A stretch of 64,000 nucleotides of DNA. It comes from Oscillospiraceae bacterium (lineage in GTDB: Bacteria; Bacillota; Clostridia; Oscillospirales; CAG-272). The stretch spans positions 62,001-126,000 of the forward strand of contig SVTL01000002.1 of assembly GCA_015063795.1 (NCBI GenBank), in the 5' to 3' direction. The notes under the pieces are model-generated. The model had not been told where the DNA came from. It worked only from the letters and a program-made list of their open reading frames with translations, and ran no database searches. Positions within the stretch are counted from its first letter, which is position 1, and each line of letters starts with the position of its first letter. The translations under genes were made by a program, and so were the position numbers. Positions 1 through 64,000 of this stretch are shown here, piece after piece.

Positions 1-188
1 AGGAGATCGAAGCGTTTGACGAGCAGCTGGATGAAGACGGCAAGGTCGTCACGCCCTTCAAGACCTTTGTTTCCTCTCTCGGCCTTTTGATGAATTCCGA
101 GACCTATGTTGCCGCTGTGACCGACCCGTGGGGTGCATACTCCATCGCGCCTGTTTACAACGCTTGGCACGCCATCCAGTTCAAATAA
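1..188 (+). CDS. C-terminal end of an unknown protein (partial)
   Basis: An open frame enters from the left edge with codons starting at position 3 and ends at TAA 186-188, giving about 61 residues. The tail is acidic, then rich in aromatic and small residues, and ends HAIQFK. I do not recognise the family and no domain can be assigned from this fragment. A hairpin terminator follows 10 bases after the stop, so this is the last gene of its transcription unit. Confidence 0.6.
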   Translation, partial: EIEAFDEQLDEDGKVVTPFKTFVSSLGLLMNSETYVAAVTDPWGAYSIAPVYNAWHAIQFK

Positions 189-198
189 GACAAATAAG

Positions 199-230
199 GG
201 GACTGCCGCTTAAGCGACGGTCCCTTTTTC
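199..230 (+). terminator. Intrinsic terminator after the partial gene
   Basis: GGGAC (199-203) pairs with GTCCC (220-224). The stem continues inward with one mismatch, and a run of five T follows. It sits between the stop at 188 and the alkD ribosome binding site, so some read-through or a close promoter must serve alkD. Confidence 0.75.
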
Positions 231-241
231 GGAGTTATGCT

Positions 242-961
242 ATGAATGAGGATGTGAAAAGGCTTCGCGCGGAGCTGATCTCTTACGCTGACGAGGGGTA
301 CCGTCTGTTCCAGAGCCGGCTGATGCCGAGCGTGGATAAAAAACGGGTGATCGGAGTGCGGATGCCGATCCTGCGCCGTTTAGCGATCGCTTGTGAACCG
401 GTTCTGGCCTCGCCTGCGTTTGGCTGTGACCTGCCCCATCCCACCTATGAGGAGGACAACCTGCATGCGCTTTGGATCAACGGTCTGAAAGAGTATGACA
501 CCTGTCTTCGGGCGTTGGAGGACTTCTTGCCCTTTGTGGACAATTGGGCCACTTGCGACCTGCTTTGCCCTCGTGCGCTGACCTCCCGTCCGCAGGATTT
601 CGAGAGTGCCATCCGCCGCTGGATCGCCTCGGGCGAGACGTATACCGTCCGCTTCGGCATCGGGATGCTGATGCGCTTCTTCTTGGACGAACGTTTTGAT
701 CCCTCTTATCCGAAGCTGGTGGCAGCCGTCCGCTCGGAGGAATATTATGTGCGGATGATGGCGGCGTGGTATTTTGCCACCGCGCTGGCCAAGCGGTATG
801 AAGCCATCCTGCCCTATGCGGAAAAGGGACTGCCCGATCCGACCGTCCACCGCATGATGATCCGCAAGGCCATCGAGAGCGATCGGATCACGCCCGAGCA
901 AAAGGCTTATCTGAAAACGCTGAAGGGAAGAGCGGAGAAGCCGAACCCCCGCACCGTTTGA
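242..961 (+). CDS. AlkD-like DNA alkylation repair protein
   Basis: A 239-residue HEAT-like repeat DNA glycosylase of the AlkD family. Known members excise N3- and N7-alkylated purines without flipping the base. The expected site residues are visible: the W-x3-D motif in NWATCD, the Arg in YTVRFG, and the Trp in MMAAWYF, matching Trp109/Asp113, Arg148 and Trp187 of Bacillus AlkD. The ATG at 242 is chosen because GGAG lies 7 bases upstream and homologues begin here. The frame stays open back to an ATG at 128, but that part overlaps the preceding gene and the terminator. Role is inferred from family. Confidence 0.85.
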   Translation: MNEDVKRLRAELISYADEGYRLFQSRLMPSVDKKRVIGVRMPILRRLAIACEPVLASPAFGCDLPHPTYEEDNLHALWINGLKEYDTCLRALEDFLPFVDNWATCDLLCPRALTSRPQDFESAIRRWIASGETYTVRFGIGMLMRFFLDERFDPSYPKLVAAVRSEEYYVRMMAAWYFATALAKRYEAILPYAEKGLPDPTVHRMMIRKAIESDRITPEQKAYLKTLKGRAEKPNPRTV

Positions 962-1007
962 ACTGCATTTTTTAACGACGAAAACACCAACGGAGGACAT
1001 GGACAAG

Positions 1008-1952
1008 ATGAATACAGCCAAAGACTATCAGCCCTATCAGGAGGGAAGGATCCTTTTTCAAACGCAGGTCAATGCCTTTGCGCCCGATCTCGATCACAGC
1101 TCCAACTCTCTGCAGGACGGCGAGACATACAATGCCGTCACCGGCCTTCTGATGCTGCCGAAGACCTATTCGCCGAGCGGCAAAAAGACCACGTTGGTCA
1201 TGCTGGCCCACGGCGCAGACGGATACATCACCGAAACGGTCTGGCGAGACAACAACGAGCAGTGGCTGAAAATGGTGGATATGCTGCTGGAAGCCGGCTA
1301 TGCCGTTTTCGACACCAATACGGTCAAGGACAACGGAAATGCTCCCTATAAGGCGCCGGGCATGCCCCAGACCGTGCAGAGCTATTATAAGGCTTACCGC
1401 CATTGCATCGACCATTACAATCTGTCCGATCAGATCATCACCGTCGGCTGCTCCATGGGCGGTCTTGCGGCGCTGAATTTTGCTTTTGCCCATCCGAATG
1501 CGGTCAGCGGCGTGGCGTTTTTTGCGGGGATGATCGATCTGCGCAATCAGGGCTGGATCCGTCAGCTCAAGTCCACACGCGCTCATGTGGCCGCCTGTTT
1601 GAATTTTGAGAAGAAGGAGACCTATGAGAAGGAGGACTACGAGGAGGATAAGGCGTGTCCCTATGATCCGATGAAGAAGATCGTCACGATCGATGGCAGG
1701 GAGTATGTGTTTGCGCCCTGTCCGCCGCTGAAATTCTGGCACGGTCTGGCGGATACGATCCTCCACGAGATCGACAGCAACCGCCGCTTTATCCATGCGG
1801 TGCGGAACGCGGGCGGCATCGCCGAGATGCGCGAGGTGGAAAAAGCCCCCCATGCGCTGGCCCGCGGCGTGTTCACCGATACCGACGGCAACGAGCAGAC
1901 CTTCGTTGTGGAAGAGCTGATTTGCTGGATGAACCGCATCGCCAAAGGCTGA
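1008..1952 (+). CDS. Alpha/beta hydrolase fold protein
   Basis: A cytoplasmic alpha/beta hydrolase of 314 residues with no signal peptide. The nucleophile elbow GCSMGG supplies the Ser, an LAHGADG stretch provides the oxyanion-hole region after an early strand, and HGLADTIL and KAPHALARG late in the protein carry the likely Asp and His. The substrate is unknown. Two ATGs compete. ATG 999 is only 2 bases from GGAGG (992-996), too close for a working site, so ATG 1008 (11-base spacing) is preferred with modest confidence. It ends facing the gph transcription unit, with a shared bidirectional terminator between them. Confidence 0.8.
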   Translation: MNTAKDYQPYQEGRILFQTQVNAFAPDLDHSSNSLQDGETYNAVTGLLMLPKTYSPSGKKTTLVMLAHGADGYITETVWRDNNEQWLKMVDMLLEAGYAVFDTNTVKDNGNAPYKAPGMPQTVQSYYKAYRHCIDHYNLSDQIITVGCSMGGLAALNFAFAHPNAVSGVAFFAGMIDLRNQGWIRQLKSTRAHVAACLNFEKKETYEKEDYEEDKACPYDPMKKIVTIDGREYVFAPCPPLKFWHGLADTILHEIDSNRRFIHAVRNAGGIAEMREVEKAPHALARGVFTDTDGNEQTFVVEELICWMNRIAKG

Positions 1953-1980
1953 TCGGACTCATAACCGAAAAAACAAAACG

Positions 1981-2016
1981 ATCCCTCCTGCCTGTGAGAA
2001 AGCGGGAGGGATTTTG
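1981..2016. terminator. Bidirectional intrinsic terminator
   Basis: A stem pairs 1981-1991 with 2002-2012 (ATCCCTCC against GGAGGGAT, extended by TGC/GCG). T-rich sequence follows on the plus strand and an A-tract precedes it, which reads as T on the minus strand. It lies between two converging transcription units. Confidence 0.85.
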
Positions 2017-2037
2017 TTGTGTGTAAATAAAAGAGAG

Positions 2038-2176
2038 TCTTATTCCGCCAGCAGCAGAGCCTTCAGCTCATCGGGCGTCGATACGATCACATCCGCACCG
2101 GAGTCTTTGAGAAAACCGCGGTCGCGGAAGCCCCAATCGACGATGATGCAGTCCATGCCGGCGTTTTTGGCGGTTT
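2038..2176 (-). repeat. Left copy of 139-bp direct repeat (duplicated gph 3' end)
   Basis: This segment matches 3342-3480 at 138 of 139 positions; the only mismatch is T2082 against A3386. On the minus strand it holds the last 45 or so codons of gph plus its stop codon, with no start of its own. It is therefore a gene remnant lying just 3 bases beyond the stop of the unknown gene at 2180-3313. The offset between copies is 1304 bases. Confidence 0.95.
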
Positions 2177-2179
2177 GTG

Positions 2180-3313
2180 TTAAACCTTTGGTATAAACCA
2201 ATTCGGTGACTCAGGAAACAGACCGTCCAAATCCGGAAGCATCGTTTTTTCAAAATCGGAAACAATCGACATTACCTTTTCAAAATAAGCATCCGTTTCC
2301 GATTGATTTGTCGGAGTCTGTCCGCTGATTCCCAGTCTATGGTAAAATCCAATGCCTTGGAAGGACAGGATGACATCCACATCATAATGAGATGGTCCGC
2401 TGTCAAACGCTAAATGCATGACATTTCCCCGTGCTGTCCGTTTTTCCAGCGCGTACACTCCTCCGTTCCAAATGAGTTTGTAAGCATATCCGTACCGCAC
2501 GGCAAGTTTTTTCAGTGGTTTTGCTACAGAGTATTTTGAAGGAAAATTGTTTTGCTTTCGTGTATCCGGAAGACGATCTTCAAAAAACGCTCGGCATTTC
2601 TCTATCGTCGGTTCTGCCGCCCGATTCACTGCCTCGATTTCTCGCAATTCCTCCTCTGAAAAATAAACATTAAGCGAAGTTATGGTTTTGATATCGGGCA
2701 AAAGTGCCTGCATGGATTCGTAATAGGGCGTTGCATCCAACACTTGTCCCTCGTGCAAAAGATCCACGGATAAAACCATATATGAGCTGGAACTACCGCC
2801 GCAGCAATCTCGGTATAGGGTGATCCCGGAGCCATAAGGCTGATGCTTGATTTGAAAAGTCGGGTCAAGAGGCGTTTGCTTGCGTTCCGCTTCCTGCTTC
2901 GCTCTCGAAAAATCACGTTCGAAATGCGTTTTCTTCCCGAAAAAATCAATGTCGAAATACAACAATCTGCTTTCGAAAAAGCCGTATGAACGATAGATTT
3001 TCTTCATAAGGGGAAGAAGTTTTTCTTTCGGAAAACTCTCCTGTCGGTCAATGTTACTCAACCACCGATCCATCTGACCGTTGGAGTCTTTGTAATAGTA
3101 TCGAATGTCTCCCAAAGAGGGGCAATCCTTCAAAATCCTCTCGCAGCCATATCGACTCTCTGAAGCGGCATCTCGTACACTATCTTCAAAATAATAGAGA
3201 AAACGATGGTCGGTAAGATGATTGTCTGATAAAAAACGCTGGACGATGCTTGGCCATTCCGAAAAAGGAATTTTGGTACCGATTTTAAAACAGTAATTTT
3301 TGATCACACGCAT
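2180..3313 (-). CDS. Unknown protein between duplicated gph ends
   Basis: A 377-residue soluble protein that I do not recognise. It is rich in aromatic and charged residues, with no signal peptide or membrane span. A glycine/serine patch (CCGGSSSSY) lies near residue 175 and the protein ends WFIPKV. The start has a strong AAGGAG site 8 bases upstream. Base composition is more AT-rich than the neighbouring genes. The gene lies exactly between the two copies of the gph 3' end, and transcription from gph would run into it. The arrangement indicates a recent insertion, which is inference. No function is proposed. Confidence 0.75.
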   Translation of the reverse strand: MRVIKNYCFKIGTKIPFSEWPSIVQRFLSDNHLTDHRFLYYFEDSVRDAASESRYGCERILKDCPSLGDIRYYYKDSNGQMDRWLSNIDRQESFPKEKLLPLMKKIYRSYGFFESRLLYFDIDFFGKKTHFERDFSRAKQEAERKQTPLDPTFQIKHQPYGSGITLYRDCCGGSSSSYMVLSVDLLHEGQVLDATPYYESMQALLPDIKTITSLNVYFSEEELREIEAVNRAAEPTIEKCRAFFEDRLPDTRKQNNFPSKYSVAKPLKKLAVRYGYAYKLIWNGGVYALEKRTARGNVMHLAFDSGPSHYDVDVILSFQGIGFYHRLGISGQTPTNQSETDAYFEKVMSIVSDFEKTMLPDLDGLFPESPNWFIPKV

Positions 3314-3341
3314 GGATGATCTCCTTCCTGAATTTTGCTGT

Positions 3342-3480
3342 TCTTATTCCGCCAGCAGCAGAGCCTTCAGCTCATCGGGCGTCGAAACGATCACATCCGC
3401 ACCGGAGTCTTTGAGAAAACCGCGGTCGCGGAAGCCCCAATCGACGATGATGCAGTCCATGCCGGCGTTTTTGGCGGTTT
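3342..3480 (-). repeat. Right copy of 139-bp direct repeat (native gph 3' end)
   Basis: The partner of 2038-2176. This copy is continuous with the intact gph reading frame, so it is taken as the native one. The repeat reaches two bases past the gph stop codon and stops abruptly at both ends. Confidence 0.95.
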
Positions 3481-3997
3481 CGATGTCCACCTCCGAATCG
3501 CCGATGTAGACAGCCTGTCCGCGGTCAATGCCCACCGCCTCCAAAACGGCGTTCACTCCGTCGGGAGCGGGCTTACGGCGGATGCCTTCCTTTTCCCCTG
3601 CGGCGGCATCAAAAAGAGAAGGGAAGTACTGCTCGCAGAGCGACTGCACGGCGTAGTCGGCCTTGTTGGAAAGAACGGCGGTCTTCAGCCCCTCTGTGCG
3701 TAGATCACGTAGCAGCGCGAGAATACCGTCATAAGGCTTGGTGTTGTCCGCACAGTGGACGGCGTAATGCTCCGTGAAGGTCTCGTGGACCTGCTTTGTT
3801 TTCTCCTCCGCCGTTCCTTCGGGGACACCGCGGGCGATCAGCTTGGCGATGCCGTTGCCCACAAAACGGCGCACCTCGGTCCGCGTCCGAGTGGGGTAGC
3901 CGTGATGAGCCAAAGCGTGGTTGAGACTGTTGGCCAGATCGTCCAGTGTATCGAGGATCGTGCCGTCTAAATCGAAAACAGCGAGCGTATATTTCAT
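3344..3997 (-). CDS. gph: Phosphoglycolate phosphatase-like HAD hydrolase
   Basis: A 217-residue HAD subfamily IA phosphatase. Motif I DLDGT begins about residue 9 (nucleophile and acid/base Asp), motif II is the Ser of VLSNK, motif III the Lys of RRKPAPD, and motif IV GDSEVD. The cap region between motifs I and II fits the Gph/PGP group, which removes phosphate from 2-phosphoglycolate or similar small phosphates; the exact substrate cannot be read. The ATG at 3997 has AAAGGAG upstream. The frame is open 60 codons further back, but that part is low-complexity and covers the promoter. Its last 45 codons are duplicated at 2038-2176. Confidence 0.88.
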   Translation of the reverse strand: MKYTLAVFDLDGTILDTLDDLANSLNHALAHHGYPTRTRTEVRRFVGNGIAKLIARGVPEGTAEEKTKQVHETFTEHYAVHCADNTKPYDGILALLRDLRTEGLKTAVLSNKADYAVQSLCEQYFPSLFDAAAGEKEGIRRKPAPDGVNAVLEAVGIDRGQAVYIGDSEVDIETAKNAGMDCIIVDWGFRDRGFLKDSGADVIVSTPDELKALLLAE

Positions 3998-4049
3998 ATG
4001 GTCGAACTCCTTTGATCGGGATGGAAAGCGCCGTTTCGGACGCTCTTTC

Positions 4050-4078
4050 AGTATACCACCGAATGCGGTCGAATGCAA
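4050..4078 (-). promoter_or_regulatory. Sigma-A type promoter for gph
   Basis: On the minus strand TTGCAT (4073-4078) is followed after exactly 17 bases by TATACT (4050-4055), about 50 bases before the gph start. It would drive gph and then the unknown gene at 2180-3313. Confidence 0.6.
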
Positions 4079-4186
4079 GGGGAAAATCGCCGTTTTTGTC
4101 AGCGTTTTTTTGGGCTTTTTCAATCCTTTTGACATTTCAAGCAAGAATATATCGATAAATATAAGTAAAATATTCAAATATAACTA

Positions 4187-4218
4187 TTGCAAAAAACAAA
4201 AATGTGTGGTATTATAAT
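4187..4218 (+). promoter_or_regulatory. Sigma-A type promoter for rex
   Basis: TTGCAA (4187-4192) lies 17 bases before TATTAT (4210-4215); an overlapping TATAAT (4213-4218) would need a 20-base spacer. It sits in a strongly AT-rich stretch about 95 bases before the rex start. I see no inverted TTGTTA/TAACAA Rex box here, so autoregulation is not evident. Confidence 0.5.
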
Positions 4219-4309
4219 TATGTATGCTGGCAAGTTATGTTCAAATCTCTGCAAAGTCAAAGAAAGTGCAAAAATCGGAGAATTTTACAAACGAAAGGGG
4301 AGGGCGCCA

Positions 4310-4966
4310 TTGAAGCCAACCATCGTACCGCGCGCCACTCTCGGACGGCTGCCGGTATATCTGCAGTATCTGAAATCGCTGCCTGCGGAAGCGGGGAGCA
4401 ATGTGTCCGCCACCACCATTGCCAAGGCATTGGGCTTGGGTGAGGTGCAGGTCCGAAAGGATCTGAGCGCGGTCAGCGGAGCGGGCAAGCCCAAGATCGG
4501 GTATGCCGTGGCCGAGCTGATCGAGCAGCTGGAGGACTGCCTCGGCTCCCGTGACCGAAGCCGTGCGGTCCTGGTGGGCGCAGGCAAGCTGGGACGGGCC
4601 TTGTTTGACTACCGCGGCTTTGATGCGTTCGGCATCGACATTGTGGCGGCCTTTGACCGCAGCCTGGAGCGCGCCGAGCATTCCGATTCCGGCAAGACCA
4701 TCTATCCCATGGAGGAGTTCGGAGCCTTCTGCAAGCGCGAGGCCATCCGCATCGGCATTTTGACCGTACCCGCCGCGGCGGCGCAGTCGGTGTGCGAGGA
4801 GATGGTGCGGTGCGGGATCACCGCGATCTGGAGCTTTTCGCCCGGACAGCTCACCGTTCCCGAGGGCGTTGTCCTCAGGCAGGAGAATCTGGCGCTTTCG
4901 CTGGCGTATCTGACCATGCAGATCAAAACCGATTCTCTGGGAGCATCCGACGAGGAGAAGGATTGA
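4310..4966 (+). CDS. rex: Redox-sensing transcriptional repressor Rex
   Basis: Rex is a homodimeric repressor that releases DNA when the NADH/NAD+ ratio rises and typically controls fermentative and hydrogen or electron-sink genes. This 218-residue protein has the usual layout: an N-terminal winged helix (PRATLGRLPVYLQYL, then the recognition region around VRKDLSAVSG) and a Rossmann domain with GAGKLGRAL at about residue 90. The TTG at 4310 is chosen because GGGGAGGG lies 5 bases upstream and the protein then begins as Rex proteins do; the upstream in-frame ATGs overlap the promoter. It precedes fumarase and the Hdr/fumarate reductase cluster by only 60 bases, so control of, or cotranscription with, that cluster is likely by inference. 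Confidence 0.92.
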   Translation: MKPTIVPRATLGRLPVYLQYLKSLPAEAGSNVSATTIAKALGLGEVQVRKDLSAVSGAGKPKIGYAVAELIEQLEDCLGSRDRSRAVLVGAGKLGRALFDYRGFDAFGIDIVAAFDRSLERAEHSDSGKTIYPMEEFGAFCKREAIRIGILTVPAAAAQSVCEEMVRCGITAIWSFSPGQLTVPEGVVLRQENLALSLAYLTMQIKTDSLGASDEEKD

Positions 4967-5026
4967 AAAACGAAAAAAGAAAAATAAAAAAATATAAAAA
5001 TTATTTACAGTCAGGAGAAAAGAAAA

Positions 5027-6403
5027 ATGGAATTCCGTATTGAACACGATTCTATGGGCGAAGTCAAGGTTCCCGCCGACCGCCTCTGGGCCGCACAGAC
5101 CCAGCGCAGCCACGAGAACTTTGAGATCGGTGTCAACATCGAGACCATGCCCCGTGAAATCACCCACGCATTCGGTATCCTGAAGAAGGCTGCCGCCATT
5201 GCCAACAATGGTCTGAAGCCCGAGAAGATGACCGATGAGAAGCTGGCCGCCATCGTTGCCGCCTGCGACGAGGTCATCAGCGGTTCGCTGAACGATCACT
5301 TCCCGCTGGTTGTCTGGCAGACCGGCTCCGGTACCCAGTCCAACATGAACGCCAACGAGGTCATTGCCAACCGCGGCAACGCCATCGCCGGCAAGAAGCT
5401 GCTTCATCCCAACGATGACATCAACATGAGCCAGTCGTCCAACGACACCTTCCCCACGGCCATGCACATTTCGGCTGTCATCGCTCTGGAGGACAAGCTG
5501 ATCCCCGCCGTTCAGACCCTGATCGACACTTTCATCCGTCTGGAGAAGGAGAACGAGGGCATCGTCAAGAGCGGCCGTACCCACCTGCAGGATGCAACCC
5601 CCATCACCTTCAGCCAGGAGATCAGCGGCTGGCGTTCCAGCCTGGAGCGCGATGTTGAGCTGCTCCGTCTGGCCGTGAAGCCTCTGTATGAGCTGGCTCT
5701 GGGCGGCACCGCCGTCGGTACCGGTCTGAATGCCCCCAAGGGCTTCGACAAGCTGGTTGCCGAGCAGGTTGCCAACCTCACCGGCAAGCCCTTCGTCACC
5801 GCTTCCAACAAGTTCCATGCTCTCACCTCCAAGGATGAACTGGTCTTTGCTCACGGTGCCATCAAGGCCGTTGCGGCTGACATGATGAAGATCGCCAATG
5901 ACATCCGTTGGCTGGCCAGCGGTCCGAGAGACGGTCTGGGCGAGATCTTCATTCCCGAGAACGAGCCCGGCTCCTCCATCATGCCCGGCAAGGTCAATCC
6001 CACTCAGTGTGAGGCCGTCACCATGGTCGCCGTCCAGGTTATGGGCAACGACGTGGCCGTCGGCATGGCCGCTTCTCAGGGCAACTTCGAGCTGAACGTG
6101 TTCATGCCCGTTTGCATCTACAACTTCCTGCAGTCCGCACGCCTGATGGCCGAAGCCATCCTGTCGTTCAACAAGAACTGCGCTGTCGGCATCAAGGCCA
6201 ACAAGGAAAAGATGCACCACAACCTGCACAATTCGCTGATGCTGGTCACCGCTCTCAATCCCTACATCGGTTATGAGAATGCGGCTAAGACCGTCAAGAA
6301 GGCGCATCGTGAAAATATGTCCCTCAAGGAGGCCTGCGTTGAGCTTGGTTTCCTGACTGCAGAGAAATTCGACGAGGTATTCCATCCCGAACAGATGGTG
6401 TAA
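5027..6403 (+). CDS. fumC: Fumarate hydratase, class II
   Basis: An oxygen-stable, iron-free fumarase of 458 residues, the normal length, interconverting malate and fumarate as a homotetramer. The family signature [11 protein letters not shown] is present (catalytic Ser loop), as are [19 protein letters not shown] and [10 protein letters not shown] with the catalytic His. A ribosome site (CAGGAG) lies 10 bases before ATG 5027. It opens the gene run that continues into hdrB after 20 bases and so supplies fumarate to the reductase encoded downstream. Aspartase is a related family, but the overall sequence reads as fumarase. Confidence 0.95.
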
Positions 6404-6423
6404 AAAATAAGGAGAAGAACAGC

Positions 6424-7227
6424 ATGATGAAAATGAGTTATTTTCCCGGCTGTACGTTGAAGACGAAGGCGAAGGATCTGGACGTCTATGCGCGCAGAAG
6501 TGCAGAGGCTCTGGGCATCACGCTGGAGGAGATCGAGAACTGGCAGTGCTGCGGTGGTGTTTTCACCACCGCCCGCGATGAGATCGCAACCAAGCTGTCC
6601 TCTGTCCGCGCTCTTCTGGCTGCTCAGCAGAAGGATCAGAAGCTGGTGACCGTTTGCTCCGCTTGCCACAATGTGATCAAGCAGACCAACCACGCCATGC
6701 AGACCGATGAACGGTTCGCCAACCACGTCAACAACTACCTTGCCGCCGACGGCCCCTACAACGGGGAAGCACAGGTCATCCATTATCTGGAGATGCTGCG
6801 CGATGAGGTCGGATTCGACACAATCAAAGAGAAGGTGAAAAATCCTCTCACCGGCAAAAAGATCGCGGCTTACTACGGCTGTCTGCTGCTCCGTCCCAAC
6901 AAGACGATGCAGATGGACGATCCGGAGAACCCGAAGATCATCGAGGATTTCATCCGCGCCATCGGCGCAGAGCCCGTGATCTATCCCTACCGCAACGAAT
7001 GCTGCGGCGGATACATCGCTCTCGAAAGCCCGGATCTGGCCAAGGCCAAGAGCAACAACGTGACCAACAGTGCTGCCAACAACGGCGCGGAAATGATCGT
7101 CACCGCTTGCCCGCTCTGCCGCTATAACCTGGAGAAGAACGGTTCTCAGATCCCGGTTGTCTACTTCACCGAGCTGCTTGCGGAAGCACTCGGAGTAAAG
7201 GAGGATTCCGATGGAAAAGACGAATGA
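6424..7227 (+). CDS. hdrB: HdrB-like CoB--CoM heterodisulfide reductase subunit B
   Basis: A 267-residue protein with two CCG domains. Each supplies cysteines for a non-cubane [4Fe-4S] cluster: PGCTLK, WQCCGGVF and CSACHN in the first half, then YYGCLLL, NECCGGYI and CPLCRYN in the second. In characterised Hdr complexes this subunit is the disulfide-reducing site. Here no DsrC or methanogen thiol cofactor gene is visible, so its substrate is open; it may pass electrons to the FrdAB-like pair downstream or use an unknown disulfide. GGAG precedes ATG 6424. The gene overlaps hdrC by 17 bases, implying translational coupling. Confidence 0.9.
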   Translation: MMKMSYFPGCTLKTKAKDLDVYARRSAEALGITLEEIENWQCCGGVFTTARDEIATKLSSVRALLAAQQKDQKLVTVCSACHNVIKQTNHAMQTDERFANHVNNYLAADGPYNGEAQVIHYLEMLRDEVGFDTIKEKVKNPLTGKKIAAYYGCLLLRPNKTMQMDDPENPKIIEDFIRAIGAEPVIYPYRNECCGGYIALESPDLAKAKSNNVTNSAANNGAEMIVTACPLCRYNLEKNGSQIPVVYFTELLAEALGVKEDSDGKDE

Positions 7228-7603
7228 AGCCCTGTGCAAGGAGATCATTTGGAACAGCGGCGTTAACCCGCGCAAATGTATGCGCTGCGGCAAATGCTCC
7301 GGCACCTGCCCTGCCTACGATGAGATGGAATACCATCCCCACGAGTTCGTGTTCATGGTGGAGAACGGCGACATCGAGCCTCTTCTGAACTCCAAGTCGC
7401 TTTACCGCTGTCTGACCTGCTTTGCCTGCGTGGATCGCTGTCCCCGCGGCGTAGAGCCTGCCAAGCTGGTTGAGGCTGTCCGCCTTGCCGCTGTCCGTCA
7501 GCAGGGTGCCAACCACCTGAAGCCCGACGATATCCCCGCGCTTCTCAACGAGGATCTGCCTCAGCAGGCCATCGTCAGTGCGCTGAGAAAATACAACAAA
7601 TAA
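7211..7603 (+). CDS. hdrC: HdrC-like iron-sulfur subunit
   Basis: A 130-residue soluble ferredoxin-like protein with two CxxCxxCxxxCP motifs, CMRCGKCSGTCP near residue 23 and CLTCFACVDRCP near residue 67, each binding a [4Fe-4S] cluster. In Hdr complexes HdrC relays electrons from HdrA to HdrB. Length and motif spacing fit a stand-alone HdrC. It starts inside the end of hdrB, and hdrA begins 15 bases after its stop. Confidence 0.9.
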   Translation: MEKTNEALCKEIIWNSGVNPRKCMRCGKCSGTCPAYDEMEYHPHEFVFMVENGDIEPLLNSKSLYRCLTCFACVDRCPRGVEPAKLVEAVRLAAVRQQGANHLKPDDIPALLNEDLPQQAIVSALRKYNK

Positions 7604-7618
7604 GGAGGATAAGACAAA

Positions 7619-9613
7619 ATGCAGAGAATAGGCGTATTTGTATGCTGGTGCGGAAGCAACATTGCCGGTACGGTTGACGTGCAGGCGGTGTCCGAAGCTC
7701 TGAAAAATGAGCCCGGCGTTGTCTTGTCCACCAACTATCAGTACATGTGCTCCCAGGCGGGACAGGATATGATCAAGGCAGCCATCGCCGAACATAAGCT
7801 GACCGGTATCGTGATCTGCTCCTGCTCGCCCCGTATGCACGAAGCGACCTTCCGCAAGACCGCGGCGGCCGCAGGCATCAACCCCTACATGGTCGAGATC
7901 GCCAACATCCGTGAGCAGTGCTCCTGGGTCCATAAGGAGATGGAGATCGGTACCGAGAAGGCAATCATCCTCGGTAAGGCCGCCATCGCCAAGGTCAACC
8001 TGAACACGCCCCTCACCCCCGGCGAAAGCCCTGTAACCAAGCGTGCGCTGGTCATCGGCGGCGGTATCGCCGGTATCCAGACCGCTCTGGACATCGCCGA
8101 TGCCGGCTTTGAAGTCGATATCGTCGAGAAGAAGCCCACCATCGGCGGTAAGATGGCTCAGCTCGATAAGACCTTCCCGACTCTCGACTGCGCCGCTTGT
8201 ATCCTGACTCCTAAGATGGTGGATGTCGGTCAGCACGAAAAGATCCGCATCTTCTCGTACAGCGAGGTCACCGCTCTGGAAGGCTTCGTGGGCAATTTCA
8301 CCGCGACCATCACCAAGAAGGCTCGTTTCGTTAAGGAAGACGTCTGTACCGGATGCGGTCTGTGTACCGAAAAATGTCCGCAGAAGAAGGTTCCCAACGA
8401 ATTCAACCTGGGCATGGACAACCGCCGTGCCATCTACATCCCCTTCGCACAGGCCGTGCCGAAGGTGGCAACCATCGACCCCGATCACTGCACCATGTTG
8501 AAGACCGGCAAATGCGGTCTCTGCGCCAAGGTTTGTACCGCCGGTGCGATCGACTACACCCAGAAGGATGAGGTCATCAAGGAGAAGTACGGCGCTATCG
8601 TCGTTGCAACCGGTTATGAGCCCATCAGCATGGAGAAGTTCGACGAGTTTGCCTACAACCAGTCCAAGGACGTTATCACCTCTCTCGAGTTTGAGCGTCT
8701 GACCAACGCTGCCGGTCCGACTGCCGGTAAGCTGCTCCGTCCCTCCGACGGCAAGCATCCTCACAAGATCGTCTTTGTCCAGTGCGTGGGCTCCCGCTGC
8801 GAGAACTGCGCCGAGAAGGGCAAGGAATACTGCTCGAAGATCTGCTGCATGTACACGGCCAAGCACGCCATGCTCACCCGTGACAAGTACCCGGATACCG
8901 AGGTTTATGTCTTCTACATCGACGTCCGTACCCCCGGTAAGAACTTCGATGAGTTCTACCGCCGCGCGGTTGAGGAATACGGTGTTCACTACATCAAGGG
9001 CATGGTCGGTAAGGTCACGCCCGAGGGCGACAAGCTGATGGTCCAGGCTTCTGACCTGCTGGCCGATAAGCAGCTGCACATCGATGCCGACCTGGTCGTT
9101 CTGGCCGCTGCCATCGAGCCCGACAAGTCCGCCCGTCCGCTGGCCACGATGCTCACTGCCAGCATGGACACCAACGACTTCTTCACCGAGGCGCATCCCA
9201 AGCTCCGTCCCGTTGAGAGCCCCACGGCCGGTGTGTACCTGTCCGGTACCTGCCAGGGCCCGAAGGATATCCCCGAAACCGTTTCCCAGGCGGGCGCTGC
9301 TGCCGCTAAGGTCATCGGCCTGCTTGCCAAGGATAAGCTGACGGGTAACCCCTGCGTGGCTCATTCCGACGAGCTGATGTGTAACGGCTGCTCCTCCTGC
9401 GAGAGAGTCTGCCCGTACGGCGCCATTACCTATACCGATAAAGAATTCCGTATGCCCAACAGAACGACGCTGATCCGCCGTGTTGCTTCGGTCAACGAGG
9501 CTGTCTGCCAGGGCTGCGGCGCTTGTACGGTCGCTTGCCCGTCTGGTGCTATGGATCTGAAGGGCTTTGCAAGCGAACAAATCATCGCGGAGGTGGATGC
9601 CGTATGCAAGTAA
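7619..9613 (+). CDS. hdrA: HdrA-like flavin-based electron-bifurcating subunit
   Basis: A 664-residue FAD protein. The FAD Rossmann motif is VIGGGIAGIQ at about residue 145, followed by the HdrA signature DCAACILTPKM near residue 190. Ferredoxin-type cluster motifs occur at CTGCGLCTEKCP and near CGLCAKVC in the middle, and at CNGCSSCERVCP and CQGCGACTVACP at the C terminus. A cysteine-rich patch CSKICCMYT lies between. In HdrABC complexes the HdrA FAD splits electron pairs between a low-potential acceptor (ferredoxin) and a high-potential one. That activity here is inferred from family. The end overlaps the MvhD/FlxD start by 10 bases. Confidence 0.92.
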   Translation: MQRIGVFVCWCGSNIAGTVDVQAVSEALKNEPGVVLSTNYQYMCSQAGQDMIKAAIAEHKLTGIVICSCSPRMHEATFRKTAAAAGINPYMVEIANIREQCSWVHKEMEIGTEKAIILGKAAIAKVNLNTPLTPGESPVTKRALVIGGGIAGIQTALDIADAGFEVDIVEKKPTIGGKMAQLDKTFPTLDCAACILTPKMVDVGQHEKIRIFSYSEVTALEGFVGNFTATITKKARFVKEDVCTGCGLCTEKCPQKKVPNEFNLGMDNRRAIYIPFAQAVPKVATIDPDHCTMLKTGKCGLCAKVCTAGAIDYTQKDEVIKEKYGAIVVATGYEPISMEKFDEFAYNQSKDVITSLEFERLTNAAGPTAGKLLRPSDGKHPHKIVFVQCVGSRCENCAEKGKEYCSKICCMYTAKHAMLTRDKYPDTEVYVFYIDVRTPGKNFDEFYRRAVEEYGVHYIKGMVGKVTPEGDKLMVQASDLLADKQLHIDADLVVLAAAIEPDKSARPLATMLTASMDTNDFFTEAHPKLRPVESPTAGVYLSGTCQGPKDIPETVSQAGAAAAKVIGLLAKDKLTGNPCVAHSDELMCNGCSSCERVCPYGAITYTDKEFRMPNRTTLIRRVASVNEAVCQGCGACTVACPSGAMDLKGFASEQIIAEVDAVCK

Positions 9614-10038
9614 ACGGATTTAAACCGAAGATCGTGGCTTTCTGCTGCAACTGGTGTTCTTATGCCGGCGCGGACCTGGCGGGCAACAACCGTCTGAACT
9701 ATCCTGCCGATGTTAAGATCATCCGCGTGCCCTGCTCCTGCCGCGTCAACCCCATGTTTGTTCTCCGCGCCTTCCAGCGCGGTGCCGACGGTGTCATCAT
9801 CTGCGGCTGCCATCCCGGCGACTGCCACTACACCTCGGGCAACTACTACACCAGACGCCGTATGTCTCTGCTGTTCTCCATGCTCGATTATCTGGGCATC
9901 GAGAGAGATCGCACCCGTGTTGAGTGGGTGTCCGCAGCAGAAGGCGCCAAGTTTGCCGCTACCATGAACGATTTCGTTGAGAAGGTTACCGCTCTCGGCG
10001 AAAACAAGAGATTGGAGGATCTGCGATGCAAAAGATAA
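9604..10038 (+). CDS. flxD: MvhD/FlxD-like iron-sulfur subunit
   Basis: A 144-residue member of the MvhD family, the small [2Fe-2S] protein that delivers electrons to HdrA. Conserved cysteines are seen in FCCNWCSYAG, VPCSCRV and CGCHPGDCHY. ATG 9604 lies inside the end of hdrA and has a GGAGG site; an open frame back to 9523 is only overlap with hdrA. Length and position next to hdrA match Flx-Hdr clusters. It overlaps the next gene by 13 bases. Confidence 0.88.
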   Translation: MQVNGFKPKIVAFCCNWCSYAGADLAGNNRLNYPADVKIIRVPCSCRVNPMFVLRAFQRGADGVIICGCHPGDCHYTSGNYYTRRRMSLLFSMLDYLGIERDRTRVEWVSAAEGAKFAATMNDFVEKVTALGENKRLEDLRCKR

Positions 10039-11015
10039 CCCGTGAAACGCTGGTCGCCAAGGCATCGGCTCTGCTGGCCGAGGGCATGGTTGACCGTGTA
10101 CTGGGCTGGAAGAAAGGCGAATTTGCCTACGATGTTACGCCCAATGTCTTTGCTGACGCCGCTTCTCTGGAAAAGGATTTCGTCTATGGCGATTTCTGCG
10201 GCGCCAACTTCTCCAAGTATCTGATCGCTGAGACCCGCAAGGGCGAGGGCAAGATTCTGGTCTTCCTCAAGCCCTGCGATACTTACAGCTTCAACCAGCT
10301 CCTCACCGAGCACCGCTTTGACCGCGAAAAGGTCTATGTTGTCGGTATCCCCTGCGAGGGCATGGCTGACATCGGCAAGATCAAGGCCGAAGTGGGCGAG
10401 GGTATCCTCGAGGTCGAAAGCGATGCCAACGGCTTCACCGTCAAGACTCTGTACAAGGGCGACGTCAAGCTGACCGCCGAGCAGGCTCTCGGTGAGCGCT
10501 GCCTGGTCTGCAAGAGCAAGAAGCACGTTGCGTATGATGAGCTGATCGGCGAGGATGGCGTGGTCATCGATTCCGCCCGCTTCGACGAAGTGGAAAAGCT
10601 GGAGAAGATGAGCTCCGATGAGCGCTTTGCCTTCTGGCAGAACGAGCTGTCCCGCTGCATTCGCTGCAACGCCTGCCGCGACGTCTGCCCGGCCTGCTCC
10701 TGCGAGAAGTGCGTGTTCAACAACCCCAAGTCGGGCGTTGAGAACAAGGCCGTTGCCGATAGCTTTGAAGAAAAAATGTTCCATATCATCCGCGCCTTCC
10801 ACGTGGCCGGCCGCTGCACCGACTGCGGTGAGTGCTCGCGTGTTTGCCCGCAGGATATCCCGCTCCACCTGCTGAACCGTAAGTTCATCAAGGACATCAA
10901 CAGCTTCTACGGTGAGTACCAGGCGGGAGAAACGGTCGGATCGAGAGCGCCTCTGGTGAACTACACCACCGAGGACATCGAGCCTTCCGAAGCCGTTGAA
11001 AGGGGGAACCAGTAA
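10026..11015 (+). CDS. flxC: FlxC-like 4Fe-4S electron-transfer subunit
   Basis: A 329-residue soluble iron-sulfur protein. The N-terminal half has FLKPCDTYSFNQLL and VGIPCEG, the kind of sequence found in FrhB/HydB-related electron-transfer proteins. The C-terminal half carries CIRCNACRDVCP with a following CSCEKC, then CTDCGECSRVCP, predicted to bind [4Fe-4S] clusters. Position between the MvhD- and HydB-like genes fits FlxC/FlxB of FlxABCD-HdrABC clusters; the exact letter is uncertain. The stop and the next start share TAATG at 11013-11017. Confidence 0.72.
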   Translation: MQKITRETLVAKASALLAEGMVDRVLGWKKGEFAYDVTPNVFADAASLEKDFVYGDFCGANFSKYLIAETRKGEGKILVFLKPCDTYSFNQLLTEHRFDREKVYVVGIPCEGMADIGKIKAEVGEGILEVESDANGFTVKTLYKGDVKLTAEQALGERCLVCKSKKHVAYDELIGEDGVVIDSARFDEVEKLEKMSSDERFAFWQNELSRCIRCNACRDVCPACSCEKCVFNNPKSGVENKAVADSFEEKMFHIIRAFHVAGRCTDCGECSRVCPQDIPLHLLNRKFIKDINSFYGEYQAGETVGSRAPLVNYTTEDIEPSEAVERGNQ

Positions 11016-12040
11016 TGCGTAAATGTTCTCTTACCTCTCTCGATGCTCTTCTGAAGAAGATCGCCGAGCAGAATGCAGTTTATCTCCCCGTTGACGACGG
11101 AGAGGGAAGAGCTGCTTATAAGCAGTGGGAAGAGGGCGTGAAGATGAGCGATGCTCTGAACACCGTCCGCAGCCCCAAGGATTTCTTCTTCCCCCAGACC
11201 GAGAACCTGATGGAGTTCAAGACCGAGGGCAAAAAGATCGAGATCATCGACACCCGCTCCGAATCGGAGGATTTCGTGATCTTCGGTGTCCGCGCCTGCG
11301 ATGTCAAGAGCTTTGAGGTTCTGGACAATGTGTTCCTGAAGGATCCCGTGGATACCTACTACGCTTCCCGCCGCGAGCACGGCGTGATCGTTTCGATGGC
11401 TTGTACCCGTCCCACCGAGACCTGCTTCTGCCAGACCTTCGGTATTGATGCGGCTGAGCCCTGCGGCGACATCTCCGCATGGAAGACCGAGACCGATCTC
11501 TATCTGGAAGCCAAGACCGAGAAGGGCGAAAAGCTGATGGCTCTTCTGGAATCTCTGACCGAGGCCTGCGATTCTGCTGCTGTTGAGGCTCAGAAGAAGG
11601 AAACGGCCGAGATCATGAAGAAGCTTCCTCTTGCCGGTCTGAGCACTGCCGGCTTCGGCGGCGACAAGACCGACGAGCTGTTCGATGCTCCCGAGTGGAA
11701 GACCCTGTCCCAGTCCTGTCTGGGCTGCGGCACCTGCACCTTTGTCTGCCCTACCTGCCAGTGCTATGACATCAAGGATTTCAACACCGGTAAGGAGATC
11801 ATCCGTTTCCGCTGCTGGGATTCCTGCATGTACAGCGAATTTACCAAGATGTCGGCCGGCCAGCCCCGCTTGAGCCAGGTGGAACGCTTCCGTCAGCGCT
11901 TCATGCACAAGCTGGTCTATTATCCCACCAACAACAACGGTCTGTACAGCTGTGTCGGCTGCGGCAGATGCCTTGCTAAGTGTCCGATATCGATGAATAT
12001 CGTAAAAGTAATGAAAACGATCGGAGAGAAAGCGGAATGA
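11015..12040 (+). CDS. flxB: FlxB-like (HydB/AsrA family) iron-sulfur subunit
   Basis: A 341-residue protein resembling the beta subunit of archaeal sulfhydrogenases and anaerobic sulfite reductase subunit A, which link the NAD(P)H-flavin subunit to the rest of the complex. Visible motifs are FGVRACDVKSFEVLD in the middle, CLGCGTCTFVCPTCQC around residue 235, and CVGCGRCLAKCP near the end. Two [4Fe-4S] clusters are expected. The stop overlaps the flxA start as ATGA (12037-12040), so the subunits are probably made in fixed ratio. Confidence 0.82.
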   Translation: MRKCSLTSLDALLKKIAEQNAVYLPVDDGEGRAAYKQWEEGVKMSDALNTVRSPKDFFFPQTENLMEFKTEGKKIEIIDTRSESEDFVIFGVRACDVKSFEVLDNVFLKDPVDTYYASRREHGVIVSMACTRPTETCFCQTFGIDAAEPCGDISAWKTETDLYLEAKTEKGEKLMALLESLTEACDSAAVEAQKKETAEIMKKLPLAGLSTAGFGGDKTDELFDAPEWKTLSQSCLGCGTCTFVCPTCQCYDIKDFNTGKEIIRFRCWDSCMYSEFTKMSAGQPRLSQVERFRQRFMHKLVYYPTNNNGLYSCVGCGRCLAKCPISMNIVKVMKTIGEKAE

Positions 12041-12864
12041 ATAAAGAAGCATTGATCCCGAAGCTCGGTGTCATCACCGACGTTCGCATTGATACGCCCG
12101 ACGTGAAAACATTCCGCGTGGTCACCACCGACGGAGTGAAGCCGTTCGAGCACAGACCCGGACAGTGCGCTATGCTGTCCATCCCCGGCGTTGGCGAGGC
12201 AATGTTCTCCATTACCTCTTCGCCGACCAATACTGAGTTCATGGAATTTTCCATCAAGAGATGCGGCTGCGTCACCGAATGGCTGCATCAGGCTGAGGCC
12301 GGTCAGCAGGTCACCATCCGCGGTCCTTACGGCAAGCCCTTCCCGGTTGACGATGAGTTCGCCGGCAAGGATCTGGTCTTCATCGCGGGCGGTATCGCCA
12401 TCGCGCCTCTGCGCTCGGTCATCAACTACTGCCGCCACTACCGCGACCGTTACGGCAAGATCGACATTGTCTACGGCGCACGCAGTAAGGACGATTTGGT
12501 AGACTATAAGGAGATCGTGGACGAGTGGTGCACTGACGGCGGCGCCGATGTGCATCTGACCATCGACCGCGAGCAGGAGGGTTGGGACGGCCACGTGGGC
12601 TTCGTTCCCAGCTATGTCAAGGAGCTGGCCTTCAGCACCGATAAGACAGTCATCCTCTGCGGACCTCCGATCATGATCAAGTTCACCCTCGAAGCACTCA
12701 TGGAAATGGGCTTCGACAAGAAGCAGATCTACACCACCCTCGAGATGCGCATGAAGTGCGGCATCGGTAAATGCGGCAGATGCAACGTCGGTTCGAAGTA
12801 CATCTGCAAGGACGGCCCCGTTTTCCGTTTCGACGAGCTTGACGAGCTGCCCGACGAATATTGA
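12037..12864 (+). CDS. flxA: FlxA-like (HydG/AsrB family) FAD/NAD-binding subunit
   Basis: A 275-residue ferredoxin-reductase-fold protein and the likely NADH entry point of the complex. The FAD part shows HRPGQCAMLS and FSITSSP, the nucleotide-binding part FIAGGIAIAPLRS, and the C terminus CGPPIMIK followed by a cluster-binding stretch MKCGIGKCGRCN with a further Cys in YICKDGP. This pattern is that of sulfhydrogenase gamma and PyrK-like proteins. ATG 12037 overlaps the previous stop and follows a GGAGA site. NADH rather than NADPH is inferred from FlxA family precedent, not read from the sequence. Confidence 0.87.
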   Translation: MNKEALIPKLGVITDVRIDTPDVKTFRVVTTDGVKPFEHRPGQCAMLSIPGVGEAMFSITSSPTNTEFMEFSIKRCGCVTEWLHQAEAGQQVTIRGPYGKPFPVDDEFAGKDLVFIAGGIAIAPLRSVINYCRHYRDRYGKIDIVYGARSKDDLVDYKEIVDEWCTDGGADVHLTIDREQEGWDGHVGFVPSYVKELAFSTDKTVILCGPPIMIKFTLEALMEMGFDKKQIYTTLEMRMKCGIGKCGRCNVGSKYICKDGPVFRFDELDELPDEY

Positions 12865-12881
12865 TATAAGGAGAAAAGAAC

Positions 12882-13556
12882 ATGGAAAATATGGTAAATA
12901 TCTTTCTGTTCGGAAAGAAATATCAGGTTCCGGACAGTCTCACCATCATGCGCGCGATGGAGTATTCCGGCTATCAGCTGAAGCGCGGATGCGGATGCCG
13001 TAACGGCTTCTGCGGCGCCTGCGCCACCATCTACCGCATTCAGGGCGATCGCGAGCTGAAGGCCTGCCTGGCTTGCCAGACCAAGGTCGAGGACAATATG
13101 TACATCGCAACGCTGCCCTTCTTCCCGCTGATCAAGCAGGTGTATGACATCGAGAAGGTGTCCATCACCGAGCAGGTCATGATGCAGCTCTATCCCGAGA
13201 TCTACGCTTGCGTGGGCTGTAACGCCTGCACCAAGGCCTGCACGCAGGGCCTGAACGTTATGCAGTACATTGCATATGCTCAGCGCGGTGAGTTCGAGGC
13301 TTGCGCCGAGGAGTCCTTCGACTGTGTTATGTGCGGCGTCTGCTCCTCCCGTTGCCCTGCCGGCATCTCCCATCCTCAGGTGGCTATGCTGGCCCGCCGT
13401 ATCAACGGCAAGTACCTCGCACCCAAGTCCGAGCATCTTGCAACCCGCGTTCAGGAGATCAAGGACGGTACCTTTAACGAGCTGATCGAAGCTCTCATGC
13501 AGAAACCGGTTGAAGAGATCAAAGAGCTCTATAACAACCGCGATATCGAGAAATAA
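12882..13556 (+). CDS. frdB: Fumarate reductase/succinate dehydrogenase-type iron-sulfur subunit
   Basis: A 224-residue protein with an N-terminal [2Fe-2S] plant-ferredoxin-like domain (cysteines in GCGCRNGFCGAC and ACLAC). A helical part follows with CVGCNACTKACTQG and CVMCGVCSSRCPAG. The layout is that of SdhB/FrdB and the N-terminal part of methanogen thiol:fumarate reductase TfrB. Motif spacing suggests two [4Fe-4S] clusters. No membrane anchor gene lies nearby, so the enzyme should be cytoplasmic. The start follows AAGGAG by 9 bases. It would carry electrons from the Hdr/Flx proteins to the flavoprotein encoded 14 bases downstream. Confidence 0.82.
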   Translation: MENMVNIFLFGKKYQVPDSLTIMRAMEYSGYQLKRGCGCRNGFCGACATIYRIQGDRELKACLACQTKVEDNMYIATLPFFPLIKQVYDIEKVSITEQVMMQLYPEIYACVGCNACTKACTQGLNVMQYIAYAQRGEFEACAEESFDCVMCGVCSSRCPAGISHPQVAMLARRINGKYLAPKSEHLATRVQEIKDGTFNELIEALMQKPVEEIKELYNNRDIEK

Positions 13557-13570
13557 GGAGGGGCTGAACG

Positions 13571-15178
13571 ATGTATCCGGAAAAATTCAGAAAATCGATC
13601 GAAGCGGTCGAAGCAGCCAGAGAAAAGAATATCGCTTATGAGCCTGCCCGTATGACCGCAAAAGAGAAGGAAGACCTTCTCGCAGCATTTCATCCCGACT
13701 ACAGAAAAGAAGAGTTCACCGAGCTGAAGATCGGCCCCAACAAGGGCGAAAAGGTTCCTCATGAGCTGGCAGCCATGCTGCAGGCCAAGAGCCGCATCAA
13801 GGCTTCGGACGTGGATCTGACCAAGCCCGATTACGACGTTGACGTTCTGGTCATCGGCGGCGGCGGCGCAGGCTCTTCTGCAGCCATCGAGGCTCACGAG
13901 GCCGGTGCCAACGTTATGATCGTCACCAAGCTTCGCATCGGTGATGCCAACACCATGATGGCTGAGGGCGGCATTCAGGCTGCCGATAAGCCCAACGACT
14001 CTCCCGCAACTCACTTTGTAGACGCTTTCGGCGGCGGTCACTTTGCTGCCAAGCGCGAGCTTCTGTCCAAGCTGGTCTGCGACGCTCCCGAGGCCATTCA
14101 GTGGCTGAACAACCTGGGCGTTGAGTTCGACAAGGACGAAAACGGCGTGATGGTCACCACCCACGGCGGCGGTACCTCCCGCAAGCGTATGCACGCGGCC
14201 AAGGACTATTCCGGCGCCGAGATCATGCGTACCCTCCGCGACGAAGTGCTGAACAGAGGCATTCCGGTTGTGGACTTCACCGCAGCCATCGAGCTGATCC
14301 TGGACGACAAGGGCAATGCCGCCGGCGCTGTTCTGATGAACATGGAAACCGAGGCGCTCTTAGTTGCCAGAGCCAAGACGGTTGTCATCGCCACCGGCGG
14401 TGCAGGCCGTATGCATTACCAGGGCTTCCCGACCTCCAACCACTACGGTGCAACCGCTGACGGTCTTGTGCTGGGTTACCGCGTCGGCGCCAAGCTTCTG
14501 TATGCTGACACGCTCCAGTACCATCCCACCGGCGCCGCTTATCCCGCACAGATCTTCGGCGCACTGGTTACCGAGAAGGTCCGTTCTCTGGGCGCCAAGC
14601 TGATCAACTGCGACGGCGAAGTGTTCATGCATCCCCTGGAGACCCGTGACGTATCCGCTGCCTCCATCATCCGCGAGTGCAATGCACGCGGCAAGGGCAT
14701 CGACTTCGAGGAAGCTCACGGTGTATGGCTCGACACGCCCATGATCGAGAAGATCGGCGGCGAGGGCACCATCGAGCGCAGAATCCCTGCCATGATGCGT
14801 ATGTTCGGCAAGTTCGGCATCGACATCCGCAAGGAGCCCATCCTGATCTATCCCACGCTGCACTACCAGAACGGCGGTCTTGACATCAATGTCAACGGCA
14901 TGACCACCAACGTGCAGAACCTCTTCGTTGCCGGCGAGGCTGTCGGCGGTATCCACGGACGCAACCGTCTGATGGGCAACTCTCTGCTGGACATCATCGT
15001 CTTCGGACGCAATGCCGGTCAGAACGCTGCTGCTACTTACCGTAATGTTGAGCTTGGCAAGCTGACTCTTGACCACATCGCTGCTTTCGAGGCTGAGCGC
15101 GCTGCTGCCGGCATCGATTCCGACGAAGTATCGCCCAAGCTGCTTCCCAACTACACCGGAAACACCAGCGGTATCTGA
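13571..15178 (+). CDS. frdA: Fumarate reductase-type flavoprotein subunit
   Basis: A 535-residue FrdA/SdhA-family flavoprotein. After an unusual 90-residue N-terminal extension comes the FAD Rossmann motif GGGGAGSS (residues 96-103). Catalytic positions of the family are kept: His318 in QYHPTG, Arg338 in TEKVR, His431 in LHYQNGG and Arg466 in GRNRLMGNSL. The residue that binds FAD covalently in membrane enzymes is Asn127 here (ANTMMAEGG), so FAD is probably non-covalent as in L-aspartate oxidase. The usual C-terminal helical region is largely missing. L-aspartate oxidase is the main alternative, but the frdB neighbour, fumarase and exporter favour fumarate reduction. Confidence 0.82.
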   Translation: MYPEKFRKSIEAVEAAREKNIAYEPARMTAKEKEDLLAAFHPDYRKEEFTELKIGPNKGEKVPHELAAMLQAKSRIKASDVDLTKPDYDVDVLVIGGGGAGSSAAIEAHEAGANVMIVTKLRIGDANTMMAEGGIQAADKPNDSPATHFVDAFGGGHFAAKRELLSKLVCDAPEAIQWLNNLGVEFDKDENGVMVTTHGGGTSRKRMHAAKDYSGAEIMRTLRDEVLNRGIPVVDFTAAIELILDDKGNAAGAVLMNMETEALLVARAKTVVIATGGAGRMHYQGFPTSNHYGATADGLVLGYRVGAKLLYADTLQYHPTGAAYPAQIFGALVTEKVRSLGAKLINCDGEVFMHPLETRDVSAASIIRECNARGKGIDFEEAHGVWLDTPMIEKIGGEGTIERRIPAMMRMFGKFGIDIRKEPILIYPTLHYQNGGLDINVNGMTTNVQNLFVAGEAVGGIHGRNRLMGNSLLDIIVFGRNAGQNAAATYRNVELGKLTLDHIAAFEAERAAAGIDSDEVSPKLLPNYTGNTSGI

Positions 15179-15198
15179 GGATAGAGAGGTAAGAAGAT

Positions 15199-16446
15199 AT
15201 GACTTTATTAGGAGGCGTTCTCTCCGTTAAGGGCATGGCGTTCCTGATGTTCTCCATCCTGATCGTCACGGCTCTCGGCTATATGCTCGGTCGTATTACC
15301 ATCAAGGGCGTGTCCCTCGGTACGGCAGGCGTGTTCATTGTTGCACTGCTTTACGGCGCACTGTTCTATGAGGATCTTGCAGCCGTTCTGAAGACGCCCG
15401 AGCTGACCTCCCAGTCTTTGAAGGTTGTGGAGCAGCTTGGCCTGATCTTCTTTGTAACGGCGGTCGGCTTTATCGCCGGTCCCAAATTCTTCAAAAATTT
15501 GAAGAAAAACTTCAAGTCCTACATTCTGCTCGGTTTGATCATCATTCTGAGCGGCGGTCTGGTAACGGTTGGTTGCTACTATTTCGGTACCGCTACCGGT
15601 CTTGGCATGGGAGATCTTGAAAGCAAGGCCGAATTCATGGCCATGCTGGACGGTCTGCTTTCCGGCGCTCTGACCACCACGCCCGGTTTCTCTGCTGCTA
15701 AAGAGGCTGCTCCCGAATTTGAGGCTGCCATCACCGTCGGTCACGGTATCGCTTACCTGTTCGGCGTTGTAGGCGTTGTTCTGTTTGTCCAGCTGATCCC
15801 CAAGATCATGAAGGCAGACATGGATGCCGAGCGCGCCAAGCTGGTGGATGCCGACACCGCTGAGGTGAAGGAATACACCGGTAAGCTGATCAACATCGAC
15901 GATATGGGCCTGGGCGCCTTCGCTCTGGCCGCTATTCTCGGTGTTCTGCTCGGCTCGATCAAGATCCCGTTGACCTCGGCCGGCTTCGGCGGCACCTGCT
16001 TCTCGCTGGGTACCACCGGCGGTACGCTGATCATGTCTCTGATCTTCGGCCACTTCAGCCACATCGGTCCGATCAATGTGATGCCTCCCAAGCCCACCCT
16101 TCAGGTGCTTCGCGAGCTTGGTCTGATGCTCTTCCTCATTGGTGCCGGTGTTGCCGGCGGTGCTGACTTCGTCAAGTACTTCGAGCCCATCTACTTCGTG
16201 TACGGCGCCATCATGACCACCGTTCCGATGATCATCGGCTTCCTGTTCGCCAAGTATGTGCTGAAGCTCAGCCTGCTGAACAACCTGGGCTCCATCACCG
16301 GCGGTATGACCTCCACCCCCGCTCTGGGCACGCTCATCGGCGTTGCCAAGACCGAGGAAGTGGCTTCCGCCTATGCGGCAACCTACCCGATCTCGCTTCT
16401 GGCAATCGTGTTGGTTTCCCAGTTCTTAATGATTATCTGGGGCTAA
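15199..16446 (+). CDS. AspT/SucE-type (AAE family) dicarboxylate exchanger
   Basis: A 415-residue inner-membrane protein with about ten hydrophobic segments in two halves. Each half carries a small-residue/TP motif typical of the aspartate:alanine exchanger family, LTTTPGFSAA in the first and GGMTSTPALG in the second. Family members include AspT and the Corynebacterium succinate exporter SucE. Full-length relatives have two TrkA-C domains between the halves; here only a loop of about 35 residues is present. Placed 20 bases after frdA, it most plausibly exports succinate or exchanges C4-dicarboxylates, by inference from context. Confidence 0.78.
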   Translation: MTLLGGVLSVKGMAFLMFSILIVTALGYMLGRITIKGVSLGTAGVFIVALLYGALFYEDLAAVLKTPELTSQSLKVVEQLGLIFFVTAVGFIAGPKFFKNLKKNFKSYILLGLIIILSGGLVTVGCYYFGTATGLGMGDLESKAEFMAMLDGLLSGALTTTPGFSAAKEAAPEFEAAITVGHGIAYLFGVVGVVLFVQLIPKIMKADMDAERAKLVDADTAEVKEYTGKLINIDDMGLGAFALAAILGVLLGSIKIPLTSAGFGGTCFSLGTTGGTLIMSLIFGHFSHIGPINVMPPKPTLQVLRELGLMLFLIGAGVAGGADFVKYFEPIYFVYGAIMTTVPMIIGFLFAKYVLKLSLLNNLGSITGGMTSTPALGTLIGVAKTEEVASAYAATYPISLLAIVLVSQFLMIIWG

Positions 16447-16469
16447 GGCCGTTAAAAAAACAATACAAC

Positions 16470-16510
16470 ACAGAGCCGTCTGCTTCACTCGCGGGCGGCT
16501 CTGTTGTTTT
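16470..16510 (+). terminator. Terminator of the Hdr/Frd cluster
   Basis: ACAGAGCCG (16470-16478) pairs with CGGCTCTGT (16496-16504), followed by TGTTTT. It lies 24 bases after the exporter stop. Confidence 0.85.
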
Positions 16511-16580
16511 AAATTGAAAAAACGCGATGCAAAAAAAGAGCGATGGATGGAAAGAGCGTCTATCCGCCTTGAGCCGCAAG

Positions 16581-16632
16581 AAAAAAGAGTCTCACCCTCC
16601 GCAGCCAATCGGGACGGGAAAGACTCTTTTTT
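16581..16632 (-). terminator. Terminator of the MATE gene
   Basis: AAAAAAGAGTCT (16581-16592) and AGACTCTTTTTT (16621-16632) are perfect complements. It lies just past the MATE stop codon on the minus strand and could also act on the plus strand as a backup terminator. Confidence 0.75.
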
Positions 16633-16644
16633 TGGTTTTGAATA

Positions 16645-18027
16645 TTATTCCTCGGATGTGATGATCTTTTTTCGATTCAGCGGAACCTTGCGGTAATAGA
16701 GAGTTGTGATGGTGCTGCAAACGATCCAGCCGGCGGGATAGCCCATGGCAATGGGAAGAATGGTGTTGGAGATGTAGTTGGACATAACAAACATATATGC
16801 CTGACGGAAGAGGACGAAGGCGAACAGCATAATGTACATGGGAATCTTCGTGTTGCCCGCACCGCGGAGAGCGCTGGAATAGATCTGATTGAAACAGCAG
16901 ATTACGTAAAAGGGAGTGATGTGCCGCAGAAAGAGGACGCCGTAAGAAAGCATATTCGGGTCACGGTTGAAGATCTGCACCGCATAAGGGGCGAAGATCA
17001 GCAGAGGGATCATCAGAATAACGGTGATCAGAACCGTGATCTTCATGGCCACAGAAACGCCTTTTCGGGCACGCTCCTCCTGACCGATGCCGATGTTTTG
17101 CCCCACAAAGGTGGTGACCGCCAGCGAAAGCGACTGCATGGGCAGGAACATGATCATATCGATCTTGCTGTATGCCCCCCAGCCGGCCATACAGTCATCG
17201 CCGAAGGCGTAGACATAGGACTGGACAAAGACGTTGGAGAAGCTGATGATCATCATCTGCAGGGCTGAGGGAATGCCGATGCGGATGATTTTTGCCAGCA
17301 TATCCCAATGGATGCGAAGCTTGGACAGGGAGAGGCGGACGCAGGTGGTGGAGCGGAAGAGCACGATCAGCGTCATCAGGGCGGAAACAGCCTGCGAGAT
17401 GACCGTAGCCCAGGCTACACCCTCCACGCCCATGTCGAAGACCAGAACGAAGACAAGGTCGAGAATGATGTTGATCAGCGCCGAGGTCACGAGAAAGTAA
17501 AAGGGACGCTGGGAGTCGCCGATGGCGCGCAGGATGCCGGCGCCGGCGTTGTAGAGCATCAGACCGATCACGCCCGCAAAATAGATGGACAGGTAAGCGG
17601 TCGATTCGGGCACAACGTTTTCGGGCGTGTTCATGAAGCGGATCATCAGCGGCGTCATGCCGAGACCGACGAAGGTAAACAAAACGCCCAAAATCAGCGT
17701 CATCAGCAAAAAGGTGTGGACCGTTTCGCTGACCTTCTCATGCTTTTTGGCACCGTAGTATTGTGAGATCAAAACGCCTGCGCCGTTGGAAAGACCGAGG
17801 AAAAAGCCGATGAGCATGTTGATGATCGGGCCCACCGCACCGACGGCGGCGAAAGCTTCCTTGGAGACGTAATTGCCGACAACCCAGCTGTCAACGGTGT
17901 TGTAAAGCTGTTGGAAGAGGTTGCCGATCAAAAGGGGAAAGGCGAATTGGATCAGCTGAAGAGTGATGGGGCCTGCGGTCATATCCATGTCTTTCCGCGG
18001 CCGAAAAAGAGTGAGGATTTTTGACAT
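16645..18027 (-). CDS. MATE family efflux transporter
   Basis: A 460-residue membrane protein with about twelve hydrophobic segments in two related halves, the standard MATE length. The family-type start region PLLIGNLFQQLYNTVDSWVVG and GVLISQYYGAKK in the first bundle are clear, with the equivalent FVGQNIG region in the second. MATE proteins expel drugs or metabolites using H+ or Na+ gradients; the substrate here is unknown. The ATG at 18027 has only a weak ribosome site and an internal ATG 13 codons later is possible. It stands alone between a promoter and a terminator. Confidence 0.92.
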   Translation of the reverse strand: MSKILTLFRPRKDMDMTAGPITLQLIQFAFPLLIGNLFQQLYNTVDSWVVGNYVSKEAFAAVGAVGPIINMLIGFFLGLSNGAGVLISQYYGAKKHEKVSETVHTFLLMTLILGVLFTFVGLGMTPLMIRFMNTPENVVPESTAYLSIYFAGVIGLMLYNAGAGILRAIGDSQRPFYFLVTSALINIILDLVFVLVFDMGVEGVAWATVISQAVSALMTLIVLFRSTTCVRLSLSKLRIHWDMLAKIIRIGIPSALQMMIISFSNVFVQSYVYAFGDDCMAGWGAYSKIDMIMFLPMQSLSLAVTTFVGQNIGIGQEERARKGVSVAMKITVLITVILMIPLLIFAPYAVQIFNRDPNMLSYGVLFLRHITPFYVICCFNQIYSSALRGAGNTKIPMYIMLFAFVLFRQAYMFVMSNYISNTILPIAMGYPAGWIVCSTITTLYYRKVPLNRKKIITSEE

Positions 18028-18067
18028 TGTGAAGCACCGTGGTTAAAGGATGAAAGCGTGTGAATCT

Positions 18068-18096
18068 ATGGTACTCCATTTTGGACAACAAGTCAA
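18068..18096 (-). promoter_or_regulatory. Sigma-A type promoter for the MATE gene
   Basis: On the minus strand TTGACT (18091-18096) is followed after 17 bases by TACCAT (18068-18073), about 40 bases before the ATG. Confidence 0.55.
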
Positions 18097-18185
18097 CAGA
18101 AAAAAGGAAATTTTTTGCTTAGTATATAATATAAAGAACAATTCTTTTCGTAAGAATCGAATAAAAGTGAATGATATTTTAAAGA

Positions 18186-18241
18186 AATGATAATGATATT
18201 TTGCTATTATCATTGACAGAGTGAATGAAATGTGATATTAT
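18186..18241 (+). promoter_or_regulatory. Promoter of the polysaccharide cluster with overlapping inverted repeat
   Basis: A consensus TTGACA (18213-18218) and TATTAT (18236-18241) are separated by 17 bases. A perfect 9-bp inverted repeat, AATGATAAT (18186-18194) with ATTATCATT (18206-18214), ends at the -35 box. The core halves TGATAAT and ATTATCA are Fur-like, but 11 bases apart instead of 1. The rest of the 338-bp gap between the MATE gene and the aminotransferase holds the MATE promoter and an AT-rich leader; I see no other gene in it. Confidence 0.7.
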
Positions 18242-18365
18242 AAAATAGTATAAGTATATGTATGCCTTTTGTTCCCAGGCATTTTTCGTACACGGTTTTA
18301 ACGATAAAGTAACATCGACAGCAGACGGAAATGAGACAAAACGATTGCGGAAAGGACAGGTCATC

Positions 18366-19586
18366 ATGACGGAATCCAAGAAAAACATCCCGTTCAGTCC
18401 CCCGGATATCAGTGAGCTTGAGATCGCTGAAATTGCCGAGGTTCTCCGATCCGGATGGATCACCACAGGCCCGAGAACCAAACGGCTTGAAAAGAATCTT
18501 GCCGAATATGTGCAAAGTGCATCCTGCGTTTGCCTCAATTCCCAAACTGCTTGCGCGGAGATGGCTCTTCGCCTGATGGGAATTGGGGAGGGTGACGAGG
18601 TGATCACCTGCGCTTATACCTATACTGCCACGGCTTCTGTGATCGCGCATGTGGGGGCTAAGATCGTTTTGGTTGACACACAAAGCGACTGCCTGGAAAT
18701 GGATTACGATGCGATGGAATCGGCAATCAATGAGAGAACAAAAGCCATCATCCCGGTGGATCTGGCAGGCGTTCCGTGTGATTATGACCGCATTTTTGAG
18801 ATTGTTGAAAAGAAAAAGAGCTTGTTTGTACCCAAAAACGATATGCAGGAAGCCATGGGCAGGATCGCGGTCATGGCCGATACCGCGCATGCTCTCGGTG
18901 CCAAGCGGAAGGGAAGAATGGTCGGTTCGATTGCCGATTTCTCCAGCTTCAGCTTTCACGCGGTCAAGAATCTGACCACCGCCGAAGGGGGCGCGCTGAC
19001 CTGGCGTACCATCTCCGGCATTCCCGATTCGGATCTCTATCAGCGTTTGCAGTTGTTCAGCCTGCACGGACAGTCCAAGGATGCCCTTGCCAAAACCAGA
19101 CTGGGTGCTTGGGAGTATGACGTGGTGGGCACCTATTACAAGTGCAACATGACCGACGTGGCTGCCGCCATGGGGCTGAAGCAGCTGGAGCGATATGGCG
19201 GAATGCTCAAAAGAAGAAAAGAGATCATCGGACAGTATGATGCCGTTCTCCGTCCGCTGGGGATCAAGACTCTGGCGCATGACACCGACGATTGGGAATC
19301 CTCCGGTCATCTGTATCTGACCCGCGTGCCGGGGATTACCGCGGAGGAGCGGAACGAGATCATCGTCAAAATGGCGAAAGAGGGCATCGCCTGCAACGTT
19401 CACTACAAGCCTCTGCCCATGCATACCGCGTATCGGAATCTGGGCTTTGATATTGCCGATTTTCCCCGTGCTTATGCACAGTTTGTCAATGAGATCACCC
19501 TGCCGCTGCATACCCGCCTGACCGATGAGGATGTGGCGTATGTGGCAAATACGTATGCAAGAATCGTAAAGGAGTACGTAAGATGA
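18366..19586 (+). CDS. DegT/DnrJ/EryC1/StrS aminotransferase
   Basis: A PLP-dependent sugar aminotransferase of 406 residues. The PLP-binding Lys lies in FSFHAVKNLTTAEGG, with ADTAHALG before it (PLP-contacting Asp) and GSGWITTG-type N-terminal signature RSGWITTGPRT. Members transfer an amino group from glutamate to a keto sugar nucleotide; here the acceptor would be a 4-keto sugar used in surface glycans. ATG 18366 follows AAAGGA; open frame further upstream covers the promoter leader. It overlaps the sugar transferase gene by 4 bases. Confidence 0.9.
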   Translation: MTESKKNIPFSPPDISELEIAEIAEVLRSGWITTGPRTKRLEKNLAEYVQSASCVCLNSQTACAEMALRLMGIGEGDEVITCAYTYTATASVIAHVGAKIVLVDTQSDCLEMDYDAMESAINERTKAIIPVDLAGVPCDYDRIFEIVEKKKSLFVPKNDMQEAMGRIAVMADTAHALGAKRKGRMVGSIADFSSFSFHAVKNLTTAEGGALTWRTISGIPDSDLYQRLQLFSLHGQSKDALAKTRLGAWEYDVVGTYYKCNMTDVAAAMGLKQLERYGGMLKRRKEIIGQYDAVLRPLGIKTLAHDTDDWESSGHLYLTRVPGITAEERNEIIVKMAKEGIACNVHYKPLPMHTAYRNLGFDIADFPRAYAQFVNEITLPLHTRLTDEDVAYVANTYARIVKEYVR

Positions 19587-20254
19587 TCTACCGATTTTTC
19601 AAACGGCTGTTTGATATCCTCCTTTCGCTGATTGCTCTGCCCTTTGTTCTTTTGGTTTTGTTGATCTTCGCACCGATCATTTATCTGACCGATAAGGGAC
19701 CTGTGTTCTACAATGCAGAGCGTTTGGGATACAAGGGAAGGGTGTTCAAGATGTATAAGCTGCGTTCGATGTATGTCAATTCACCCAATTTGAAAAACGC
19801 AGACGGCTCTACATACAACGGTGAAAACGATCCCCGCGTGACGAAGGTGGGGCGCTTTATGCGCAAGACCAGCATCGACGAATTTCCTCAGTTTTTGAAT
19901 GTGCTGAAGGGTGATATGAGCTTCATCGGCCCCCGTGCACATTTGACCACCAACTATAAGGGATATGACCTGCTCGATGAGCCTCATAAAAGACGTCTGG
20001 ACGTGCGCCCGGGCATCACGGGATACAGTCAGGCGTATTTTCGCAATTCCGCAACCTCTGCGCAAAAAATGGAGCATGATGTCTACTATGCGGAAAACAT
20101 CTCCCTTTGGCTGGACATCAAGATTCTTTTCCAAACGGTGGTTTCTGTTCTCGGCCGCAAGAACATTTATGTAACCGAGGCATCCACCAAGGGGGAGGCC
20201 CCCGTTGAAGTGCCGGCCAAAGAAAAAGAACCCGCAGAGGCTGGAAAGAAATGA
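19583..20254 (+). CDS. Initiating phosphoglycosyl transferase (PglC/WbaP-type)
   Basis: A 223-residue bacterial sugar transferase with one N-terminal hydrophobic re-entrant segment (residues 8-36) and a cytosolic domain bearing KMYKLRSM, the catalytic pair region TSIDEFPQF, and FIGPRAH. Such monotopic enzymes transfer a sugar phosphate from a UDP-sugar to undecaprenyl phosphate and so start repeat-unit assembly. The C terminus has a charged Glu/Lys/Pro/Ala tail not needed in relatives. It overlaps both neighbours by 4 bases (ATGA), so the three proteins are translationally linked. Confidence 0.92.
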   Translation: MIYRFFKRLFDILLSLIALPFVLLVLLIFAPIIYLTDKGPVFYNAERLGYKGRVFKMYKLRSMYVNSPNLKNADGSTYNGENDPRVTKVGRFMRKTSIDEFPQFLNVLKGDMSFIGPRAHLTTNYKGYDLLDEPHKRRLDVRPGITGYSQAYFRNSATSAQKMEHDVYYAENISLWLDIKILFQTVVSVLGRKNIYVTEASTKGEAPVEVPAKEKEPAEAGKK

Positions 20255-21441
20255 AAAAACTGTTGATCATCGGCGCCTCCATCCTGCAGCTTCCCGCCAT
20301 CCAAAAGGCGAAGGACATGGGTTTTTATGTTGGCGTGGTTGACTATAATCCCAATGCGGTGGGCGTACCGCTTGCGGATTCATTTTTTTGCGTAAGCACC
20401 ATTGATGTGGAAGGTGTGGTCAAGGTCGCCGAGGCGTTTCGCCCCGATGGGATCATGACACTTGCCACCGATATGCCCATGCGCTCCATTGCGGCGGCGT
20501 GTGAAAAGCTGGGGCTCCCCGGCATTTCTCGTGAAACGGCAGTGAAGTCTACCGACAAGGGTGAGATGATCAAGGCATTTGAGAAAAACGGCGTGGAGCA
20601 CCCTTGGTATTATCTTTTGTCATCGCCCGAGGAACTGGACCGGGTTGCGGACAAGATCACCTATCCTTGTATCAGCAAGCCCACCGACAATGCGGGAAGC
20701 CGCGGCGTGATGCTGATCCAAAGTGGTCAGCAGCTTCGCGATGCGGTGCTGTACAGCTCACAAAACGGACGGAGCGGAAGCGTCATCGTCGAGGAGTATA
20801 TGAGAGGGCAGGAGGTCAGCGTGGAAATGATGATCACAGACGGTCAGCCCCACGTGCTTCAGGTGACCGATAAGCTGACCACGGGTGCACCGCATTTTGT
20901 GGAGATGGGACATCACCAGCCCAGCATGCTTTCTCCCTCCGATCTGGACAAGATCCGCGATCTGGCCTGTCGCGCGGTAAAAGCGGTGGGGATCGAAAAC
21001 GGTCCGGCCCATGTGGAGATCATGCTCACCGAAAACGGTCCGAAAATGGTGGAGCTTGGCGCACGGATGGGTGGCGATTGTATCACAACGCATCTGGTCC
21101 CGCTTTCGACCGGCATTGATATGATCGAAGCTACGATCCGAATTGCCTGTGGTGAGAAGCCCGATCTTGAGCCGAAATGGAAAAAGGGAAGCGCGATTCG
21201 CTTCCTTGATGCACCCTGCGGTGTTATTACAGCAATTGAAGGCGCAGACCAAGCTGAAACGATTGAGGGCGTGCGCGAAATATGCTTTACCAAGCAAATC
21301 GGAGACACGGTCAGTGAGATCGGAAGCAGTACGGACAGAGCCGGTTTTGTGATCGCGCAAGCGGATACAGCGAAAGAGGCGGTGGCGGTGTGCGATTCGG
21401 CTATGGAGAGAATAACGCTTTCTGTTCAAGAATCGTGTTGA
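20251..21441 (+). CDS. ATP-grasp carboxylate-amine ligase 1
   Basis: A 396-residue ATP-grasp enzyme. The N-terminal pre-ATP domain begins LLIIGASILQLPAI. The ATP-grasp core includes the PTDNAGSRGV loop, VEEYMRGQEVSVE, and metal-binding residues in HVEIMLTENGPKMVELGARMGG. The family joins a carboxylate to an amine or thiol by an acyl phosphate. Placed directly after a sugar aminotransferase and an initiating transferase, it may acylate an amino sugar with an amino acid or other acid. This is inference; the substrate cannot be read. Confidence 0.85.
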   Translation: MKKLLIIGASILQLPAIQKAKDMGFYVGVVDYNPNAVGVPLADSFFCVSTIDVEGVVKVAEAFRPDGIMTLATDMPMRSIAAACEKLGLPGISRETAVKSTDKGEMIKAFEKNGVEHPWYYLLSSPEELDRVADKITYPCISKPTDNAGSRGVMLIQSGQQLRDAVLYSSQNGRSGSVIVEEYMRGQEVSVEMMITDGQPHVLQVTDKLTTGAPHFVEMGHHQPSMLSPSDLDKIRDLACRAVKAVGIENGPAHVEIMLTENGPKMVELGARMGGDCITTHLVPLSTGIDMIEATIRIACGEKPDLEPKWKKGSAIRFLDAPCGVITAIEGADQAETIEGVREICFTKQIGDTVSEIGSSTDRAGFVIAQADTAKEAVAVCDSAMERITLSVQESC

Positions 21442-21483
21442 TATCGTAACTATCGTAATAATTCTGATAATGGAGATTTCAAA

Positions 21484-22791
21484 ATGAATTTAAACAATAA
21501 AACCCTTCTTCTTATGGGCGGCGGTGCCTATGCTGCCGGTATAAAGAAATACAAAGACGAAAAAGGATTTCGTGTTGTTGCGCTTGGAAGAGATGCAGGT
21601 ACACCCATCGCAAAGATTGCCGATGCTTTTTATCAGATCGATACGCAAAATGTTGATGCCGTTTGTGACGTTGTGAAAAAAGAAGGGGTTGACGGAATCT
21701 TTGTTGGTTCATCCGAAGTCAATATTGATCCCGCTATTACAGTCAGCGAAAGAACAGGATGCCATTTCTATGCCAATCGGGAGCAGTGGGATATTATTTC
21801 CGACAAGGCGGAGTTTAAAAAGCTTGCCAGAAAATACGGAGTTCCCGTCCCCTGCGATTATCACGTAACTGCCGAGTTTTTGCGCGAGGATTTGGATAAG
21901 ATTGTTTACCCTGTAATCGTGAAACCGGTCGATTCCAGCGGAGCTCGCGGAATGAACGTCAGCTATAACGAGGAAGAACTGAAAAAGCACTATTCAGAGG
22001 CACTTGAATGGTCAAAGAGTAAAAAAATTGTGGTGGAAGAGCTTATTACAGGCGGCAAAGAGGTGTTCTTTCATTATACCATTCAGGATGGGAATTATTC
22101 TCTTTCCATGGGCTTTACGAAATTTAAGGTAATCAGCAAGGAACGAGATTACGTCAGCCTTCCTATTTTTCATATGTATCCTTCATCCCATATCGATAAG
22201 TACATAGAAAGAGTCGATGAAGCGGCTAAAAAAATGTTCAAATCCATCGGGCTTCGGAACGGAATTATTATGCTTCAGGGATTTGATATTGACGGAGAGT
22301 TCAAGTTCTTTGAATCGGGTTATCGTATGGGCGGAGAACAGATGTATATCTTCACCGATCATCAAAACGGCGTTAATTCTCTTGAATGTATGATCAACTA
22401 TGCCTTGACGGGAAGCATGGCCGATTTTAAAATTGCCGACAAGGATAACGCAAGATTCAAATGGCCTTGCTGCAACTACTATGTGCCACTGAAAGCCGGA
22501 ATCATAACCCGTGTGGAAGGCTTGGAAGAAGTTGAAGCGATGGAGAACGTACTTAATAATACCAGAATGTTCAACATTGGTGATGAGATTTTGGATACCA
22601 ATGCTTTGGAACGCGTATGCATGCGATTGCACGTATATGGAAAAACAGCGGAAGAGCTTGCTCATGCTTTGGTCAAAATAAGTGCAACATTGCGTATTTA
22701 CGATCAAAATGATAATGAGATGCAGATAGAGCATCTTGAATATGACAGATGTTTGAAAGCAATAAAAGAAGGTTGTTTGTTGCACGAATGA
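21484..22791 (+). CDS. ATP-grasp carboxylate-amine ligase 2
   Basis: A second ATP-grasp protein of 435 residues, clearly different from its neighbour. It starts with a GGGAYAAGI nucleotide-type loop, has VKPVDSSGARGMN as the ATP loop, VVEELITGGKEVFFH, and the metal-site region LQGFDIDGEFKFFESGYRMGG. Base composition is more AT-rich than the first ligase, which suggests separate acquisition. GGAG lies upstream of ATG 21484. Two ligases in a row suggest two successive acylations or an amide-linked side chain; this is inference. Confidence 0.82.
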   Translation: MNLNNKTLLLMGGGAYAAGIKKYKDEKGFRVVALGRDAGTPIAKIADAFYQIDTQNVDAVCDVVKKEGVDGIFVGSSEVNIDPAITVSERTGCHFYANREQWDIISDKAEFKKLARKYGVPVPCDYHVTAEFLREDLDKIVYPVIVKPVDSSGARGMNVSYNEEELKKHYSEALEWSKSKKIVVEELITGGKEVFFHYTIQDGNYSLSMGFTKFKVISKERDYVSLPIFHMYPSSHIDKYIERVDEAAKKMFKSIGLRNGIIMLQGFDIDGEFKFFESGYRMGGEQMYIFTDHQNGVNSLECMINYALTGSMADFKIADKDNARFKWPCCNYYVPLKAGIITRVEGLEEVEAMENVLNNTRMFNIGDEILDTNALERVCMRLHVYGKTAEELAHALVKISATLRIYDQNDNEMQIEHLEYDRCLKAIKEGCLLHE

Positions 22792-22860
22792 TCCTTTTGA
22801 TTGGTTTTAATCTGCCAATCAGTCTGTAATATCAAGTGAGGCATCGAAAAGAGAATTGAC

Positions 22861-24123
22861 ATGAAAATCTTAAAATTGTCTTCTTACTATTTTCCCGAAA
22901 AAATATCCAGTTCACATCTGTCTCAGGATTTGGAAGATGCATATATAAATGCGGGATTTACAATTGAAAACTACTGTCCTACTCCGACCCGAAACATCAC
23001 AAAAGAGGTTAGAGAACAATACAAAAAGATCAAATATGAGGTGTTGAAGGACGGGAAGATAATCGTTCACCGCTTTTCGATGTTTCGAGAGGGAAAGAAT
23101 CCGATTCTCCGGGCAATTCGTTATATTTTTGTGAATCTGATGCAATACCGTGAAGGAAGCCGTGCTGAGGATATATCGGTTATCATGGCCGGCAGTACGC
23201 CCCCAACACAGGGTGTACTTTGTGCCAACGTTGCAAAAAAATTATCGAAACGCTATGGAAGAAAAGTTCCGTTTGTATATAACCTTCAAGACGTTTTCCC
23301 CGATTCACTCGTAACGACGGGACTTGCCAAAAAAGACTCGCTTCTTTGGAAAATTGGCAGAAAAATTGAGAACTATACCTATCAAAATGCCGACAAGATT
23401 ATTGTAATCAGCGAGAGCATGAAGCGGAATATTATGGAAAAAGGTGTTCCGGAGAATAAGATTGTTGTAGTCTCAAATTGGATTGATACCGAGGCCACCA
23501 AGCCTGTTCCAAAAGAAGACAATCGGCTTTTCGAGGAATTTGGAATTTCCCGAGATAAGTTCAAGGTTGTTTATGCCGGCAATTTCGGAAAAGCACAAGG
23601 AGCTGCTGTTGTTCTTGAAGCCGCAGAAAAGCTGAAGGACAACACGGATATTCAGTTTGTTGTTTTTGGTGGCGGCGCTGAGTTTGCCAAGGCTAAGGAG
23701 AGAGCTGCGCGGCTGGACAACGTGATCGCTCACTCTCTTTTGTCTCAGGAAAGAGTGCCCGAGGTTTACAGCGTCGGCGATGTGGCTGTGATCACCTGCA
23801 AAAAAGGGGTCGGCAACAGCGGCATGCCCAGCAAGACCTGGAGCATCATGGCTTGCAATACCCCGATCATCGCCGCATTTGATACCGACAGCGAGCTTGC
23901 GAATGTGATTGAACAAGCAAACGCGGGCATAACCATAGCTCCGGAGAATGTCGAAGCATTGGTCGAGGCGATCCTCGAAATGAAAGACGGCAACAGAAGC
24001 CGTTTTGTCGGCGGCAGAGACTATACCGTTCAGAACGCATCGAAGGAAATCTGCACGGCAAAGTATGTTGAGACGGTAATGGCTGCGATGGGAAAAGAAG
24101 AAGATACAGCGGCCGAATCATGA
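22861..24123 (+). CDS. Glycosyltransferase family 4 (WbuB-like)
   Basis: A 420-residue retaining GT-B glycosyltransferase. The donor-binding domain has VVYAGNFGKAQGAAVV, then the characteristic MPSKTWSIMACNTPIIA with a Glu-containing stretch soon after, as in GT4 enzymes of the WbuB/FucNAc-transferase type. The N-terminal SSYYFPE region is typical of these proteins. Its likely job is adding the second sugar to the lipid-linked repeat unit. WbuB relatives use L-FucNAc, which agrees with capE and capF downstream; the donor is inferred. Confidence 0.88.
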   Translation: MKILKLSSYYFPEKISSSHLSQDLEDAYINAGFTIENYCPTPTRNITKEVREQYKKIKYEVLKDGKIIVHRFSMFREGKNPILRAIRYIFVNLMQYREGSRAEDISVIMAGSTPPTQGVLCANVAKKLSKRYGRKVPFVYNLQDVFPDSLVTTGLAKKDSLLWKIGRKIENYTYQNADKIIVISESMKRNIMEKGVPENKIVVVSNWIDTEATKPVPKEDNRLFEEFGISRDKFKVVYAGNFGKAQGAAVVLEAAEKLKDNTDIQFVVFGGGAEFAKAKERAARLDNVIAHSLLSQERVPEVYSVGDVAVITCKKGVGNSGMPSKTWSIMACNTPIIAAFDTDSELANVIEQANAGITIAPENVEALVEAILEMKDGNRSRFVGGRDYTVQNASKEICTAKYVETVMAAMGKEEDTAAES

Positions 24124-24154
24124 ACATAGCATTGAGCCGAAGAAGGAGATTACC

Positions 24155-25384
24155 ATGACAAGAGCAACAAATCTAACGGTCAAAAACGGAACACTGAAAT
24201 TGTTGGATATTGTGTTCCTTGTCTTTTGTCTGTGTCCCTTTATCCTTCCCAACCCTGTTGTGACAACGAACATTCAGCCGTATGCAGCGCTTTTCGGCAC
24301 GCTTCTCATCGGATGGGAAATTCTGACGCAAAGCGACCGACCGCTGAAAGGCAAAATGTATTTCTTTATCGCGGCATGGGGAACGCTTCTGGTTTCTCTG
24401 CTGGTGCTGCTTCTTGGTTCGGAGATCACCGTTTCGTCCTTCCGTGCGGTCTTTAATTATTACTCGGTGGCGATCGTGCCCTTTGCGTTCTATCTGATCT
24501 TAAATCGGATCGGCACGCTGCCGGAAACCTTTGTGAAAATTCTGATCGCAGTATGGTTTGCAGTATCCGCGGTTCAGTTTTTTATCGATCGCCGCTTTCT
24601 GACCGAGATCATCGGCGGTGTCAACAACTCCATGTCCTACCGCGGCGTTGTGGGACTGGCCTCTGAGCCGTCGTTCCTCGGCATCGCCTGCTTCTATTTT
24701 CTTCATATGGTGATCCGTTTTAAGAAGCACCAGATGCTCTTTTTCACCATGACGCTGATCATGGGGGTTGTCTTTGCCCAGAGCATGATGGGCATCCTGT
24801 TTATCGCCGTTTTTCTTCTGGTGTATTTGATGGATTCCACAAATACCAAAAAGGGCGTTCTGATCTGGTGCGTTGTGATCTTGGCGGTCATCGCCTTTGT
24901 CATTTTGTTTAACACCGTTCTTGAAAAAACAAGACTGCACCATCTGATCACGCTGCTTATGCAAGAGGGAGTAGATGGACTTTTGAACGACGTCAGCGCG
25001 GGAAACCGTTACGACTCACTTGCAAATGCCATTGCCGATTCCCTGGACAACAACCTGATGCCGCTTGGATATGAAAAACGCATCGGAAGCGGTTACGGCG
25101 GTTTTTTGTGCGAGCTTGGCTTCTTCGCGCTGCCGATCCTGTGCTGTATCTCACTGGCGTTGTCCAAGACCTTCGAAAAAACATTCAGTCAGATCGTCTA
25201 CTTTGTTTTGGTCACGATCCTGCTGTTCAACAACACGCAGATCGGAAATCCTCTGCTGCTTTCGGTCATTGCGATCAATCTGTATCATGCCTCTCGCTTG
25301 AGCGTGCAATCCGTTGATGCGCACGCGTCGTCCGATCTCTCTATGACTGCAGAGCAAACAAAGCGGAAGATGAAAAAAGTTTGA
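24155..25384 (+). CDS. O-antigen/polysaccharide polymerase (Wzy-like)
   Basis: A 409-residue polytopic membrane protein with about ten to twelve hydrophobic segments and a larger outward loop around residues 255-320 containing DVSAGNRYDSLANA. Wzy polymerases share topology rather than sequence, and this profile next to a flippase and glycosyltransferases is what identifies it. It would join undecaprenyl-linked repeat units outside the membrane. Assignment rests on topology and context. Confidence 0.72.
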   Translation: MTRATNLTVKNGTLKLLDIVFLVFCLCPFILPNPVVTTNIQPYAALFGTLLIGWEILTQSDRPLKGKMYFFIAAWGTLLVSLLVLLLGSEITVSSFRAVFNYYSVAIVPFAFYLILNRIGTLPETFVKILIAVWFAVSAVQFFIDRRFLTEIIGGVNNSMSYRGVVGLASEPSFLGIACFYFLHMVIRFKKHQMLFFTMTLIMGVVFAQSMMGILFIAVFLLVYLMDSTNTKKGVLIWCVVILAVIAFVILFNTVLEKTRLHHLITLLMQEGVDGLLNDVSAGNRYDSLANAIADSLDNNLMPLGYEKRIGSGYGGFLCELGFFALPILCCISLALSKTFEKTFSQIVYFVLVTILLFNNTQIGNPLLLSVIAINLYHASRLSVQSVDAHASSDLSMTAEQTKRKMKKV

Positions 25385-25392
25385 TGAGAAGG

Positions 25393-25421
25393 ATGACAAA
25401 TTCGCAGAAGTGTGATATAAT
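25393..25421 (+). promoter_or_regulatory. Internal promoter before the flippase gene
   Basis: ATGACA (25393-25398), a 17-base spacer ending in the extended TG motif (25413-25414), and a perfect TATAAT (25416-25421). It lies in the 147-base gap after the polymerase gene and may give separate transcription of the flippase, capE and capF part. Confidence 0.6.
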
Positions 25422-25531
25422 AATAGAACACTCTTCTGTATTGGCTGACGGTTTTCCGATTGAAGCGAAGCAAACTGTGAGCGGCGAATTGACCACTCGG
25501 TCCGATCAAGATGAAAGGGAGCGTTTTGGAC

Positions 25532-26776
25532 ATGGCTTTCAGTGGAAAAATCAAGCGTCCCGTTGTGGATCTGCTCTATAGCTTCACAGCCTATGCCTTG
25601 CCGACCTTTGCTTTGCAGTTTTTGATCCTGCCGTTTATCGCCGGACAGCTTACCGCGGAGAAGAACGGATTGTTTTTGGCTCTGTTCAACGCGGTTCGCC
25701 TGTGCGTCAGCCTGTTTATCATTCCGCTGTCAAACATCCGCCTGCTGAAGAAAAAGGAATGTCTTGCCGAGCCAAGCGGAGAAAAGGGCTTTAATTTTCT
25801 GTTTCTTCTTGTAACGGCCCTTTCCTCCTTGATCGTGATGGTGCTGGGGCTGTTTTATTACGGCTGGATCTTCGATTTTTCCGCCATGCTCCGACTGATC
25901 GCCGTCTTGCTTCTGATCGCCGCACATGATTATTTTTCCATCGCGTTTCGCATCAATTTGACCTATCGATTCATCCTGATCGACAATGTACTGATCGTAT
26001 TGGGCTATCTTCTCGGCATCGGCTTGATGTGGAAGCTTGGACATTGGGAGCTGATCTTCATCTGCGGCTATGCGTTCGGACTTGCTTATACGATGTTCAA
26101 ATCCAATCTCTGGCGCAGAGGCGTCAAGGCGGATGTAAATAAGGAAACGGTATCCAAGTATTGCCAACTGAGCGTTTCTTCGGGGCTGAACAATGCGACC
26201 ACCTATTGTGACAAGATGCTGATCTATCCGCTGATCGGCGGATACAGTGTGTCGGTTTACAACGCTGCCGCGGCGGTGAGCAAACTGATGTCGCTGATCA
26301 GTGTGCCGCTTCGGAATGTGTTTTTGAGTTACATTGTGGATCGGGATGCGATTTTTCTCCCCGGGGAAAAGAGGAAAAAGCTGCTTGGAATTGTTTTGGG
26401 CGGCACCGCTTTTTTGTACGGCGGCTTTTATCTAGCCAGTCTTTTGCTGTGCCGTCTGCTGTATCCGCAGTATTTCGCGGCGGCGATCGGTTATATCCCG
26501 ATCATCCTGCTGGCCATTCTCTTTGAAACGTATGCAGGTCTTTTAAAGGTATATCTGCTTCGCTTTGAGAACACAGTTCTTCAGGTGGTCACCTCATGCG
26601 TTAAAATCGTTTTGTATCTGTTCGGTGTGCTGATGCTGAATGTGGTGTTTGACTGTGGGCTTATGGGCTTTTGCCTGTCCATTTTACTGGCCGACAGTGT
26701 TCATTTTCTTATCGTTTTATTCTTCTTTGCCAAAAATGTGAAAAACAAAAGGGAGGACGCAAAACATGTTTCGTGA
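25532..26776 (+). CDS. Polysaccharide flippase (Wzx-like)
   Basis: A 414-residue membrane protein with about twelve hydrophobic segments, MOP/Wzx-type length and topology. The N-terminal region SFTAYALPTFALQFLILPFIAG and a pair of central segments around SSGLNNATTYCDKMLIY fit flippases that move lipid-linked repeat units across the membrane. ATG 25532 is preferred because AAAGGGAG lies 10 bases upstream; an in-frame ATG at 25511 has no ribosome site. Its end overlaps capE by 11 bases. Confidence 0.8.
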   Translation: MAFSGKIKRPVVDLLYSFTAYALPTFALQFLILPFIAGQLTAEKNGLFLALFNAVRLCVSLFIIPLSNIRLLKKKECLAEPSGEKGFNFLFLLVTALSSLIVMVLGLFYYGWIFDFSAMLRLIAVLLLIAAHDYFSIAFRINLTYRFILIDNVLIVLGYLLGIGLMWKLGHWELIFICGYAFGLAYTMFKSNLWRRGVKADVNKETVSKYCQLSVSSGLNNATTYCDKMLIYPLIGGYSVSVYNAAAAVSKLMSLISVPLRNVFLSYIVDRDAIFLPGEKRKKLLGIVLGGTAFLYGGFYLASLLLCRLLYPQYFAAAIGYIPIILLAILFETYAGLLKVYLLRFENTVLQVVTSCVKIVLYLFGVLMLNVVFDCGLMGFCLSILLADSVHFLIVLFFFAKNVKNKREDAKHVS

Positions 26777-27782
26777 CAAGGTTTTGATGATCACCGGCGG
26801 CACCGGTTCATTCGGCAATGCCGTTTTACAGCGTTTTCTGAATTCCGATGTGAAGGAGATCCGTGTGTTTTCCCGCGATGAGCTGAAGCAGGATGACATG
26901 AGACGTCATTATCGAACGGATAAGATCAAGTACTACATCGGCGATGTGAAGGACATCGACTCTGTGCGGAATGCCATGCACGGAGTTGACTATATTTTTC
27001 ACGCCGCGGCGCTTAAGCAGGTTCCGTCCTGCGAGTTCTTCCCCATTGAGGCGGTCAAAACCAACGTATTGGGAACCGAGCACGTGCTGACTGCGGCCAT
27101 TGAGGAGGGCGTCAAGAGCGTCATTTGTCTTTCCACCGATAAGGCCGCATACCCGGTTAATGCCATGGGGACGTCCAAGGCGATGATGGAAAAGGTCATC
27201 GTTGCCAAGAGCCGTACAACAACGACTACCAAGATCTGCTGCACGCGCTACGGAAATGTGCTCTGCAGCCGCGGCAGTGTGATCCCGCTTTGGATCGAGC
27301 AGATCAAGGAGGGAAGAGCCCTTTCGCTGACCGATCCGAACATGACGCGCTTTATCATGTCCTTGGAGGAAGCGGTGGATCTGGTGCTGTTCGCCTTTGA
27401 GAAGGGCGCATCGGGCGATATTCTCGTGCAGAAGGCGGCGGCAACCACCATTGAGGTTCTGGCAGAGGCTGTCAAGCGTTTGTTCCGCTATGAGTGCGAG
27501 AACCGCATCATCGGCATCCGCCATGGCGAAAAGACTTACGAAACGCTTTTGACCGATGAGGAGTGCTTCCATGCCATCGATCTGGGCAACTTTTACCGTG
27601 TCCCCTGCGATAAGCGCGATCTGAACTACGAAAAGTATGTGGAGCAGGGAACAACGCGAAGCGGGCTTTCGCAGTTCAACAGCAACAACACCAAGCTTCT
27701 TACCGTGGAGGAGACCATGCAGAAGCTGTTGACCATCCCTTATGTGAGAGATCAGCTGGCTTCGGTTGGCATCGAGTATTAA
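26766..27782 (+). CDS. capE: CapE-like UDP-GlcNAc 4,6-dehydratase/5-epimerase
   Basis: A 338-residue short-chain dehydrogenase/reductase. The NAD(P)-binding motif is TGGTGSFG at residue 10. The catalytic region shows STDKAAYPVNAMGTSKAMMEK, where Met replaces the usual Tyr of the YxxxK motif, as in inverting 4,6-dehydratases of the PseB/CapE/FlaA1 group. These convert UDP-GlcNAc to a 4-keto-6-deoxy sugar with inversion at C5, the first step to UDP-L-FucNAc. CapF two genes downstream catalyses a following step, which supports the call. It starts within the end of the flippase gene. Confidence 0.9.
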   Translation: MFRDKVLMITGGTGSFGNAVLQRFLNSDVKEIRVFSRDELKQDDMRRHYRTDKIKYYIGDVKDIDSVRNAMHGVDYIFHAAALKQVPSCEFFPIEAVKTNVLGTEHVLTAAIEEGVKSVICLSTDKAAYPVNAMGTSKAMMEKVIVAKSRTTTTTKICCTRYGNVLCSRGSVIPLWIEQIKEGRALSLTDPNMTRFIMSLEEAVDLVLFAFEKGASGDILVQKAAATTIEVLAEAVKRLFRYECENRIIGIRHGEKTYETLLTDEECFHAIDLGNFYRVPCDKRDLNYEKYVEQGTTRSGLSQFNSNNTKLLTVEETMQKLLTIPYVRDQLASVGIEY

Positions 27783-27786
27783 GAGA

Positions 27787-28935
27787 ATGGCCGAACGCAT
27801 GAGAGCCGAAGAGTGCCTGGTCAGGATCGTTCGTTCTGTTCTGGAGCCGAATGAGGCGTGTTGTGAGATCGAAATTTCCGATTGGGATCGTCTGATGGCA
27901 TTGGCGAAGAAAAACAGCATTTTTCCGTATGTTTACCGTTACATCAAGCAATTGCCAGAGGAGAAGAAGCCGTCGGCTGATCGGATGGCATACATCGAAC
28001 AGCTGGATGCGATGGATCTGCAGACGGCGGTTCTTCAGGATTTTGCCATCGATACCATTCGTGAGGGGCTTGAGGAAAAGGGAATCGATCATCTTTTCTT
28101 CAAGGGCTCTGTGACAAAAGACCGTTACCCGGACCGTTTTCTGCGCACGATGGGTGACATTGATTTTCTGTATCGTGACGGACAGCATGAGGCGTTGTGT
28201 GAGCAGATGACCGCCATCGGCTTTGAGCGCAAGAGTGTGGGGCGGGTGCATGACGTGTATACCAATGCGAGTGCGATCCACATCGAGGCACATCGCCGGC
28301 TGATGAGCCCGCATTCGCCGTATTTTGCCTATTGGAAAGAGATCTGGGGAAGGGTCACACTCCGCGTAGGGCGAAAGCATGAATATGTTATGACGCTTGA
28401 GGATGAGTTCCTTTTCAATTTCATCCATCTGTCCTCGCACTTCAAACGGGGAGGCATCGGGATCCGCTTTGTTGCCGATATGTGGATCTATAAACAGTTG
28501 GATCTGGATCGGACGTATATCGAAGAGCAACTGAAAGAGCTGAAGCTTCTGTCGTTTTTCCATATTCTTGATGCACTGGCCGAAAAGTGGTTTGGCATCG
28601 ATTGTGAAAAAAACAGCCTTGTGGATGAGGTTGAGGCTTATATCCTGTCGGGAGGAACGTTCGGCAATCGGGAGCATCGAACCAATGCTTCGGTGAGAGA
28701 CGGCAGGCTCCGCTATTTTTTTAAGGTCTGCTTTCCCAGCTATGAGGATATGCAGTCGATGTTTCCGTCTTTGAAAAGCCGCGCCATGCTTCCGTTCGCA
28801 TGGATCCGCCGCATAGCGGAAAGTGCGGTCAATCGCCGCGGAAATGTCAAGGTCTTGATGAATCCGATGCAGAACAGTGACAAGAATTCTGCCGCTGCCA
28901 TCAAGGATTTTTTTGTCCGCTGCGGACTGGAATGA
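27787..28935 (+). CDS. Nucleotidyltransferase-family protein (PF14907-like)
   Basis: A 382-residue protein of the uncharacterised nucleotidyltransferase family often found in polysaccharide clusters. The diagnostic features are FFKGSVTKDRYPD followed by RTMGDIDFLY, the G-D-x-D metal-binding pattern of polymerase-beta-fold transferases. Its substrate and acceptor are not known. The start is uncertain among ATG 27766, 27787 and 27799; 27787 is the first beyond the capE stop and has a purine-rich AAGAGA next to it. Confidence 0.72.
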   Translation: MAERMRAEECLVRIVRSVLEPNEACCEIEISDWDRLMALAKKNSIFPYVYRYIKQLPEEKKPSADRMAYIEQLDAMDLQTAVLQDFAIDTIREGLEEKGIDHLFFKGSVTKDRYPDRFLRTMGDIDFLYRDGQHEALCEQMTAIGFERKSVGRVHDVYTNASAIHIEAHRRLMSPHSPYFAYWKEIWGRVTLRVGRKHEYVMTLEDEFLFNFIHLSSHFKRGGIGIRFVADMWIYKQLDLDRTYIEEQLKELKLLSFFHILDALAEKWFGIDCEKNSLVDEVEAYILSGGTFGNREHRTNASVRDGRLRYFFKVCFPSYEDMQSMFPSLKSRAMLPFAWIRRIAESAVNRRGNVKVLMNPMQNSDKNSAAAIKDFFVRCGLE

Positions 28936-28968
28936 CGCAAGAACCACCGAAGCGTAAGGGAGAAGAAT

Positions 28969-30168
28969 ATGATTATACTGGTAACCGGCGCGAAAGGCTT
29001 TGTGGGAAAAAACCTTTGCGAGGCGCTGAAAAACATCCGTGACGGCAAGGACAGAACCCGTCCTCAGCTTGTCATCGAGGATGTTTTGGAATACGATATC
29101 GATACCGATCCCGCACTGCTGGATGAATACAGTCAAAAAGCGGACTTTGTTTTCCATCTGGCGGGGGTCAACCGTCCGCAGAATCCCGAAGAATTTATGC
29201 AGGGGAATTTCGGCTTTTCCGCCACCCTGCTCGATGCGCTGAAAAAGCATAAAAACACCTGCCCGGTCATGATTTCCTCCTCGATCCAGGCGACCTGCAT
29301 CGGACGCTATGACGGCGAATACGGCCGAAGCAAAAAGGCGGGCGAGGAGCTGATGTTTGCCCATGGGGAGGAGACGGGGGCAAAGGTTTTGGTCTACCGT
29401 TTCCCCAATCTGTTCGGCAAGTGGTGCCGTCCCAACTACAATTCGGCGGTTGCCACCTTCTGCCATAACACGGCGAATGACCTGCCAATCACCATAAGCG
29501 ACCGAGCCATCCGCCTCGAACTGCTGTACATTGATGACCTTGTGACCGAGATGCTGGATGCGCTGGAGGGAAGGGAGCACCGCTGTACCTTCGATGGCAT
29601 TGAAACCGTTCTCACGCCCGACGGCCGCTATTGCGCTGCGCCGATCTCCCATCATGTAACGCTGGGCGAGATCGTGGATCTGTTAGAGACCTTCAAGGCG
29701 CAGCCAACCACGCTTGTCATGCCCGAGATTCCGTACAACTCCTTCGCCAAGAAGCTGTACAGCACCTACCTCAGTTATCTGCCCAAGGAAAAGGTGTCCT
29801 TTCCGCTGAAGATGAACGAGGATGCGCGCGGAAGCTTCACCGAGCTGATGAAAACGGCGCATTGCGGTCAGTTCAGCGTGAACATTTCCAGGCCAGGCAT
29901 CACCAAAGGACAGCACTGGCACCACACCAAATGGGAATTTTTCATCGTGGTCAGCGGCCGGGGGTTGATCCAACAGCGCAAGATCGGAAGCGATGAGGTT
30001 CTGAGCTTCGAGGTGTCCGGCGAAAAGATCGAGGCTGTCCATATGCTGCCTGGATACACACACAACATCATCAACCTGTCCGAAACGGAAAATCTCGTAA
30101 CGGTCATGTGGGCAAACGAATCCTTTGATCCCAACCATCCCGATACGTTTTTTGAAGCGGTTGAATAA
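28969..30168 (+). CDS. capF: CapF-like sugar reductase with C-terminal cupin
   Basis: A 399-residue two-domain protein. The N-terminal SDR domain has VTGAKGFVGKNL at residue 5 and a reduced active-site region YGRSKKAGEE. The C-terminal cupin has HWHHTKWEFF metal ligands and later HMLPGYTHNI. This is the CapF layout: the cupin epimerises C3 of the CapE product and the SDR domain reduces C4 with NADPH, giving UDP-L-talosamine-type sugar on the route to UDP-L-FucNAc. The CapG 2-epimerase that would finish the route is not in the window. Confidence 0.9.
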   Translation: MIILVTGAKGFVGKNLCEALKNIRDGKDRTRPQLVIEDVLEYDIDTDPALLDEYSQKADFVFHLAGVNRPQNPEEFMQGNFGFSATLLDALKKHKNTCPVMISSSIQATCIGRYDGEYGRSKKAGEELMFAHGEETGAKVLVYRFPNLFGKWCRPNYNSAVATFCHNTANDLPITISDRAIRLELLYIDDLVTEMLDALEGREHRCTFDGIETVLTPDGRYCAAPISHHVTLGEIVDLLETFKAQPTTLVMPEIPYNSFAKKLYSTYLSYLPKEKVSFPLKMNEDARGSFTELMKTAHCGQFSVNISRPGITKGQHWHHTKWEFFIVVSGRGLIQQRKIGSDEVLSFEVSGEKIEAVHMLPGYTHNIINLSETENLVTVMWANESFDPNHPDTFFEAVE

Positions 30169-30249
30169 ATGCCGCTTCCAAAGACCGTGGAAACCGCAAC
30201 CGATCCGCAGCGGTGCAACCGAATGCGGAAAAGAGCTTGAAGGAAAGCG

Positions 30250-31155
30250 ATGAACTCAAAACAACTGAAATACGTTCTGGTTTTGTCCCGTGAAGGGAAT
30301 TTTTCCAAAGCGGCCGAGCGTTTGAACATTTCGCAGCCCTCTCTGTCGCAGTATATCAAGAAGATCGAGACCGATGTGGGCATGACGCTGTTTGAGCGGG
30401 TGGGCGGGGATGTCCGCCTGACCGATGCCGGACGCATTTACCGTGATGCGGGGGAACGGATCCTGGATCTGGAACGCCAAATGAACGCACAGATGCGCGA
30501 CGTAGCTGAGCATAAAAAAGGGTCGCTTGTGATCGGAACCTCTCCCTTCCGAAGCGCAGGTATGATGCCAACGATCGCGAGGATCTTTCGTAAGCTTTAC
30601 CCGGGCATGCACCTTGTCATTGAGGAGAGGGAAAGCGCAGAGCTCCTGAGCGGTACGGAACGGGGCGAATTTGATTTTTGCCTGACCGTTCAGCCCGAGG
30701 ATTGCCGTCTGTTTGAATGTGAATGCGTGGCGGAGGAGGAGCTGATCCTGGTCACGCCCTCTGACTATCCGCAGTGGGATGCGTCTCCTTTGGAGGGACG
30801 AAAATACCCCGCCATCGATGCGAGAGAGATCAGCGGACACCGTTTCGTGATGATCACCGAAAATCAGGTCATGCAAAAGGCGTTGGTGCGCCTGTGCGAT
30901 GAATACGGGATAGCCGTTGAGACGGCTGCGGTGGTCAAGAGTCTGGAAGCGCAGACCGCGATGGTGCGTGCCGGATTGGGGATCGCGCTGGCTCCGTCGG
31001 GAATCGAACGCTTTTGTGCAGAGGGCGAGGTGCGATGCTATTCGTTTGTGCAGGACCTTCCTCGCCGAAAAGTTGTGGCCCTGTGGCGCAAGCATCGGTA
31101 CCTGTCGCAGATCTCGCGAGATTTGATCGATGCCATTCGAAACATCGAGTGGTGA
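30250..31155 (+). CDS. LysR family transcriptional regulator
   Basis: A 301-residue LysR regulator. The N-terminal winged helix (residues 1-62) has the typical EGNFSKAAERLNISQPSLSQYIKKIE, here split as a helix-turn-helix around SQPSLSQ. The rest is a periplasmic-binding-protein-like effector domain. A terminator follows, then the TRAP-type permease on the same strand, which is the most likely nearby target by inference. The effector is unknown. Confidence 0.92.
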   Translation: MNSKQLKYVLVLSREGNFSKAAERLNISQPSLSQYIKKIETDVGMTLFERVGGDVRLTDAGRIYRDAGERILDLERQMNAQMRDVAEHKKGSLVIGTSPFRSAGMMPTIARIFRKLYPGMHLVIEERESAELLSGTERGEFDFCLTVQPEDCRLFECECVAEEELILVTPSDYPQWDASPLEGRKYPAIDAREISGHRFVMITENQVMQKALVRLCDEYGIAVETAAVVKSLEAQTAMVRAGLGIALAPSGIERFCAEGEVRCYSFVQDLPRRKVVALWRKHRYLSQISRDLIDAIRNIEW

Positions 31156-31184
31156 TCCTCTCTGAAAATGAATCAAAAGGCCTT

Positions 31185-31219
31185 CTGCCGCTCGCCTGAC
31201 GAACGGCAGTTGTTTTTTT
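31185..31219 (+). terminator. Terminator after the LysR gene
   Basis: CTGCCG (31185-31190) pairs with CGGCAG (31204-31209), followed by TTGTTTTTTT. Confidence 0.8.
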
Positions 31220-31258
31220 GTTTTTGTATAATGAAATCATTATTCTTTCTATAACCTA

Positions 31259-31287
31259 TTGACTTTTTTCTTCACCTCTTGTATACT
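31259..31287 (+). promoter_or_regulatory. Sigma-A type promoter for the TRAP-type permease
   Basis: TTGACT (31259-31264) and TATACT (31282-31287) with a 17-base spacer, about 40 bases before the ATG at 31328. Confidence 0.75.
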
Positions 31288-31327
31288 AATAGCGTGAGAC
31301 AAAAAAAGACAATGGAGGTTGATTCCC

Positions 31328-32686
31328 ATGCCTTCGGCTTTCCTCTATCTCGGCATTATGCTGGCCGTGATCATCGTGTGGTTCATGTGGCTGAAACGAC
31401 CGGTTTACGAAGCGGTTCTGATCAGCTTTGCGGTGCTTCTCACGGTGACGGGCAGATGGGGCAGCGTTGGAGAATATATCCATAAGGGACTTTCCACATC
31501 GCTTCTCTATTCCATGACGGCGTTTGTTGCCATGTCGATCATTTTAACAAAAACCAAGATCATTGACAGCTGTATTGCTATCATTTTATCTCTGCTGGGA
31601 AGGATCCCCGGCGGCGCGGGATACGTTTCGGTCATTGCGTCTGCTTTTATGGGTGCGCTTTCCGGCAGCGGTCCCGGAAACGTCATGGCGACTGGTACGA
31701 TCACCATTCCGGCGATGAAGAAGTCCGGCTTTCCTGCGGAACTGGCTGCGAACATCGAAAGCAATGCCAGCTATATGGGAAATATGATCCCCCCCTCTTC
31801 CAATATTGTGGCGGCGCTGGGCGCTTATATGGCGCTGTATCCCGAAAGCAGCATGACCACAGGGCAGTTTTGGATCGTTTTGTGGGGCATCTCGATCTGG
31901 TTTATTCTTCAGCGGCTTTTGACCGTTTTTGCTTTCTGTCAGTATTATAAAGTCAAGCCCATGGCAAAAGAGGATCTGCCAAGCTTCAAGGAAACGCTTA
32001 AGAATGGCTGGCAGGGACTTTTGCTCCCGGTGATCATTCTGCTTCCGTTCCTGTTGGATTATCTGTTTAAGGATACTTTTTTTACCGCACGTCTCGGCGC
32101 GGTCGGGGCGAAATACCTGTCAAACAGTCTGCTTCTGTTCATTCCCGGCATCGCTGCCCTCTTCTCCTGCCTGATCGCAAAGGATAAGAGTATGGTCACG
32201 CCCCATAAGATCGCGATGATGTTTGCCAAGGGCGTAAAAACCATCTCGCCTGCGGTTGGTGTCTGCGTGATCGGCTATATGATCGGCTCGCTGTTCAGCG
32301 ATCTCAATGTAGCGGCAGAGATGGAGTCGTTTATTCTCGGAGTCAATTTCAGTAAGTTTGGCCTTGTTTTGTTTATTTCCCTGCTGACCTGCTTCCTTGG
32401 CATGGTGATTCCCGGCTCCTCGCTGGTGGTCATCTTCGGCTCGGTGTTTATCACCAGCTTTGCATCGGTCGGTGTCGATCCGGTTCTGGCGGCGGCTATG
32501 CTGCCTTGTATCTGCGGCGTGATGTGCGGTATCACACCTCCGCTTGGGCTGGGTATGTATGCGGGGATGTCGCTGGCGGAATCGGATTTTGACAAAACGT
32601 TCAAAAACAATCTGTTCTGGGTGGCAGGGCAGTTTGTGATGGAAGTGGTCGTTCTGATGGGCTGGCTGCCGATCATCGGATTATAA
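31328..32686 (+). CDS. TRAP-type transporter large permease (DctM-like)
   Basis: A 452-residue membrane protein with about twelve hydrophobic segments. The signature GALSGSGPGNVMATGTITIP near residue 118 and the second-half IPGSSLVV and GITPPLGLGMY are those of DctM-type large subunits, which drive Na+-coupled uptake of organic acids. ATG 31328 lies 9 bases after GGAGG; a TTG at 31319 is less likely. No periplasmic/lipoprotein solute-binding subunit lies nearby. The partner appears to be the small membrane protein encoded 13 bases downstream. Confidence 0.82.
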   Translation: MPSAFLYLGIMLAVIIVWFMWLKRPVYEAVLISFAVLLTVTGRWGSVGEYIHKGLSTSLLYSMTAFVAMSIILTKTKIIDSCIAIILSLLGRIPGGAGYVSVIASAFMGALSGSGPGNVMATGTITIPAMKKSGFPAELAANIESNASYMGNMIPPSSNIVAALGAYMALYPESSMTTGQFWIVLWGISIWFILQRLLTVFAFCQYYKVKPMAKEDLPSFKETLKNGWQGLLLPVIILLPFLLDYLFKDTFFTARLGAVGAKYLSNSLLLFIPGIAALFSCLIAKDKSMVTPHKIAMMFAKGVKTISPAVGVCVIGYMIGSLFSDLNVAAEMESFILGVNFSKFGLVLFISLLTCFLGMVIPGSSLVVIFGSVFITSFASVGVDPVLAAAMLPCICGVMCGITPPLGLGMYAGMSLAESDFDKTFKNNLFWVAGQFVMEVVVLMGWLPIIGL

Positions 32687-32699
32687 GGAGGGACAGACT

Positions 32700-32990
32700 G
32701 TGAAAGAGAAAATGAAAAAGCTTTCGGATGGGCTGAAGGTCGTTTTCGGCTATGGCATCATGTTGACGCTGTTTGTCGGCGGCCTGACCTTTTTCGGTTA
32801 CCTTGCCGCATTGATTATCGGCGGGGAGACAGCTTCTCTGATTTGCGAATGTATTTATCAAAAGATCGTCCCGGTTATGATCTATGTCACCACGCTGATG
32901 GTCCTGCTTGGACTCTTGACCATGTATCTGGCCGGAGAGCTGGCTTTGACCGCCGCCAAGCGGAATAAGAAACATAAGAACGCAAAATAA
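32700..32990 (+). CDS. Small membrane protein paired with the permease
   Basis: A 96-residue protein with two to three hydrophobic segments (about residues 14-40 and 57-80) and a basic C terminus KRNKKHKNAK. It starts at GTG 32700, with AAGGAGGG 6-7 bases upstream. It stands where a DctQ small subunit would be, but DctQ proteins are usually about 160 residues with four spans, so this may be a reduced form. Function is inferred from position only. Confidence 0.68.
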   Translation: MKEKMKKLSDGLKVVFGYGIMLTLFVGGLTFFGYLAALIIGGETASLICECIYQKIVPVMIYVTTLMVLLGLLTMYLAGELALTAAKRNKKHKNAK

Positions 32991-33003
32991 AAGCATATCC
33001 ATG

Positions 33004-33046
33004 CAAAAATCCCCCCGGATCCAATTCCGAGGGGATCGCTTTTTAT
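33004..33046. terminator. Terminator hairpin, repeat copy A
   Basis: ATCCCC and GGGGAT arms enclose CCGG...CCGA, with a T-run on the plus side and an A-run on the other, so it works in both directions. It ends the permease operon and the convergent esterase gene. It is nearly identical to the hairpin at 33879-33926. Confidence 0.82.
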
Positions 33047-33066
33047 GTTTGGAGAGACGGCGAAGC

Positions 33067-33825
33067 TTAATTCTTGCATTTGATGTTCATGTCCCAAAAG
33101 GCGAGGGCATTTTGCAAATGAATGTCCCAGTATTGCCACGAATGGTCACCCTCGGAGGTTTCAAGGGTGTGTGCAACGCCCAGATTCGACAAATGGGAGG
33201 AAAAGCGCTTGTTGGTCTCCAGCAGGCTGTCCTCCGTGCCGCACCACAGATACAGATACGGCGGGCACTGACACGTTCCGACAAGGGCGAACAGGTCATG
33301 CTTTGAGCCCTCCAATTCGTCGGCGCTCTTCAGATCGAAGCCGAAAATCGAGCGCCATTCCTCAAGACGGTAGGGACGCCCCTTCCGCGTGATGTCGAGA
33401 GAGCCCGAAAGGGAAGCGCAGAAGCCGTATTTTTCCGGATATGTGAGCGCCGCTTTCAAAGCGCCGTATCCGCCCATGGAAAGACCGATGATGAGATTGG
33501 ACTCTTTCTCTTCGTGGTATCCCTTGAAGCAGGATGCTATGATCTCGGGCAGCTCCTGCGTGACATAGGTAAAATACGCTTTGCCGTAAGCGGTGTCGGT
33601 GTACCAGGAGCGGTCAACGCAGGGCATGACGACAGCAAGCCCGAGCTTTTGTGCATAGCGCTCCACAGACGTATACCGCATCCACGCGCTGTGGTCATCC
33701 GACAGGCCGTGAAGAAGCCAAAGCGTTGTGAACCTCTTGTCTTGCTTGCTTTCGGGCAGCAGGATGTTCAAAGACGTTGCTTGGCTGAGCGCTTCGGAGC
33801 GAAAATCCATTTGTAAAAAAGCCAT
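33067..33825 (-). CDS. EstA/FrmB-like alpha/beta hydrolase esterase
   Basis: A 252-residue esterase D/tributyrin esterase-type alpha/beta hydrolase, cytoplasmic. LLHGLSDDHSAW early on gives the oxyanion loop, GLSMGGYGAL the nucleophile Ser near residue 119, and EGDHSWQYW the catalytic His, with an Asp likely in CGTEDSLL. Relatives hydrolyse short-chain acyl esters or S-formylglutathione. The start has AGGTGA upstream. It is a single-gene unit flanked by two copies of the same terminator hairpin. Confidence 0.88.
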   Translation of the reverse strand: MAFLQMDFRSEALSQATSLNILLPESKQDKRFTTLWLLHGLSDDHSAWMRYTSVERYAQKLGLAVVMPCVDRSWYTDTAYGKAYFTYVTQELPEIIASCFKGYHEEKESNLIIGLSMGGYGALKAALTYPEKYGFCASLSGSLDITRKGRPYRLEEWRSIFGFDLKSADELEGSKHDLFALVGTCQCPPYLYLWCGTEDSLLETNKRFSSHLSNLGVAHTLETSEGDHSWQYWDIHLQNALAFWDMNIKCKN

Positions 33826-33842
33826 ACGATCACCTATTTCAT

Positions 33843-33871
33843 ATTATATCAAATCAAAAACCATTTTGCAA
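33843..33871 (-). promoter_or_regulatory. Promoter for the esterase gene
   Basis: On the minus strand TTGCAA (33866-33871), 17 bases, then TATAAT (33843-33848) preceded by the extended -10 TGA. Confidence 0.72.
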
Positions 33872-33878
33872 CAGCCGG

Positions 33879-33926
33879 CAAAAAAATCCCCCCGGATCAA
33901 ATTCCGAGGGGATCGTTTTTTATGCG
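33879..33926. terminator. Terminator hairpin, repeat copy B
   Basis: Same hairpin as 33004-33046 with two substitutions and a longer A-tract, in the same orientation. It ends the ybjQ transcription unit arriving on the minus strand. Confidence 0.82.
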
Positions 33927-33976
33927 GTTGCAGGGAATTTCGCCCGGAAGCAGTGCTTGATAGCAGCCTGAAAAAA

Positions 33977-34291
33977 TTATCGAACAAACTTAACGGCGGT
34001 TCCGTACACAATGACTTCGGCCGCGCCCTGCATAACAGCAGAGGACGCATAGCGGATGTTAATGACCGCATCTGCGCCCAATTCTTCGGCTTCGGCAACC
34101 ATACGTTTTGTTGCAAGAGCACGCGCTTCGTTCATCATTTCATTATAGGCTTTGAGTTCGCCGCCTACCAGAGTTTTTAAACTTTGCGTGATATCCTTGC
34201 CGATGTTTTTCGATTGGATTGTGCTTCCTTTTACAAGGGATAAGGTTTCCAATTCTTTGCCGCTGATGTAATCAGTATTTACTAAGATCAT
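33977..34291 (-). CDS. YbjQ-like heavy-metal-binding domain protein
   Basis: A 104-residue YbjQ/UPF0145 family protein that forms ring-shaped pentamers in known structures; function unsettled. The sequence starts MILVNTDYISGK and has EAEELGADAVINIRY and VIVYGTAVKF, typical of the family. The ATG at 34291 is chosen because AAAGGTGA lies 6 bases upstream; a GTG three codons earlier is inside that site. Its start overlaps the end of the small membrane protein gene by 20 bases. Confidence 0.85.
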   Translation of the reverse strand: MILVNTDYISGKELETLSLVKGSTIQSKNIGKDITQSLKTLVGGELKAYNEMMNEARALATKRMVAEAEELGADAVINIRYASSAVMQGAAEVIVYGTAVKFVR

Positions 34292-34496
34292 CTTCTTCAC
34301 CTTTCTTTATTTCATTTATTCTTTCTAAACAAACACAAATCATAATCACGGAAAATATAAGGGGGATTATTCCTAACATATATTTCCAAATACCGCCGAG
34401 CATGGCGATTAAAAATCCAAAATACACAATATAATAAAGGATTACAATAACGGTAATGATAATCGGCGCGATCATTTTCTTTTTGTGTAAATCCAT
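34272..34496 (-). CDS. Small two-span membrane protein
   Basis: About 74 residues with two hydrophobic segments and an acidic/basic C terminus (ERINEIKKGEEDD). I do not recognise the family. A promoter places the transcript start near 34521, so the first ATG (34514) would leave only about 7 bases of leader; ATG 34496 with GGTGG upstream is preferred. It overlaps ybjQ by 20 bases, suggesting coupled translation and related roles. Confidence 0.62.
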   Translation of the reverse strand: MDLHKKKMIAPIIITVIVILYYIVYFGFLIAMLGGIWKYMLGIIPLIFSVIMICVCLERINEIKKGEEDDLSKY

Positions 34497-34527
34497 TTTT
34501 GCACCACCATACATTGCTCTTTTCTCT

Positions 34528-34556
34528 ATTGTATCATATATTAGCTCTCAACACAA
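34528..34556 (-). promoter_or_regulatory. Promoter for the small membrane protein and ybjQ pair
   Basis: On the minus strand TTGTGT (34551-34556), 17 bases ending in TGA, then TACAAT (34528-34533). Confidence 0.55.
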
Positions 34557-34567
34557 TATCTTTCATA

Positions 34568-34606
34568 AAAAATCCCTCTGCCGATTTTTTCAGCAGAGGG
34601 ATAAAT
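34568..34606 (-). terminator. Terminator after the nuclease-like gene
   Basis: ATCCCTCTGC (34572-34581) pairs perfectly with GCAGAGGGAT (34593-34602); on the minus strand a T-run follows. Confidence 0.8.
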
Positions 34607-34682
34607 TTTACCCTTTGGACGAATTACTTCATTTCCTTAATTGCAGCCTGAGCTGCTATCAGCAAAAGAGGAAATTAAACTG

Positions 34683-35549
34683 TTAATCAGTAATGTTAAA
34701 ATACTCCATAGAACTCTTGATTAAAGAATCAATTAACTCTTTGTGCTTTAAATACTCATCAAACCCTGATAACTGAATACTATATTCTTTCCAACGAGGT
34801 GTATAGGATATATCCAAGCCGCTTTCTTCACATTTTTGAACAATTTCGGGATTTTCGTTACCCTTATATACAATGTATAAGTAGTTCTTTTTCGGTCTGA
34901 ACATAAGGAAGTTTTTTGATATACCATCCTTCATCATTCCAATATAGAATTTATTGTACTTTAATTCATATCCGCTCGCATATTCCTTTACACTGTCAAA
35001 TATCTTATCAACATTTTGAAGCATTTTGGGAGTGCTTCTGCCTTCCCAATATTTTCTGTCAGTTGCTTCATACTGTTCATCTTCATCGTTAACAATAGTT
35101 ACTCTATCGAGCACTTTTGTAAAAGCAAGAGAAATATCATCACCCTGTTTATATGCAGTTAATTGTAATGCTATAAGAGGAATTGCACCATTAAACAAGG
35201 AAATAACATTCATAAATCGACCAGTGATTTCTTCGGCGACAATTACAGCACAATGGTCATATTGTGGGTACCTCTTTCTCTCTGTATCCCAATATTCAAT
35301 TGTTCTAATAATGTGGCTAGGGTCAGTAGCACCTAATTGTACTTCTACCTCATATCGAGTACCATCATCATCTGCGAGCAGTAAATCAAGCCTGCCTCCC
35401 AATGGTTGAATTTTTTCTCTTTGTATTGGAGATAAATCGCCCAACCCCAACACAGAAGGGTCATCAAAAATGAAACTTTGAATCAAATCTTCCTTTATTT
35501 TGGAATTATTTTTAAGTTGTACTTTTTCCATTTTAACGATTTTAGCCAT
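34683..35549 (-). CDS. PD-(D/E)XK nuclease-like protein
   Basis: A 288-residue soluble protein. An RLDLLL strand with Asp55 is followed by YEVEVQ with Glu69 and Gln71, the D...ExQ form of the PD-(D/E)XK nuclease core. The C-terminal part (FLMFRPKKNYLYIVYKG onward) resembles the DUF5655 type of domain, with low certainty. The coding sequence is clearly more AT-rich than the neighbours and sits alone between its own promoter and terminator, as expected of a transferred gene. Roles in defence or DNA recombination are possible; none is shown. Confidence 0.7.
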   Translation of the reverse strand: MAKIVKMEKVQLKNNSKIKEDLIQSFIFDDPSVLGLGDLSPIQREKIQPLGGRLDLLLADDDGTRYEVEVQLGATDPSHIIRTIEYWDTERKRYPQYDHCAVIVAEEITGRFMNVISLFNGAIPLIALQLTAYKQGDDISLAFTKVLDRVTIVNDEDEQYEATDRKYWEGRSTPKMLQNVDKIFDSVKEYASGYELKYNKFYIGMMKDGISKNFLMFRPKKNYLYIVYKGNENPEIVQKCEESGLDISYTPRWKEYSIQLSGFDEYLKHKELIDSLIKSSMEYFNITD

Positions 35550-35572
35550 ACTATTTGCCCCCCTTATTTTTT

Positions 35573-35601
35573 ATTATAACACAGTTTATTATGAAAAACA
35601 A
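35573..35601 (-). promoter_or_regulatory. Promoter for the nuclease-like gene
   Basis: On the minus strand TTGTTT (35596-35601), 17 bases, then TATAAT (35573-35578). The -35 box touches the stem of the ppdK terminator. Confidence 0.65.
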
Positions 35602-35626
35602 TCCCCACCGAGAAATCGGCGGGGAT
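35601..35626 (-). terminator. Terminator after ppdK
   Basis: ATCCCC pairs with GGGGAT and CCGA with TCGG around a GAAA loop on the plus strand, with one A-C mismatch. On the minus strand it is followed by GTTTTTC. Confidence 0.78.
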
Positions 35627-35651
35627 TTGATTTGTTTTATAAAGTCAGCAA

Positions 35652-38279
35652 TTACTTGTTGTCTTTAATAGCAGCCTGAGCAGCGGCCAGTCTTGCGATC
35701 GGCACGCGGAAGGGCGAGCAGGATACATAGTCAAGGCCGAGGGCGTGGCAGAACTCAACGGACGTGGGATCGCCGCCGTGCTCGCCGCAGATACCAATGT
35801 GGAGGTTGGGATTCTCAGCCTTACCCAGCTTGATGGCCATATCCATCAGCTTACCAACACCGGACTGGTCCAGCTTGGCGAAGGGATCGTTTTCGAAGAT
35901 CTTGGTGTCGTAGTAGGCGTTGAGGAACTTACCGGCATCGTCACGGGAGAAGCCGTAAGCCATCTGAGTCAGGTCGTTGGTACCGAAGCAGAAGAAGGCA
36001 GCTTCCTTGGCAACGTCGTCAGCGGTCAGACAAGCTCTGGGGATCTCGATCATGGTACCGACCTCATACTTGAGATCTGCACCGGCAGCGGCGATCTCGG
36101 CATCAGCGGTAGCAACCACGATGTTCTTAACGAACTTCAGCTCCTTGGCCTCGCCGACCAGAGGAATCATGATCTCGGGAACGATCTTCCAATCGGGATG
36201 AGCCTTCTGAACGTTGATCGCAGCGCGGATGACAGCCTTGGTCTGCATCTTGGCGATCTCGGGATAGGTAACGGTCAGACGGCAGCCGCGGTGGCCCATC
36301 ATGGGGTTGAACTCATGCAGAGAGGTAATGATAGCCTTGATCTGCTCAACGGTCTTGCCCTGAGCGGCAGCGAGAGCGGCAATATCAGCCTCTTCGGTGG
36401 GAACGAACTCATGGAGCGGAGGATCCAGGAAGCGGATGCAGACGGGAGTGCCTTCCAGAGCCTCATAGAGAGCCTCAAAGTCGCCCTGCTGGAAGGGAAG
36501 GATCTTGGCGAGAGCCGTTTCTCTCTCTTCAAGGGTGTCGGAGCAGATCATCTCGCGGAAAGCGGCGATACGGTCAGCCTCGAAGAACATATGCTCGGTG
36601 CGGCAGAGACCGATACCCTCAGCGCCCAGCTCGCGAGCCTTCTTGGCATCGGCAGGCGTGTCGGCATTGGTACGCACCTTGAGAACTCTGAATTTGTCGG
36701 CCCAAGCCATGATGCGGCCGAACTCGCCGGCGATCTCGGCGTCAACGGTGGGGATGATGCCCTCGTAGATGCAGCCGGTGGAGCCGTCGATGGAGATGAA
36801 GTCGCCCTCGTTGAAGGTCTTGCCGCCGAGAGTGAACTTCTTGTTGGCTTCGTCCATGTTGATCTCGCCGCAGCCGGAAACGCAGCAGGTACCCATACCG
36901 CGAGCAACAACGGCAGCGTGAGAGGTCATACCGCCGCGGACGGTGAGAATACCCTGAGCAGCCTTCATACCGCTGATGTCCTCAGGAGAGGTCTCAAGAC
37001 GGACGAGGATGACCTTTTCGCCCTTTTCGTTCCAGACAACAGCGTCGTCAGCGGTGAACACGACCTTACCGCAGGCAGCGCCGGGGGAAGCACCGAGACC
37101 GCGGCCGAGGGGCTTGGCAGCCTTGATGGCCTTGGCATCGAACTGAGGATGGAGCAGGGTGTCCAGGTTACGGGGATCGATCATGGCAACAGCCTTCTTC
37201 TCATCGATCATGCCTTCGTCAACCAGGTCGCAGGCGATCTTGAGAGCAGCCTTAGCGGTTCTCTTACCGTTTCTGGTCTGGAGCATGAAGAGCTTACCGT
37301 TCTCGATGGTGAACTCCATGTCCTGCATATCTCTGTAATGATTCTCGAGGATGCCGCAGACCTTGTTGAACTCGGCAAAAGCCTCGGGGAACTTCTCAGC
37401 CATTTCGGCGATGGGCATGGGAGTACGAACGCCGGCAACGACGTCCTCGCCCTGAGCGTTTACGAGGAACTCGCCCATCAGACCCTTAGCGCCGGTGGCA
37501 GGGTCACGGGTGAAGGCAACACCGGTACCGCAATCGTCACCCATGTTACCGAAGGCCATCATCTGCACGTTAACGGCAGTACCCCAGGAGTAGGGAATGT
37601 CGTTGTCGCGGCGATAGACGTTGGCGCGGGGGTTGTCCCAGGAACGGAAGACGGCCTCAACGGCGCCCATGAGCTGCTCCTTGGGATCGGTGGGGAAGTC
37701 CTTGCCGATCTTGGCCTTGTATTCAGCCTTGAACTGGCCGGCGAGAGCCTTCAGGTCGTCAGCATTCAGCTCAACGTCCTGGGTCACGCCCTTTTCTTCC
37801 TTCATTTTATCAATAAGCTCTTCGAAGTACTTCTTGCCGACTTCCATAACGACGTCGGAGTACATCTGGATGAATCTTCTGTAGCAGTCCCAAGCCCAAC
37901 GGGGGTTGCCGCTCTTGGCAGCGATGGACTCAACAACCTGCTCGTTCAGACCGAGGTTGAGGATGGTGTCCATCATACCGGGCATGGAAGCGCGGGCACC
38001 GGAACGAACCGAAACGAGAAGGGGATTTTCAACGTCACCGAACTTCTTGCCGGTGATGCCTTCCATCTTGTCGATGTATTCCATGATCTGAGCCTGGATA
38101 TCATCGTTGATCTTGCGGCCGTCCTCATAGTACTGGGTGCAGGCCTCGGTGCTGATGGTGAAGCCCTGGGGAACAGGAAGACCGATCTTGGTCATTTCCG
38201 CGAGGTTTGCGCCTTTTCCGCCGAGCAGCTCACGCATGGAAGCGTCGCCCTCGGAGAAAAGATAAATAAACTTTTTCAT
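35652..38279 (-). CDS. ppdK: Pyruvate, phosphate dikinase
   Basis: A full-length 875-residue PPDK converting PEP, AMP and PPi to pyruvate, ATP and Pi and the reverse. The N-terminal nucleotide domain has LLGGKGANLAEM. The swivelling phosphohistidine domain has GGMTSHAAVVARGMG with the catalytic His. The C-terminal PEP/pyruvate domain has GLCRTEHMFF and GICGEHGGDP. Anaerobic Clostridia often use it in PPi-linked glycolysis and for carbon flow between PEP and pyruvate, which would feed malate/fumarate formation. GGAGG precedes the start. Codon use is strongly biased, suggesting high expression. Confidence 0.97.
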   Translation of the reverse strand: MKKFIYLFSEGDASMRELLGGKGANLAEMTKIGLPVPQGFTISTEACTQYYEDGRKINDDIQAQIMEYIDKMEGITGKKFGDVENPLLVSVRSGARASMPGMMDTILNLGLNEQVVESIAAKSGNPRWAWDCYRRFIQMYSDVVMEVGKKYFEELIDKMKEEKGVTQDVELNADDLKALAGQFKAEYKAKIGKDFPTDPKEQLMGAVEAVFRSWDNPRANVYRRDNDIPYSWGTAVNVQMMAFGNMGDDCGTGVAFTRDPATGAKGLMGEFLVNAQGEDVVAGVRTPMPIAEMAEKFPEAFAEFNKVCGILENHYRDMQDMEFTIENGKLFMLQTRNGKRTAKAALKIACDLVDEGMIDEKKAVAMIDPRNLDTLLHPQFDAKAIKAAKPLGRGLGASPGAACGKVVFTADDAVVWNEKGEKVILVRLETSPEDISGMKAAQGILTVRGGMTSHAAVVARGMGTCCVSGCGEINMDEANKKFTLGGKTFNEGDFISIDGSTGCIYEGIIPTVDAEIAGEFGRIMAWADKFRVLKVRTNADTPADAKKARELGAEGIGLCRTEHMFFEADRIAAFREMICSDTLEERETALAKILPFQQGDFEALYEALEGTPVCIRFLDPPLHEFVPTEEADIAALAAAQGKTVEQIKAIITSLHEFNPMMGHRGCRLTVTYPEIAKMQTKAVIRAAINVQKAHPDWKIVPEIMIPLVGEAKELKFVKNIVVATADAEIAAAGADLKYEVGTMIEIPRACLTADDVAKEAAFFCFGTNDLTQMAYGFSRDDAGKFLNAYYDTKIFENDPFAKLDQSGVGKLMDMAIKLGKAENPNLHIGICGEHGGDPTSVEFCHALGLDYVSCSPFRVPIARLAAAQAAIKDNK

Positions 38280-38345
38280 ACTCTTTCTTTTCCTCCATAT
38301 ACACGATATGTTTCTTTGTATACACTATTTTATATACCAAACCAT

Positions 38346-38374
38346 ATTATATCACGTTTTTTATCATTTTGCCA
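38346..38374 (-). promoter_or_regulatory. Promoter for ppdK
   Basis: On the minus strand TGGCAA (38369-38374), 17 bases ending in TGA, then TATAAT (38346-38351), about 65 bases before the ATG. Confidence 0.6.
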
Positions 38375-38461
38375 TATATTTTTTGGTATTTTTCGTATTT
38401 TCTTGTTTTTTTAAATAGAAAGGGCAAAAACAAAATTTTTAAAAAAATAGAGAGCCCCCTA

Positions 38462-38490
38462 TTGCAAAAATAAAGTATTTGTACTAAAAT
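38462..38490 (+). promoter_or_regulatory. Promoter for the glmU-like, pth and mfd run
   Basis: TTGCAA (38462-38467), 17 bases, TAAAAT (38485-38490), about 35 bases before the ATG at 38527. Confidence 0.6.
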
Positions 38491-38526
38491 GAAAGGTATG
38501 ATATCAAGATTTTTGAGGAGGACACC

Positions 38527-39519
38527 ATGCTGACCATAACGGAAAATCCGCGCCTGCCGAAGGCATATCGTGCGGACACGGCGCTTTGCTTCAAAAAAAC
38601 ATCCGAGATTGTGAAATGTCTGTTCGCCGCTTTTCCCGAGCAGACGGACATCCGCGCTTTGAACACGGCGTTTGTTCTGGAACAGGAGACCGTGGAGAAG
38701 GCGCTGGCACTCTGCCCGACCTGTGGGAAGATCGTTATCGGAGAAGAGGTCATCATCACCAATGCCGGCGGAAAGGGTGAGGTGAAGCTGGAGGCCCCTT
38801 CGGTTTTGAGCGTGCAGGATTACCTCGAGGCGGCTGAGGCTTACCGCAAGCGCGTTCTGCTGTCCTTCGCGGAGAAGGGCGTTGTTTTCCAGACCTTTGA
38901 CGGCGTGGTGATCCATCCCGATGCGGTCATCGGCGAGGGGACTTTGATCTTGGCGGGAACGCAGATCGGACAGGACGTTGTCATCGGCGAAAACTGCGAG
39001 ATCGGCCCGCGTTCCCATCTCATCTCCTCCACGGTGAAGGACAACACGATCCTCATCGACACCCGTGTGGTGGAGGCGGTGATCGGTGAAAACGTCAAGA
39101 TCGGTCCATACTGCAACATACGTCCCAATTCCACCATCTGCGACGGCGTGAAGATCGGTGATTTTGTCGAGGTAAAGAACTCGGTCATCGGCCGCGACAC
39201 CCATGCCTCTCACCTGACCTACATCGGCGACAGCGACGTGGGCGAGCGTGTCAACTTCGGCTGCGGCGTGGTCACCGCCAACTACGACGGATACAGCAAA
39301 TTCCGTACCACCGTGGGCGACGATGCCTTCATCGGCTGCAACACCAATCTGGTGGCACCCGTGACGGTGGGCAAGGGCGCTTACACCGCCTGCGGCTCGA
39401 CGATCACCGACGGCGTTCCCGAAAACAGTCTCGGTCTTGCCCGTGCCAGACAGGTGAACAAGGACGGTTGGGCGGACTCCTTCCGCGCCAAGAAAAAGGC
39501 CGAGGGGAAAATCAAATAA
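38527..39519 (+). CDS. GlmU-like acetyltransferase lacking the uridyltransferase domain
   Basis: A 330-residue left-handed beta-helix acyltransferase. From about residue 115 it reads as the C-terminal half of GlmU, the glucosamine-1-phosphate N-acetyltransferase, with family active-site residues visible: Arg in NIRPNST, Lys in VEVKNS, His and Tyr in ASHLTYIGDS, Asn in VNFGCG and Lys in YSKFRT. The 250-residue N-terminal nucleotidyltransferase is absent; about 110 other residues with a CPTCGK stretch take its place. It precedes pth and mfd, where full glmU usually lies in Firmicutes. UTP transfer must come from another protein. Confidence 0.82.
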   Translation: MLTITENPRLPKAYRADTALCFKKTSEIVKCLFAAFPEQTDIRALNTAFVLEQETVEKALALCPTCGKIVIGEEVIITNAGGKGEVKLEAPSVLSVQDYLEAAEAYRKRVLLSFAEKGVVFQTFDGVVIHPDAVIGEGTLILAGTQIGQDVVIGENCEIGPRSHLISSTVKDNTILIDTRVVEAVIGENVKIGPYCNIRPNSTICDGVKIGDFVEVKNSVIGRDTHASHLTYIGDSDVGERVNFGCGVVTANYDGYSKFRTTVGDDAFIGCNTNLVAPVTVGKGAYTACGSTITDGVPENSLGLARARQVNKDGWADSFRAKKKAEGKIK

Positions 39520-39555
39520 TCGAATAATAATAAGGAAACAATATCAACAGTTGCC

Positions 39556-40266
39556 ATGAGTATCTTTGATCTTTTTAAGCAAATCGAATCGCAGAAAACG
39601 CCGACCGGTCCGGTGGAGGCCATCGTGGTCTGCCTCGGCAATCCCGGCGACAAATACACCTTCACGCGGCACAACGCGGGCTTTTTAGCCGCCGATTATC
39701 TGACGCAGAAATGGAGCTTCCGCATTGACCGCTTGAAGTTTCATGCCTTGACGGGCGAAGTAACCGTTGTGGGAAAGCGTGTCCTGTTCATGAAGCCGCA
39801 GACGTATATGAACGCATCGGGGCAGGCGGTGAAGGAAGCGGTTGATTTTTATAAACTCGATGTCAAAAACGTGATTGTCCTCTGCGATGACATCACGCTT
39901 GCGCCCGGGCGTCTCCGCATCCGCGAAAAGGGAAGCGCCGGCGGGCATAACGGACTGAAAAGCATCATAGAATGTATGGGAAGCGATGCGTTTCTGCGTG
40001 TCCGCATCGGTGTGGGCGAACGTCCCGATCCGCGGTATGATCTGGCCGATTGGGTGCTGGGAACCATCCCCGAATGCGACCGTCAGCCCATGTTCGATGC
40101 CATTTCCCACACGCCGACCGCTCTGGAAATGCTGCTTCAGGGACAGCTTCAGAAGGCGATGGGGCTGATCAACGGCATCGGCAAGCCTGCTCCTGCGCCG
40201 AAGGAAAAGAAAGAAAAAGCAGAACCCGATTCTGAGGATAAAACCGAAACGAAAGAGACTCCATGA
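39556..40266 (+). CDS. pth: Peptidyl-tRNA hydrolase
   Basis: A 236-residue bacterial-type Pth that releases tRNA from stalled peptidyl-tRNA. The family motifs are CLGNPGDKYTFTRHNAGF with the catalytic His, FMKPQTYMNASG, and KGSAGGHNGLKS. An extra 20 residues precede the fold and a charged Lys/Glu/Pro tail of about 45 residues follows it, both unusual but compatible with function. The end overlaps mfd by 4 bases. Confidence 0.95.
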   Translation: MSIFDLFKQIESQKTPTGPVEAIVVCLGNPGDKYTFTRHNAGFLAADYLTQKWSFRIDRLKFHALTGEVTVVGKRVLFMKPQTYMNASGQAVKEAVDFYKLDVKNVIVLCDDITLAPGRLRIREKGSAGGHNGLKSIIECMGSDAFLRVRIGVGERPDPRYDLADWVLGTIPECDRQPMFDAISHTPTALEMLLQGQLQKAMGLINGIGKPAPAPKEKKEKAEPDSEDKTETKETP

Positions 40267-43200
40267 ATCACATCACGCAAGCCATCAGGCAGAGCGGGGA
40301 ATACCGCTCCATCCTGTCTCTTGCCGAGGAGATCGCACTGCGGAAGGGCAAAACGCCTGCCGCCGTCACCGGACTGTGCGAGGATGCGCGCAAGGCCTTC
40401 ATCGCCGCCTTCGGGCTGGATACGAGGGAGAAGCGAGGCGAGCCCATTCTCTGCATCCTGCCCGATGAAAAGGAAGCGAACCGTCTGGAAGCGGCACTGA
40501 CCGCCTGCGGACTGGATGCAGTCATCTACCCGTCAAGAGATTTCAACTTCCATAACATCACAGCCTCTCATGAGTACGAGCATGAGAGGCTTTCGGTGCT
40601 GAACGGCATCGTGGAGGGCAGGCACGACATGATCCTGACCGTCCCCGATGCGCTGCTGCAGTATACCATCCCGTCAGAGGTTCTCATCGACAGCGTTTTC
40701 ACCCTGCGCCGCGATCATGAGGCATCGCCCGAGGAGCTGGTTCGCTTTTTGTCCGAGAACGGCTATATCCGCGTGGATATGGTGGACGGCGTGGGGCAGT
40801 TTTCTCAGCGCGGCGGCATTTTGGACGTCTTTCCGCCTTTCGGAGGTGAGCCTGTCCGCATCGAATTTTTCGATACCGAGGTGGAAAGGATCGCTTCCTT
40901 CGATCCGCTCACCCAGCGAAAGACCGCCGAGCTGAAGGAGATCGATCTGATCCCTGCAAGAGAGGTCCTTGTCAGTGCTGAACAGCGTAAGGAGCTGGCG
41001 GCCGCCATCGACGGACTGATCAAGAAGTGCAGGAGCGAAGAGAAAAAGGATCTTCTGCGCGAGGAGAAGGAGCTGGTGAAAAGCGGCGCCGATCTTCCTT
41101 TTATCGACAAATACATCTCGTTGGTCTATCCGCAGAAGGAGTGCCTGCTGAATTATTTTTCCGAGGATGCACTCTTCCTTCTGCAGGATTACAACGCGGT
41201 GAAAAGCCGCATCGAGGGCATGGCGTTCCGAAGCCGCGAGGCAATGGAGCCGCTGGCCGAGGACGGCGTGCTGTCTCTGAAGAGCGCCGAGCACCATCGG
41301 TACGGCGAGGATCTGGAGCATTTTCTCTCCCGCCATTTCGGGCTGATGATGTCTGGCTTTTCGATCTCTTTGGGAGGAATGCGCCTGTCGGGAAGCTTCA
41401 GCTTCACCACCAGACAGACCGTTTCAGTGTGCGACAATTTTCCGCTTCTCCGTGAGGAGCTGGACGATCACCTCCGCGCCCGCTACAAGATCCTGCTTTC
41501 CTGCGAGAGCCGCAAGGAGGCGCAGAACCTGCGGGATGTGCTGATGAATGCGGGCATCGTTGCCTTTCTTTCGGAAAGCGTGAACGATCCGGAGGAGGGG
41601 CGTCCGCTGATCGTGCACGGCGAGGGCGCGTTCTCCTTTGAAATGCCGACCGACCGCTTTGTCTGCCTGTCGCTCTACCGCGGAGGCGGCCTGTACGGAA
41701 GCGGCACGCTGAAAAAGGGGAAGAAGGCACATAAGAAAAAGAGCGCGCAGGAAAAGATCCTGTCCTATGCCGACATCAAGGTGGGCGATTATGTCGTTCA
41801 CGACACCCACGGCATCGGACGCTATATGGGCCTGCAGACGCTGAGCGTGGAGGGCTTCATCCGCGATTTTGTCAAGATCCAGTATGCGGGCAGTGACATG
41901 CTCTACCTCCCCTGCAATCAGCTGGATTCTCTGGCCAAATACATCGGAAGCGATTCGGACAACGAGACGCTGCGCCTCTCGAGGATGGGAGGAAGCGAGT
42001 GGGGCAAGACCAAGCAGAGAGTCAAGAGCGCGGCCAAGGATATGGCCAAGGATCTGATCGATCTGTATGCCCGCCGTCTGCGGAAGCCGGGCTATGCCTT
42101 TTCGGCAGACGATGCGATGCAAAAGGAGTTCGAGGAGGCCTTCCCCTATGAGGAGACCGACGGACAGCTGGAGGCCATTGAGGACATCAAGCGCGATATG
42201 CAGCAGCGCCATCCCATGGACCGTCTGCTCTGCGGCGACGTGGGCTTCGGCAAGACCGAGGTGGCTCTCCGCGCCGCTTTCAAGGCGGTGAGCGACTCAA
42301 AGCAGGTGGCGATCCTTGTGCCGACCACCATTCTGGCCCTGCAGCATTACCAAACGCTGTGCAGCCGCATGAGAGCCTTTCCCGTCAGAGTGGATATGCT
42401 CTCGCGCTTCCGCAGCAAAAAGGAGCAGACCGAGTCTCTGCGCAAGCTGAAGAGGGGAGAGACCGATATCATCGTCGGCACCCACCGGCTGGTATCCAAG
42501 GACGTGGAGTTCAAGGATCTTGGGCTGGTCATCATCGATGAGGAACAGCGCTTCGGCGTGGCGCACAAGGAGCACCTGAAGCAGCTGTCGGAAAATGTGG
42601 ATGTTCTGACCTTGACCGCCACGCCCATTCCCCGCACGATGAACATGGCCATGAGCGGCATCCGCGATATGTCGGTGCTGGAGGAAGCCCCCCAGGACCG
42701 TCAGCCCGTGCAGAGCTATGTGACCGAATACGACGAGACCATCCTGCGCGAGGCCATCCGGAAGGAGCTTCGCCGCGGCGGTCAGGTCTTTTACCTGCAC
42801 AACAACATCGACACCATCGATGCCTGCGCGGCCCGTGTGGCGGCCATGGCACCCGACGCCCGCATCGCCACCGCCCACGGTCAGATGGATAAGGAATATC
42901 TCTCCGACATCTGGCGTGAGCTGATCGAGGGCGAGATCGACATCTTTGTCTGCACCACCATCATCGAGACCGGTGTGGACGTTCCCAATGCCAACACGCT
43001 CATCATCGAGAACGCCGACCGCATGGGACTGTCCCAGCTTCACCAGATCCGCGGACGCATCGGACGCTCCTCCCGCCGTGCCTATGCCTATTTCACCTTC
43101 GGCAAGGGCAAGGTGCTTACCGAGATCGCCGTCAAGCGTCTCAGCGCCATCCGCGAATATGCCGAGTTCGGCTCGGGCTTCAAGGTGGCTCTGCGCGATA

Positions 43201-43781
43201 TGGAGATCCGCGGCGCGGGCAACCTTCTCGGCGAGGAACAGCACGGTCACATGGCCAAGGTGGGATATGACATGTATATGAAGCTGCTCAACGAGGCGAT
43301 CTTGGAGGAAAAGGGCGAGCTGAAACAACCGAAGCCCGAATGCACCGTGGACATCAAGGTGGATGCGTATATCCCCGAGCGGTATATCAAGAGCGGCATG
43401 GCGCGCGTGGACGCTTATAAAAAGATCGCGCTGATCCGCTGTGAGGAGGATCGAAGCGACATTGCTGACGAGCTGAACGACCGCTTCGGCAAGATGCCGC
43501 CGTCGGTAAGCCGTCTGCTGGACATTTCGCTTCTCCGCAGTTTGGGAAGCGAGAGCGGCATGAAGAGCATCGAATACAAAAACGGCTGTCTGCTCTTCTA
43601 TCCCCATCAGATGAACGCGTCTCTGTGGGCGAGGCTGATCCCCGAACGGCAGGGACGCTTGCTGCTCAATGTCAGCAGCCGGCCGTATGCCAGCCTGCGC
43701 GTGAAGAGCGGGGAAGAGTTCCTGAACCAAGCCTGCGCGCTGCTGAGCGACTATCTGCGTTTGAGCGGTGAGGAAAATTGA
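40263..43781 (+). CDS. mfd: Transcription-repair coupling factor Mfd
   Basis: A 1172-residue Mfd, normal length. It removes stalled RNA polymerase at lesions and recruits UvrA. Domains in order: degenerate UvrB-like N-terminal module, the RNA polymerase-interacting domain around ADIKVGDYVVHDTHGIGRYMG (about residue 505-525), then the RecG-like translocase with Walker A GDVGFGKT (about residue 658), DEEQ box IIDEEQRFG, TATPIPRT, and the C-terminal TRCF domain. Start ATG overlaps the pth stop. Confidence 0.97.
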   Translation: MNHITQAIRQSGEYRSILSLAEEIALRKGKTPAAVTGLCEDARKAFIAAFGLDTREKRGEPILCILPDEKEANRLEAALTACGLDAVIYPSRDFNFHNITASHEYEHERLSVLNGIVEGRHDMILTVPDALLQYTIPSEVLIDSVFTLRRDHEASPEELVRFLSENGYIRVDMVDGVGQFSQRGGILDVFPPFGGEPVRIEFFDTEVERIASFDPLTQRKTAELKEIDLIPAREVLVSAEQRKELAAAIDGLIKKCRSEEKKDLLREEKELVKSGADLPFIDKYISLVYPQKECLLNYFSEDALFLLQDYNAVKSRIEGMAFRSREAMEPLAEDGVLSLKSAEHHRYGEDLEHFLSRHFGLMMSGFSISLGGMRLSGSFSFTTRQTVSVCDNFPLLREELDDHLRARYKILLSCESRKEAQNLRDVLMNAGIVAFLSESVNDPEEGRPLIVHGEGAFSFEMPTDRFVCLSLYRGGGLYGSGTLKKGKKAHKKKSAQEKILSYADIKVGDYVVHDTHGIGRYMGLQTLSVEGFIRDFVKIQYAGSDMLYLPCNQLDSLAKYIGSDSDNETLRLSRMGGSEWGKTKQRVKSAAKDMAKDLIDLYARRLRKPGYAFSADDAMQKEFEEAFPYEETDGQLEAIEDIKRDMQQRHPMDRLLCGDVGFGKTEVALRAAFKAVSDSKQVAILVPTTILALQHYQTLCSRMRAFPVRVDMLSRFRSKKEQTESLRKLKRGETDIIVGTHRLVSKDVEFKDLGLVIIDEEQRFGVAHKEHLKQLSENVDVLTLTATPIPRTMNMAMSGIRDMSVLEEAPQDRQPVQSYVTEYDETILREAIRKELRRGGQVFYLHNNIDTIDACAARVAAMAPDARIATAHGQMDKEYLSDIWRELIEGEIDIFVCTTIIETGVDVPNANTLIIENADRMGLSQLHQIRGRIGRSSRRAYAYFTFGKGKVLTEIAVKRLSAIREYAEFGSGFKVALRDMEIRGAGNLLGEEQHGHMAKVGYDMYMKLLNEAILEEKGELKQPKPECTVDIKVDAYIPERYIKSGMARVDAYKKIALIRCEEDRSDIADELNDRFGKMPPSVSRLLDISLLRSLGSESGMKSIEYKNGCLLFYPHQMNASLWARLIPERQGRLLLNVSSRPYASLRVKSGEEFLNQACALLSDYLRLSGEEN

Positions 43782-43863
43782 TCGGTGTTTTCCGCCTTTT
43801 CACTTTCTTTTTTTAACGATTTTCTTTTTTTGCCGAAAGGATAAAAAAATTACGGAAAAAGTA

Positions 43864-43892
43864 TAGACTTTTTGAAAGAAATGTAGTATAAT
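43864..43892 (+). promoter_or_regulatory. Promoter for the PrsA-like lipoprotein gene
   Basis: TAGACT (43864-43869), 17 bases, TATAAT (43887-43892), about 65 bases before the ATG. Confidence 0.65.
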
Positions 43893-43957
43893 GTCTCCAA
43901 ACACCCGCAAATAACATAAGGAAAGGGATTTGTTTTCGGACAAATCGGTGAAGAACA

Positions 43958-45058
43958 ATGAAAATGAAAAGAATTCTCGCTTTGGCACTGGCCTTGCTGA
44001 TGGCCGTATCCCTTCTGGCCTCCTGCGGCGGCAAATCGTATGACGAAACGGTTATGACCTACAACGGCGTTGAGATCAAGGGTTATATGTATAAATATTG
44101 GCTGTCGACCAATAAGAGCTATTATGTCTCCCCCGAGGATGACACGAAGGAGTACTGGGCTCAGACTCTGGGCGACGGTATGACCTATGAGACCTATCTG
44201 AAGGGCATCATCGACAACACCGTCAAGACCAATGCGGTCCTGCTGTCCCTGTTCAATGAGAAGGGGCTTTCGCTGACCGATGAGCAGACTGCCGAGGCCG
44301 AGGGCTTTGCCGACGATTATCTGGCCGCTTTCGGCGGTGACGAGAAGGCGCTCAATGAGAAGCTGGCTGTGTACGGGCTCGATTATGCCAAGCTGAAGGA
44401 GGTCAAGGTGCTGGAGGCCAAGATCCAGGCCGCTTATGACCACCTGTTCGGCACCTCCGGCTCGGAAGCCGTCACCGACGAGGACCTGGCCGCTTACTAC
44501 AAGAACAACTATTCCAGAGTGAAGATCCTCATTGTCAACAATGTCTTTGAGTATGTGACCGATGCCAACGGCGCGATCGTGTACGATACCGCTTCCGGCG
44601 ATGCCCAGACCAAGCTTCTCGACGATGCCAAGAAGACCGAGAAGAACAACCTTGCTGCCGACATTGAGAAGAAGATCGCTGCAGGCGAGGACTTTGAGGC
44701 TCTGCTGGCTGCTCACAACGATGACGTCGATGCCGCTTACCGTCCCAACGGCTATTACATCTGCCCCAACGATTTTGCCAAGTTCGGCGCGGACATCACC
44801 AATGCCGCCAAGGAGCTGGCCGTGGGCGAGACCCGCAAGATCGAGGACGAGACCGGTATCTTCTTCATCAAGAAGTATGATCTGATCGAAAACGGCTTTG
44901 CCGATGCCACCGATGCCGAGCAGTTTGCCAACCTGTATTCCTACTGCCTGGCAGATGCCATCAACGGCTATATGGAGTCCTATCTGGCCAATGTGACCGT
45001 TGATGAAAAGGCCGCCTCCAAGTATACCGTTGCCGGCGCTTCGGTCAGCGGCAAATAA
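43958..45058 (+). CDS. PrsA/SurA-like lipoprotein (putative foldase)
   Basis: A 366-residue lipoprotein. The signal peptide (residues 1-21) ends in the lipobox LLASC with Cys22 or so as the lipidated residue. The rest is mostly helical SurA_N-like sequence, with a possible degenerate peptidyl-prolyl isomerase region around AAGEDFEALLAAHNDD and KIEDETGIFFIKKYD. Position after pth and mfd matches PrsA-type genes in Firmicutes. Isomerase activity is not evident, so a chaperone role for exported proteins is the safer call. Confidence 0.78.
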   Translation: MKMKRILALALALLMAVSLLASCGGKSYDETVMTYNGVEIKGYMYKYWLSTNKSYYVSPEDDTKEYWAQTLGDGMTYETYLKGIIDNTVKTNAVLLSLFNEKGLSLTDEQTAEAEGFADDYLAAFGGDEKALNEKLAVYGLDYAKLKEVKVLEAKIQAAYDHLFGTSGSEAVTDEDLAAYYKNNYSRVKILIVNNVFEYVTDANGAIVYDTASGDAQTKLLDDAKKTEKNNLAADIEKKIAAGEDFEALLAAHNDDVDAAYRPNGYYICPNDFAKFGADITNAAKELAVGETRKIEDETGIFFIKKYDLIENGFADATDAEQFANLYSYCLADAINGYMESYLANVTVDEKAASKYTVAGASVSGK

Positions 45059-45117
45059 GAGACGGACAGAGCCGAAATCAACCCGATAACGAAAAAAGAA
45101 TCAAGGAGGACAACGAT

Positions 45118-45528
45118 ATGGCAGACATTCAGGATGCAATGAACACCGTTAAGGAAAAAGCCGGTGCGGTTTATGAAAAGCTGGACAACGCTAAGGATAT
45201 TGCCAAGCTTTCGCTTCAGGTGAAGCAGGCGAACATGGAGATGAATAAGCTCTATCGCAGGATCGGTGAGATTGCATACAAAAAGCAGATCGCCATCGAC
45301 AGCGATGTCAACGAGCTATATGCCTCTGTGGACGATCTCCGTGCACAGGTGCTTGCGTACAAGACCAAGATCACCGAGCTCCGCAAGGAAAAGCGCTGCC
45401 CGGGATGCGGAAAAAATCTTCCGCGCTCCTTCACGTTTTGTCCTGCCTGCGGTGCCAAACAGGAAAGCGAAGAGGAAGCAGCCGAAAAAGCGATCCTTTC
45501 CGCCATCCCCGGCAAGGAAAATGCTTGA
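45118..45528 (+). CDS. Coiled-coil zinc-ribbon protein
   Basis: A 136-residue protein. Residues 1-90 are heptad-like and charged, predicted coiled coil. A C-terminal zinc ribbon has CPGCGK and CPACGA. The final tail is acidic. Small proteins of this layout are common in Clostridia near cell-envelope genes but have no settled function. AAGGAGG lies 8 bases before ATG 45118. Confidence 0.75.
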   Translation: MADIQDAMNTVKEKAGAVYEKLDNAKDIAKLSLQVKQANMEMNKLYRRIGEIAYKKQIAIDSDVNELYASVDDLRAQVLAYKTKITELRKEKRCPGCGKNLPRSFTFCPACGAKQESEEEAAEKAILSAIPGKENA

Positions 45529-45556
45529 AAAAGCGCAAATATTTTGACAAAACCTA

Positions 45557-45585
45557 TTGCAAAATCAATTTTTTTATGATATAAT
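45557..45585 (+). promoter_or_regulatory. Promoter of the rimP-nusA-infB operon
   Basis: TTGCAA (45557-45562), 17 bases ending in the extended -10 TGA, TATAAT (45580-45585). Transcription should begin near 45592. Confidence 0.8.
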
Positions 45586-45607
45586 AGGTACAGATAGTGT
45601 AAGATGC

Positions 45608-45640
45608 AGAAGAGTGGTTCGCCACTCTTCTGAGTTTTTT
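45608..45640 (+). terminator. Leader terminator/attenuator before rimP
   Basis: A perfect 10-bp stem AGAAGAGTGG / CCACTCTTCT with a TTCG loop, then GAGTTTTTT. It starts about 16 bases after the predicted transcript start and ends just before the rimP ribosome site. In Bacillus the same operon is known to be autoregulated by NusA-dependent termination in its leader. It could instead be only the terminator of the upstream zinc-ribbon gene, but the promoter lies between the two. Confidence 0.85.
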
Positions 45641-45663
45641 AATCGGAAAAATCGGAGGAAGCT

Positions 45664-46128
45664 ATGGCAGCGAACATAACCGGAGAAGTGGAAAAGCTCA
45701 TCAAAAGCACCGTGGAGGAATGCGGCGTGTCTCTTTGGGACGTGGAATTTGTCAAGGAAGGCCCCACCCGTTATCTCCGCATCACCATCGACAAGGAGGA
45801 GGGCATCGACATCGAGGACTGCGAGCGGGTCCACCGCGCCATCGATCCGTTGCTGGACGAGGCCGATCCCATCGATGTCAATTACAATCTGGAGGTCACC
45901 TCTCCCGGCATTGAGCGCGTGCTGAGAAAGCCTGAGCACATTTTGGCCTGCCTGGGGGAAAAGGTGGATGTTTCGCTGTATGCGAAGATCGATGACCGTC
46001 GGACTTTCACAGGCGTGCTGGAAAGCTATGACGCCGAGGCGAAAAGCTTTGTTCTTCTCACCGAGCAGGGCGGGATCACGCTTCCTTTGGAGAAGGTCTC
46101 CAAAATGCGGACGAAGTTTGATTTTTAA
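45664..46128 (+). CDS. rimP: Ribosome maturation factor RimP
   Basis: A 154-residue RimP needed for 30S subunit maturation. Typical sequence includes LWDVEFVKEG, RITIDKEEGIDIEDCERVHRAI and the conserved LEVTSPGIERVL... core (seen as NYNLEVTSPGIER). GGAGG lies 6 bases upstream. It is the first gene of the nusA-infB operon and follows a leader terminator. Confidence 0.95.
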   Translation: MAANITGEVEKLIKSTVEECGVSLWDVEFVKEGPTRYLRITIDKEEGIDIEDCERVHRAIDPLLDEADPIDVNYNLEVTSPGIERVLRKPEHILACLGEKVDVSLYAKIDDRRTFTGVLESYDAEAKSFVLLTEQGGITLPLEKVSKMRTKFDF

Positions 46129-46217
46129 AGGCATACCGTCTGCAACATCACGTTGAAAAATAATAAATATATCTTATAAATGGAGGAAAAAGCCAAATAG
46201 GCTTATCGACCGAAAAA

Positions 46218-47246
46218 ATGAGCAGTGAACTGTTTGACGCGCTGAGCGATCTGGAAAGAGAAAAAGGCATTCCCAGAGAGTACATGTTTGAACGTGTGAA
46301 AGCGGCCCTCGAGAGCGCGTATAAGAGAGACAAAGAGGGCAACAGCAATGTCAAGGTTGTGATCAACGAAGAGAAGAAGACCATCAAGATGTACCAGCTG
46401 TTTGACATTGTGGAGGAGGTTGAAAACCCCATCACGCAGATCACGCTGGAGGACGCGAAGAAGGAAAGCAAGAGAAGCGTTCTGGGCGGCGTGTGCGAGA
46501 AGGAGCTGAAGCCCAAGGAGTTCCGCCGTCTGTCCGCACAGACCGGCAAGCAGGTCATCATTCAGGGCATCCGTGAAGCGGAGCGCGGACTGATGATCAA
46601 GGAATATGAAAACAAGAAGGAAGAGGTGCTCTCGGCCAAGGTCCAGCGCATCGATCCGCTGACCGGCAATGTCACGCTGGATACCGGCACGAGCATCGTC
46701 ACGCTGCTGAAGAATGAGCAGATCCCCGGCGAGATCTACCGCGAGAACGAGTATGTCAAGGTGTATGTGCTGGAGGTCCGCAAGGAATCTCACGGCCCCA
46801 TCGTCACCCTGTCCCGTACCCATCCCGGTCTGGTCAAGCGCCTGTTTGAGCTGGAGATCCCCGAGATCCAGGACGGTACGGTCATCATCGAGGGCATCAC
46901 CCGTGAGGCCGGCTCGAGAACCAAGATGGCGGTCATGTCCAAGGATGAGAATGTGGATGCGGTCGGAACCTGTATCGGCAACCGCGGCATGCGTATCAAC
47001 CAGATCGTGGATGAGCTGAACGGCGAAAAGATCGACATCATCAAGTACAGCAAGGAGCCTGAAGAGTACATTGCCGCCGCCCTTTCCCCTGCAACGGTCC
47101 GCCAGGTCATCATCGACGGCGAGCGTACCTGCAAGGTTCTGGTGGATCCCGACCAGTTCTCGCTTGCCATCGGCAAGGAAGGACAGAACGCCCGTCTGGC
47201 TGCCAAGCTGACCGGCTATAAGATCGATATCAAGACCGACCTGTAA
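46218..47246 (+). CDS. nusA: Transcription termination/antitermination factor NusA
   Basis: A 342-residue NusA with the Firmicute layout: an N-terminal polymerase-binding domain, an S1 domain around VLSAKVQRIDPLTGNV, and two KH domains (AVGTCIGNRGMRI and LAIGKEGQNARLA). No acidic C-terminal repeats, as usual in Gram-positives. The ATG at 46218 has no good ribosome site close by; GGAGG at 46182-46186 is 31 bases upstream with a small hairpin (AAGCC/GGCTT) between, so its translation start is unusual. Confidence 0.95.
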   Translation: MSSELFDALSDLEREKGIPREYMFERVKAALESAYKRDKEGNSNVKVVINEEKKTIKMYQLFDIVEEVENPITQITLEDAKKESKRSVLGGVCEKELKPKEFRRLSAQTGKQVIIQGIREAERGLMIKEYENKKEEVLSAKVQRIDPLTGNVTLDTGTSIVTLLKNEQIPGEIYRENEYVKVYVLEVRKESHGPIVTLSRTHPGLVKRLFELEIPEIQDGTVIIEGITREAGSRTKMAVMSKDENVDAVGTCIGNRGMRINQIVDELNGEKIDIIKYSKEPEEYIAAALSPATVRQVIIDGERTCKVLVDPDQFSLAIGKEGQNARLAAKLTGYKIDIKTDL

Positions 47247-47268
47247 AAGGTCAGGCATCGGAGGACAT

Positions 47269-47568
47269 ATGCAAACGAAGAAAGTACCCGAAAGAAAGTG
47301 CCTCGGCTGTTCCCAGTCTTTCCCGAAAAGCACGCTGATCCGTGTGGTGAAGGCACCGGACGGAACGGTTTCGCTGGACTTCGTCGGAAAGAAATCCGGG
47401 CGCGGCGCCTATGTATGCAGGAAGCTGTCCTGCTTCAAGAAGGCAAGAAAGGCCAAGCGGTTTGAGAGAAGCCTCGACTGCGAGATCCCCGAAGAGATCT
47501 ACACGCGCATGGAAGAAGAGATCGCGGAGAGCGAAAAGGGAGTGAAAGCGGATGGAGCCGACAAATAA
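47269..47568 (+). CDS. ylxR: YlxR family RNA-binding protein
   Basis: A 99-residue YlxR (DUF448) protein with the family start VPERKCLGC and the GRGAYVC motif. It is encoded between nusA and infB in most Firmicutes; in Bacillus it acts as a nucleoid-associated regulator. GGAGG lies 5 bases upstream. Its end overlaps ylxQ by 17 bases. Confidence 0.92.
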   Translation: MQTKKVPERKCLGCSQSFPKSTLIRVVKAPDGTVSLDFVGKKSGRGAYVCRKLSCFKKARKAKRFERSLDCEIPEEIYTRMEEEIAESEKGVKADGADK

Positions 47569-47869
47569 CGGGAAGCTTTTGAGTATGCTTGGCCTTTGCA
47601 AAAAGGCAGGGCAGCTTGCCTTCGGGACCGATCGGGTGACCGACGCTGTCCGGGGATTCAAGCCGGTGTATCTGGTCCTCTTCGCCGAGGATGCCTCGGC
47701 CAACACAAAAAAGCGAATTCGGAATTGCTGTGAATATTACCAAGCCGATTGCCGGGAGGTCGCCCTCACAGGGGAGCAGATCGGAAAGGCGATCGGAAAA
47801 TTGAGCGACATATCGGCTGTGGCGGTGCTCGACAAGCATTTTGCCGATGCGATCGCAAGCAGGATATAA
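47552..47869 (+). CDS. ylxQ: YlxQ, L7Ae-type RNA-binding protein
   Basis: A 105-residue L7Ae/L30e/S12e-like protein; the family binds kink-turn RNAs. [17 protein letters not shown] and [11 protein letters not shown] are characteristic. It begins within ylxR and infB follows after 23 bases. Confidence 0.9.
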
Positions 47870-47892
47870 GCGGAAAGGGTAAGGTAAGAGCT

Positions 47893-50502
47893 ATGTTATC
47901 AAACCAAAAATACCGAGTAACCAACCTGTCAAAGGATTTTGACATAAAGAGCAAGGACATCGTGGACACGCTGGCGCGTTACGGTGTGGTCGGCAAGACC
48001 TATATGGCAACCGTCGAGCCCCGCGATTTCAACATCATGCTGGCTGTTCTCACCGAGAATTGCCAGATCGACAACATCGATGCCTATATGAACGGCGAGG
48101 TGTGGATCGAGGGCTTCAAGCAGGAAGAGAAGAAGCCGATCCCGCAGCCTCCCAAGGCCGAGAAGAAGGCAGATGAGGTAAAGGCCGCACCTGCCAAGGC
48201 GGAGGAACAGAAAAAGCCTGAGCCGGCGCAGAAGCCCGCTGCCGCTCCTCAGCCGGCCAAGGCTCCCGAGAGCAAGCCTCAGCAGCAGGCACATCCGCAG
48301 GGACAGCCCGCTCAGCCGAAGGGCCAGCAGCCGCAGACTCAGCAGGCACAGGGCCAGCAGGCGAAGAATCCGCAAAAGCCCCAGCAGGCTCAGTCTCAGC
48401 AGAATCAGCAGAACAAGCAGAAGCAGAACAAGCCGCAGGCACAGCAGAGACAGTTCCGTCAGGAGATCAAGGTGCAGCCGGTGTATGATCCCAAGCAGGA
48501 GAAGAACCGTGTCAGCCAGTCGGCACACATGGGCGGCACCCGCGTGGTGGACACCCGTACCTCTCATGTGGATCTGTCCAAGTACGACGAGCGTCTTGAA
48601 AAGTTTGTGCCCGAGGCAAACAACGATAAGAACAAGTATGGCAGCGAGCGTCAGCGCCTGAAAAAGCAGGACCGCAACAAGGACCGTGAGAAGGAAAAAT
48701 TGGCCATGGAGCGCCTGAAGAAGCAGGAGCTGGAAAAGGCCAAGAAGCTTCCCGTTGCCGTGCAGATTCCCGATGAGATCGCGGTGGGCGAGCTTGCCTC
48801 CCGCCTGAAGGTGACCGCCTCCGAGGTCATCAAGAAGCTGATGATGATGGGCATGATGGTCAATGTCAACCAGGTCATCGACTACGAAACGGCCTACATC
48901 GTTGCCGACGAATTCGGCGCGCGCATCAGTAAGGAGGTCGTGGTCACCATCGAGGATAAGCTCTTCGAGGAGGAGAAGTCCGATGAGGCCAATATGACCG
49001 TCCGCGCTCCCGTTGTGGTGGTCATGGGCCACGTTGACCACGGTAAGACCAGCCTTCTTGATGCCATCCGTCACTCCAATGTCACCGCAGGCGAGGCCGG
49101 CGGCATCACCCAGCATATCGGTGCTTACCGCGTCAACATCAACGGCAAGGATCTCACCTTCCTCGATACTCCCGGCCATGAGGCCTTCACTGCCATGCGC
49201 GCAAGAGGCGCCAAGGCAACCGATATCGCCATTCTGGTCGTGGCTGCCGATGACGGCATCATGCCTCAGACCGTTGAGGCCATCAACCACGCCAAGGCCG
49301 CCAATCTGGATATCATCGTAGCCATCAATAAGATGGATAAGCCGGGCGCCAATCCCGAAGGCATTAAGCAGGAGCTGACGCAGTATGAGCTGGTTCCCGA
49401 GGAATGGGGCGGCGACACCATCTGCGTTCCCGTGTCTGCTCTGACGAAAATGGGTCTGGACGACCTGCTGGAGAATGTTCTGTTGGTCGCCGAAATGCGC
49501 GATCTGAAGGCCGATCCCTCCCGCCGCGCCAAGGGCGTTGTCATCGAGGCGAAGCTGGATAAGGGCCGCGGTCCTGTTGCCACGGTTCTGGTGCAGAACG
49601 GTACGCTCAAGAGCGGCGATGTGGTCATTGCCGGAACGGCTGTCGGCCATGTCCGTGTGATGCTGGACGACAAGGGCAAGACCATCAAGACCGCAGGCCC
49701 CTCCGTGCCGGTCGAGATCGTCGGTCTGTCCGAGGTTCCCGCCGTCGGCGACGAGTTCAACGCCGTTGAGGACGAGCGCATGGCCCGTACGCTGGCCGAG
49801 CAGAGAAGAGCCAAGGCCAAGGAGGAGAGCTTCAATGCCGGCGGCAAGGTCAGCCTGGACGATCTGTTTGCGCAGATCTCCGAGGGTACGCAGGAGCTGA
49901 ATGTCATCGTCAAGGCCGACGTGGGCGGCACGGCCGAGGCCGTCAAGTCCTCGCTGGAAAAGCTGTCCACCAACGAGATCAAGGTCAAGGTCATCCACAC
50001 CGCGGTCGGCGGTATCACCGAAAACGATGTCATGCTGGCCAGTGCCTCCAATGCCATCATCATCGGCTTCCATGTCCGTCCCGACAAGAAGGCCATCGAT
50101 TCGGCGGAGCGCAACAAGGTGGATGTGAGAACGTACAACATCATCTATGAGTGCATCGCCGAGGTTACCGCTGCCATGCAGGGTATGCTGGCGCCCGAAT
50201 ACAAGGAGGTCATCCTTGGCCACGCCGAGGTGCGCAAGGCCATCCATGTGCCGAATGTGGGAACCATCGCCGGCTCTTACGTGCAGGACGGCAAGATCAC
50301 GCGAAACGCGCTTATCCGTGTTCTGCGTGACGGCATTATCATTTTCGAAGACAAGATCAGCTCGCTCCGCCGCTTCAAGGACGACGTGAAGGAAGTGGCG
50401 CAGGGCTATGAGTGCGGCATCGGTCTGGAGCGCTTCAACGACGTCAAGGACGGCGATATGTTCGAAGCTTACGAAATGGCCGAGGTTGCACGCAAGCTGT
50501 AA
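47893..50502 (+). CDS. infB: Translation initiation factor IF-2
   Basis: An 869-residue IF-2. After a small N-terminal helix domain comes a long low-complexity stretch (about residues 85-200) rich in Gln, Pro, Ala and Lys, then the conserved IF2_N helix and the GTPase domain with GHVDHGKT at residues 379-386, DTPGHE and NKMDKP. Beta-barrel and C-terminal initiator tRNA-binding domains follow. ATG 47893 follows a GGTAAG-type purine stretch; an open frame back to 47749 only overlaps ylxQ. Confidence 0.97.
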
Positions 50503-50520
50503 AGCAGACAGAAACGATTT

Positions 50521-52509
50521 ATGGAAAACGGATTTTTGCCTCTCTCGCGGGAAGAGATGCGTGAGAGAGGCTGGGACGAGGTTGATTTCGTCTATGTAAC
50601 CGGAGACGCCTACGTGGACCATCCCTCCTTCGGCGCGGCGATCATCAGCCGTGTGCTGGAGGCGCAGGGATTCCGCGTGGCCATCCTGTCCCAGCCCGAT
50701 TACACAAGCAAAGAGGCCTTCACCGAATTCGGACGTCCGAGGCTTGGCTTTCTGGTCTCCTCGGGGAATCTGGATTCGATGGTGGCTCACTATACCGTCT
50801 CCAAGAAGAAGCGGACATATGACTACTATTCGCCGGACGGCAAAATGGGAAAGCGCCCCGACCGCGCAGTCATTGTCTACTGCAACCGCATCCGCGAGGC
50901 TTACGGCGACGTGCCGCTGATCATCGGCGGATTGGAGGCGTCGCTTCGCCGATGCGCCCACTACGACTATTGGAGCGACAAGGTCAGGCGGAGCATCCTC
51001 ATCGATTCCCGCGCCGACCTGCTGTCCTACGGCATGGGAGAAAAGTCGATCTCCCGCATCGCGGAGCTTCTCAACAAGGGCGTTCCCGTGAAAAAGATTC
51101 AGGATGTCCGCGGCACCGCGTATGTCACCTCAGCCGACAGAGAGCCGCATTATCCGTCGGTATCGGTCGGCGATTACGACACGATCAAAGAGGATAAAAA
51201 GGCGTATGCCGATGCCTTCCGCATCCAGTATTTTGAGATGGACAGCGTGAGAGGAAAGGCGGTGGAGGAGTACTACGACACAAAGAAGGTCGTGGTCAAT
51301 CCGCCCTATCCGCCGCTGGAGAGGGAAGAGCTGGACGGCGTTTACGCTCTGCCCTATCAACGCACCTTCCACCCCTCTTACATCGAGCAGGGCGGCATCC
51401 CCGCCATCGAGGAGGTACGCTTCTCCATCACCCACAACCGCGGCTGCTTCGGCGCCTGCAACTTCTGCGCGCTGGCCTTCCATCAGGGACGCGAGGTGCG
51501 TTCGAGAAGCATCGAAAGCGTGGTGGCCGAGGCGAAGAAGCTGACCGAGCTGCCCGACTTCAAGGGGTACATCAACGACGTGGGCGGTCCGACCGCCAAT
51601 TTCCGCGCTCCCTCCTGCAAAAGGCAGAAGCAGAATGGCATGTGCAAAAACCGCAAGTGTCTGGGGCAGGATCCCTGCAAGGAGCTTGAGGTCGATCACA
51701 GCGAGTATGTAACGCTTCTGCGCGAGCTGAAGAAGTTGGATAAGGTCAAAAAGGTCTTCATCCGTTCGGGCATCCGCTTTGACTATCTGATGCTCGATAC
51801 CGATCCCACCTTCTTCGAGGAGCTGGTGCGCGATCACATCAGCGGACAGCTGAAGGTAGCGCCCGAGCATTGCTCGACCGCGGTGCTCCAGAAGATGGGC
51901 AAGCCCGATGTGAAGGTGTACAATGCCTTTGTCAAGCGCTATTTTGAGCTGTGCGAGAAGTACGGCAAGGAGCAGTATCTGGTTCCTTATCTCATGTCCA
52001 GCCACCCGGGCAGCACACTGAAAAATGCGGTGGAGCTGGCGGTCTATCTGAAGAAGAACCGCTGCCGTCCCGAGCAGGTGCAGGATTTCTATCCCACGCC
52101 GGGCACGGTGTCTACGGTCATGTTCTATACCGGGCTCAACCCCCTGGACGGCAAGCCTGTGTATGTGGCAAGAGAGTTTGAGGAAAAGAAGATGCAGCGG
52201 GCTCTTCTGCAGTCGAGCCGCAAGGAGAACGAGGAGACCGTCCGCAAGGCGCTTGCTTTGGCAGGGCGGGAGGATCTGATCGGCTTCGGCGGAGACTGCC
52301 TGATCAAGCCGCCTCACAGCGGCAGAGCTTATCAAAAAAACGACAGCAAAGAGCATACCGACCAAGCCAAAACCAAATCGACCGACAGGCGAAAGGGGGC
52401 AAAGAACCATGATCGAAGCACTCATGCCGGAAAGGATCACCAACTCCGACACGGAGACCGAGCAGGCCGGACGAGACCTGGCCGCGATCCTCGAAAGGGA
52501 AAGCGATGA
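50521..52509 (+). CDS. YgiQ family radical SAM protein
   Basis: A 662-residue UPF0313/YgiQ protein. A B12-binding-like N-terminal domain precedes the radical SAM core, whose CFGACNFC motif near residue 315 binds the [4Fe-4S] cluster; GRIAxx-type SAM contacts follow. The family-specific C-terminal region includes CKRQKQNGMCKNRKCLGQDPC. Function is unknown for the family; a modification role is presumed. The last 101 bases overlap tsaE in another frame, an unusually long overlap. Confidence 0.88.
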   Translation: MENGFLPLSREEMRERGWDEVDFVYVTGDAYVDHPSFGAAIISRVLEAQGFRVAILSQPDYTSKEAFTEFGRPRLGFLVSSGNLDSMVAHYTVSKKKRTYDYYSPDGKMGKRPDRAVIVYCNRIREAYGDVPLIIGGLEASLRRCAHYDYWSDKVRRSILIDSRADLLSYGMGEKSISRIAELLNKGVPVKKIQDVRGTAYVTSADREPHYPSVSVGDYDTIKEDKKAYADAFRIQYFEMDSVRGKAVEEYYDTKKVVVNPPYPPLEREELDGVYALPYQRTFHPSYIEQGGIPAIEEVRFSITHNRGCFGACNFCALAFHQGREVRSRSIESVVAEAKKLTELPDFKGYINDVGGPTANFRAPSCKRQKQNGMCKNRKCLGQDPCKELEVDHSEYVTLLRELKKLDKVKKVFIRSGIRFDYLMLDTDPTFFEELVRDHISGQLKVAPEHCSTAVLQKMGKPDVKVYNAFVKRYFELCEKYGKEQYLVPYLMSSHPGSTLKNAVELAVYLKKNRCRPEQVQDFYPTPGTVSTVMFYTGLNPLDGKPVYVAREFEEKKMQRALLQSSRKENEETVRKALALAGREDLIGFGGDCLIKPPHSGRAYQKNDSKEHTDQAKTKSTDRRKGAKNHDRSTHAGKDHQLRHGDRAGRTRPGRDPRKGKR

Positions 52510-52852
52510 GTTGATCTGCGTCAGCCTCTACGGCGATCTGGGGGCAGGCAAGACCGCGTTTGTGCGCGGCATGGCAAGCCTGCTTTCCGAGGGAAGCCGC
52601 GTCAGCAGTCCCACATACGCCATCGTCAACGAGTACCGCAAGGGAAAGCGCCCCTTCTATCATTATGATATGTACCGTATCGAGGGCGAGGACGATCTGG
52701 TCTCCATCGGCTTTTTCGATTTGACTCAGGGCATCATGGCTATCGAGTGGAGCGAAAACATCGAGGATTGCCTGCCAGAAAAGCGGATCGAGGTCCGAAT
52801 CGAAAAGATCGGCGAGCAAAGCCGCCGCATCACGTTCAGCCGAATCGGCTGA
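52409..52852 (+). CDS. tsaE: tRNA t6A synthesis ATPase TsaE
   Basis: A 147-residue P-loop ATPase required with TsaB and TsaD for N6-threonylcarbamoyladenosine in tRNA. Walker A is GDLGAGKTAF near residue 46, then SPTYAIVNEY and HYDMYRIEGEDDL, and IEWSENI. Start ATG lies inside the ygiQ-like gene and has AAAGGGGG upstream. tsaB follows after 50 bases. Confidence 0.95.
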   Translation: MIEALMPERITNSDTETEQAGRDLAAILERESDELICVSLYGDLGAGKTAFVRGMASLLSEGSRVSSPTYAIVNEYRKGKRPFYHYDMYRIEGEDDLVSIGFFDLTQGIMAIEWSENIEDCLPEKRIEVRIEKIGEQSRRITFSRIG

Positions 52853-52902
52853 GGCATAGAAAAACAAGAGAAAACAGTGAAAACGAGGGTAAGCGACAGC
52901 AT

Positions 52903-53622
52903 ATGAAGATCATAGGAATCGAATCGACCGCCGTCACCGCATCGGCGGCACTGGCAGAGGACGACAAGTGTCTGTTCGTCTTCACCCAGACCACAGCGCT
53001 CAAACACAGCGAAACGCTGCTTCCGATGCTGGAAAACGGATTGAACGTCACCTCACACACGATGGATGATGTGGATATGATCGCGGTCACTGCCGGTCCG
53101 GGCTCGTTCACGGGTGTGCGCATCGGCGTGTCGATGGCGAAAGGCTTGGCCTTCGGCCGCTCGATCCCCTGCGTGGGCGTGTCCACGCTCGAATCGCTTG
53201 CCTTTAATTTGAGCGGCTTCTGCGGCCTTTTGTGTCCGGTCATGGACGCCCGCCGCGGACAGCTTTATAACGCGCTCTTTCTTTCCGACGGGGAGACCAT
53301 CACACGTCTGACGCCCGATCGGCTGATCTCCGCGGAGGAGCTGAAGAAGGAGCTGAGCGAGAGAGAAGCGCAGGCGGTCTATTTCTGCGGCGACGGATAC
53401 CGTATTGCCCGCGAAACGATCGATCTGCCGTCTGTAAAAGAAACACCGCAGGCTCTGCGGCATCAAAACGCCTTTTCCACCACGCAGATCGCGCGCAAGC
53501 TCTATGAACAGGCGGAAAACAAAAACGCATTCACCGATGAAGCCCTTGCTCCTGTCTACCTGCGAGCGTCGCAGGCTGAAAGGGAAAGCCTGGAAAAGGA
53601 GCAGAGGGAACAAACGCGATAA
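52903..53622 (+). CDS. tsaB: tRNA t6A synthesis protein TsaB
   Basis: A 239-residue actin-like-fold protein, scaffold partner of TsaD. Motifs: IIGIESTAVTAS at the start, GPGSFTGVRIG in the middle, VMDARRGQLYNALF. ATG 52903 is the natural family start; open frame further upstream overlaps tsaE. rimI and tsaD, which often follow, are absent here. Confidence 0.93.
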   Translation: MKIIGIESTAVTASAALAEDDKCLFVFTQTTALKHSETLLPMLENGLNVTSHTMDDVDMIAVTAGPGSFTGVRIGVSMAKGLAFGRSIPCVGVSTLESLAFNLSGFCGLLCPVMDARRGQLYNALFLSDGETITRLTPDRLISAEELKKELSEREAQAVYFCGDGYRIARETIDLPSVKETPQALRHQNAFSTTQIARKLYEQAENKNAFTDEALAPVYLRASQAERESLEKEQREQTR

Positions 53623-53654
53623 ATAAGGTAGAAAAAAGAAAAGAGGAACTGATT

Positions 53655-54098
53655 ATGGAAAAGATTCTTGCCATCGCATCGGACCATGCCGGCTATGCGC
53701 TGAAGGTCCAGATCAAAAAGCACCTTGACGACAAGGGCATCCGTTACATCGATTTCGGCACCAACGACACCGCCTCCTGCCACTATCCCGATTTTGCCCA
53801 CAAGCTTTGTGAGGCCATCCAGAAGGGCGAGTGCGACAAGGGCATTCTCGTCTGCGGCACCGGCATCGGCATGTCGATGGTGGCCAACAAGCACAGCGGC
53901 ATCCGTGCGGCCTGCTGCTCGGACACCTTCAGCACCCACGCCACCAGACAGCACAACGACGCCAACGTCCTCTGCATGGGCGAGAGAGTGGTCGGCCCCG
54001 GTCTGGCATGCGATATGGTCGATCTCTTCTTGAACACCGAATTTGAGGGCGGCCGCCATGCAACCCGCGTGGAAATGGTCATGTCCTACGACAAATAA
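53655..54098 (+). CDS. rpiB: Ribose-5-phosphate isomerase B
   Basis: A 147-residue RpiB/LacAB protein interconverting ribose 5-phosphate and ribulose 5-phosphate. Features are ASDHAGYALK at the start, GILVCGTGIGMSMVANK with the catalytic Cys, and HNDANVLCMGERV. Length is standard. Allose-6-phosphate isomerase activity is possible in some relatives. Confidence 0.93.
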   Translation: MEKILAIASDHAGYALKVQIKKHLDDKGIRYIDFGTNDTASCHYPDFAHKLCEAIQKGECDKGILVCGTGIGMSMVANKHSGIRAACCSDTFSTHATRQHNDANVLCMGERVVGPGLACDMVDLFLNTEFEGGRHATRVEMVMSYDK

Positions 54099-54168
54099 GA
54101 AAAAGCAAAGAAACCGCGGCATTCTATGCCATACATACGAAAAAAACAAGACGAGGGGAGGTGAAAGC

Positions 54169-55470
54169 GTGGTCGTCATCAAGAGTGTGGAAAAGCATTC
54201 GGCTGCAGATAAGGCCGGTCTTTTGGCAGGCGATGTTCTGCTTGCCATCAACGGCAACGAGATCTGCGATGTGTTGGACTATCGCTTTTACCTCACCGAG
54301 AAAAAGATCGTCCTGACGCTTGAAAGAGAGGGCGTCCGCTTTGAAAAGAGCATCCGCAAGAGGGAATACGATGACATCGGGCTGGAATTTGAGACCTTCC
54401 TCATGTCCGAAAAACGAAGCTGCCGCAACAAGTGCATCTTCTGCTTCATCGATCAGCTGCCGAAGGGGATGCGTGAAACGCTCTACTTTAAGGACGACGA
54501 TTCGCGCCTGTCGTTTTTGATGGGCAATTACATTACACTGACCAATCTGAAGGACAAGGACATCGATCGCATCATTCGCATGAAGATGAGTCCGGTCAAC
54601 ATCTCGGTCCATACCACAGACGAGGACCTGCGCGTGAAAATGACGGGGAACAAGAACGCGGGCAAGGTGCTGTCCTATCTCAAGCGCCTTTCCGACGGCG
54701 GCATCGAGATGAATTTTCAGATCGTGCTCTGCCGCGGCATCAACGACGGCGAGGCTCTGGAAAAGACCATGCACGAATTGGCGATTTTGCACCCTGCAAC
54801 AAGGAGCGTTTCGGTGGTGCCGGCCGGTCTGACCCGTTTCCGCGAGGGGCTGTATCCGCTCTCTCCTTATACCAAGCAGGAGGCGGAAGCGATCATAAAA
54901 CAGGTGTCCGCCTTTGCCGCCGCCTGCAAGGGGGCATACGGAAAGAGCCTGTTTTACTGCGCCGATGAGTTGTATCTGAAAGCGGAGCTGCCTCTGCCTT
55001 GCGAAGAGGCGTATGACGAATATCCCCAGCTGGAAAACGGCGTTGGTCTGATCCGCTCGATGGAGACTGAATTTACCGAAGAGCTTGACTATCTCGACGA
55101 GTATGATCTGACAAAGAAGCGGAAGCTGACCATTGCCACGGGCGAAGCGGCATACGATTTCATTTGCAGCCTATGCGAACGGCTGAAGGAAAAGGTGCCG
55201 TCGCTGGATGTGAGCGTGGTCAAGATCGTCAACCGCTTCTTCGGAGAGACCATCACCGTGGCGGGACTGATGACGGGCGTTGACCTGTATGAGCAGTTGA
55301 AGGGGCGCGATCTGGGCGACCGCCTGCTCCTGCCGGCCAGCTGTACGGAAAGCAGCGGATGCCTGTTTTTAGACAACATGAGTGTAACGGAATTGGAAGA
55401 AAAGCTGAACATCAAAATCGTACAAGCCAAAAACGACGGACGCGAATTCATTGGGGAAGTCTTGTATTAA
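54169..55470 (+). CDS. DUF512 protein (PDZ plus radical SAM-like)
   Basis: A 433-residue protein with an N-terminal PDZ domain (SAADKAGLLAGDVLLAINGNE), a radical SAM-type CRNKCIFCFIDQLPKGMRE motif and the DUF512 C-terminal domain. The family lies beside der in many Clostridia; no function is established. GTG 54169 is chosen because AGGGGAGG is 7 bases upstream and the PDZ domain begins directly; upstream frame overlaps rpiB. Confidence 0.88.
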   Translation: MVVIKSVEKHSAADKAGLLAGDVLLAINGNEICDVLDYRFYLTEKKIVLTLEREGVRFEKSIRKREYDDIGLEFETFLMSEKRSCRNKCIFCFIDQLPKGMRETLYFKDDDSRLSFLMGNYITLTNLKDKDIDRIIRMKMSPVNISVHTTDEDLRVKMTGNKNAGKVLSYLKRLSDGGIEMNFQIVLCRGINDGEALEKTMHELAILHPATRSVSVVPAGLTRFREGLYPLSPYTKQEAEAIIKQVSAFAAACKGAYGKSLFYCADELYLKAELPLPCEEAYDEYPQLENGVGLIRSMETEFTEELDYLDEYDLTKKRKLTIATGEAAYDFICSLCERLKEKVPSLDVSVVKIVNRFFGETITVAGLMTGVDLYEQLKGRDLGDRLLLPASCTESSGCLFLDNMSVTELEEKLNIKIVQAKNDGREFIGEVLY

Positions 55471-55494
55471 GACAAAACCGGAAAGGAAACCGAA

Positions 55495-57021
55495 ATGGAG
55501 AACAAGCGACATGGTTTGAAGCAGGAGCTGAAGATCGTTTTCAGCCCCGAACTGAACGAAGAGTTGAAATATTGTTTTTATCCCGAGCAGCTGGAGAAGA
55601 TCATCTTCCGTCCCTTGATTTTGGACGAAACGCGCTGGCAGTGCTCCTGCGGCAGTGTGTGTGAGGGCGATTGTTGCCCTGTGTGCGGCATGCAGAAGAA
55701 CCTGGCCTTCGGCAAGATCAACGCCATGTATCTGGAGAAGCACCGCAAGGAGCGCCTGGCCATGATGTCCACGCTGGTCAAGCCGGCGAAAAAGCCGAAG
55801 AAGTCTCTCGGCGGACGTCTGTCGGTGATCGTGGCGGTGATCCTCATCGCGGCGCTTGCCGTTGCGGCCATTGCTCTGATCGCCACCCGCGGCGAGGAAA
55901 AGCCGGTGGACGGCACCGTCGATCCGGGGACAAGCGAGTCTGCACCGGCGGTCACGTCGGGCGGCGAGACCGATCCGATCTCCTCGGGTGATGACAGCAG
56001 CTCGTCCGATCCTTCCTCGGAGTCGATCGCTTCTCCCGAAACGACAACGGACGCGCCTGAGACGACCGAGACTCCCGAGACGACGACAGACGCACCCGAA
56101 ACCACCACCGAAGCCCCTGAAACCACCACTCAAGCACCCGAGACGACCACGGCTGCACCTGAGACCACCACTCAAGCACCCGAGACCACCGCAGCTCCTG
56201 CGGTCACCGCCCCCGCCCCCTCGGCCAATCTGCCAACGCCCGAATCCTATGAGCCTTCGGTGGGCAATGCCACCATGGGCGGCAAGGTGTACAGCGCCGA
56301 GAAGCAGGATTATGTGGTTCTTAACGGCTCTCTGAAGGAATACGGCAAGGACGGCACGGCTGTCCGCACGCTGAAGGACAGCGGCGTTTCGCTGGTCAGC
56401 GGCGAGGGACAAACGCTGTATTTTGCGCTGAAGGAGGGTGTGTATGCCCTTGACCTGTCGACGGGCAGGGAAGACAAGCTTGCCATTGAGGGCGAGGTTG
56501 ATCGGATGACCGCCGTTCACGGCGCGCTCTATTACCACAGCAAGACCGACAACGCTCTCTACCGCTATGCCGACGGCAAGTCCGCTCTGCTGGCATCGGG
56601 ACGTGTCTATGCGTTGGAAGCCTCGGCCGGCAAGGTCTATTTCTCCACTTCTGACGGACTGTTCCGCGTCAAGGACGGCAGCGCCGATGCGGAAAACATC
56701 AATCCCGCAGGCGGACAGTGCTCGTCGATCTGTGAAATGGACAATCTGGTCTTCTACACCGTCTGGAACCAGCTGATGGCGTACCGCGAGAGCGACAACC
56801 GCCGCCTCGGTGTCTACGGTCTGGACGGCAACAGCTATACGTCGATCATCGCCTGCGGCAACCGCGTGTACTACCGCGCCGAGAGCACAGCGGGCATCAA
56901 GTGGTATGAAACCGACATCCTCTTCACCTACAAGAGAGATACGGGCGTGTCCACCTCCGCTCTGTATGTGACCAGCGGCGGACTCTACGACGGCAATCTG
57001 AACTTTGTGAAAATTTCTTGA
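55495..57021 (+). CDS. Zinc-ribbon membrane protein with PETTT repeats and propeller-like exterior
   Basis: A 508-residue protein of unknown function. A cytoplasmic N-terminal part has a Cys cluster (Cys50, 52, 56, 60, 61, 64) like a zinc ribbon. One hydrophobic span covers residues 107-130. Outside follows a Ser/Thr/Pro linker with PETTT-type repeats (residues 181-233). The C-terminal 260 residues have repeating YxV/YFxT segments suggesting a DUF5050/beta-propeller fold. The linker is likely to cross the cell wall. It sits between DUF512 and der, which are normally adjacent. Confidence 0.78.
   Translation: MENKRHGLKQELKIVFSPELNEELKYCFYPEQLEKIIFRPLILDETRWQCSCGSVCEGDCCPVCGMQKNLAFGKINAMYLEKHRKERLAMMSTLVKPAKKPKKSLGGRLSVIVAVILIAALAVAAIALIATRGEEKPVDGTVDPGTSESAPAVTSGGETDPISSGDDSSSSDPSSESIASPETTTDAPETTETPETTTDAPETTTEAPETTTQAPETTTAAPETTTQAPETTAAPAVTAPAPSANLPTPESYEPSVGNATMGGKVYSAEKQDYVVLNGSLKEYGKDGTAVRTLKDSGVSLVSGEGQTLYFALKEGVYALDLSTGREDKLAIEGEVDRMTAVHGALYYHSKTDNALYRYADGKSALLASGRVYALEASAGKVYFSTSDGLFRVKDGSADAENINPAGGQCSSICEMDNLVFYTVWNQLMAYRESDNRRLGVYGLDGNSYTSIIACGNRVYYRAESTAGIKWYETDILFTYKRDTGVSTSALYVTSGGLYDGNLNFVKIS
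56035..56193 (+). repeat. In-frame PETTTxA coding repeats
   Basis: About eight degenerate units of 18-21 bases encoding PETT(T)(D/E/Q/A)A within the 508-residue membrane protein. Copies differ at synonymous positions, so the array is not freshly expanded. Confidence 0.9.
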
Positions 57022-57030
57022 GGTATTACT

Positions 57031-58358
<1,328 letters not shown>

Positions 58359-58362
<4 letters not shown>

Positions 58363-59141
58363 TCCTCGAACCCATGACCTATCAAACCTTCCTTGCCAAG
58401 GGAATTCTCGGGCATATCGTTTTTCCTGCCGACCGCGATCCCAATTCGCTGGTCTGGCTGGTGGCGCTGGCCTTTCTGATCGCGGCGGCGGCCGGTTACT
58501 TTCTCGGCAGTCTGAATTTCGGTGTCATCCTTTCCAAGACCTTCTTTCATGACGATGTCCGTCTGCACGGAAGCGGCAACGCGGGCATGACCAATATGCT
58601 CCGCAACTACGGTGTCAAGGCAGCGCTCTTCACCCTGTTAGGCGATGCGCTGAAGGCAGTTGTTTCGGTGTACATAGGCTTTGCCCTGTTCGGTCGGCTG
58701 ACCGCTTGTGTGGCAGGTCTGCTGTGTATGCTGGGGCATATTTTCCCCATCTATTATAAATTCCGAGGCGGCAAGGGCGCGGTGACGGCCATTGTGATGA
58801 TCCTCTTTCTCAATCCGCTGGTGGGCGCGATTCTGCTTCTGATCTTTGCCATCATCGTCATCGGAACGAGGTATGTTTCGCTGGGATCGATTATGAGTGC
58901 GGCTCTCTATCCGCTGATCCTGAACCGCATCAGCATCCTGCAGGGGTATACGCCCAACATCATTGAGGTGGTCTGCTCCTTTCTTGTGGCCTTTTTGATC
59001 GTCTTTATGCACCGAAGCAACATCAAGCGTCTTCTGGCCGGCACGGAAAACAAGCTGTCCATCGGTAAGAAGAAAAAGACGAAGGAAGATTCCTCCGAAG
59101 CGGACAGTATACAGAACAAAGAAAACGAACAGGAGAAATAA
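58359..59141 (+). CDS. plsY: Glycerol-3-phosphate acyltransferase PlsY
   Basis: A 260-residue membrane acyltransferase transferring acyl from acyl-phosphate to glycerol 3-phosphate, first step of phospholipid synthesis. Motifs are GSLNFGVIL, RLHGSGNAGMTNMLRNYG, and GHIFPIYYKFRGGKGAVTA. Compared with the usual 190-220 residues it has a longer N terminus (about 35 residues) and a charged Lys/Glu tail. Downstream of der, as in many Firmicutes. Confidence 0.94.
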
Positions 59142-59145
59142 AGGT

Positions 59146-59697
59146 ATGCAAAGTGAAATTCAGCAGATCGCGGCCCGCGTGAGAGAGATCCGCGAGATCA
59201 TGGAGATCAGCGAAGAGGAGATGGCCGAAAAGATCGGCGTTGGGCTCAAGGAGTATAAAGGCTATGAATCGGCCTCCTCCGACATCCCGATCGGCAAGAT
59301 CTATCAGATCGCCCACATTTGCGGCGTGGATCCCACGGCCATTCTGATGGGCTCTGATCCGAAAATGAGCGACTGCACCGTTGTCCGCGGCGGCGACGGC
59401 ATGGAGATCGAGCGCTTTAAGGGCTATTCCTTTGTCTCGCTGGCTTATAATTTCATCGATCGCGAGATGAAGCCGATGATCGTATCGCTTCAGCCTCATA
59501 CGGCGCATCCCGATCTGGTTACCCACGGCGGACAGGAATTCAATTACGTGTTGGAGGGTGTCGTTGCCGTCACCATCCGTGACCGCGATTACATTCTGAA
59601 CGCCGGAGACAGCATCTATTTCAACCCCGCTTTGCCTCACGGACAGGCGGCCGTCGGTGACAAACCTGCCAAATTCCTCACCGTCATCAACGAATAA
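59146..59697 (+). CDS. XRE-cupin transcriptional regulator
   Basis: A 183-residue protein with an N-terminal XRE helix-turn-helix (residues 8-60, with EEMAEKIGVGLKEYKGYES) and a C-terminal cupin (EFNYVLEGVVAVTIRD, GDSIYFNPALPHGQ). It starts 4 bases after plsY and the acyl-CoA synthetase follows after 20 bases. Such pairs suggest the cupin senses a carboxylic acid handled by the synthetase; this is inference. Confidence 0.88.
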   Translation: MQSEIQQIAARVREIREIMEISEEEMAEKIGVGLKEYKGYESASSDIPIGKIYQIAHICGVDPTAILMGSDPKMSDCTVVRGGDGMEIERFKGYSFVSLAYNFIDREMKPMIVSLQPHTAHPDLVTHGGQEFNYVLEGVVAVTIRDRDYILNAGDSIYFNPALPHGQAAVGDKPAKFLTVINE

Positions 59698-59717
59698 GCG
59701 AAAGGGAACCATCCATC

Positions 59718-61394
59718 ATGACATTTCTGGACCGATATCTTCCGAGAAAAGATTTCAAGGATTATAAAGATTTCAAAGCCAATTATCAGCTGAACATCCC
59801 CGAGTCGTTCAACTTTGCCTTCGACATCGTGGACGGCTATGCCAAAGAGGACCCGGACAAGCTGGCGCTTCTGTATTACAACGACGACAAGGTGGAAAAG
59901 CGCATCACCTTCGCTGAGATGAAGCGTCTGAGCGATAAGGCTGCCAATGCCTTCCGTCAGATGGGCATCGGCCGCGGCGACCGTGTGATGCTGATCCTGC
60001 GCCAGCGCATTGAGGTGTGGGTCTGCTTTACCGCTCTGTGCAAGCTGGGCGCTGTGTGTATCCCCGCCACCTTTCAGCTGACGCCCAAGGACATCATCTA
60101 CCGTTGCAATGCCGCCTCCATCAAGTGCATCTGCGCGGTGGACGACGAGGAGCTGGTCCGCTTCCTGCGCGAGAGCCGCGGTGAGTGCAAAACGCTGGAA
60201 AACATCTGCCTTGAGGGGGAGAACATCGAGCAGCGCTTCGGCGCCGATGGCTTCCGCGATCTGAAAAAGCTGATCGAAGAGGCCGATGAGTCCTTTGAGC
60301 GCACCTTCAAAAACGCCAACGATGAGATCATGCTCATCTACTTCTCCTCCGGCACGACAGGCATGCCCAAGATGATCCAGCATGACTACACCTATCCGTT
60401 GGGACACATCACCACGGCCTACTTCTGGCAGCATGTGGAGGACGGCGGTCTGCATCTGACCATGTCCGACTCGGGCTGGGCGAAATTCGGCTGGGGCAAG
60501 ATCTACGGCCAGTGGATCGCGGGCGCGGCCATCGTTGCCTATGACCATGTCCGCTTTGACGCGGTCAAGACGTTGGAGGCCATCGACCATCTGAAGTTGA
60601 CCACCTTCTGTGCGCCCCCCACCATTTACCGCTTCCTGATCCAGGAGGATATGAGCAAATACGATTTCTCCTCTCTGCATCATTGCTGCACGGCGGGCGA
60701 GCCTCTCAATCCCGAGGTCTTCAACCGTTTCTATGAATACACGGGCCACAAGATCCATGAAGGCTTCGGCCAGACCGAGACCACCGTCATTCTGGCCAAT
60801 TTCGGCTGGGACGAGATCAAGGTGGGCTCCACCGGCAAGCCCTCGCCTCTGTATGACATCGATATCGTAGATGAAAACGGCAAGCCCTGCGAGGACGGTG
60901 TGGTCGGCACGATCATGGTCAAGAATGCTTCCTCTGCGCATCCGGCCGGTCTTTTCAAGGGCTACTTCAATGACGAAGCGGCCATGGCCAGAAGCTGGAA
61001 GAACGGAATGTACGATACGGGCGATACCGCATGGCGCGATTCGGAGGGCTATTACCATTTCGAGGGACGCAACGACGATGTTATCAAATGCTCGGGCTAC
61101 CGCATCGGTCCTTTCGAGGTGGAGAGTGCTCTGATCACCCATCCCGCCGTCGTGGAATGCGCCATCACCGCCGTTCCCGATCCCATCCGCGGACAGGTTG
61201 TCAAGGCGACCATTGTGCTGGCGCGCGGCTATGAGGCAAGCGACGAGCTGAAGAAGGAGCTGCAGAACCATGTGAAGAAGACAACTGCTCCTTATAAGTA
61301 TCCGCGCGTGGTGGAATTCGTCAAAGAACTGCCGAAAACCCTTGGCGGTAAGATCAAGCGCAACGAAATTCGAAAAAATGATGAAAAAAATTAA
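59718..61394 (+). CDS. AMP-forming acyl-CoA synthetase
   Basis: A 558-residue ANL superfamily ligase. Core motifs: IYFSSGTTGMPK (phosphate-binding loop), GFGQTETT, YDTGDTAWRD, and the C-terminal catalytic Lys in LGGKIKRNEI. It activates a carboxylic acid to its acyl-CoA with ATP; sequence resembles medium-chain/acetyl-type synthetases, but chain length cannot be read. Paired with the XRE-cupin regulator upstream. Confidence 0.9.
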   Translation: MTFLDRYLPRKDFKDYKDFKANYQLNIPESFNFAFDIVDGYAKEDPDKLALLYYNDDKVEKRITFAEMKRLSDKAANAFRQMGIGRGDRVMLILRQRIEVWVCFTALCKLGAVCIPATFQLTPKDIIYRCNAASIKCICAVDDEELVRFLRESRGECKTLENICLEGENIEQRFGADGFRDLKKLIEEADESFERTFKNANDEIMLIYFSSGTTGMPKMIQHDYTYPLGHITTAYFWQHVEDGGLHLTMSDSGWAKFGWGKIYGQWIAGAAIVAYDHVRFDAVKTLEAIDHLKLTTFCAPPTIYRFLIQEDMSKYDFSSLHHCCTAGEPLNPEVFNRFYEYTGHKIHEGFGQTETTVILANFGWDEIKVGSTGKPSPLYDIDIVDENGKPCEDGVVGTIMVKNASSAHPAGLFKGYFNDEAAMARSWKNGMYDTGDTAWRDSEGYYHFEGRNDDVIKCSGYRIGPFEVESALITHPAVVECAITAVPDPIRGQVVKATIVLARGYEASDELKKELQNHVKKTTAPYKYPRVVEFVKELPKTLGGKIKRNEIRKNDEKN

Positions 61395-61402
61395 AAAAAC
61401 TC

Positions 61403-61431
61403 TTGCCTTTTGCAGAAAAGTATGATATACT
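61403..61431 (+). promoter_or_regulatory. Promoter for rpmB
   Basis: TTGCCT (61403-61408), 17 bases ending in TGA, TATACT (61426-61431), about 45 bases before the ATG. Confidence 0.68.
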
Positions 61432-61476
61432 ATCCTGTGAAAATGGAATTGCTATTATTCGGGAGGTGTCAAAGAA

Positions 61477-61665
61477 ATGGCAAAGTGTGATATCTGCGGA
61501 AAGGGCGTGCAGTTCGGTCTGAATGTTTCTCACTCGAACCGCAAGACCAACAGAACCTGGAAGCCCAATATCAGAAAAGTGAAAGCAGTCGTCAACGGAA
61601 CTCATAAGACCATGAATGTCTGCTCGCGCTGCCTGCGTTCCAACAAGGTTCAGAGAGCCGTCTGA
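61477..61665 (+). CDS. rpmB: 50S ribosomal protein L28
   Basis: A 62-residue bL28 of the zinc-binding type: CDICGKG near the N terminus and CSRCLRS near the C terminus provide four cysteines. The sequence NVSHSNRKTNRTWKPN is characteristic. GGGAGG lies 9 bases upstream. Single-gene unit with own promoter and terminator. Confidence 0.96.
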   Translation: MAKCDICGKGVQFGLNVSHSNRKTNRTWKPNIRKVKAVVNGTHKTMNVCSRCLRSNKVQRAV

Positions 61666-61711
61666 TCAAAGATCAGCGGTTTCTTGGATCCGTAAAACCA
61701 AGGCGTTATAA

Positions 61712-61742
61712 AGGGGTATTGCCAAAAGCGGTATCCCTTTTT
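61712..61742 (+). terminator. Terminator after rpmB
   Basis: An 11-bp stem (61712-61722 with 61728-61738, three G-T pairs) and a T-run. The stretch to 61848 shows no gene; it is AT-rich and carries the following promoter. Confidence 0.8.
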
Positions 61743-61848
61743 TGCGTTTTGCTTTCGGCGGAAGGGAAACGATGTGAAAAGACAACCGAAACGATGTGAA
61801 AAAGAAACAAAAAAGTTGTTTGAAAATCAAAAAAATCGGTTTTCCCCC

Positions 61849-61877
61849 TTGACAAATCGGGAAAATGGGTATATGAT
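61849..61877 (+). promoter_or_regulatory. Promoter of the aroF-tyrA operon
   Basis: Consensus TTGACA (61849-61854), 17 bases, TATGAT (61872-61877). Transcription should begin near 61884, 37 bases before the leader peptide ATG. Confidence 0.82.
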
Positions 61878-61920
61878 AGTCACATCGGCAAAACAATTGC
61901 CGTTTGAAGAGGAAACGATC

Positions 61921-62022
61921 ATGAACAGACATTCGTTCGCAGTGGAATATTCCTTTCGCTTTGCTTATTACTTTAAGGGCAAGGCTTGTTTGAGTTTCAC
62001 TGAAAACGGAAGTTATAACTGA
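61921..62022 (+). CDS. Phe/Tyr-rich leader peptide of the aroF operon
   Basis: A 33-codon open frame with its own GAGGAAA ribosome site 5-6 bases upstream. Nine of 33 residues are aromatic: Phe at 6, 12, 14, 18, 26 and Tyr at 10, 16, 17, 32. Seven of them fall within codons 6-18. It lies between the operon promoter and a terminator and has no resemblance to a functional protein. Its role is to let ribosomes sense charged tRNA-Phe and tRNA-Tyr, inferred from the paired RNA structures that follow. Confidence 0.85.
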   Translation: MNRHSFAVEYSFRFAYYFKGKACLSFTENGSYN

Positions 62023-62085
62023 TCGAAGAAATGGATCGGCACACGTCCTTTTGGTGAAATTCACCGGAAGGGCGTTTTCTTTTTC
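61996..62085 (+). promoter_or_regulatory. Attenuator: antiterminator and terminator before aroF
   Basis: Terminator: 62044-62057 pairs with 62061-62074 over 14 bp without mismatch (four G-T pairs) around a 3-base loop, then TTTTCTTTTT. Antiterminator: 61996-62005 and 62008-62010, within leader codons 26-30, pair with 62046-62058, the 5' arm of the terminator, with a 2-base bulge. The two structures exclude each other. Ribosomes stalled in the Phe/Tyr cluster (codons 6-18) would leave 61996 onward free and allow antitermination; ribosomes reaching the stop at 62022 would cover it. A small stem (62019-62024 with 62034-62039) spans the stop codon. Confidence 0.85.
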
Positions 62086-62157
62086 AAAGCCGCGGCGGAA
62101 GGGCTGCGGTCAACACAGAATATTTTAAAAGCAGCATAGATTGCGGAGGAAAAAATC

Positions 62158-63180
62158 ATGGTAGTCATTTTAAAGAAAAATGCCAATCAGGTGCAGTACA
62201 CCAATCTGGTGGAGTGGCTGAAGAGCATGAACATCGACATTCACGTCTGTCAGGGTACGCATGAGACCATTCTCGGCCTTATCGGCGACACCTCCAGACT
62301 GGACATCAATCTGATCAAAGCGCTGGATATCGTCGAGGAAGTGCGCCGCATCCAGGAGCCTTATAAAAATGCAAACCGCAAGTTCCATCCCGATGATACG
62401 GTGGTGTCGGTTGGGGATGACTTCAAGATCGGCGGAGGAAATTTTGCCATGATCGCCGGCCCCTGCTCGGTGGAATCGGAGGAGCAGATCATCGAGATCG
62501 CCGAACAGGTGAAGGCGGCTGGTGCCACCATGCTCCGCGGCGGTGCCTTCAAGCCGCGCACCAGCCCGTACTCCTTCCAAGGCCTGAAGGGAGAGGGACT
62601 CAAACTGCTTCTGGAGGCCAAGAAGATGACGGGGCTTCCCATCGTCACCGAGCTGATGGATCTGAGCGATCTGCCTCTGTTTGATGAGGTGGATGTGATC
62701 CAGGTCGGTGCGCGCAACATGCAGAATTTCGCCATGCTCCGCGAGCTGGGCCATCTGAGAAAGCCGATCCTGCTCAAGCGCGGTCTGTCCTCCACGTTAG
62801 AGGAGCTGCTGATGAGCGCGGAATATATCATGGCCGGCGGCAATGAGGACGTGATCCTCTGCGAGCGCGGCATCCGCACCTTTGAGACCATGACGCGCAA
62901 CACGCTGGACATTTCGGCGATCCCGGTGCTGAAAACGCTGTCGCACCTGCCGGTCATCATCGATCCCAGCCATGCCATCGGTATTTCCAAATATGTCAAG
63001 CCCCTGTCCATGGCGGCGACCGCGGCCGGTGCCGACGGACTCATCATCGAGGTGCACAACAATCCGCAGTATGCCAAATGTGACGGTCAGCAGTCGCTGA
63101 CGCCGGCGGCTTTTCAGGATGTTGCCGACACCGTCCGTGCCATCCTGCCTCACCGTTACACGCTGAATAAGCAGATGTAA
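62158..63180 (+). CDS. aroF: 3-deoxy-7-phosphoheptulonate (DAHP) synthase
   Basis: A 340-residue type I-beta DAHP synthase joining PEP and erythrose 4-phosphate, the first shikimate step. Residues 1-75 form the ferredoxin-like regulatory domain seen in Thermotoga-type enzymes, which in relatives mediates Tyr/Phe inhibition. The TIM-barrel domain carries AGPCSVES, GGAFKPRTSPYSFQG, VGARNMQN and DPSHAIG with metal and phosphate ligands. GGAGG lies 9 bases upstream. The feedback domain and the upstream attenuator would act in the same direction. Confidence 0.96.
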   Translation: MVVILKKNANQVQYTNLVEWLKSMNIDIHVCQGTHETILGLIGDTSRLDINLIKALDIVEEVRRIQEPYKNANRKFHPDDTVVSVGDDFKIGGGNFAMIAGPCSVESEEQIIEIAEQVKAAGATMLRGGAFKPRTSPYSFQGLKGEGLKLLLEAKKMTGLPIVTELMDLSDLPLFDEVDVIQVGARNMQNFAMLRELGHLRKPILLKRGLSSTLEELLMSAEYIMAGGNEDVILCERGIRTFETMTRNTLDISAIPVLKTLSHLPVIIDPSHAIGISKYVKPLSMAATAAGADGLIIEVHNNPQYAKCDGQQSLTPAAFQDVADTVRAILPHRYTLNKQM

Positions 63181-63218
63181 AAAGGAAGCGTAAAAGACAG
63201 AAAGAGGAGAGAAAGATC

Positions 63219-64000
63219 ATGAACATAGGAATTGTGGGACTCGGTCTGATTGGCGGCTCCATGGCCAAGGCCATCCGTTACAACACCGATCATACCGTTT
63301 TCGGAGACGATATTTCGCGCGAGGTCATCAGCCGCGCCAAGCTGTTGGAGGCGATCCACGGCGAATTGACCGATGAGGCGCTGGAGAGCTGTGATCTGCT
63401 GATCCTGGCGCTCTATCCCAACGACATTGCCGATTACGTCAGACGGCGTGTTTCGCACATCCGCAAGGATGCCGTGGTGGTGGACTGCTGCGGCGTCAAG
63501 GAAAGCATCTGCGAGGAGCTGGTGCCGCTGGCCGAGGAGCATGGCTTCACCTATGTGGGCGGTCATCCCATGGCCGGACTTGAGGTGGCAGGCTTTGCCA
63601 ACTCCAAAACCGATCTGTATAAAAACGCATCCATGATCCTGACGCCCGTGGGACTTGTCAACTTCAAGGCGGTGGAGATGCTGAAGGCCTTTTTCCTCAC
63701 CATCGGCTTTTCCCGCATCGAGATCACAACGCCCAAGCGTCATGACCGTATGATTGCCTATACCTCTCAGCTGGCGCACATCGTGTCCAGCGCCTATGTC
63801 CAAAGCCCTGCCGCTGTTGAGCATGCAGGCTTTTCGGCGGGAAGCTTCCACGATATGACGCGCGTTGCCAAGCTGAACGAGGACCTCTGGACGGCGCTCT
63901 TCTTCCGCAACAAGGAGGAGCTGACCGTGGAGCTGGACGCCATCGTAGATCGCCTCAAGGCCTTCTCCGAGGCTCTGCACAACGAGGATGCGGACAAGAT
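63219..64000 (+). CDS. tyrA: Prephenate dehydrogenase (partial, cut by window end)
   Basis: At least 260 residues, open at the right edge. It begins with the NAD-binding IGIVGLGLIGGSMAKAI and has GGHPMAG, TPKRHDRMIAYTSQLAH with the catalytic His and substrate Arg/His, and FHDMTRVA. It oxidises prephenate to 4-hydroxyphenylpyruvate in tyrosine synthesis. AGAGGAGAG lies 7-8 bases before ATG 63219. Cotranscribed with aroF, so under the Phe/Tyr attenuator. Confidence 0.93.
   Translation, partial: MNIGIVGLGLIGGSMAKAIRYNTDHTVFGDDISREVISRAKLLEAIHGELTDEALESCDLLILALYPNDIADYVRRRVSHIRKDAVVVDCCGVKESICEELVPLAEEHGFTYVGGHPMAGLEVAGFANSKTDLYKNASMILTPVGLVNFKAVEMLKAFFLTIGFSRIEITTPKRHDRMIAYTSQLAHIVSSAYVQSPAAVEHAGFSAGSFHDMTRVAKLNEDLWTALFFRNKEELTVELDAIVDRLKAFSEALHNEDADK

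Follow-up and report, generated by a model that had tools for sequence, protein, structure and literature searches.

A copy of the gph 3' end on either side of one gene

The window (the whole stretch of 64,000 nucleotides analysed here) contains an intact gph-like HAD phosphatase gene on the minus strand (3344-3997; 217 aa; PF13419, E 6e-38). Its convergent neighbour, given here for context only, is an alpha/beta-hydrolase esterase gene on the plus strand (999-1952; PF00756), and a native terminator hairpin downstream of gph is common to both genes (1976-2019; RNA fold of 1970-2045, z -5.7). The gph 3' end is present twice on the minus strand, as a direct repeat of 139 nt (2038-2176 and 3342-3480; spacing 1304) with abrupt ends and no indel, and the two copies are identical at 138/139 positions. 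Each copy comprises 44 full gph codons plus 2 bases of the next codon, the stop, and 2 nt past the stop, so that the 45 codons stated in an earlier note on this DNA were right to within a base. The gph-proximal copy (3342-3480) is the coding 3' end of the intact gph plus 2 nt and reads GTT at the sole mismatch, whereas the orphan, distal copy (2038-2176) reads GTA; both specify valine, and the difference is synonymous in gph. Chance is excluded as the origin of this repeat, because local alignment of the two 500-bp flanks scored 136 vs ≤14 in 300 shuffles. Protein matches to the gph tail at ≥98% occurred at two places in the genome, and both of these are the repeat copies.

Between the copies lie, in order, 28 nt, an ORF of 1134 nt, and 3 nt. 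The intact ORF (2180-3313, minus strand) encodes 377 aa and starts 30 nt behind gph on the same strand. The 28 nt ahead of it (3314-3341, minus strand) would be a leader that came with the gene, and they hold a strong ribosome-binding site (AGGAAGGAGAT). At the other end, the left repeat copy adjoins abruptly at the stop of the gene plus 3 nt, as had been described. No integrase or transposase was detected in the insert, in agreement with the earlier note, and Phage_integrase matches were confined to another contig and to a part of this contig ~112 kb distant. No RNA family matched within 1900-4300. Integron, transposon, and phage readings of the insert were therefore rejected, given that it has neither integrase nor transposase, no PHROG match, and no RNA family match.

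Composition, family, and expression of the bracketed gene

The bracketed gene has a GC of 0.437 and a GC3 of 0.447, compared with a GC3 of 0.71-0.79 in the neighbouring gph, esterase, alkD-like, and fumarase genes, and among the 46 genes of the window it ranks second for atypical codon usage. The protein belongs to an undescribed family: searches of Pfam, NCBIfam, PHROGs, PADLOC, and PDB sequences returned nothing, and a six-row profile of the family likewise had no match among PDB sequences. The earlier note, too, had called the gene unknown and AT-richer. The fold model was weak (pLDDT 57) and gave no convincing structural match. A second copy was not found in the same genome, nor were relatives detected in phages, plasmids, or IMG/VR. 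In overlapping samples of 394 genomes of the order, 391 of the class, and 299 of the phylum, the gene was also not found, save for one match to the protein (genome G360; E 3e-5, 84 aa) that was set aside as weak and partial.

A promoter scan between gph and this gene returned no promoter-like site, and the native terminator hairpin comes after the orphan gph tail. These two features suggest that the gene is probably expressed from the gph transcript. With regard to its homologues (see below), those behind thiI and the rsmI-like gene may likewise be read from the transcripts of these genes.

Homologues occur at unrelated sites

Five full-length relatives of the protein were identified. The closest one (62% identity) is in an Oscillospiraceae MAG, and four further relatives, with 32-51% identity to the window protein, are in the family of that genome. 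The six homologues (the window protein and the five relatives) can be aligned over their whole length, and all carry a C-terminal P.W[FY] motif. They occupy six unrelated sites. The window gene sits behind gph, and its closest relative (L034) is downstream of tRNA-Leu; the others follow thiI by 46 nt on the same strand (L110), neighbour a DUF218 gene (L116), belong to an array next to a SpoVAC/SpoVAEB gene (L117), and follow a TP_methylase (rsmI-like) gene by 13 nt, again on the same strand (L118). All six are AT-richer than their own context. From these scattered sites and the constant composition bias, we infer that the family has been repeatedly acquired horizontally, as a lone gene at different sites, in some cases together with a duplication of sequence from the site. 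An old, stable arrangement conserved in distant relatives had been named as an observation that would speak against a recent event; instead, members of the family sit at other loci. The duplicated gph tail was also absent from 29 related gph loci, within the flanks examined.

Locus-specific flanking repeats were found at 2/5 relative sites (L117 and L034), and none were found at the remaining three (L110, L116, and L118). At L117, the 3' end of a SpoVAC-family gene recurs at 6763-6888 and 8134-8310 (82-86%), and the tail copies alternate with barstar immunity genes (PF01337) and the relative. Around 22 nt upstream are common to both extra tail copies and missing from the intact gene. SpoVAC and SpoVAEB are paralogues, and old paralogy is thus possible at this locus, yet the similarity is limited to the tail. 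At L034, a pair of 62-bp repeats (92%), for which that genome has no further good match, encloses the relative together with a DUF4304 gene (PF14137). As a background, comparable flanks were present around 3/437 other ORFs of similar size (~0.7%), one of the three being a case of dispersed repeats. Leaving out the window, single-gene repeats occur at 1/5 relatives, or 2/5 if the two-gene unit is counted, for which the chance under the 0.7% background is ~3% and ~0.05%, respectively; this comparison is post hoc.

The neighbours of two relatives, barstar genes in one genome and DUF4304 in another, offer a weak lead that the captured family may function as orphan immunity proteins that protect from interbacterial toxins. 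Such immunity-type neighbours are limited to these two relatives, and the family itself has no match to an immunity family. In a crude count, flanking repeats around barstar genes were not enriched (6/40 windows vs 12/108 controls).

Gene 3' ends and mobile elements in the clade

Copies of another gene end, that of GGGtGRT (PF14057), were observed in related genomes. In genome G022, a free-standing GGGtGRT tail (L098, 597-668) adjoins ParA-like and conjugation-coupling genes, which suggests that this gene end is an attachment site of a conjugative element. In two other genomes, copies of the GGGtGRT 3' end bracket barnase-like and barstar genes (L184, 3758-5121, in G1076; L169, 3520-4910, in G1388). 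The orphan tail is frameshifted in L184, and a resolvase gene adjoins the bracketed unit in L169. Such arrangements suggest that mobile elements of this clade make use of gene 3' ends.

Origin of the insertion

We interpret the locus as a single horizontally acquired gene that was recently captured at the gph 3' end, and we give this reading a probability of roughly 60%. It is supported by the anatomy of the repeat, by the foreign composition and codon usage of the gene, and by the six homologues at six sites, all AT-richer than their surroundings. Further support comes from the locus-specific repeats at 2/5 relative sites vs ~0.7% of comparable ORFs, from the position of three homologues 30, 46, and 13 nt behind gph, thiI, and the rsmI-like gene on the same strand, from the lack of an integrase or transposase in the insert, and from the homology-anchored gain of immunity genes that has been proposed elsewhere (PMC5361080). 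The near identity of the copies (138/139) supports a recent event, as had been proposed. The absence of a flanking repeat at 3/6 homologues and the lack of enrichment around barstar genes in the crude count speak against capture. In the process that we envisage, incoming DNA, either a small circle or a linear fragment of another strain, would have carried a gph 3' end beside the gene, and this end would have paired with the resident gph. The gene would then have been joined to gph, which stayed whole and acquired a second tail, either by a single crossover of the Campbell type or by homologous recombination at one end combined with illegitimate joining at the other. Recombination between the repeat copies could remove the gene again. 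The earlier note had proposed integration of a 1304-bp circle or a capture event at the gene end. The analysis supports that a foreign gene was inserted, that the gph 3' end was duplicated, and that gph stayed intact, but the circle is not singled out among the possible routes: a Campbell circle, homology on one side plus an illegitimate joint, template switching, and integration by a site-specific recombinase all give the same product, and the sequence does not discriminate between them.

The insert could also be a minimal or decayed integrative element (CIME-like). In that case, a site-specific recombinase would target the gph 3' end and the repeat copies would be its attL and attR; the element would have lost its integrase or never had one and would move in trans. 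The direct repeats on both sides do include the end of the target gene, and the GGGtGRT tails, both next to the ParA-like and conjugation-coupling genes of G022 and around barnase/barstar in L184 and L169, are in line with this possibility, as is the spoVAC-tail array of L117, which resembles CIME accretion. We nonetheless consider it rather unlikely. No gph tail apart from whole gph-like genes was found in related gph loci or in non-exhaustive searches of phages, plasmids, and IMG/VR, where the phage and plasmid matches that were inspected were full-length gph-like genes; neither a cognate integrase nor a related integrase-bearing element using the gph target was found in the collections searched (non-exhaustive). 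Moreover, att repeats are usually 8-60 bp (PMC5704250), shorter than the 139 nt found here, and the captured family uses many different targets. For these reasons, homology-anchored capture is favoured, though not proven, for the gph-bracketed insertion.

Template switching during replication, or tandem duplication within the cell, would put a gph tail behind a resident gene or one copied from elsewhere, with no incoming gph-bearing DNA. The product is indeed shaped like a long target duplication, and other short duplications (terminators and a YpsA-like gene start) bracket genes in the same genome; however, the genome has no second copy of the gene that could serve as a template, and the gene looks foreign, which makes this explanation quite improbable. 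That an assembly artefact joined two strain variants of the gph locus is highly improbable even for a draft genome (29 contigs, 93.7% complete), considering that the longest exact repeat is 94 nt, that no assembly path could use the junction of the gene with the gph tail unless reads contained it, and that the locus is inside a 225-kb contig.

Comparison with described systems

Homology-facilitated illegitimate recombination has been described in E. coli conjugation (PMC3240628), and for Vibrio T6SS loci a homology-anchored addition of orphan immunity genes has been proposed (PMC5361080). In both, homology on one side allows new genes to be added beside a conserved gene, at times with displaced gene ends left behind, and arrays of orphan immunity genes are the outcome; here, the homologous anchor would be the gph 3' end, which is present on both sides of the insert at 138/139. 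We regard the Vibrio immunity-array model (PMC5361080) as the nearest described process. It differs in that the anchor there is a toxin/effector gene rather than the end of a housekeeping gene, and in that the addition here amounts to one gene and the duplicated anchor retains its full 139 nt.

CIMEs and IME/ICE at gene ends (PMC5704250) share with our locus a direct-repeat bracket at a gene end, a target that is kept whole, and the absence of an integrase. Unlike them, the locus has a longer repeat and a single promoterless gene, no integrase-bearing parent was found, and the family has many targets. Arrays of short AT-rich genes (possibly orphan immunity genes) with repeated spacer sequence and a tyrosine recombinase resemble L117 only; in our case no recombinase is nearby, the phylum is different, the repeats are host-gene ends, and the window holds one gene and not an array. 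Small variable segments are bracketed by direct repeats in 10-18% of cases, with most repeats <30 bp (PMC2884548). These are similarly short and repeat-bracketed, and they are strain-variable, but the repeat here measures 139 bp, and other sites carry members of the same gene family. Integron gene cassettes are comparable in that a promoterless single gene with its own ribosome-binding site (~1.3 kb) is read from an upstream promoter, in contrast to which an integron integrase and attC were not found here and the repeat is host gene coding sequence.

The locus is an apparent fresh acquisition with its scar intact, consisting of one gene, one duplicated anchor, and one silent difference, and it illustrates how a bacterium may gain one foreign gene next to a housekeeping gene that remains unbroken. 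Such additions could reflect a so far unrecognised cassette mode in Clostridia, in which immunity-like single genes that carry no recombinase become inserted at the 3' ends of various housekeeping genes (gph, spoVAC-like, GGGtGRT) and leave a copy of the gene end each time. The host gene would stay whole, the cassette could ride its transcript, and arrays would grow at the same spot. We consider this generalisation unlikely; since there is no overall enrichment around barstar genes, the wider idea rests on individual loci. Should gene-end repeats around immunity genes prove general, they would provide a route for Clostridia to collect orphan immunity genes.

Other repeat-bracketed genes in the same genome

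The genome was scanned for other repeat-bracketed cases over ~0.8 Mb of its 2.16 Mb. In the window, two bidirectional terminators (33005-33047 and 33882-33924; 41/43 identical, with no other copy in the genome) bracket an esterase gene (33067-33825, minus strand), which makes it another case in the window of one gene enclosed by unique direct repeats. The ORF that ranks first in the window for atypical codon usage (34683-35549, minus strand) is ~0.8 kb from this esterase gene and has no Pfam match. On contig C7 (L050), terminators that are 89% similar (8654-8706 and 10898-10950) bracket helix-turn-helix and lipoprotein genes. On contig C5 (L072), the 5' part of a YpsA-like (SLOG) gene is copied at 8789-8841, 9365-9416, and 9774-9810, and these copies bracket a helix-turn-helix gene and an Arc-like gene.

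Follow-up and report, generated by a model that had tools for sequence, protein, structure and literature searches.

Published accounts treat GlmU as an essential enzyme with two functions and as a drug target. Its N-terminal uridyltransferase (UTase) domain, which contains a nucleotide-binding loop, is linked by a helix to a glucosamine-1-phosphate (GlcN-1-P) acetyltransferase (AT) half, folded as a left-handed beta-helix (LbH). Related steps are also performed by separate proteins. AmgK and MurU form a salvage pair, an anomeric kinase and a uridyltransferase, and the eukaryotic-type ‘UDPGP’ or ‘UAP’ proteins (PF01704) are separate pyrophosphorylases. ‘GlmR’ (or YvcK; family TIGR01826) is a reported accessory uridyltransferase for GlcNAc-1-P (PMC10128056, PMC13046274) that works beside GlmU. 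The N-acetylhexosamine 1-kinase ‘NahK’ of bifidobacteria makes GlcNAc-1-P (PMC6264712). Finally, a PF00483 family designated ‘GalY’ (Amuc_0031), whose genes share clusters with galE in 15 genomes, was predicted in 2017 to replace GalT and to act on Gal-1-P (PMC5583593).

The protein that we describe is, we are close to certain from its sequence, derived from GlmU and devoid of the uridyltransferase domain. It is encoded in ‘the window’, the whole 64,000-nucleotide stretch of DNA that was analysed, where the relevant features are:

38527–39519, + strand: AT-only glmU; intact ORF with an ATG start, 330 aa
38527–38811, + strand: residues 1–95, probable vestige of the lost UTase domain; without detectable homology or a confidently modelled fold
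38812–38874, + strand: residues 96–116, the helix that links the two domains in GlmU (phmmer against GlmU chains; structure model)
38875–39516, + strand: residues 117–330, the LbH GlcN-1-P acetyltransferase half and C-terminal tail (NCBIfam, alignments, model, Foldseek)
39121–39177, + strand: stretch bounded by the catalytic-site residues R199 and K217, each invariant in the 29 rows
39211–39222, + strand: H229 to Y232, both invariant in 29 rows
39262–39339, + strand: C246 to C271, equated with the S. aureus GlmU pair C379/C404 (alignment to 9dqf)
39556–40266, + strand: pth, the 3′ neighbour; kept in G051, G077 and G139
40263–43781, + strand: mfd, after pth; kept in the same three genomes
35652–38279, − strand: ppdK, divergent and upstream; kept in the same three genomes

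The names pth, mfd and ppdK are those that we presume from their translations. The window also holds, at 34683–35549 on the − strand, a 288-aa ORF that looks nuclease- or transposase-like by eye.

NCBIfam GlmU models cover the window protein from about residue 98 to 320. One of them, TIGR01173, aligns residues 101–318 with its positions 231–449 of 452 and gives 244.7 bits, under its cut-off of 366.85. Pfam detects hexapeptide/LbH domains above their cut-offs, and no nucleotidyltransferase domain. The top sequence match in the PDB is 9dqf (E 3.3e-54), by its title S. aureus GlmU. An AlphaFold2 model, made from 29 aligned rows, is confident for the linker helix (residues 96–116) and for the beta-helix, and the best 37 Foldseek matches of this model are all GlmU chains; the fold is the LbH of GlmU type, and linker helix and AT half together span residues 96 to about 320. 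Eight AT residues (R199, K217, H229, Y232, N243, N252, K258 and R306) are invariant in the 29-row alignment of relatives, and they line up with chain 4aa7, the AT of E. coli. We take them to be the equivalents, in position and in role, of E. coli R333, K351, H363, Y366, N377, N386, K392 and R440; H229 is presumably the catalytic base. Set against the structures of bifunctional GlmU from E. coli, S. pneumoniae and S. aureus, then, the window protein has the same AT half, linker helix, fold and AT residues, and its gene adjoins pth and mfd, as in several relatives, but it has neither the UTase domain with its nucleotide-binding loop nor a model score over the cut-off. It very likely acetylates GlcN-1-P. 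An earlier note on this DNA had read the gene as the AT half of GlmU standing alone at a glmU-pth-mfd locus, with the AT active-site residues kept, and both statements are borne out. It had also seen the UTase domain replaced by some 110 unrelated residues; the domain is indeed gone, but 110 is too many, because residues 96–116 are the GlmU linker helix. C246 (39262–39264) and C271 (39337–39339), the first invariant and the second nearly so in the 29 rows, align with cysteines of S. aureus GlmU, and we equate them with the redox-sensitive pair C379/C404, named in PMC11947611.

An HMM built from 38 intact GlmU N-domains and run on 48 sequences does not match residues 1–95 (E 2.5), and pLDDT falls below 50 over residues 1–27, 31–53 and 62–89 of the AlphaFold2 model. 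Among relatives, the stretch that precedes the AT half runs from an intact UTase domain down to almost nothing. That of G139 is clearly homologous to the UTase domain (E 2.3e-21), but has lost the nucleotide-binding loop; other longer relatives keep weak UTase traces (about E 3e-10 to 1e-1); in short ones, like the window protein, the trace is absent; and the shortest, of some 220–250 aa, start at the linker. The gene order of the window, a divergent ppdK followed by the AT gene, pth and mfd, recurs by tblastn in G051, G077 and G139. Because erosion of the UTase domain in relatives is graded, with several of these at the same locus, residues 1–95 are more likely a vestige, decayed in place, than an added or inserted domain. 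Of the 49 genomes whose AT half is separate, 18 had the part before it read; the ‘AT-only’ class itself is based on model match. Nine intact domains (L015, L018, L019, L029, L030, L033, L070, L084 and L085; E 4.6e-87 or better), which a rule based on length and motif had sorted among the degenerate ones, stand outside the erosion series. The reverse case occurs in G078 (L172) and G021 (L173), where a 335-aa frame at the same locus retains the UTase domain but its AT is cut short, the match to the acetyltransferase query covering no more than about its first 76 residues.

The assembly of the host genome comprises 2.157 Mb in 29 contigs, and is 93.7% complete. A TIGR01173 search of it found neither full-length GlmU nor a GlmU-type N-domain; the sole N-side match of more than 60 bits is a ManC-like protein (C24). 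GlmS (C26; 757.6 bits) and GlmM (C28; 512 bits) are both present, and the AT is thereby provided with its substrate. Two AT-only genomes from another family, G034 and G062, have the AT gene adjoining glmS and glmM by their coordinates, which supports GlcN-1-P as that substrate. PF00483 has three matches in the host genome: a ManC-like fusion (C24), a 305-aa protein (C21) and a GalU-like protein (C10) that scores 289.6 bits where the cut-off is 326.8. Synthesis split between proteins, GlmS, GlmM and the AT followed by a separate UTase, is the reading that we favour. The earlier note had offered a choice between such a split and an AT that acts on another sugar phosphate. The former is now better supported, given the lack of a full GlmU, the presence of GlmS and GlmM, and a candidate UTase; for the latter no positive support was found. 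The stand-alone uridyltransferase that it suggested looking for is putatively the protein on C21, and the complete GlmU that would have counted against its reading was not found in the 93.7% complete genome.

Three other weak matches to the GlmU model in the host were set aside as the lost UTase: IspD (C29:152733), which scores 223.1 bits over the IspD cut-off of 181.3, the GalU-like protein on C10, and a CysE-like protein (C29:26446), so named by reading its translation. UDPGP had been the initial guess for the UTase; PF01704 has no match in the host genome, and matches seven others of the 147 sampled (see below), including the AT-only G077 of the host family. The fusion on C24 (L002 in the host, G000) is an 816-aa frame that combines a ManC-like nucleotidyltransferase with an LbH domain; its C-terminal part, phosphomannomutase-like by guess, gave no Pfam match in the 706 residues scanned.

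The C21 protein is homologous over its full length to PDB entry 3pnn, a ‘Conserved domain protein’ (phmmer E 3.1e-83, residues 35–333 of 335), and exceeds the cut-off of no NCBIfam model. A protein of this ‘3pnn type’ is annotated as a ‘sugar phosphate nucleotidyltransferase’ in Ruminococcus albus. The gene lies 38 nt downstream of NahK on the same strand, counted from the ATG start of the 305-aa protein; the two overlap if the longest ORF is taken. The host NahK matches solved N-acetylhexosamine kinases at E 1.5e-87, and its product, GlcNAc-1-P, is the substrate of the missing UTase step. Among the 48 genomes that have both genes, candidate and NahK lie within 400 nt of each other in at least 21, a minimum because the coordinates were entered by hand, and not for every copy of every genome; in the other 27 they are not within 400 nt by the coordinates used. 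In G073, it is a GlmU N-domain that adjoins NahK, and the candidate is present elsewhere in that genome. In Subdoligranulum variabile TSDC17.2-1.1, an AT-only glmU of 247 aa is flanked by apparent ppdK, prs and pth genes, named by reading, and a separate contig carries a cluster that reads galE, candidate, NahK. The candidate adjoins a GalE-like gene, by reading, in G036, G129 and G137. No alternative acetyltransferase near the candidate was recognised by eye in ten loci.

Like AmgK and MurU, the C21 pair is a kinase and a nucleotidyltransferase side by side; it differs in that its kinase resembles the solved chains of NahK, the model matches of its second enzyme do not include MurU, and the pair goes with domain loss in GlmU. 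GalY and the 3pnn type may be the same family. The substrate of the candidate is therefore one that we infer, Gal-1-P being predicted for GalY and GlcNAc-1-P being proposed here; the C21 enzyme may be a broad UDP-sugar pyrophosphorylase.

We sampled 147 genomes from the order of Clostridia to which the host belongs, each with a completeness of 90% or more and drawn evenly from a larger group, and searched them for GlmU, UDPGP, the C21 enzyme, NahK, GlmM, GlmR, GalU and GlmS. GlmU matches were listed to about E 4e-16, weaker than the half-GlmU matches used, and on the matches listed 21 genomes have full GlmU, five have the halves apart, 20 have the N-domain only, 44 are AT-only and 57 have neither half. 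An N-domain counted in this way (25 genomes, five of them also with a separate AT half) is one found as a separate gene or without the whole AT half; G078, G021 and G100, with their gene at the glmU locus, are included. The candidate was scored as absent where its match was weak (ten cases, E 3e-7 and worse), GalU was called at E 6.3e-82 or better, and GlmM when over cut-off, with the addition of G106 (matched in two pieces), weak matches counting as lacking. So scored, the candidate occurs in 3/21 genomes with full GlmU, 2/5 with halves apart, 1/20 with the N-domain only, 39/44 that are AT-only and 41/57 with neither. Only 46 of the 147 keep a GlmU-type UTase domain among the model matches listed; the candidate is in six of these and in 80 of the 101 that do not (Fisher p 3.4e-14). 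The association persists at the level of genera (p 5e-8, 85 unmixed genera) and on permutation within families, where 70 of 88 genera are discordant and 20,000 permutations gave 54.1 on average and 68 at most (p 5e-5).

A tree of GlmM served as a stand-in for the species tree. It holds 99 of the 113 GlmM-bearing genomes; left off were 13 over-cut-off genomes that are near duplicates within a genus or were matched in part (G089, G131, G070, G104, G132, G146, G086, G097, G049, G042, G115, G114 and G024), and G106. This tree implies at least 16 changes in the UTase domain. Nine independent pairs could be drawn on starred branches; on average, the candidate runs opposite to the UTase domain in 5.8 of them and parallel to it in 0.1 (median p 0.031, with values from 0.016 to 0.375), a modest result that is supportive rather than overwhelming. 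GalU, with 13 pairs, 3.9 versus 1.3 and a median p of 0.45, is the weaker partner there. Candidate and GalU are nonetheless anticorrelated, the candidate occurring in 29/74 genomes with GalU and in 57/73 without. Among GalU-bearing genomes, it is in none of the 31 with the UTase domain and in 29 of the 43 without, and the six genomes that have both candidate and UTase domain all lack a strong GalU match. A broad UDP-sugar pyrophosphorylase able to replace either GalU or the UTase would explain both anticorrelations. Five of the 44 AT-only genomes lack the candidate: G077, which has UDPGP; G005 and G023, which have GlmR; and G004 and G074 (90% and 93% complete), in which no candidate, UDPGP or GlmR was found. 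The remaining 42, then, have at least one of the three.

Four other explanations merit consideration. Synthesis might be split as proposed and the final step fall to the GalU-like protein or to the ManC-like fusion, the 3pnn type serving only in galactose and GalNAc salvage, as the GalY reading has it. Both proteins are in the host genome, GalY was predicted to replace GalT (PMC5583593), and the candidate lies beside GalE-like genes in some relatives. We consider this unlikely all the same. Frames of the size of the fusion also appear among the matches listed in genomes with full GlmU (G061, G112, G055, G028 and G042), and so the fusion, its identity being taken here from frame length, does not track loss of the UTase. 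The 12 genomes sampled from family f11 are AT-only without exception, and a strong GalU match is missing from each of them. And neither protein would account for the link between the candidate and the state of the UTase domain, which is seen within families as well as on the tree. GlmR as the supplier of UDP-GlcNAc is much less probable still for this host. Like the candidate, it is a separate UTase for GlcNAc-1-P, and it is present in 23 of the 147 genomes, 19 of the 44 AT-only ones, G005 and G023 among them, and none of the 21 with full GlmU or the 57 with neither half. But TIGR01826 has no match in the host genome, a search in which the B. subtilis control was silent too, and a three-protein GlmR alignment has none in 40 genomes of the host family, host included, a set with no known-positive genome.

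That the AT has changed its substrate and acetylates another sugar phosphate, leaving UDP-GlcNAc to salvage by NahK and a UTase, we regard as very improbable. All but one of the 34 genomes that lack GlmM have NahK, as does the host, so that some members of the order may make UDP-GlcNAc by salvage only. The host, however, retains both GlmS and GlmM, only one of those 34 genomes is AT-only, the AT residues checked are conserved in the window protein, and the AT gene sits beside glmS and glmM in G034 and G062. A GlmU-type UTase that is present in the host and merely missing from its assembly, incomplete and in 29 contigs as this is, seems slightly less probable again: G051 and G077, AT-only genomes of the same family that are 98% and 97% complete, have no such UTase either, and by definition of the class the other AT-only genomes have none.

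On our preferred reading, the window protein would have arisen in place from bifunctional GlmU and would act solely as a glucosamine-1-phosphate N-acetyltransferase. It would convert GlcN-1-P, supplied by GlmS and GlmM, and acetyl-CoA to GlcNAc-1-P, and the distantly related 3pnn-type nucleotidyltransferase on C21 would then join GlcNAc-1-P and UTP into UDP-GlcNAc. NahK would furnish the same intermediate from salvaged sugar. A salvage pair of kinase and uridyltransferase that could finish UDP-GlcNAc would make the UTase domain of GlmU dispensable, and the domain would have decayed repeatedly in the order, residues 1–95 being its remnant in the window protein. We infer both activities, the order of events and the acceptance of GlcNAc-1-P by the C21 enzyme; co-variation and neighbourhood make it likely that this enzyme completes UDP-GlcNAc synthesis. 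The reading as a whole, an AT-only GlmU formed in place with its UTase step passed to the C21 enzyme, strikes us as probable. We lean, with less assurance, towards a wider statement: that in this order the UTase step of cell-wall UDP-GlcNAc synthesis has been handed many times from GlmU to an orphan 3pnn-type pyrophosphorylase shared with NahK salvage, and that GlmU is caught here at many stages of loss, the other domain being the one affected in G078 and G021. Our searches of the open-licence PMC literature, which leaves out most subscription papers, brought to light neither an account of AT-only GlmU in Clostridia nor one that makes the 3pnn type a GlcNAc-1-P uridyltransferase. If the reading is right, a likely role can be given to the 3pnn family, which has one structure and no function assigned, and many Clostridia would be wrongly served by annotation and metabolic models that require GlmU for UDP-GlcNAc.

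Some genomes of the sample appear to differ further. In 11 of the 57 with neither half, G127 and ten of family f9, none of the UTases sought was found. The f9 genomes (G008, G029, G043, G056, G069, G081, G092, G103, G113 and G123) have NahK and GalU, and no GlmU half, 3pnn-type enzyme, UDPGP or GlmR was detected in them; they possibly use a further kind of uridyltransferase, none of which was found near NahK by its loop motif in nine stretches. GlmM is lacking, by the threshold used, in 34 of the 147 genomes. NahK is in 33 of these 34, versus 47 of the other 113 (p 1.2e-9), and such genomes may make UDP-GlcNAc only from salvaged GlcNAc. The GlmU-type AT half is absent from 77 genomes, the 57 with neither half and the 20 with the N-domain only, and GlmM is still present in 44 of them.
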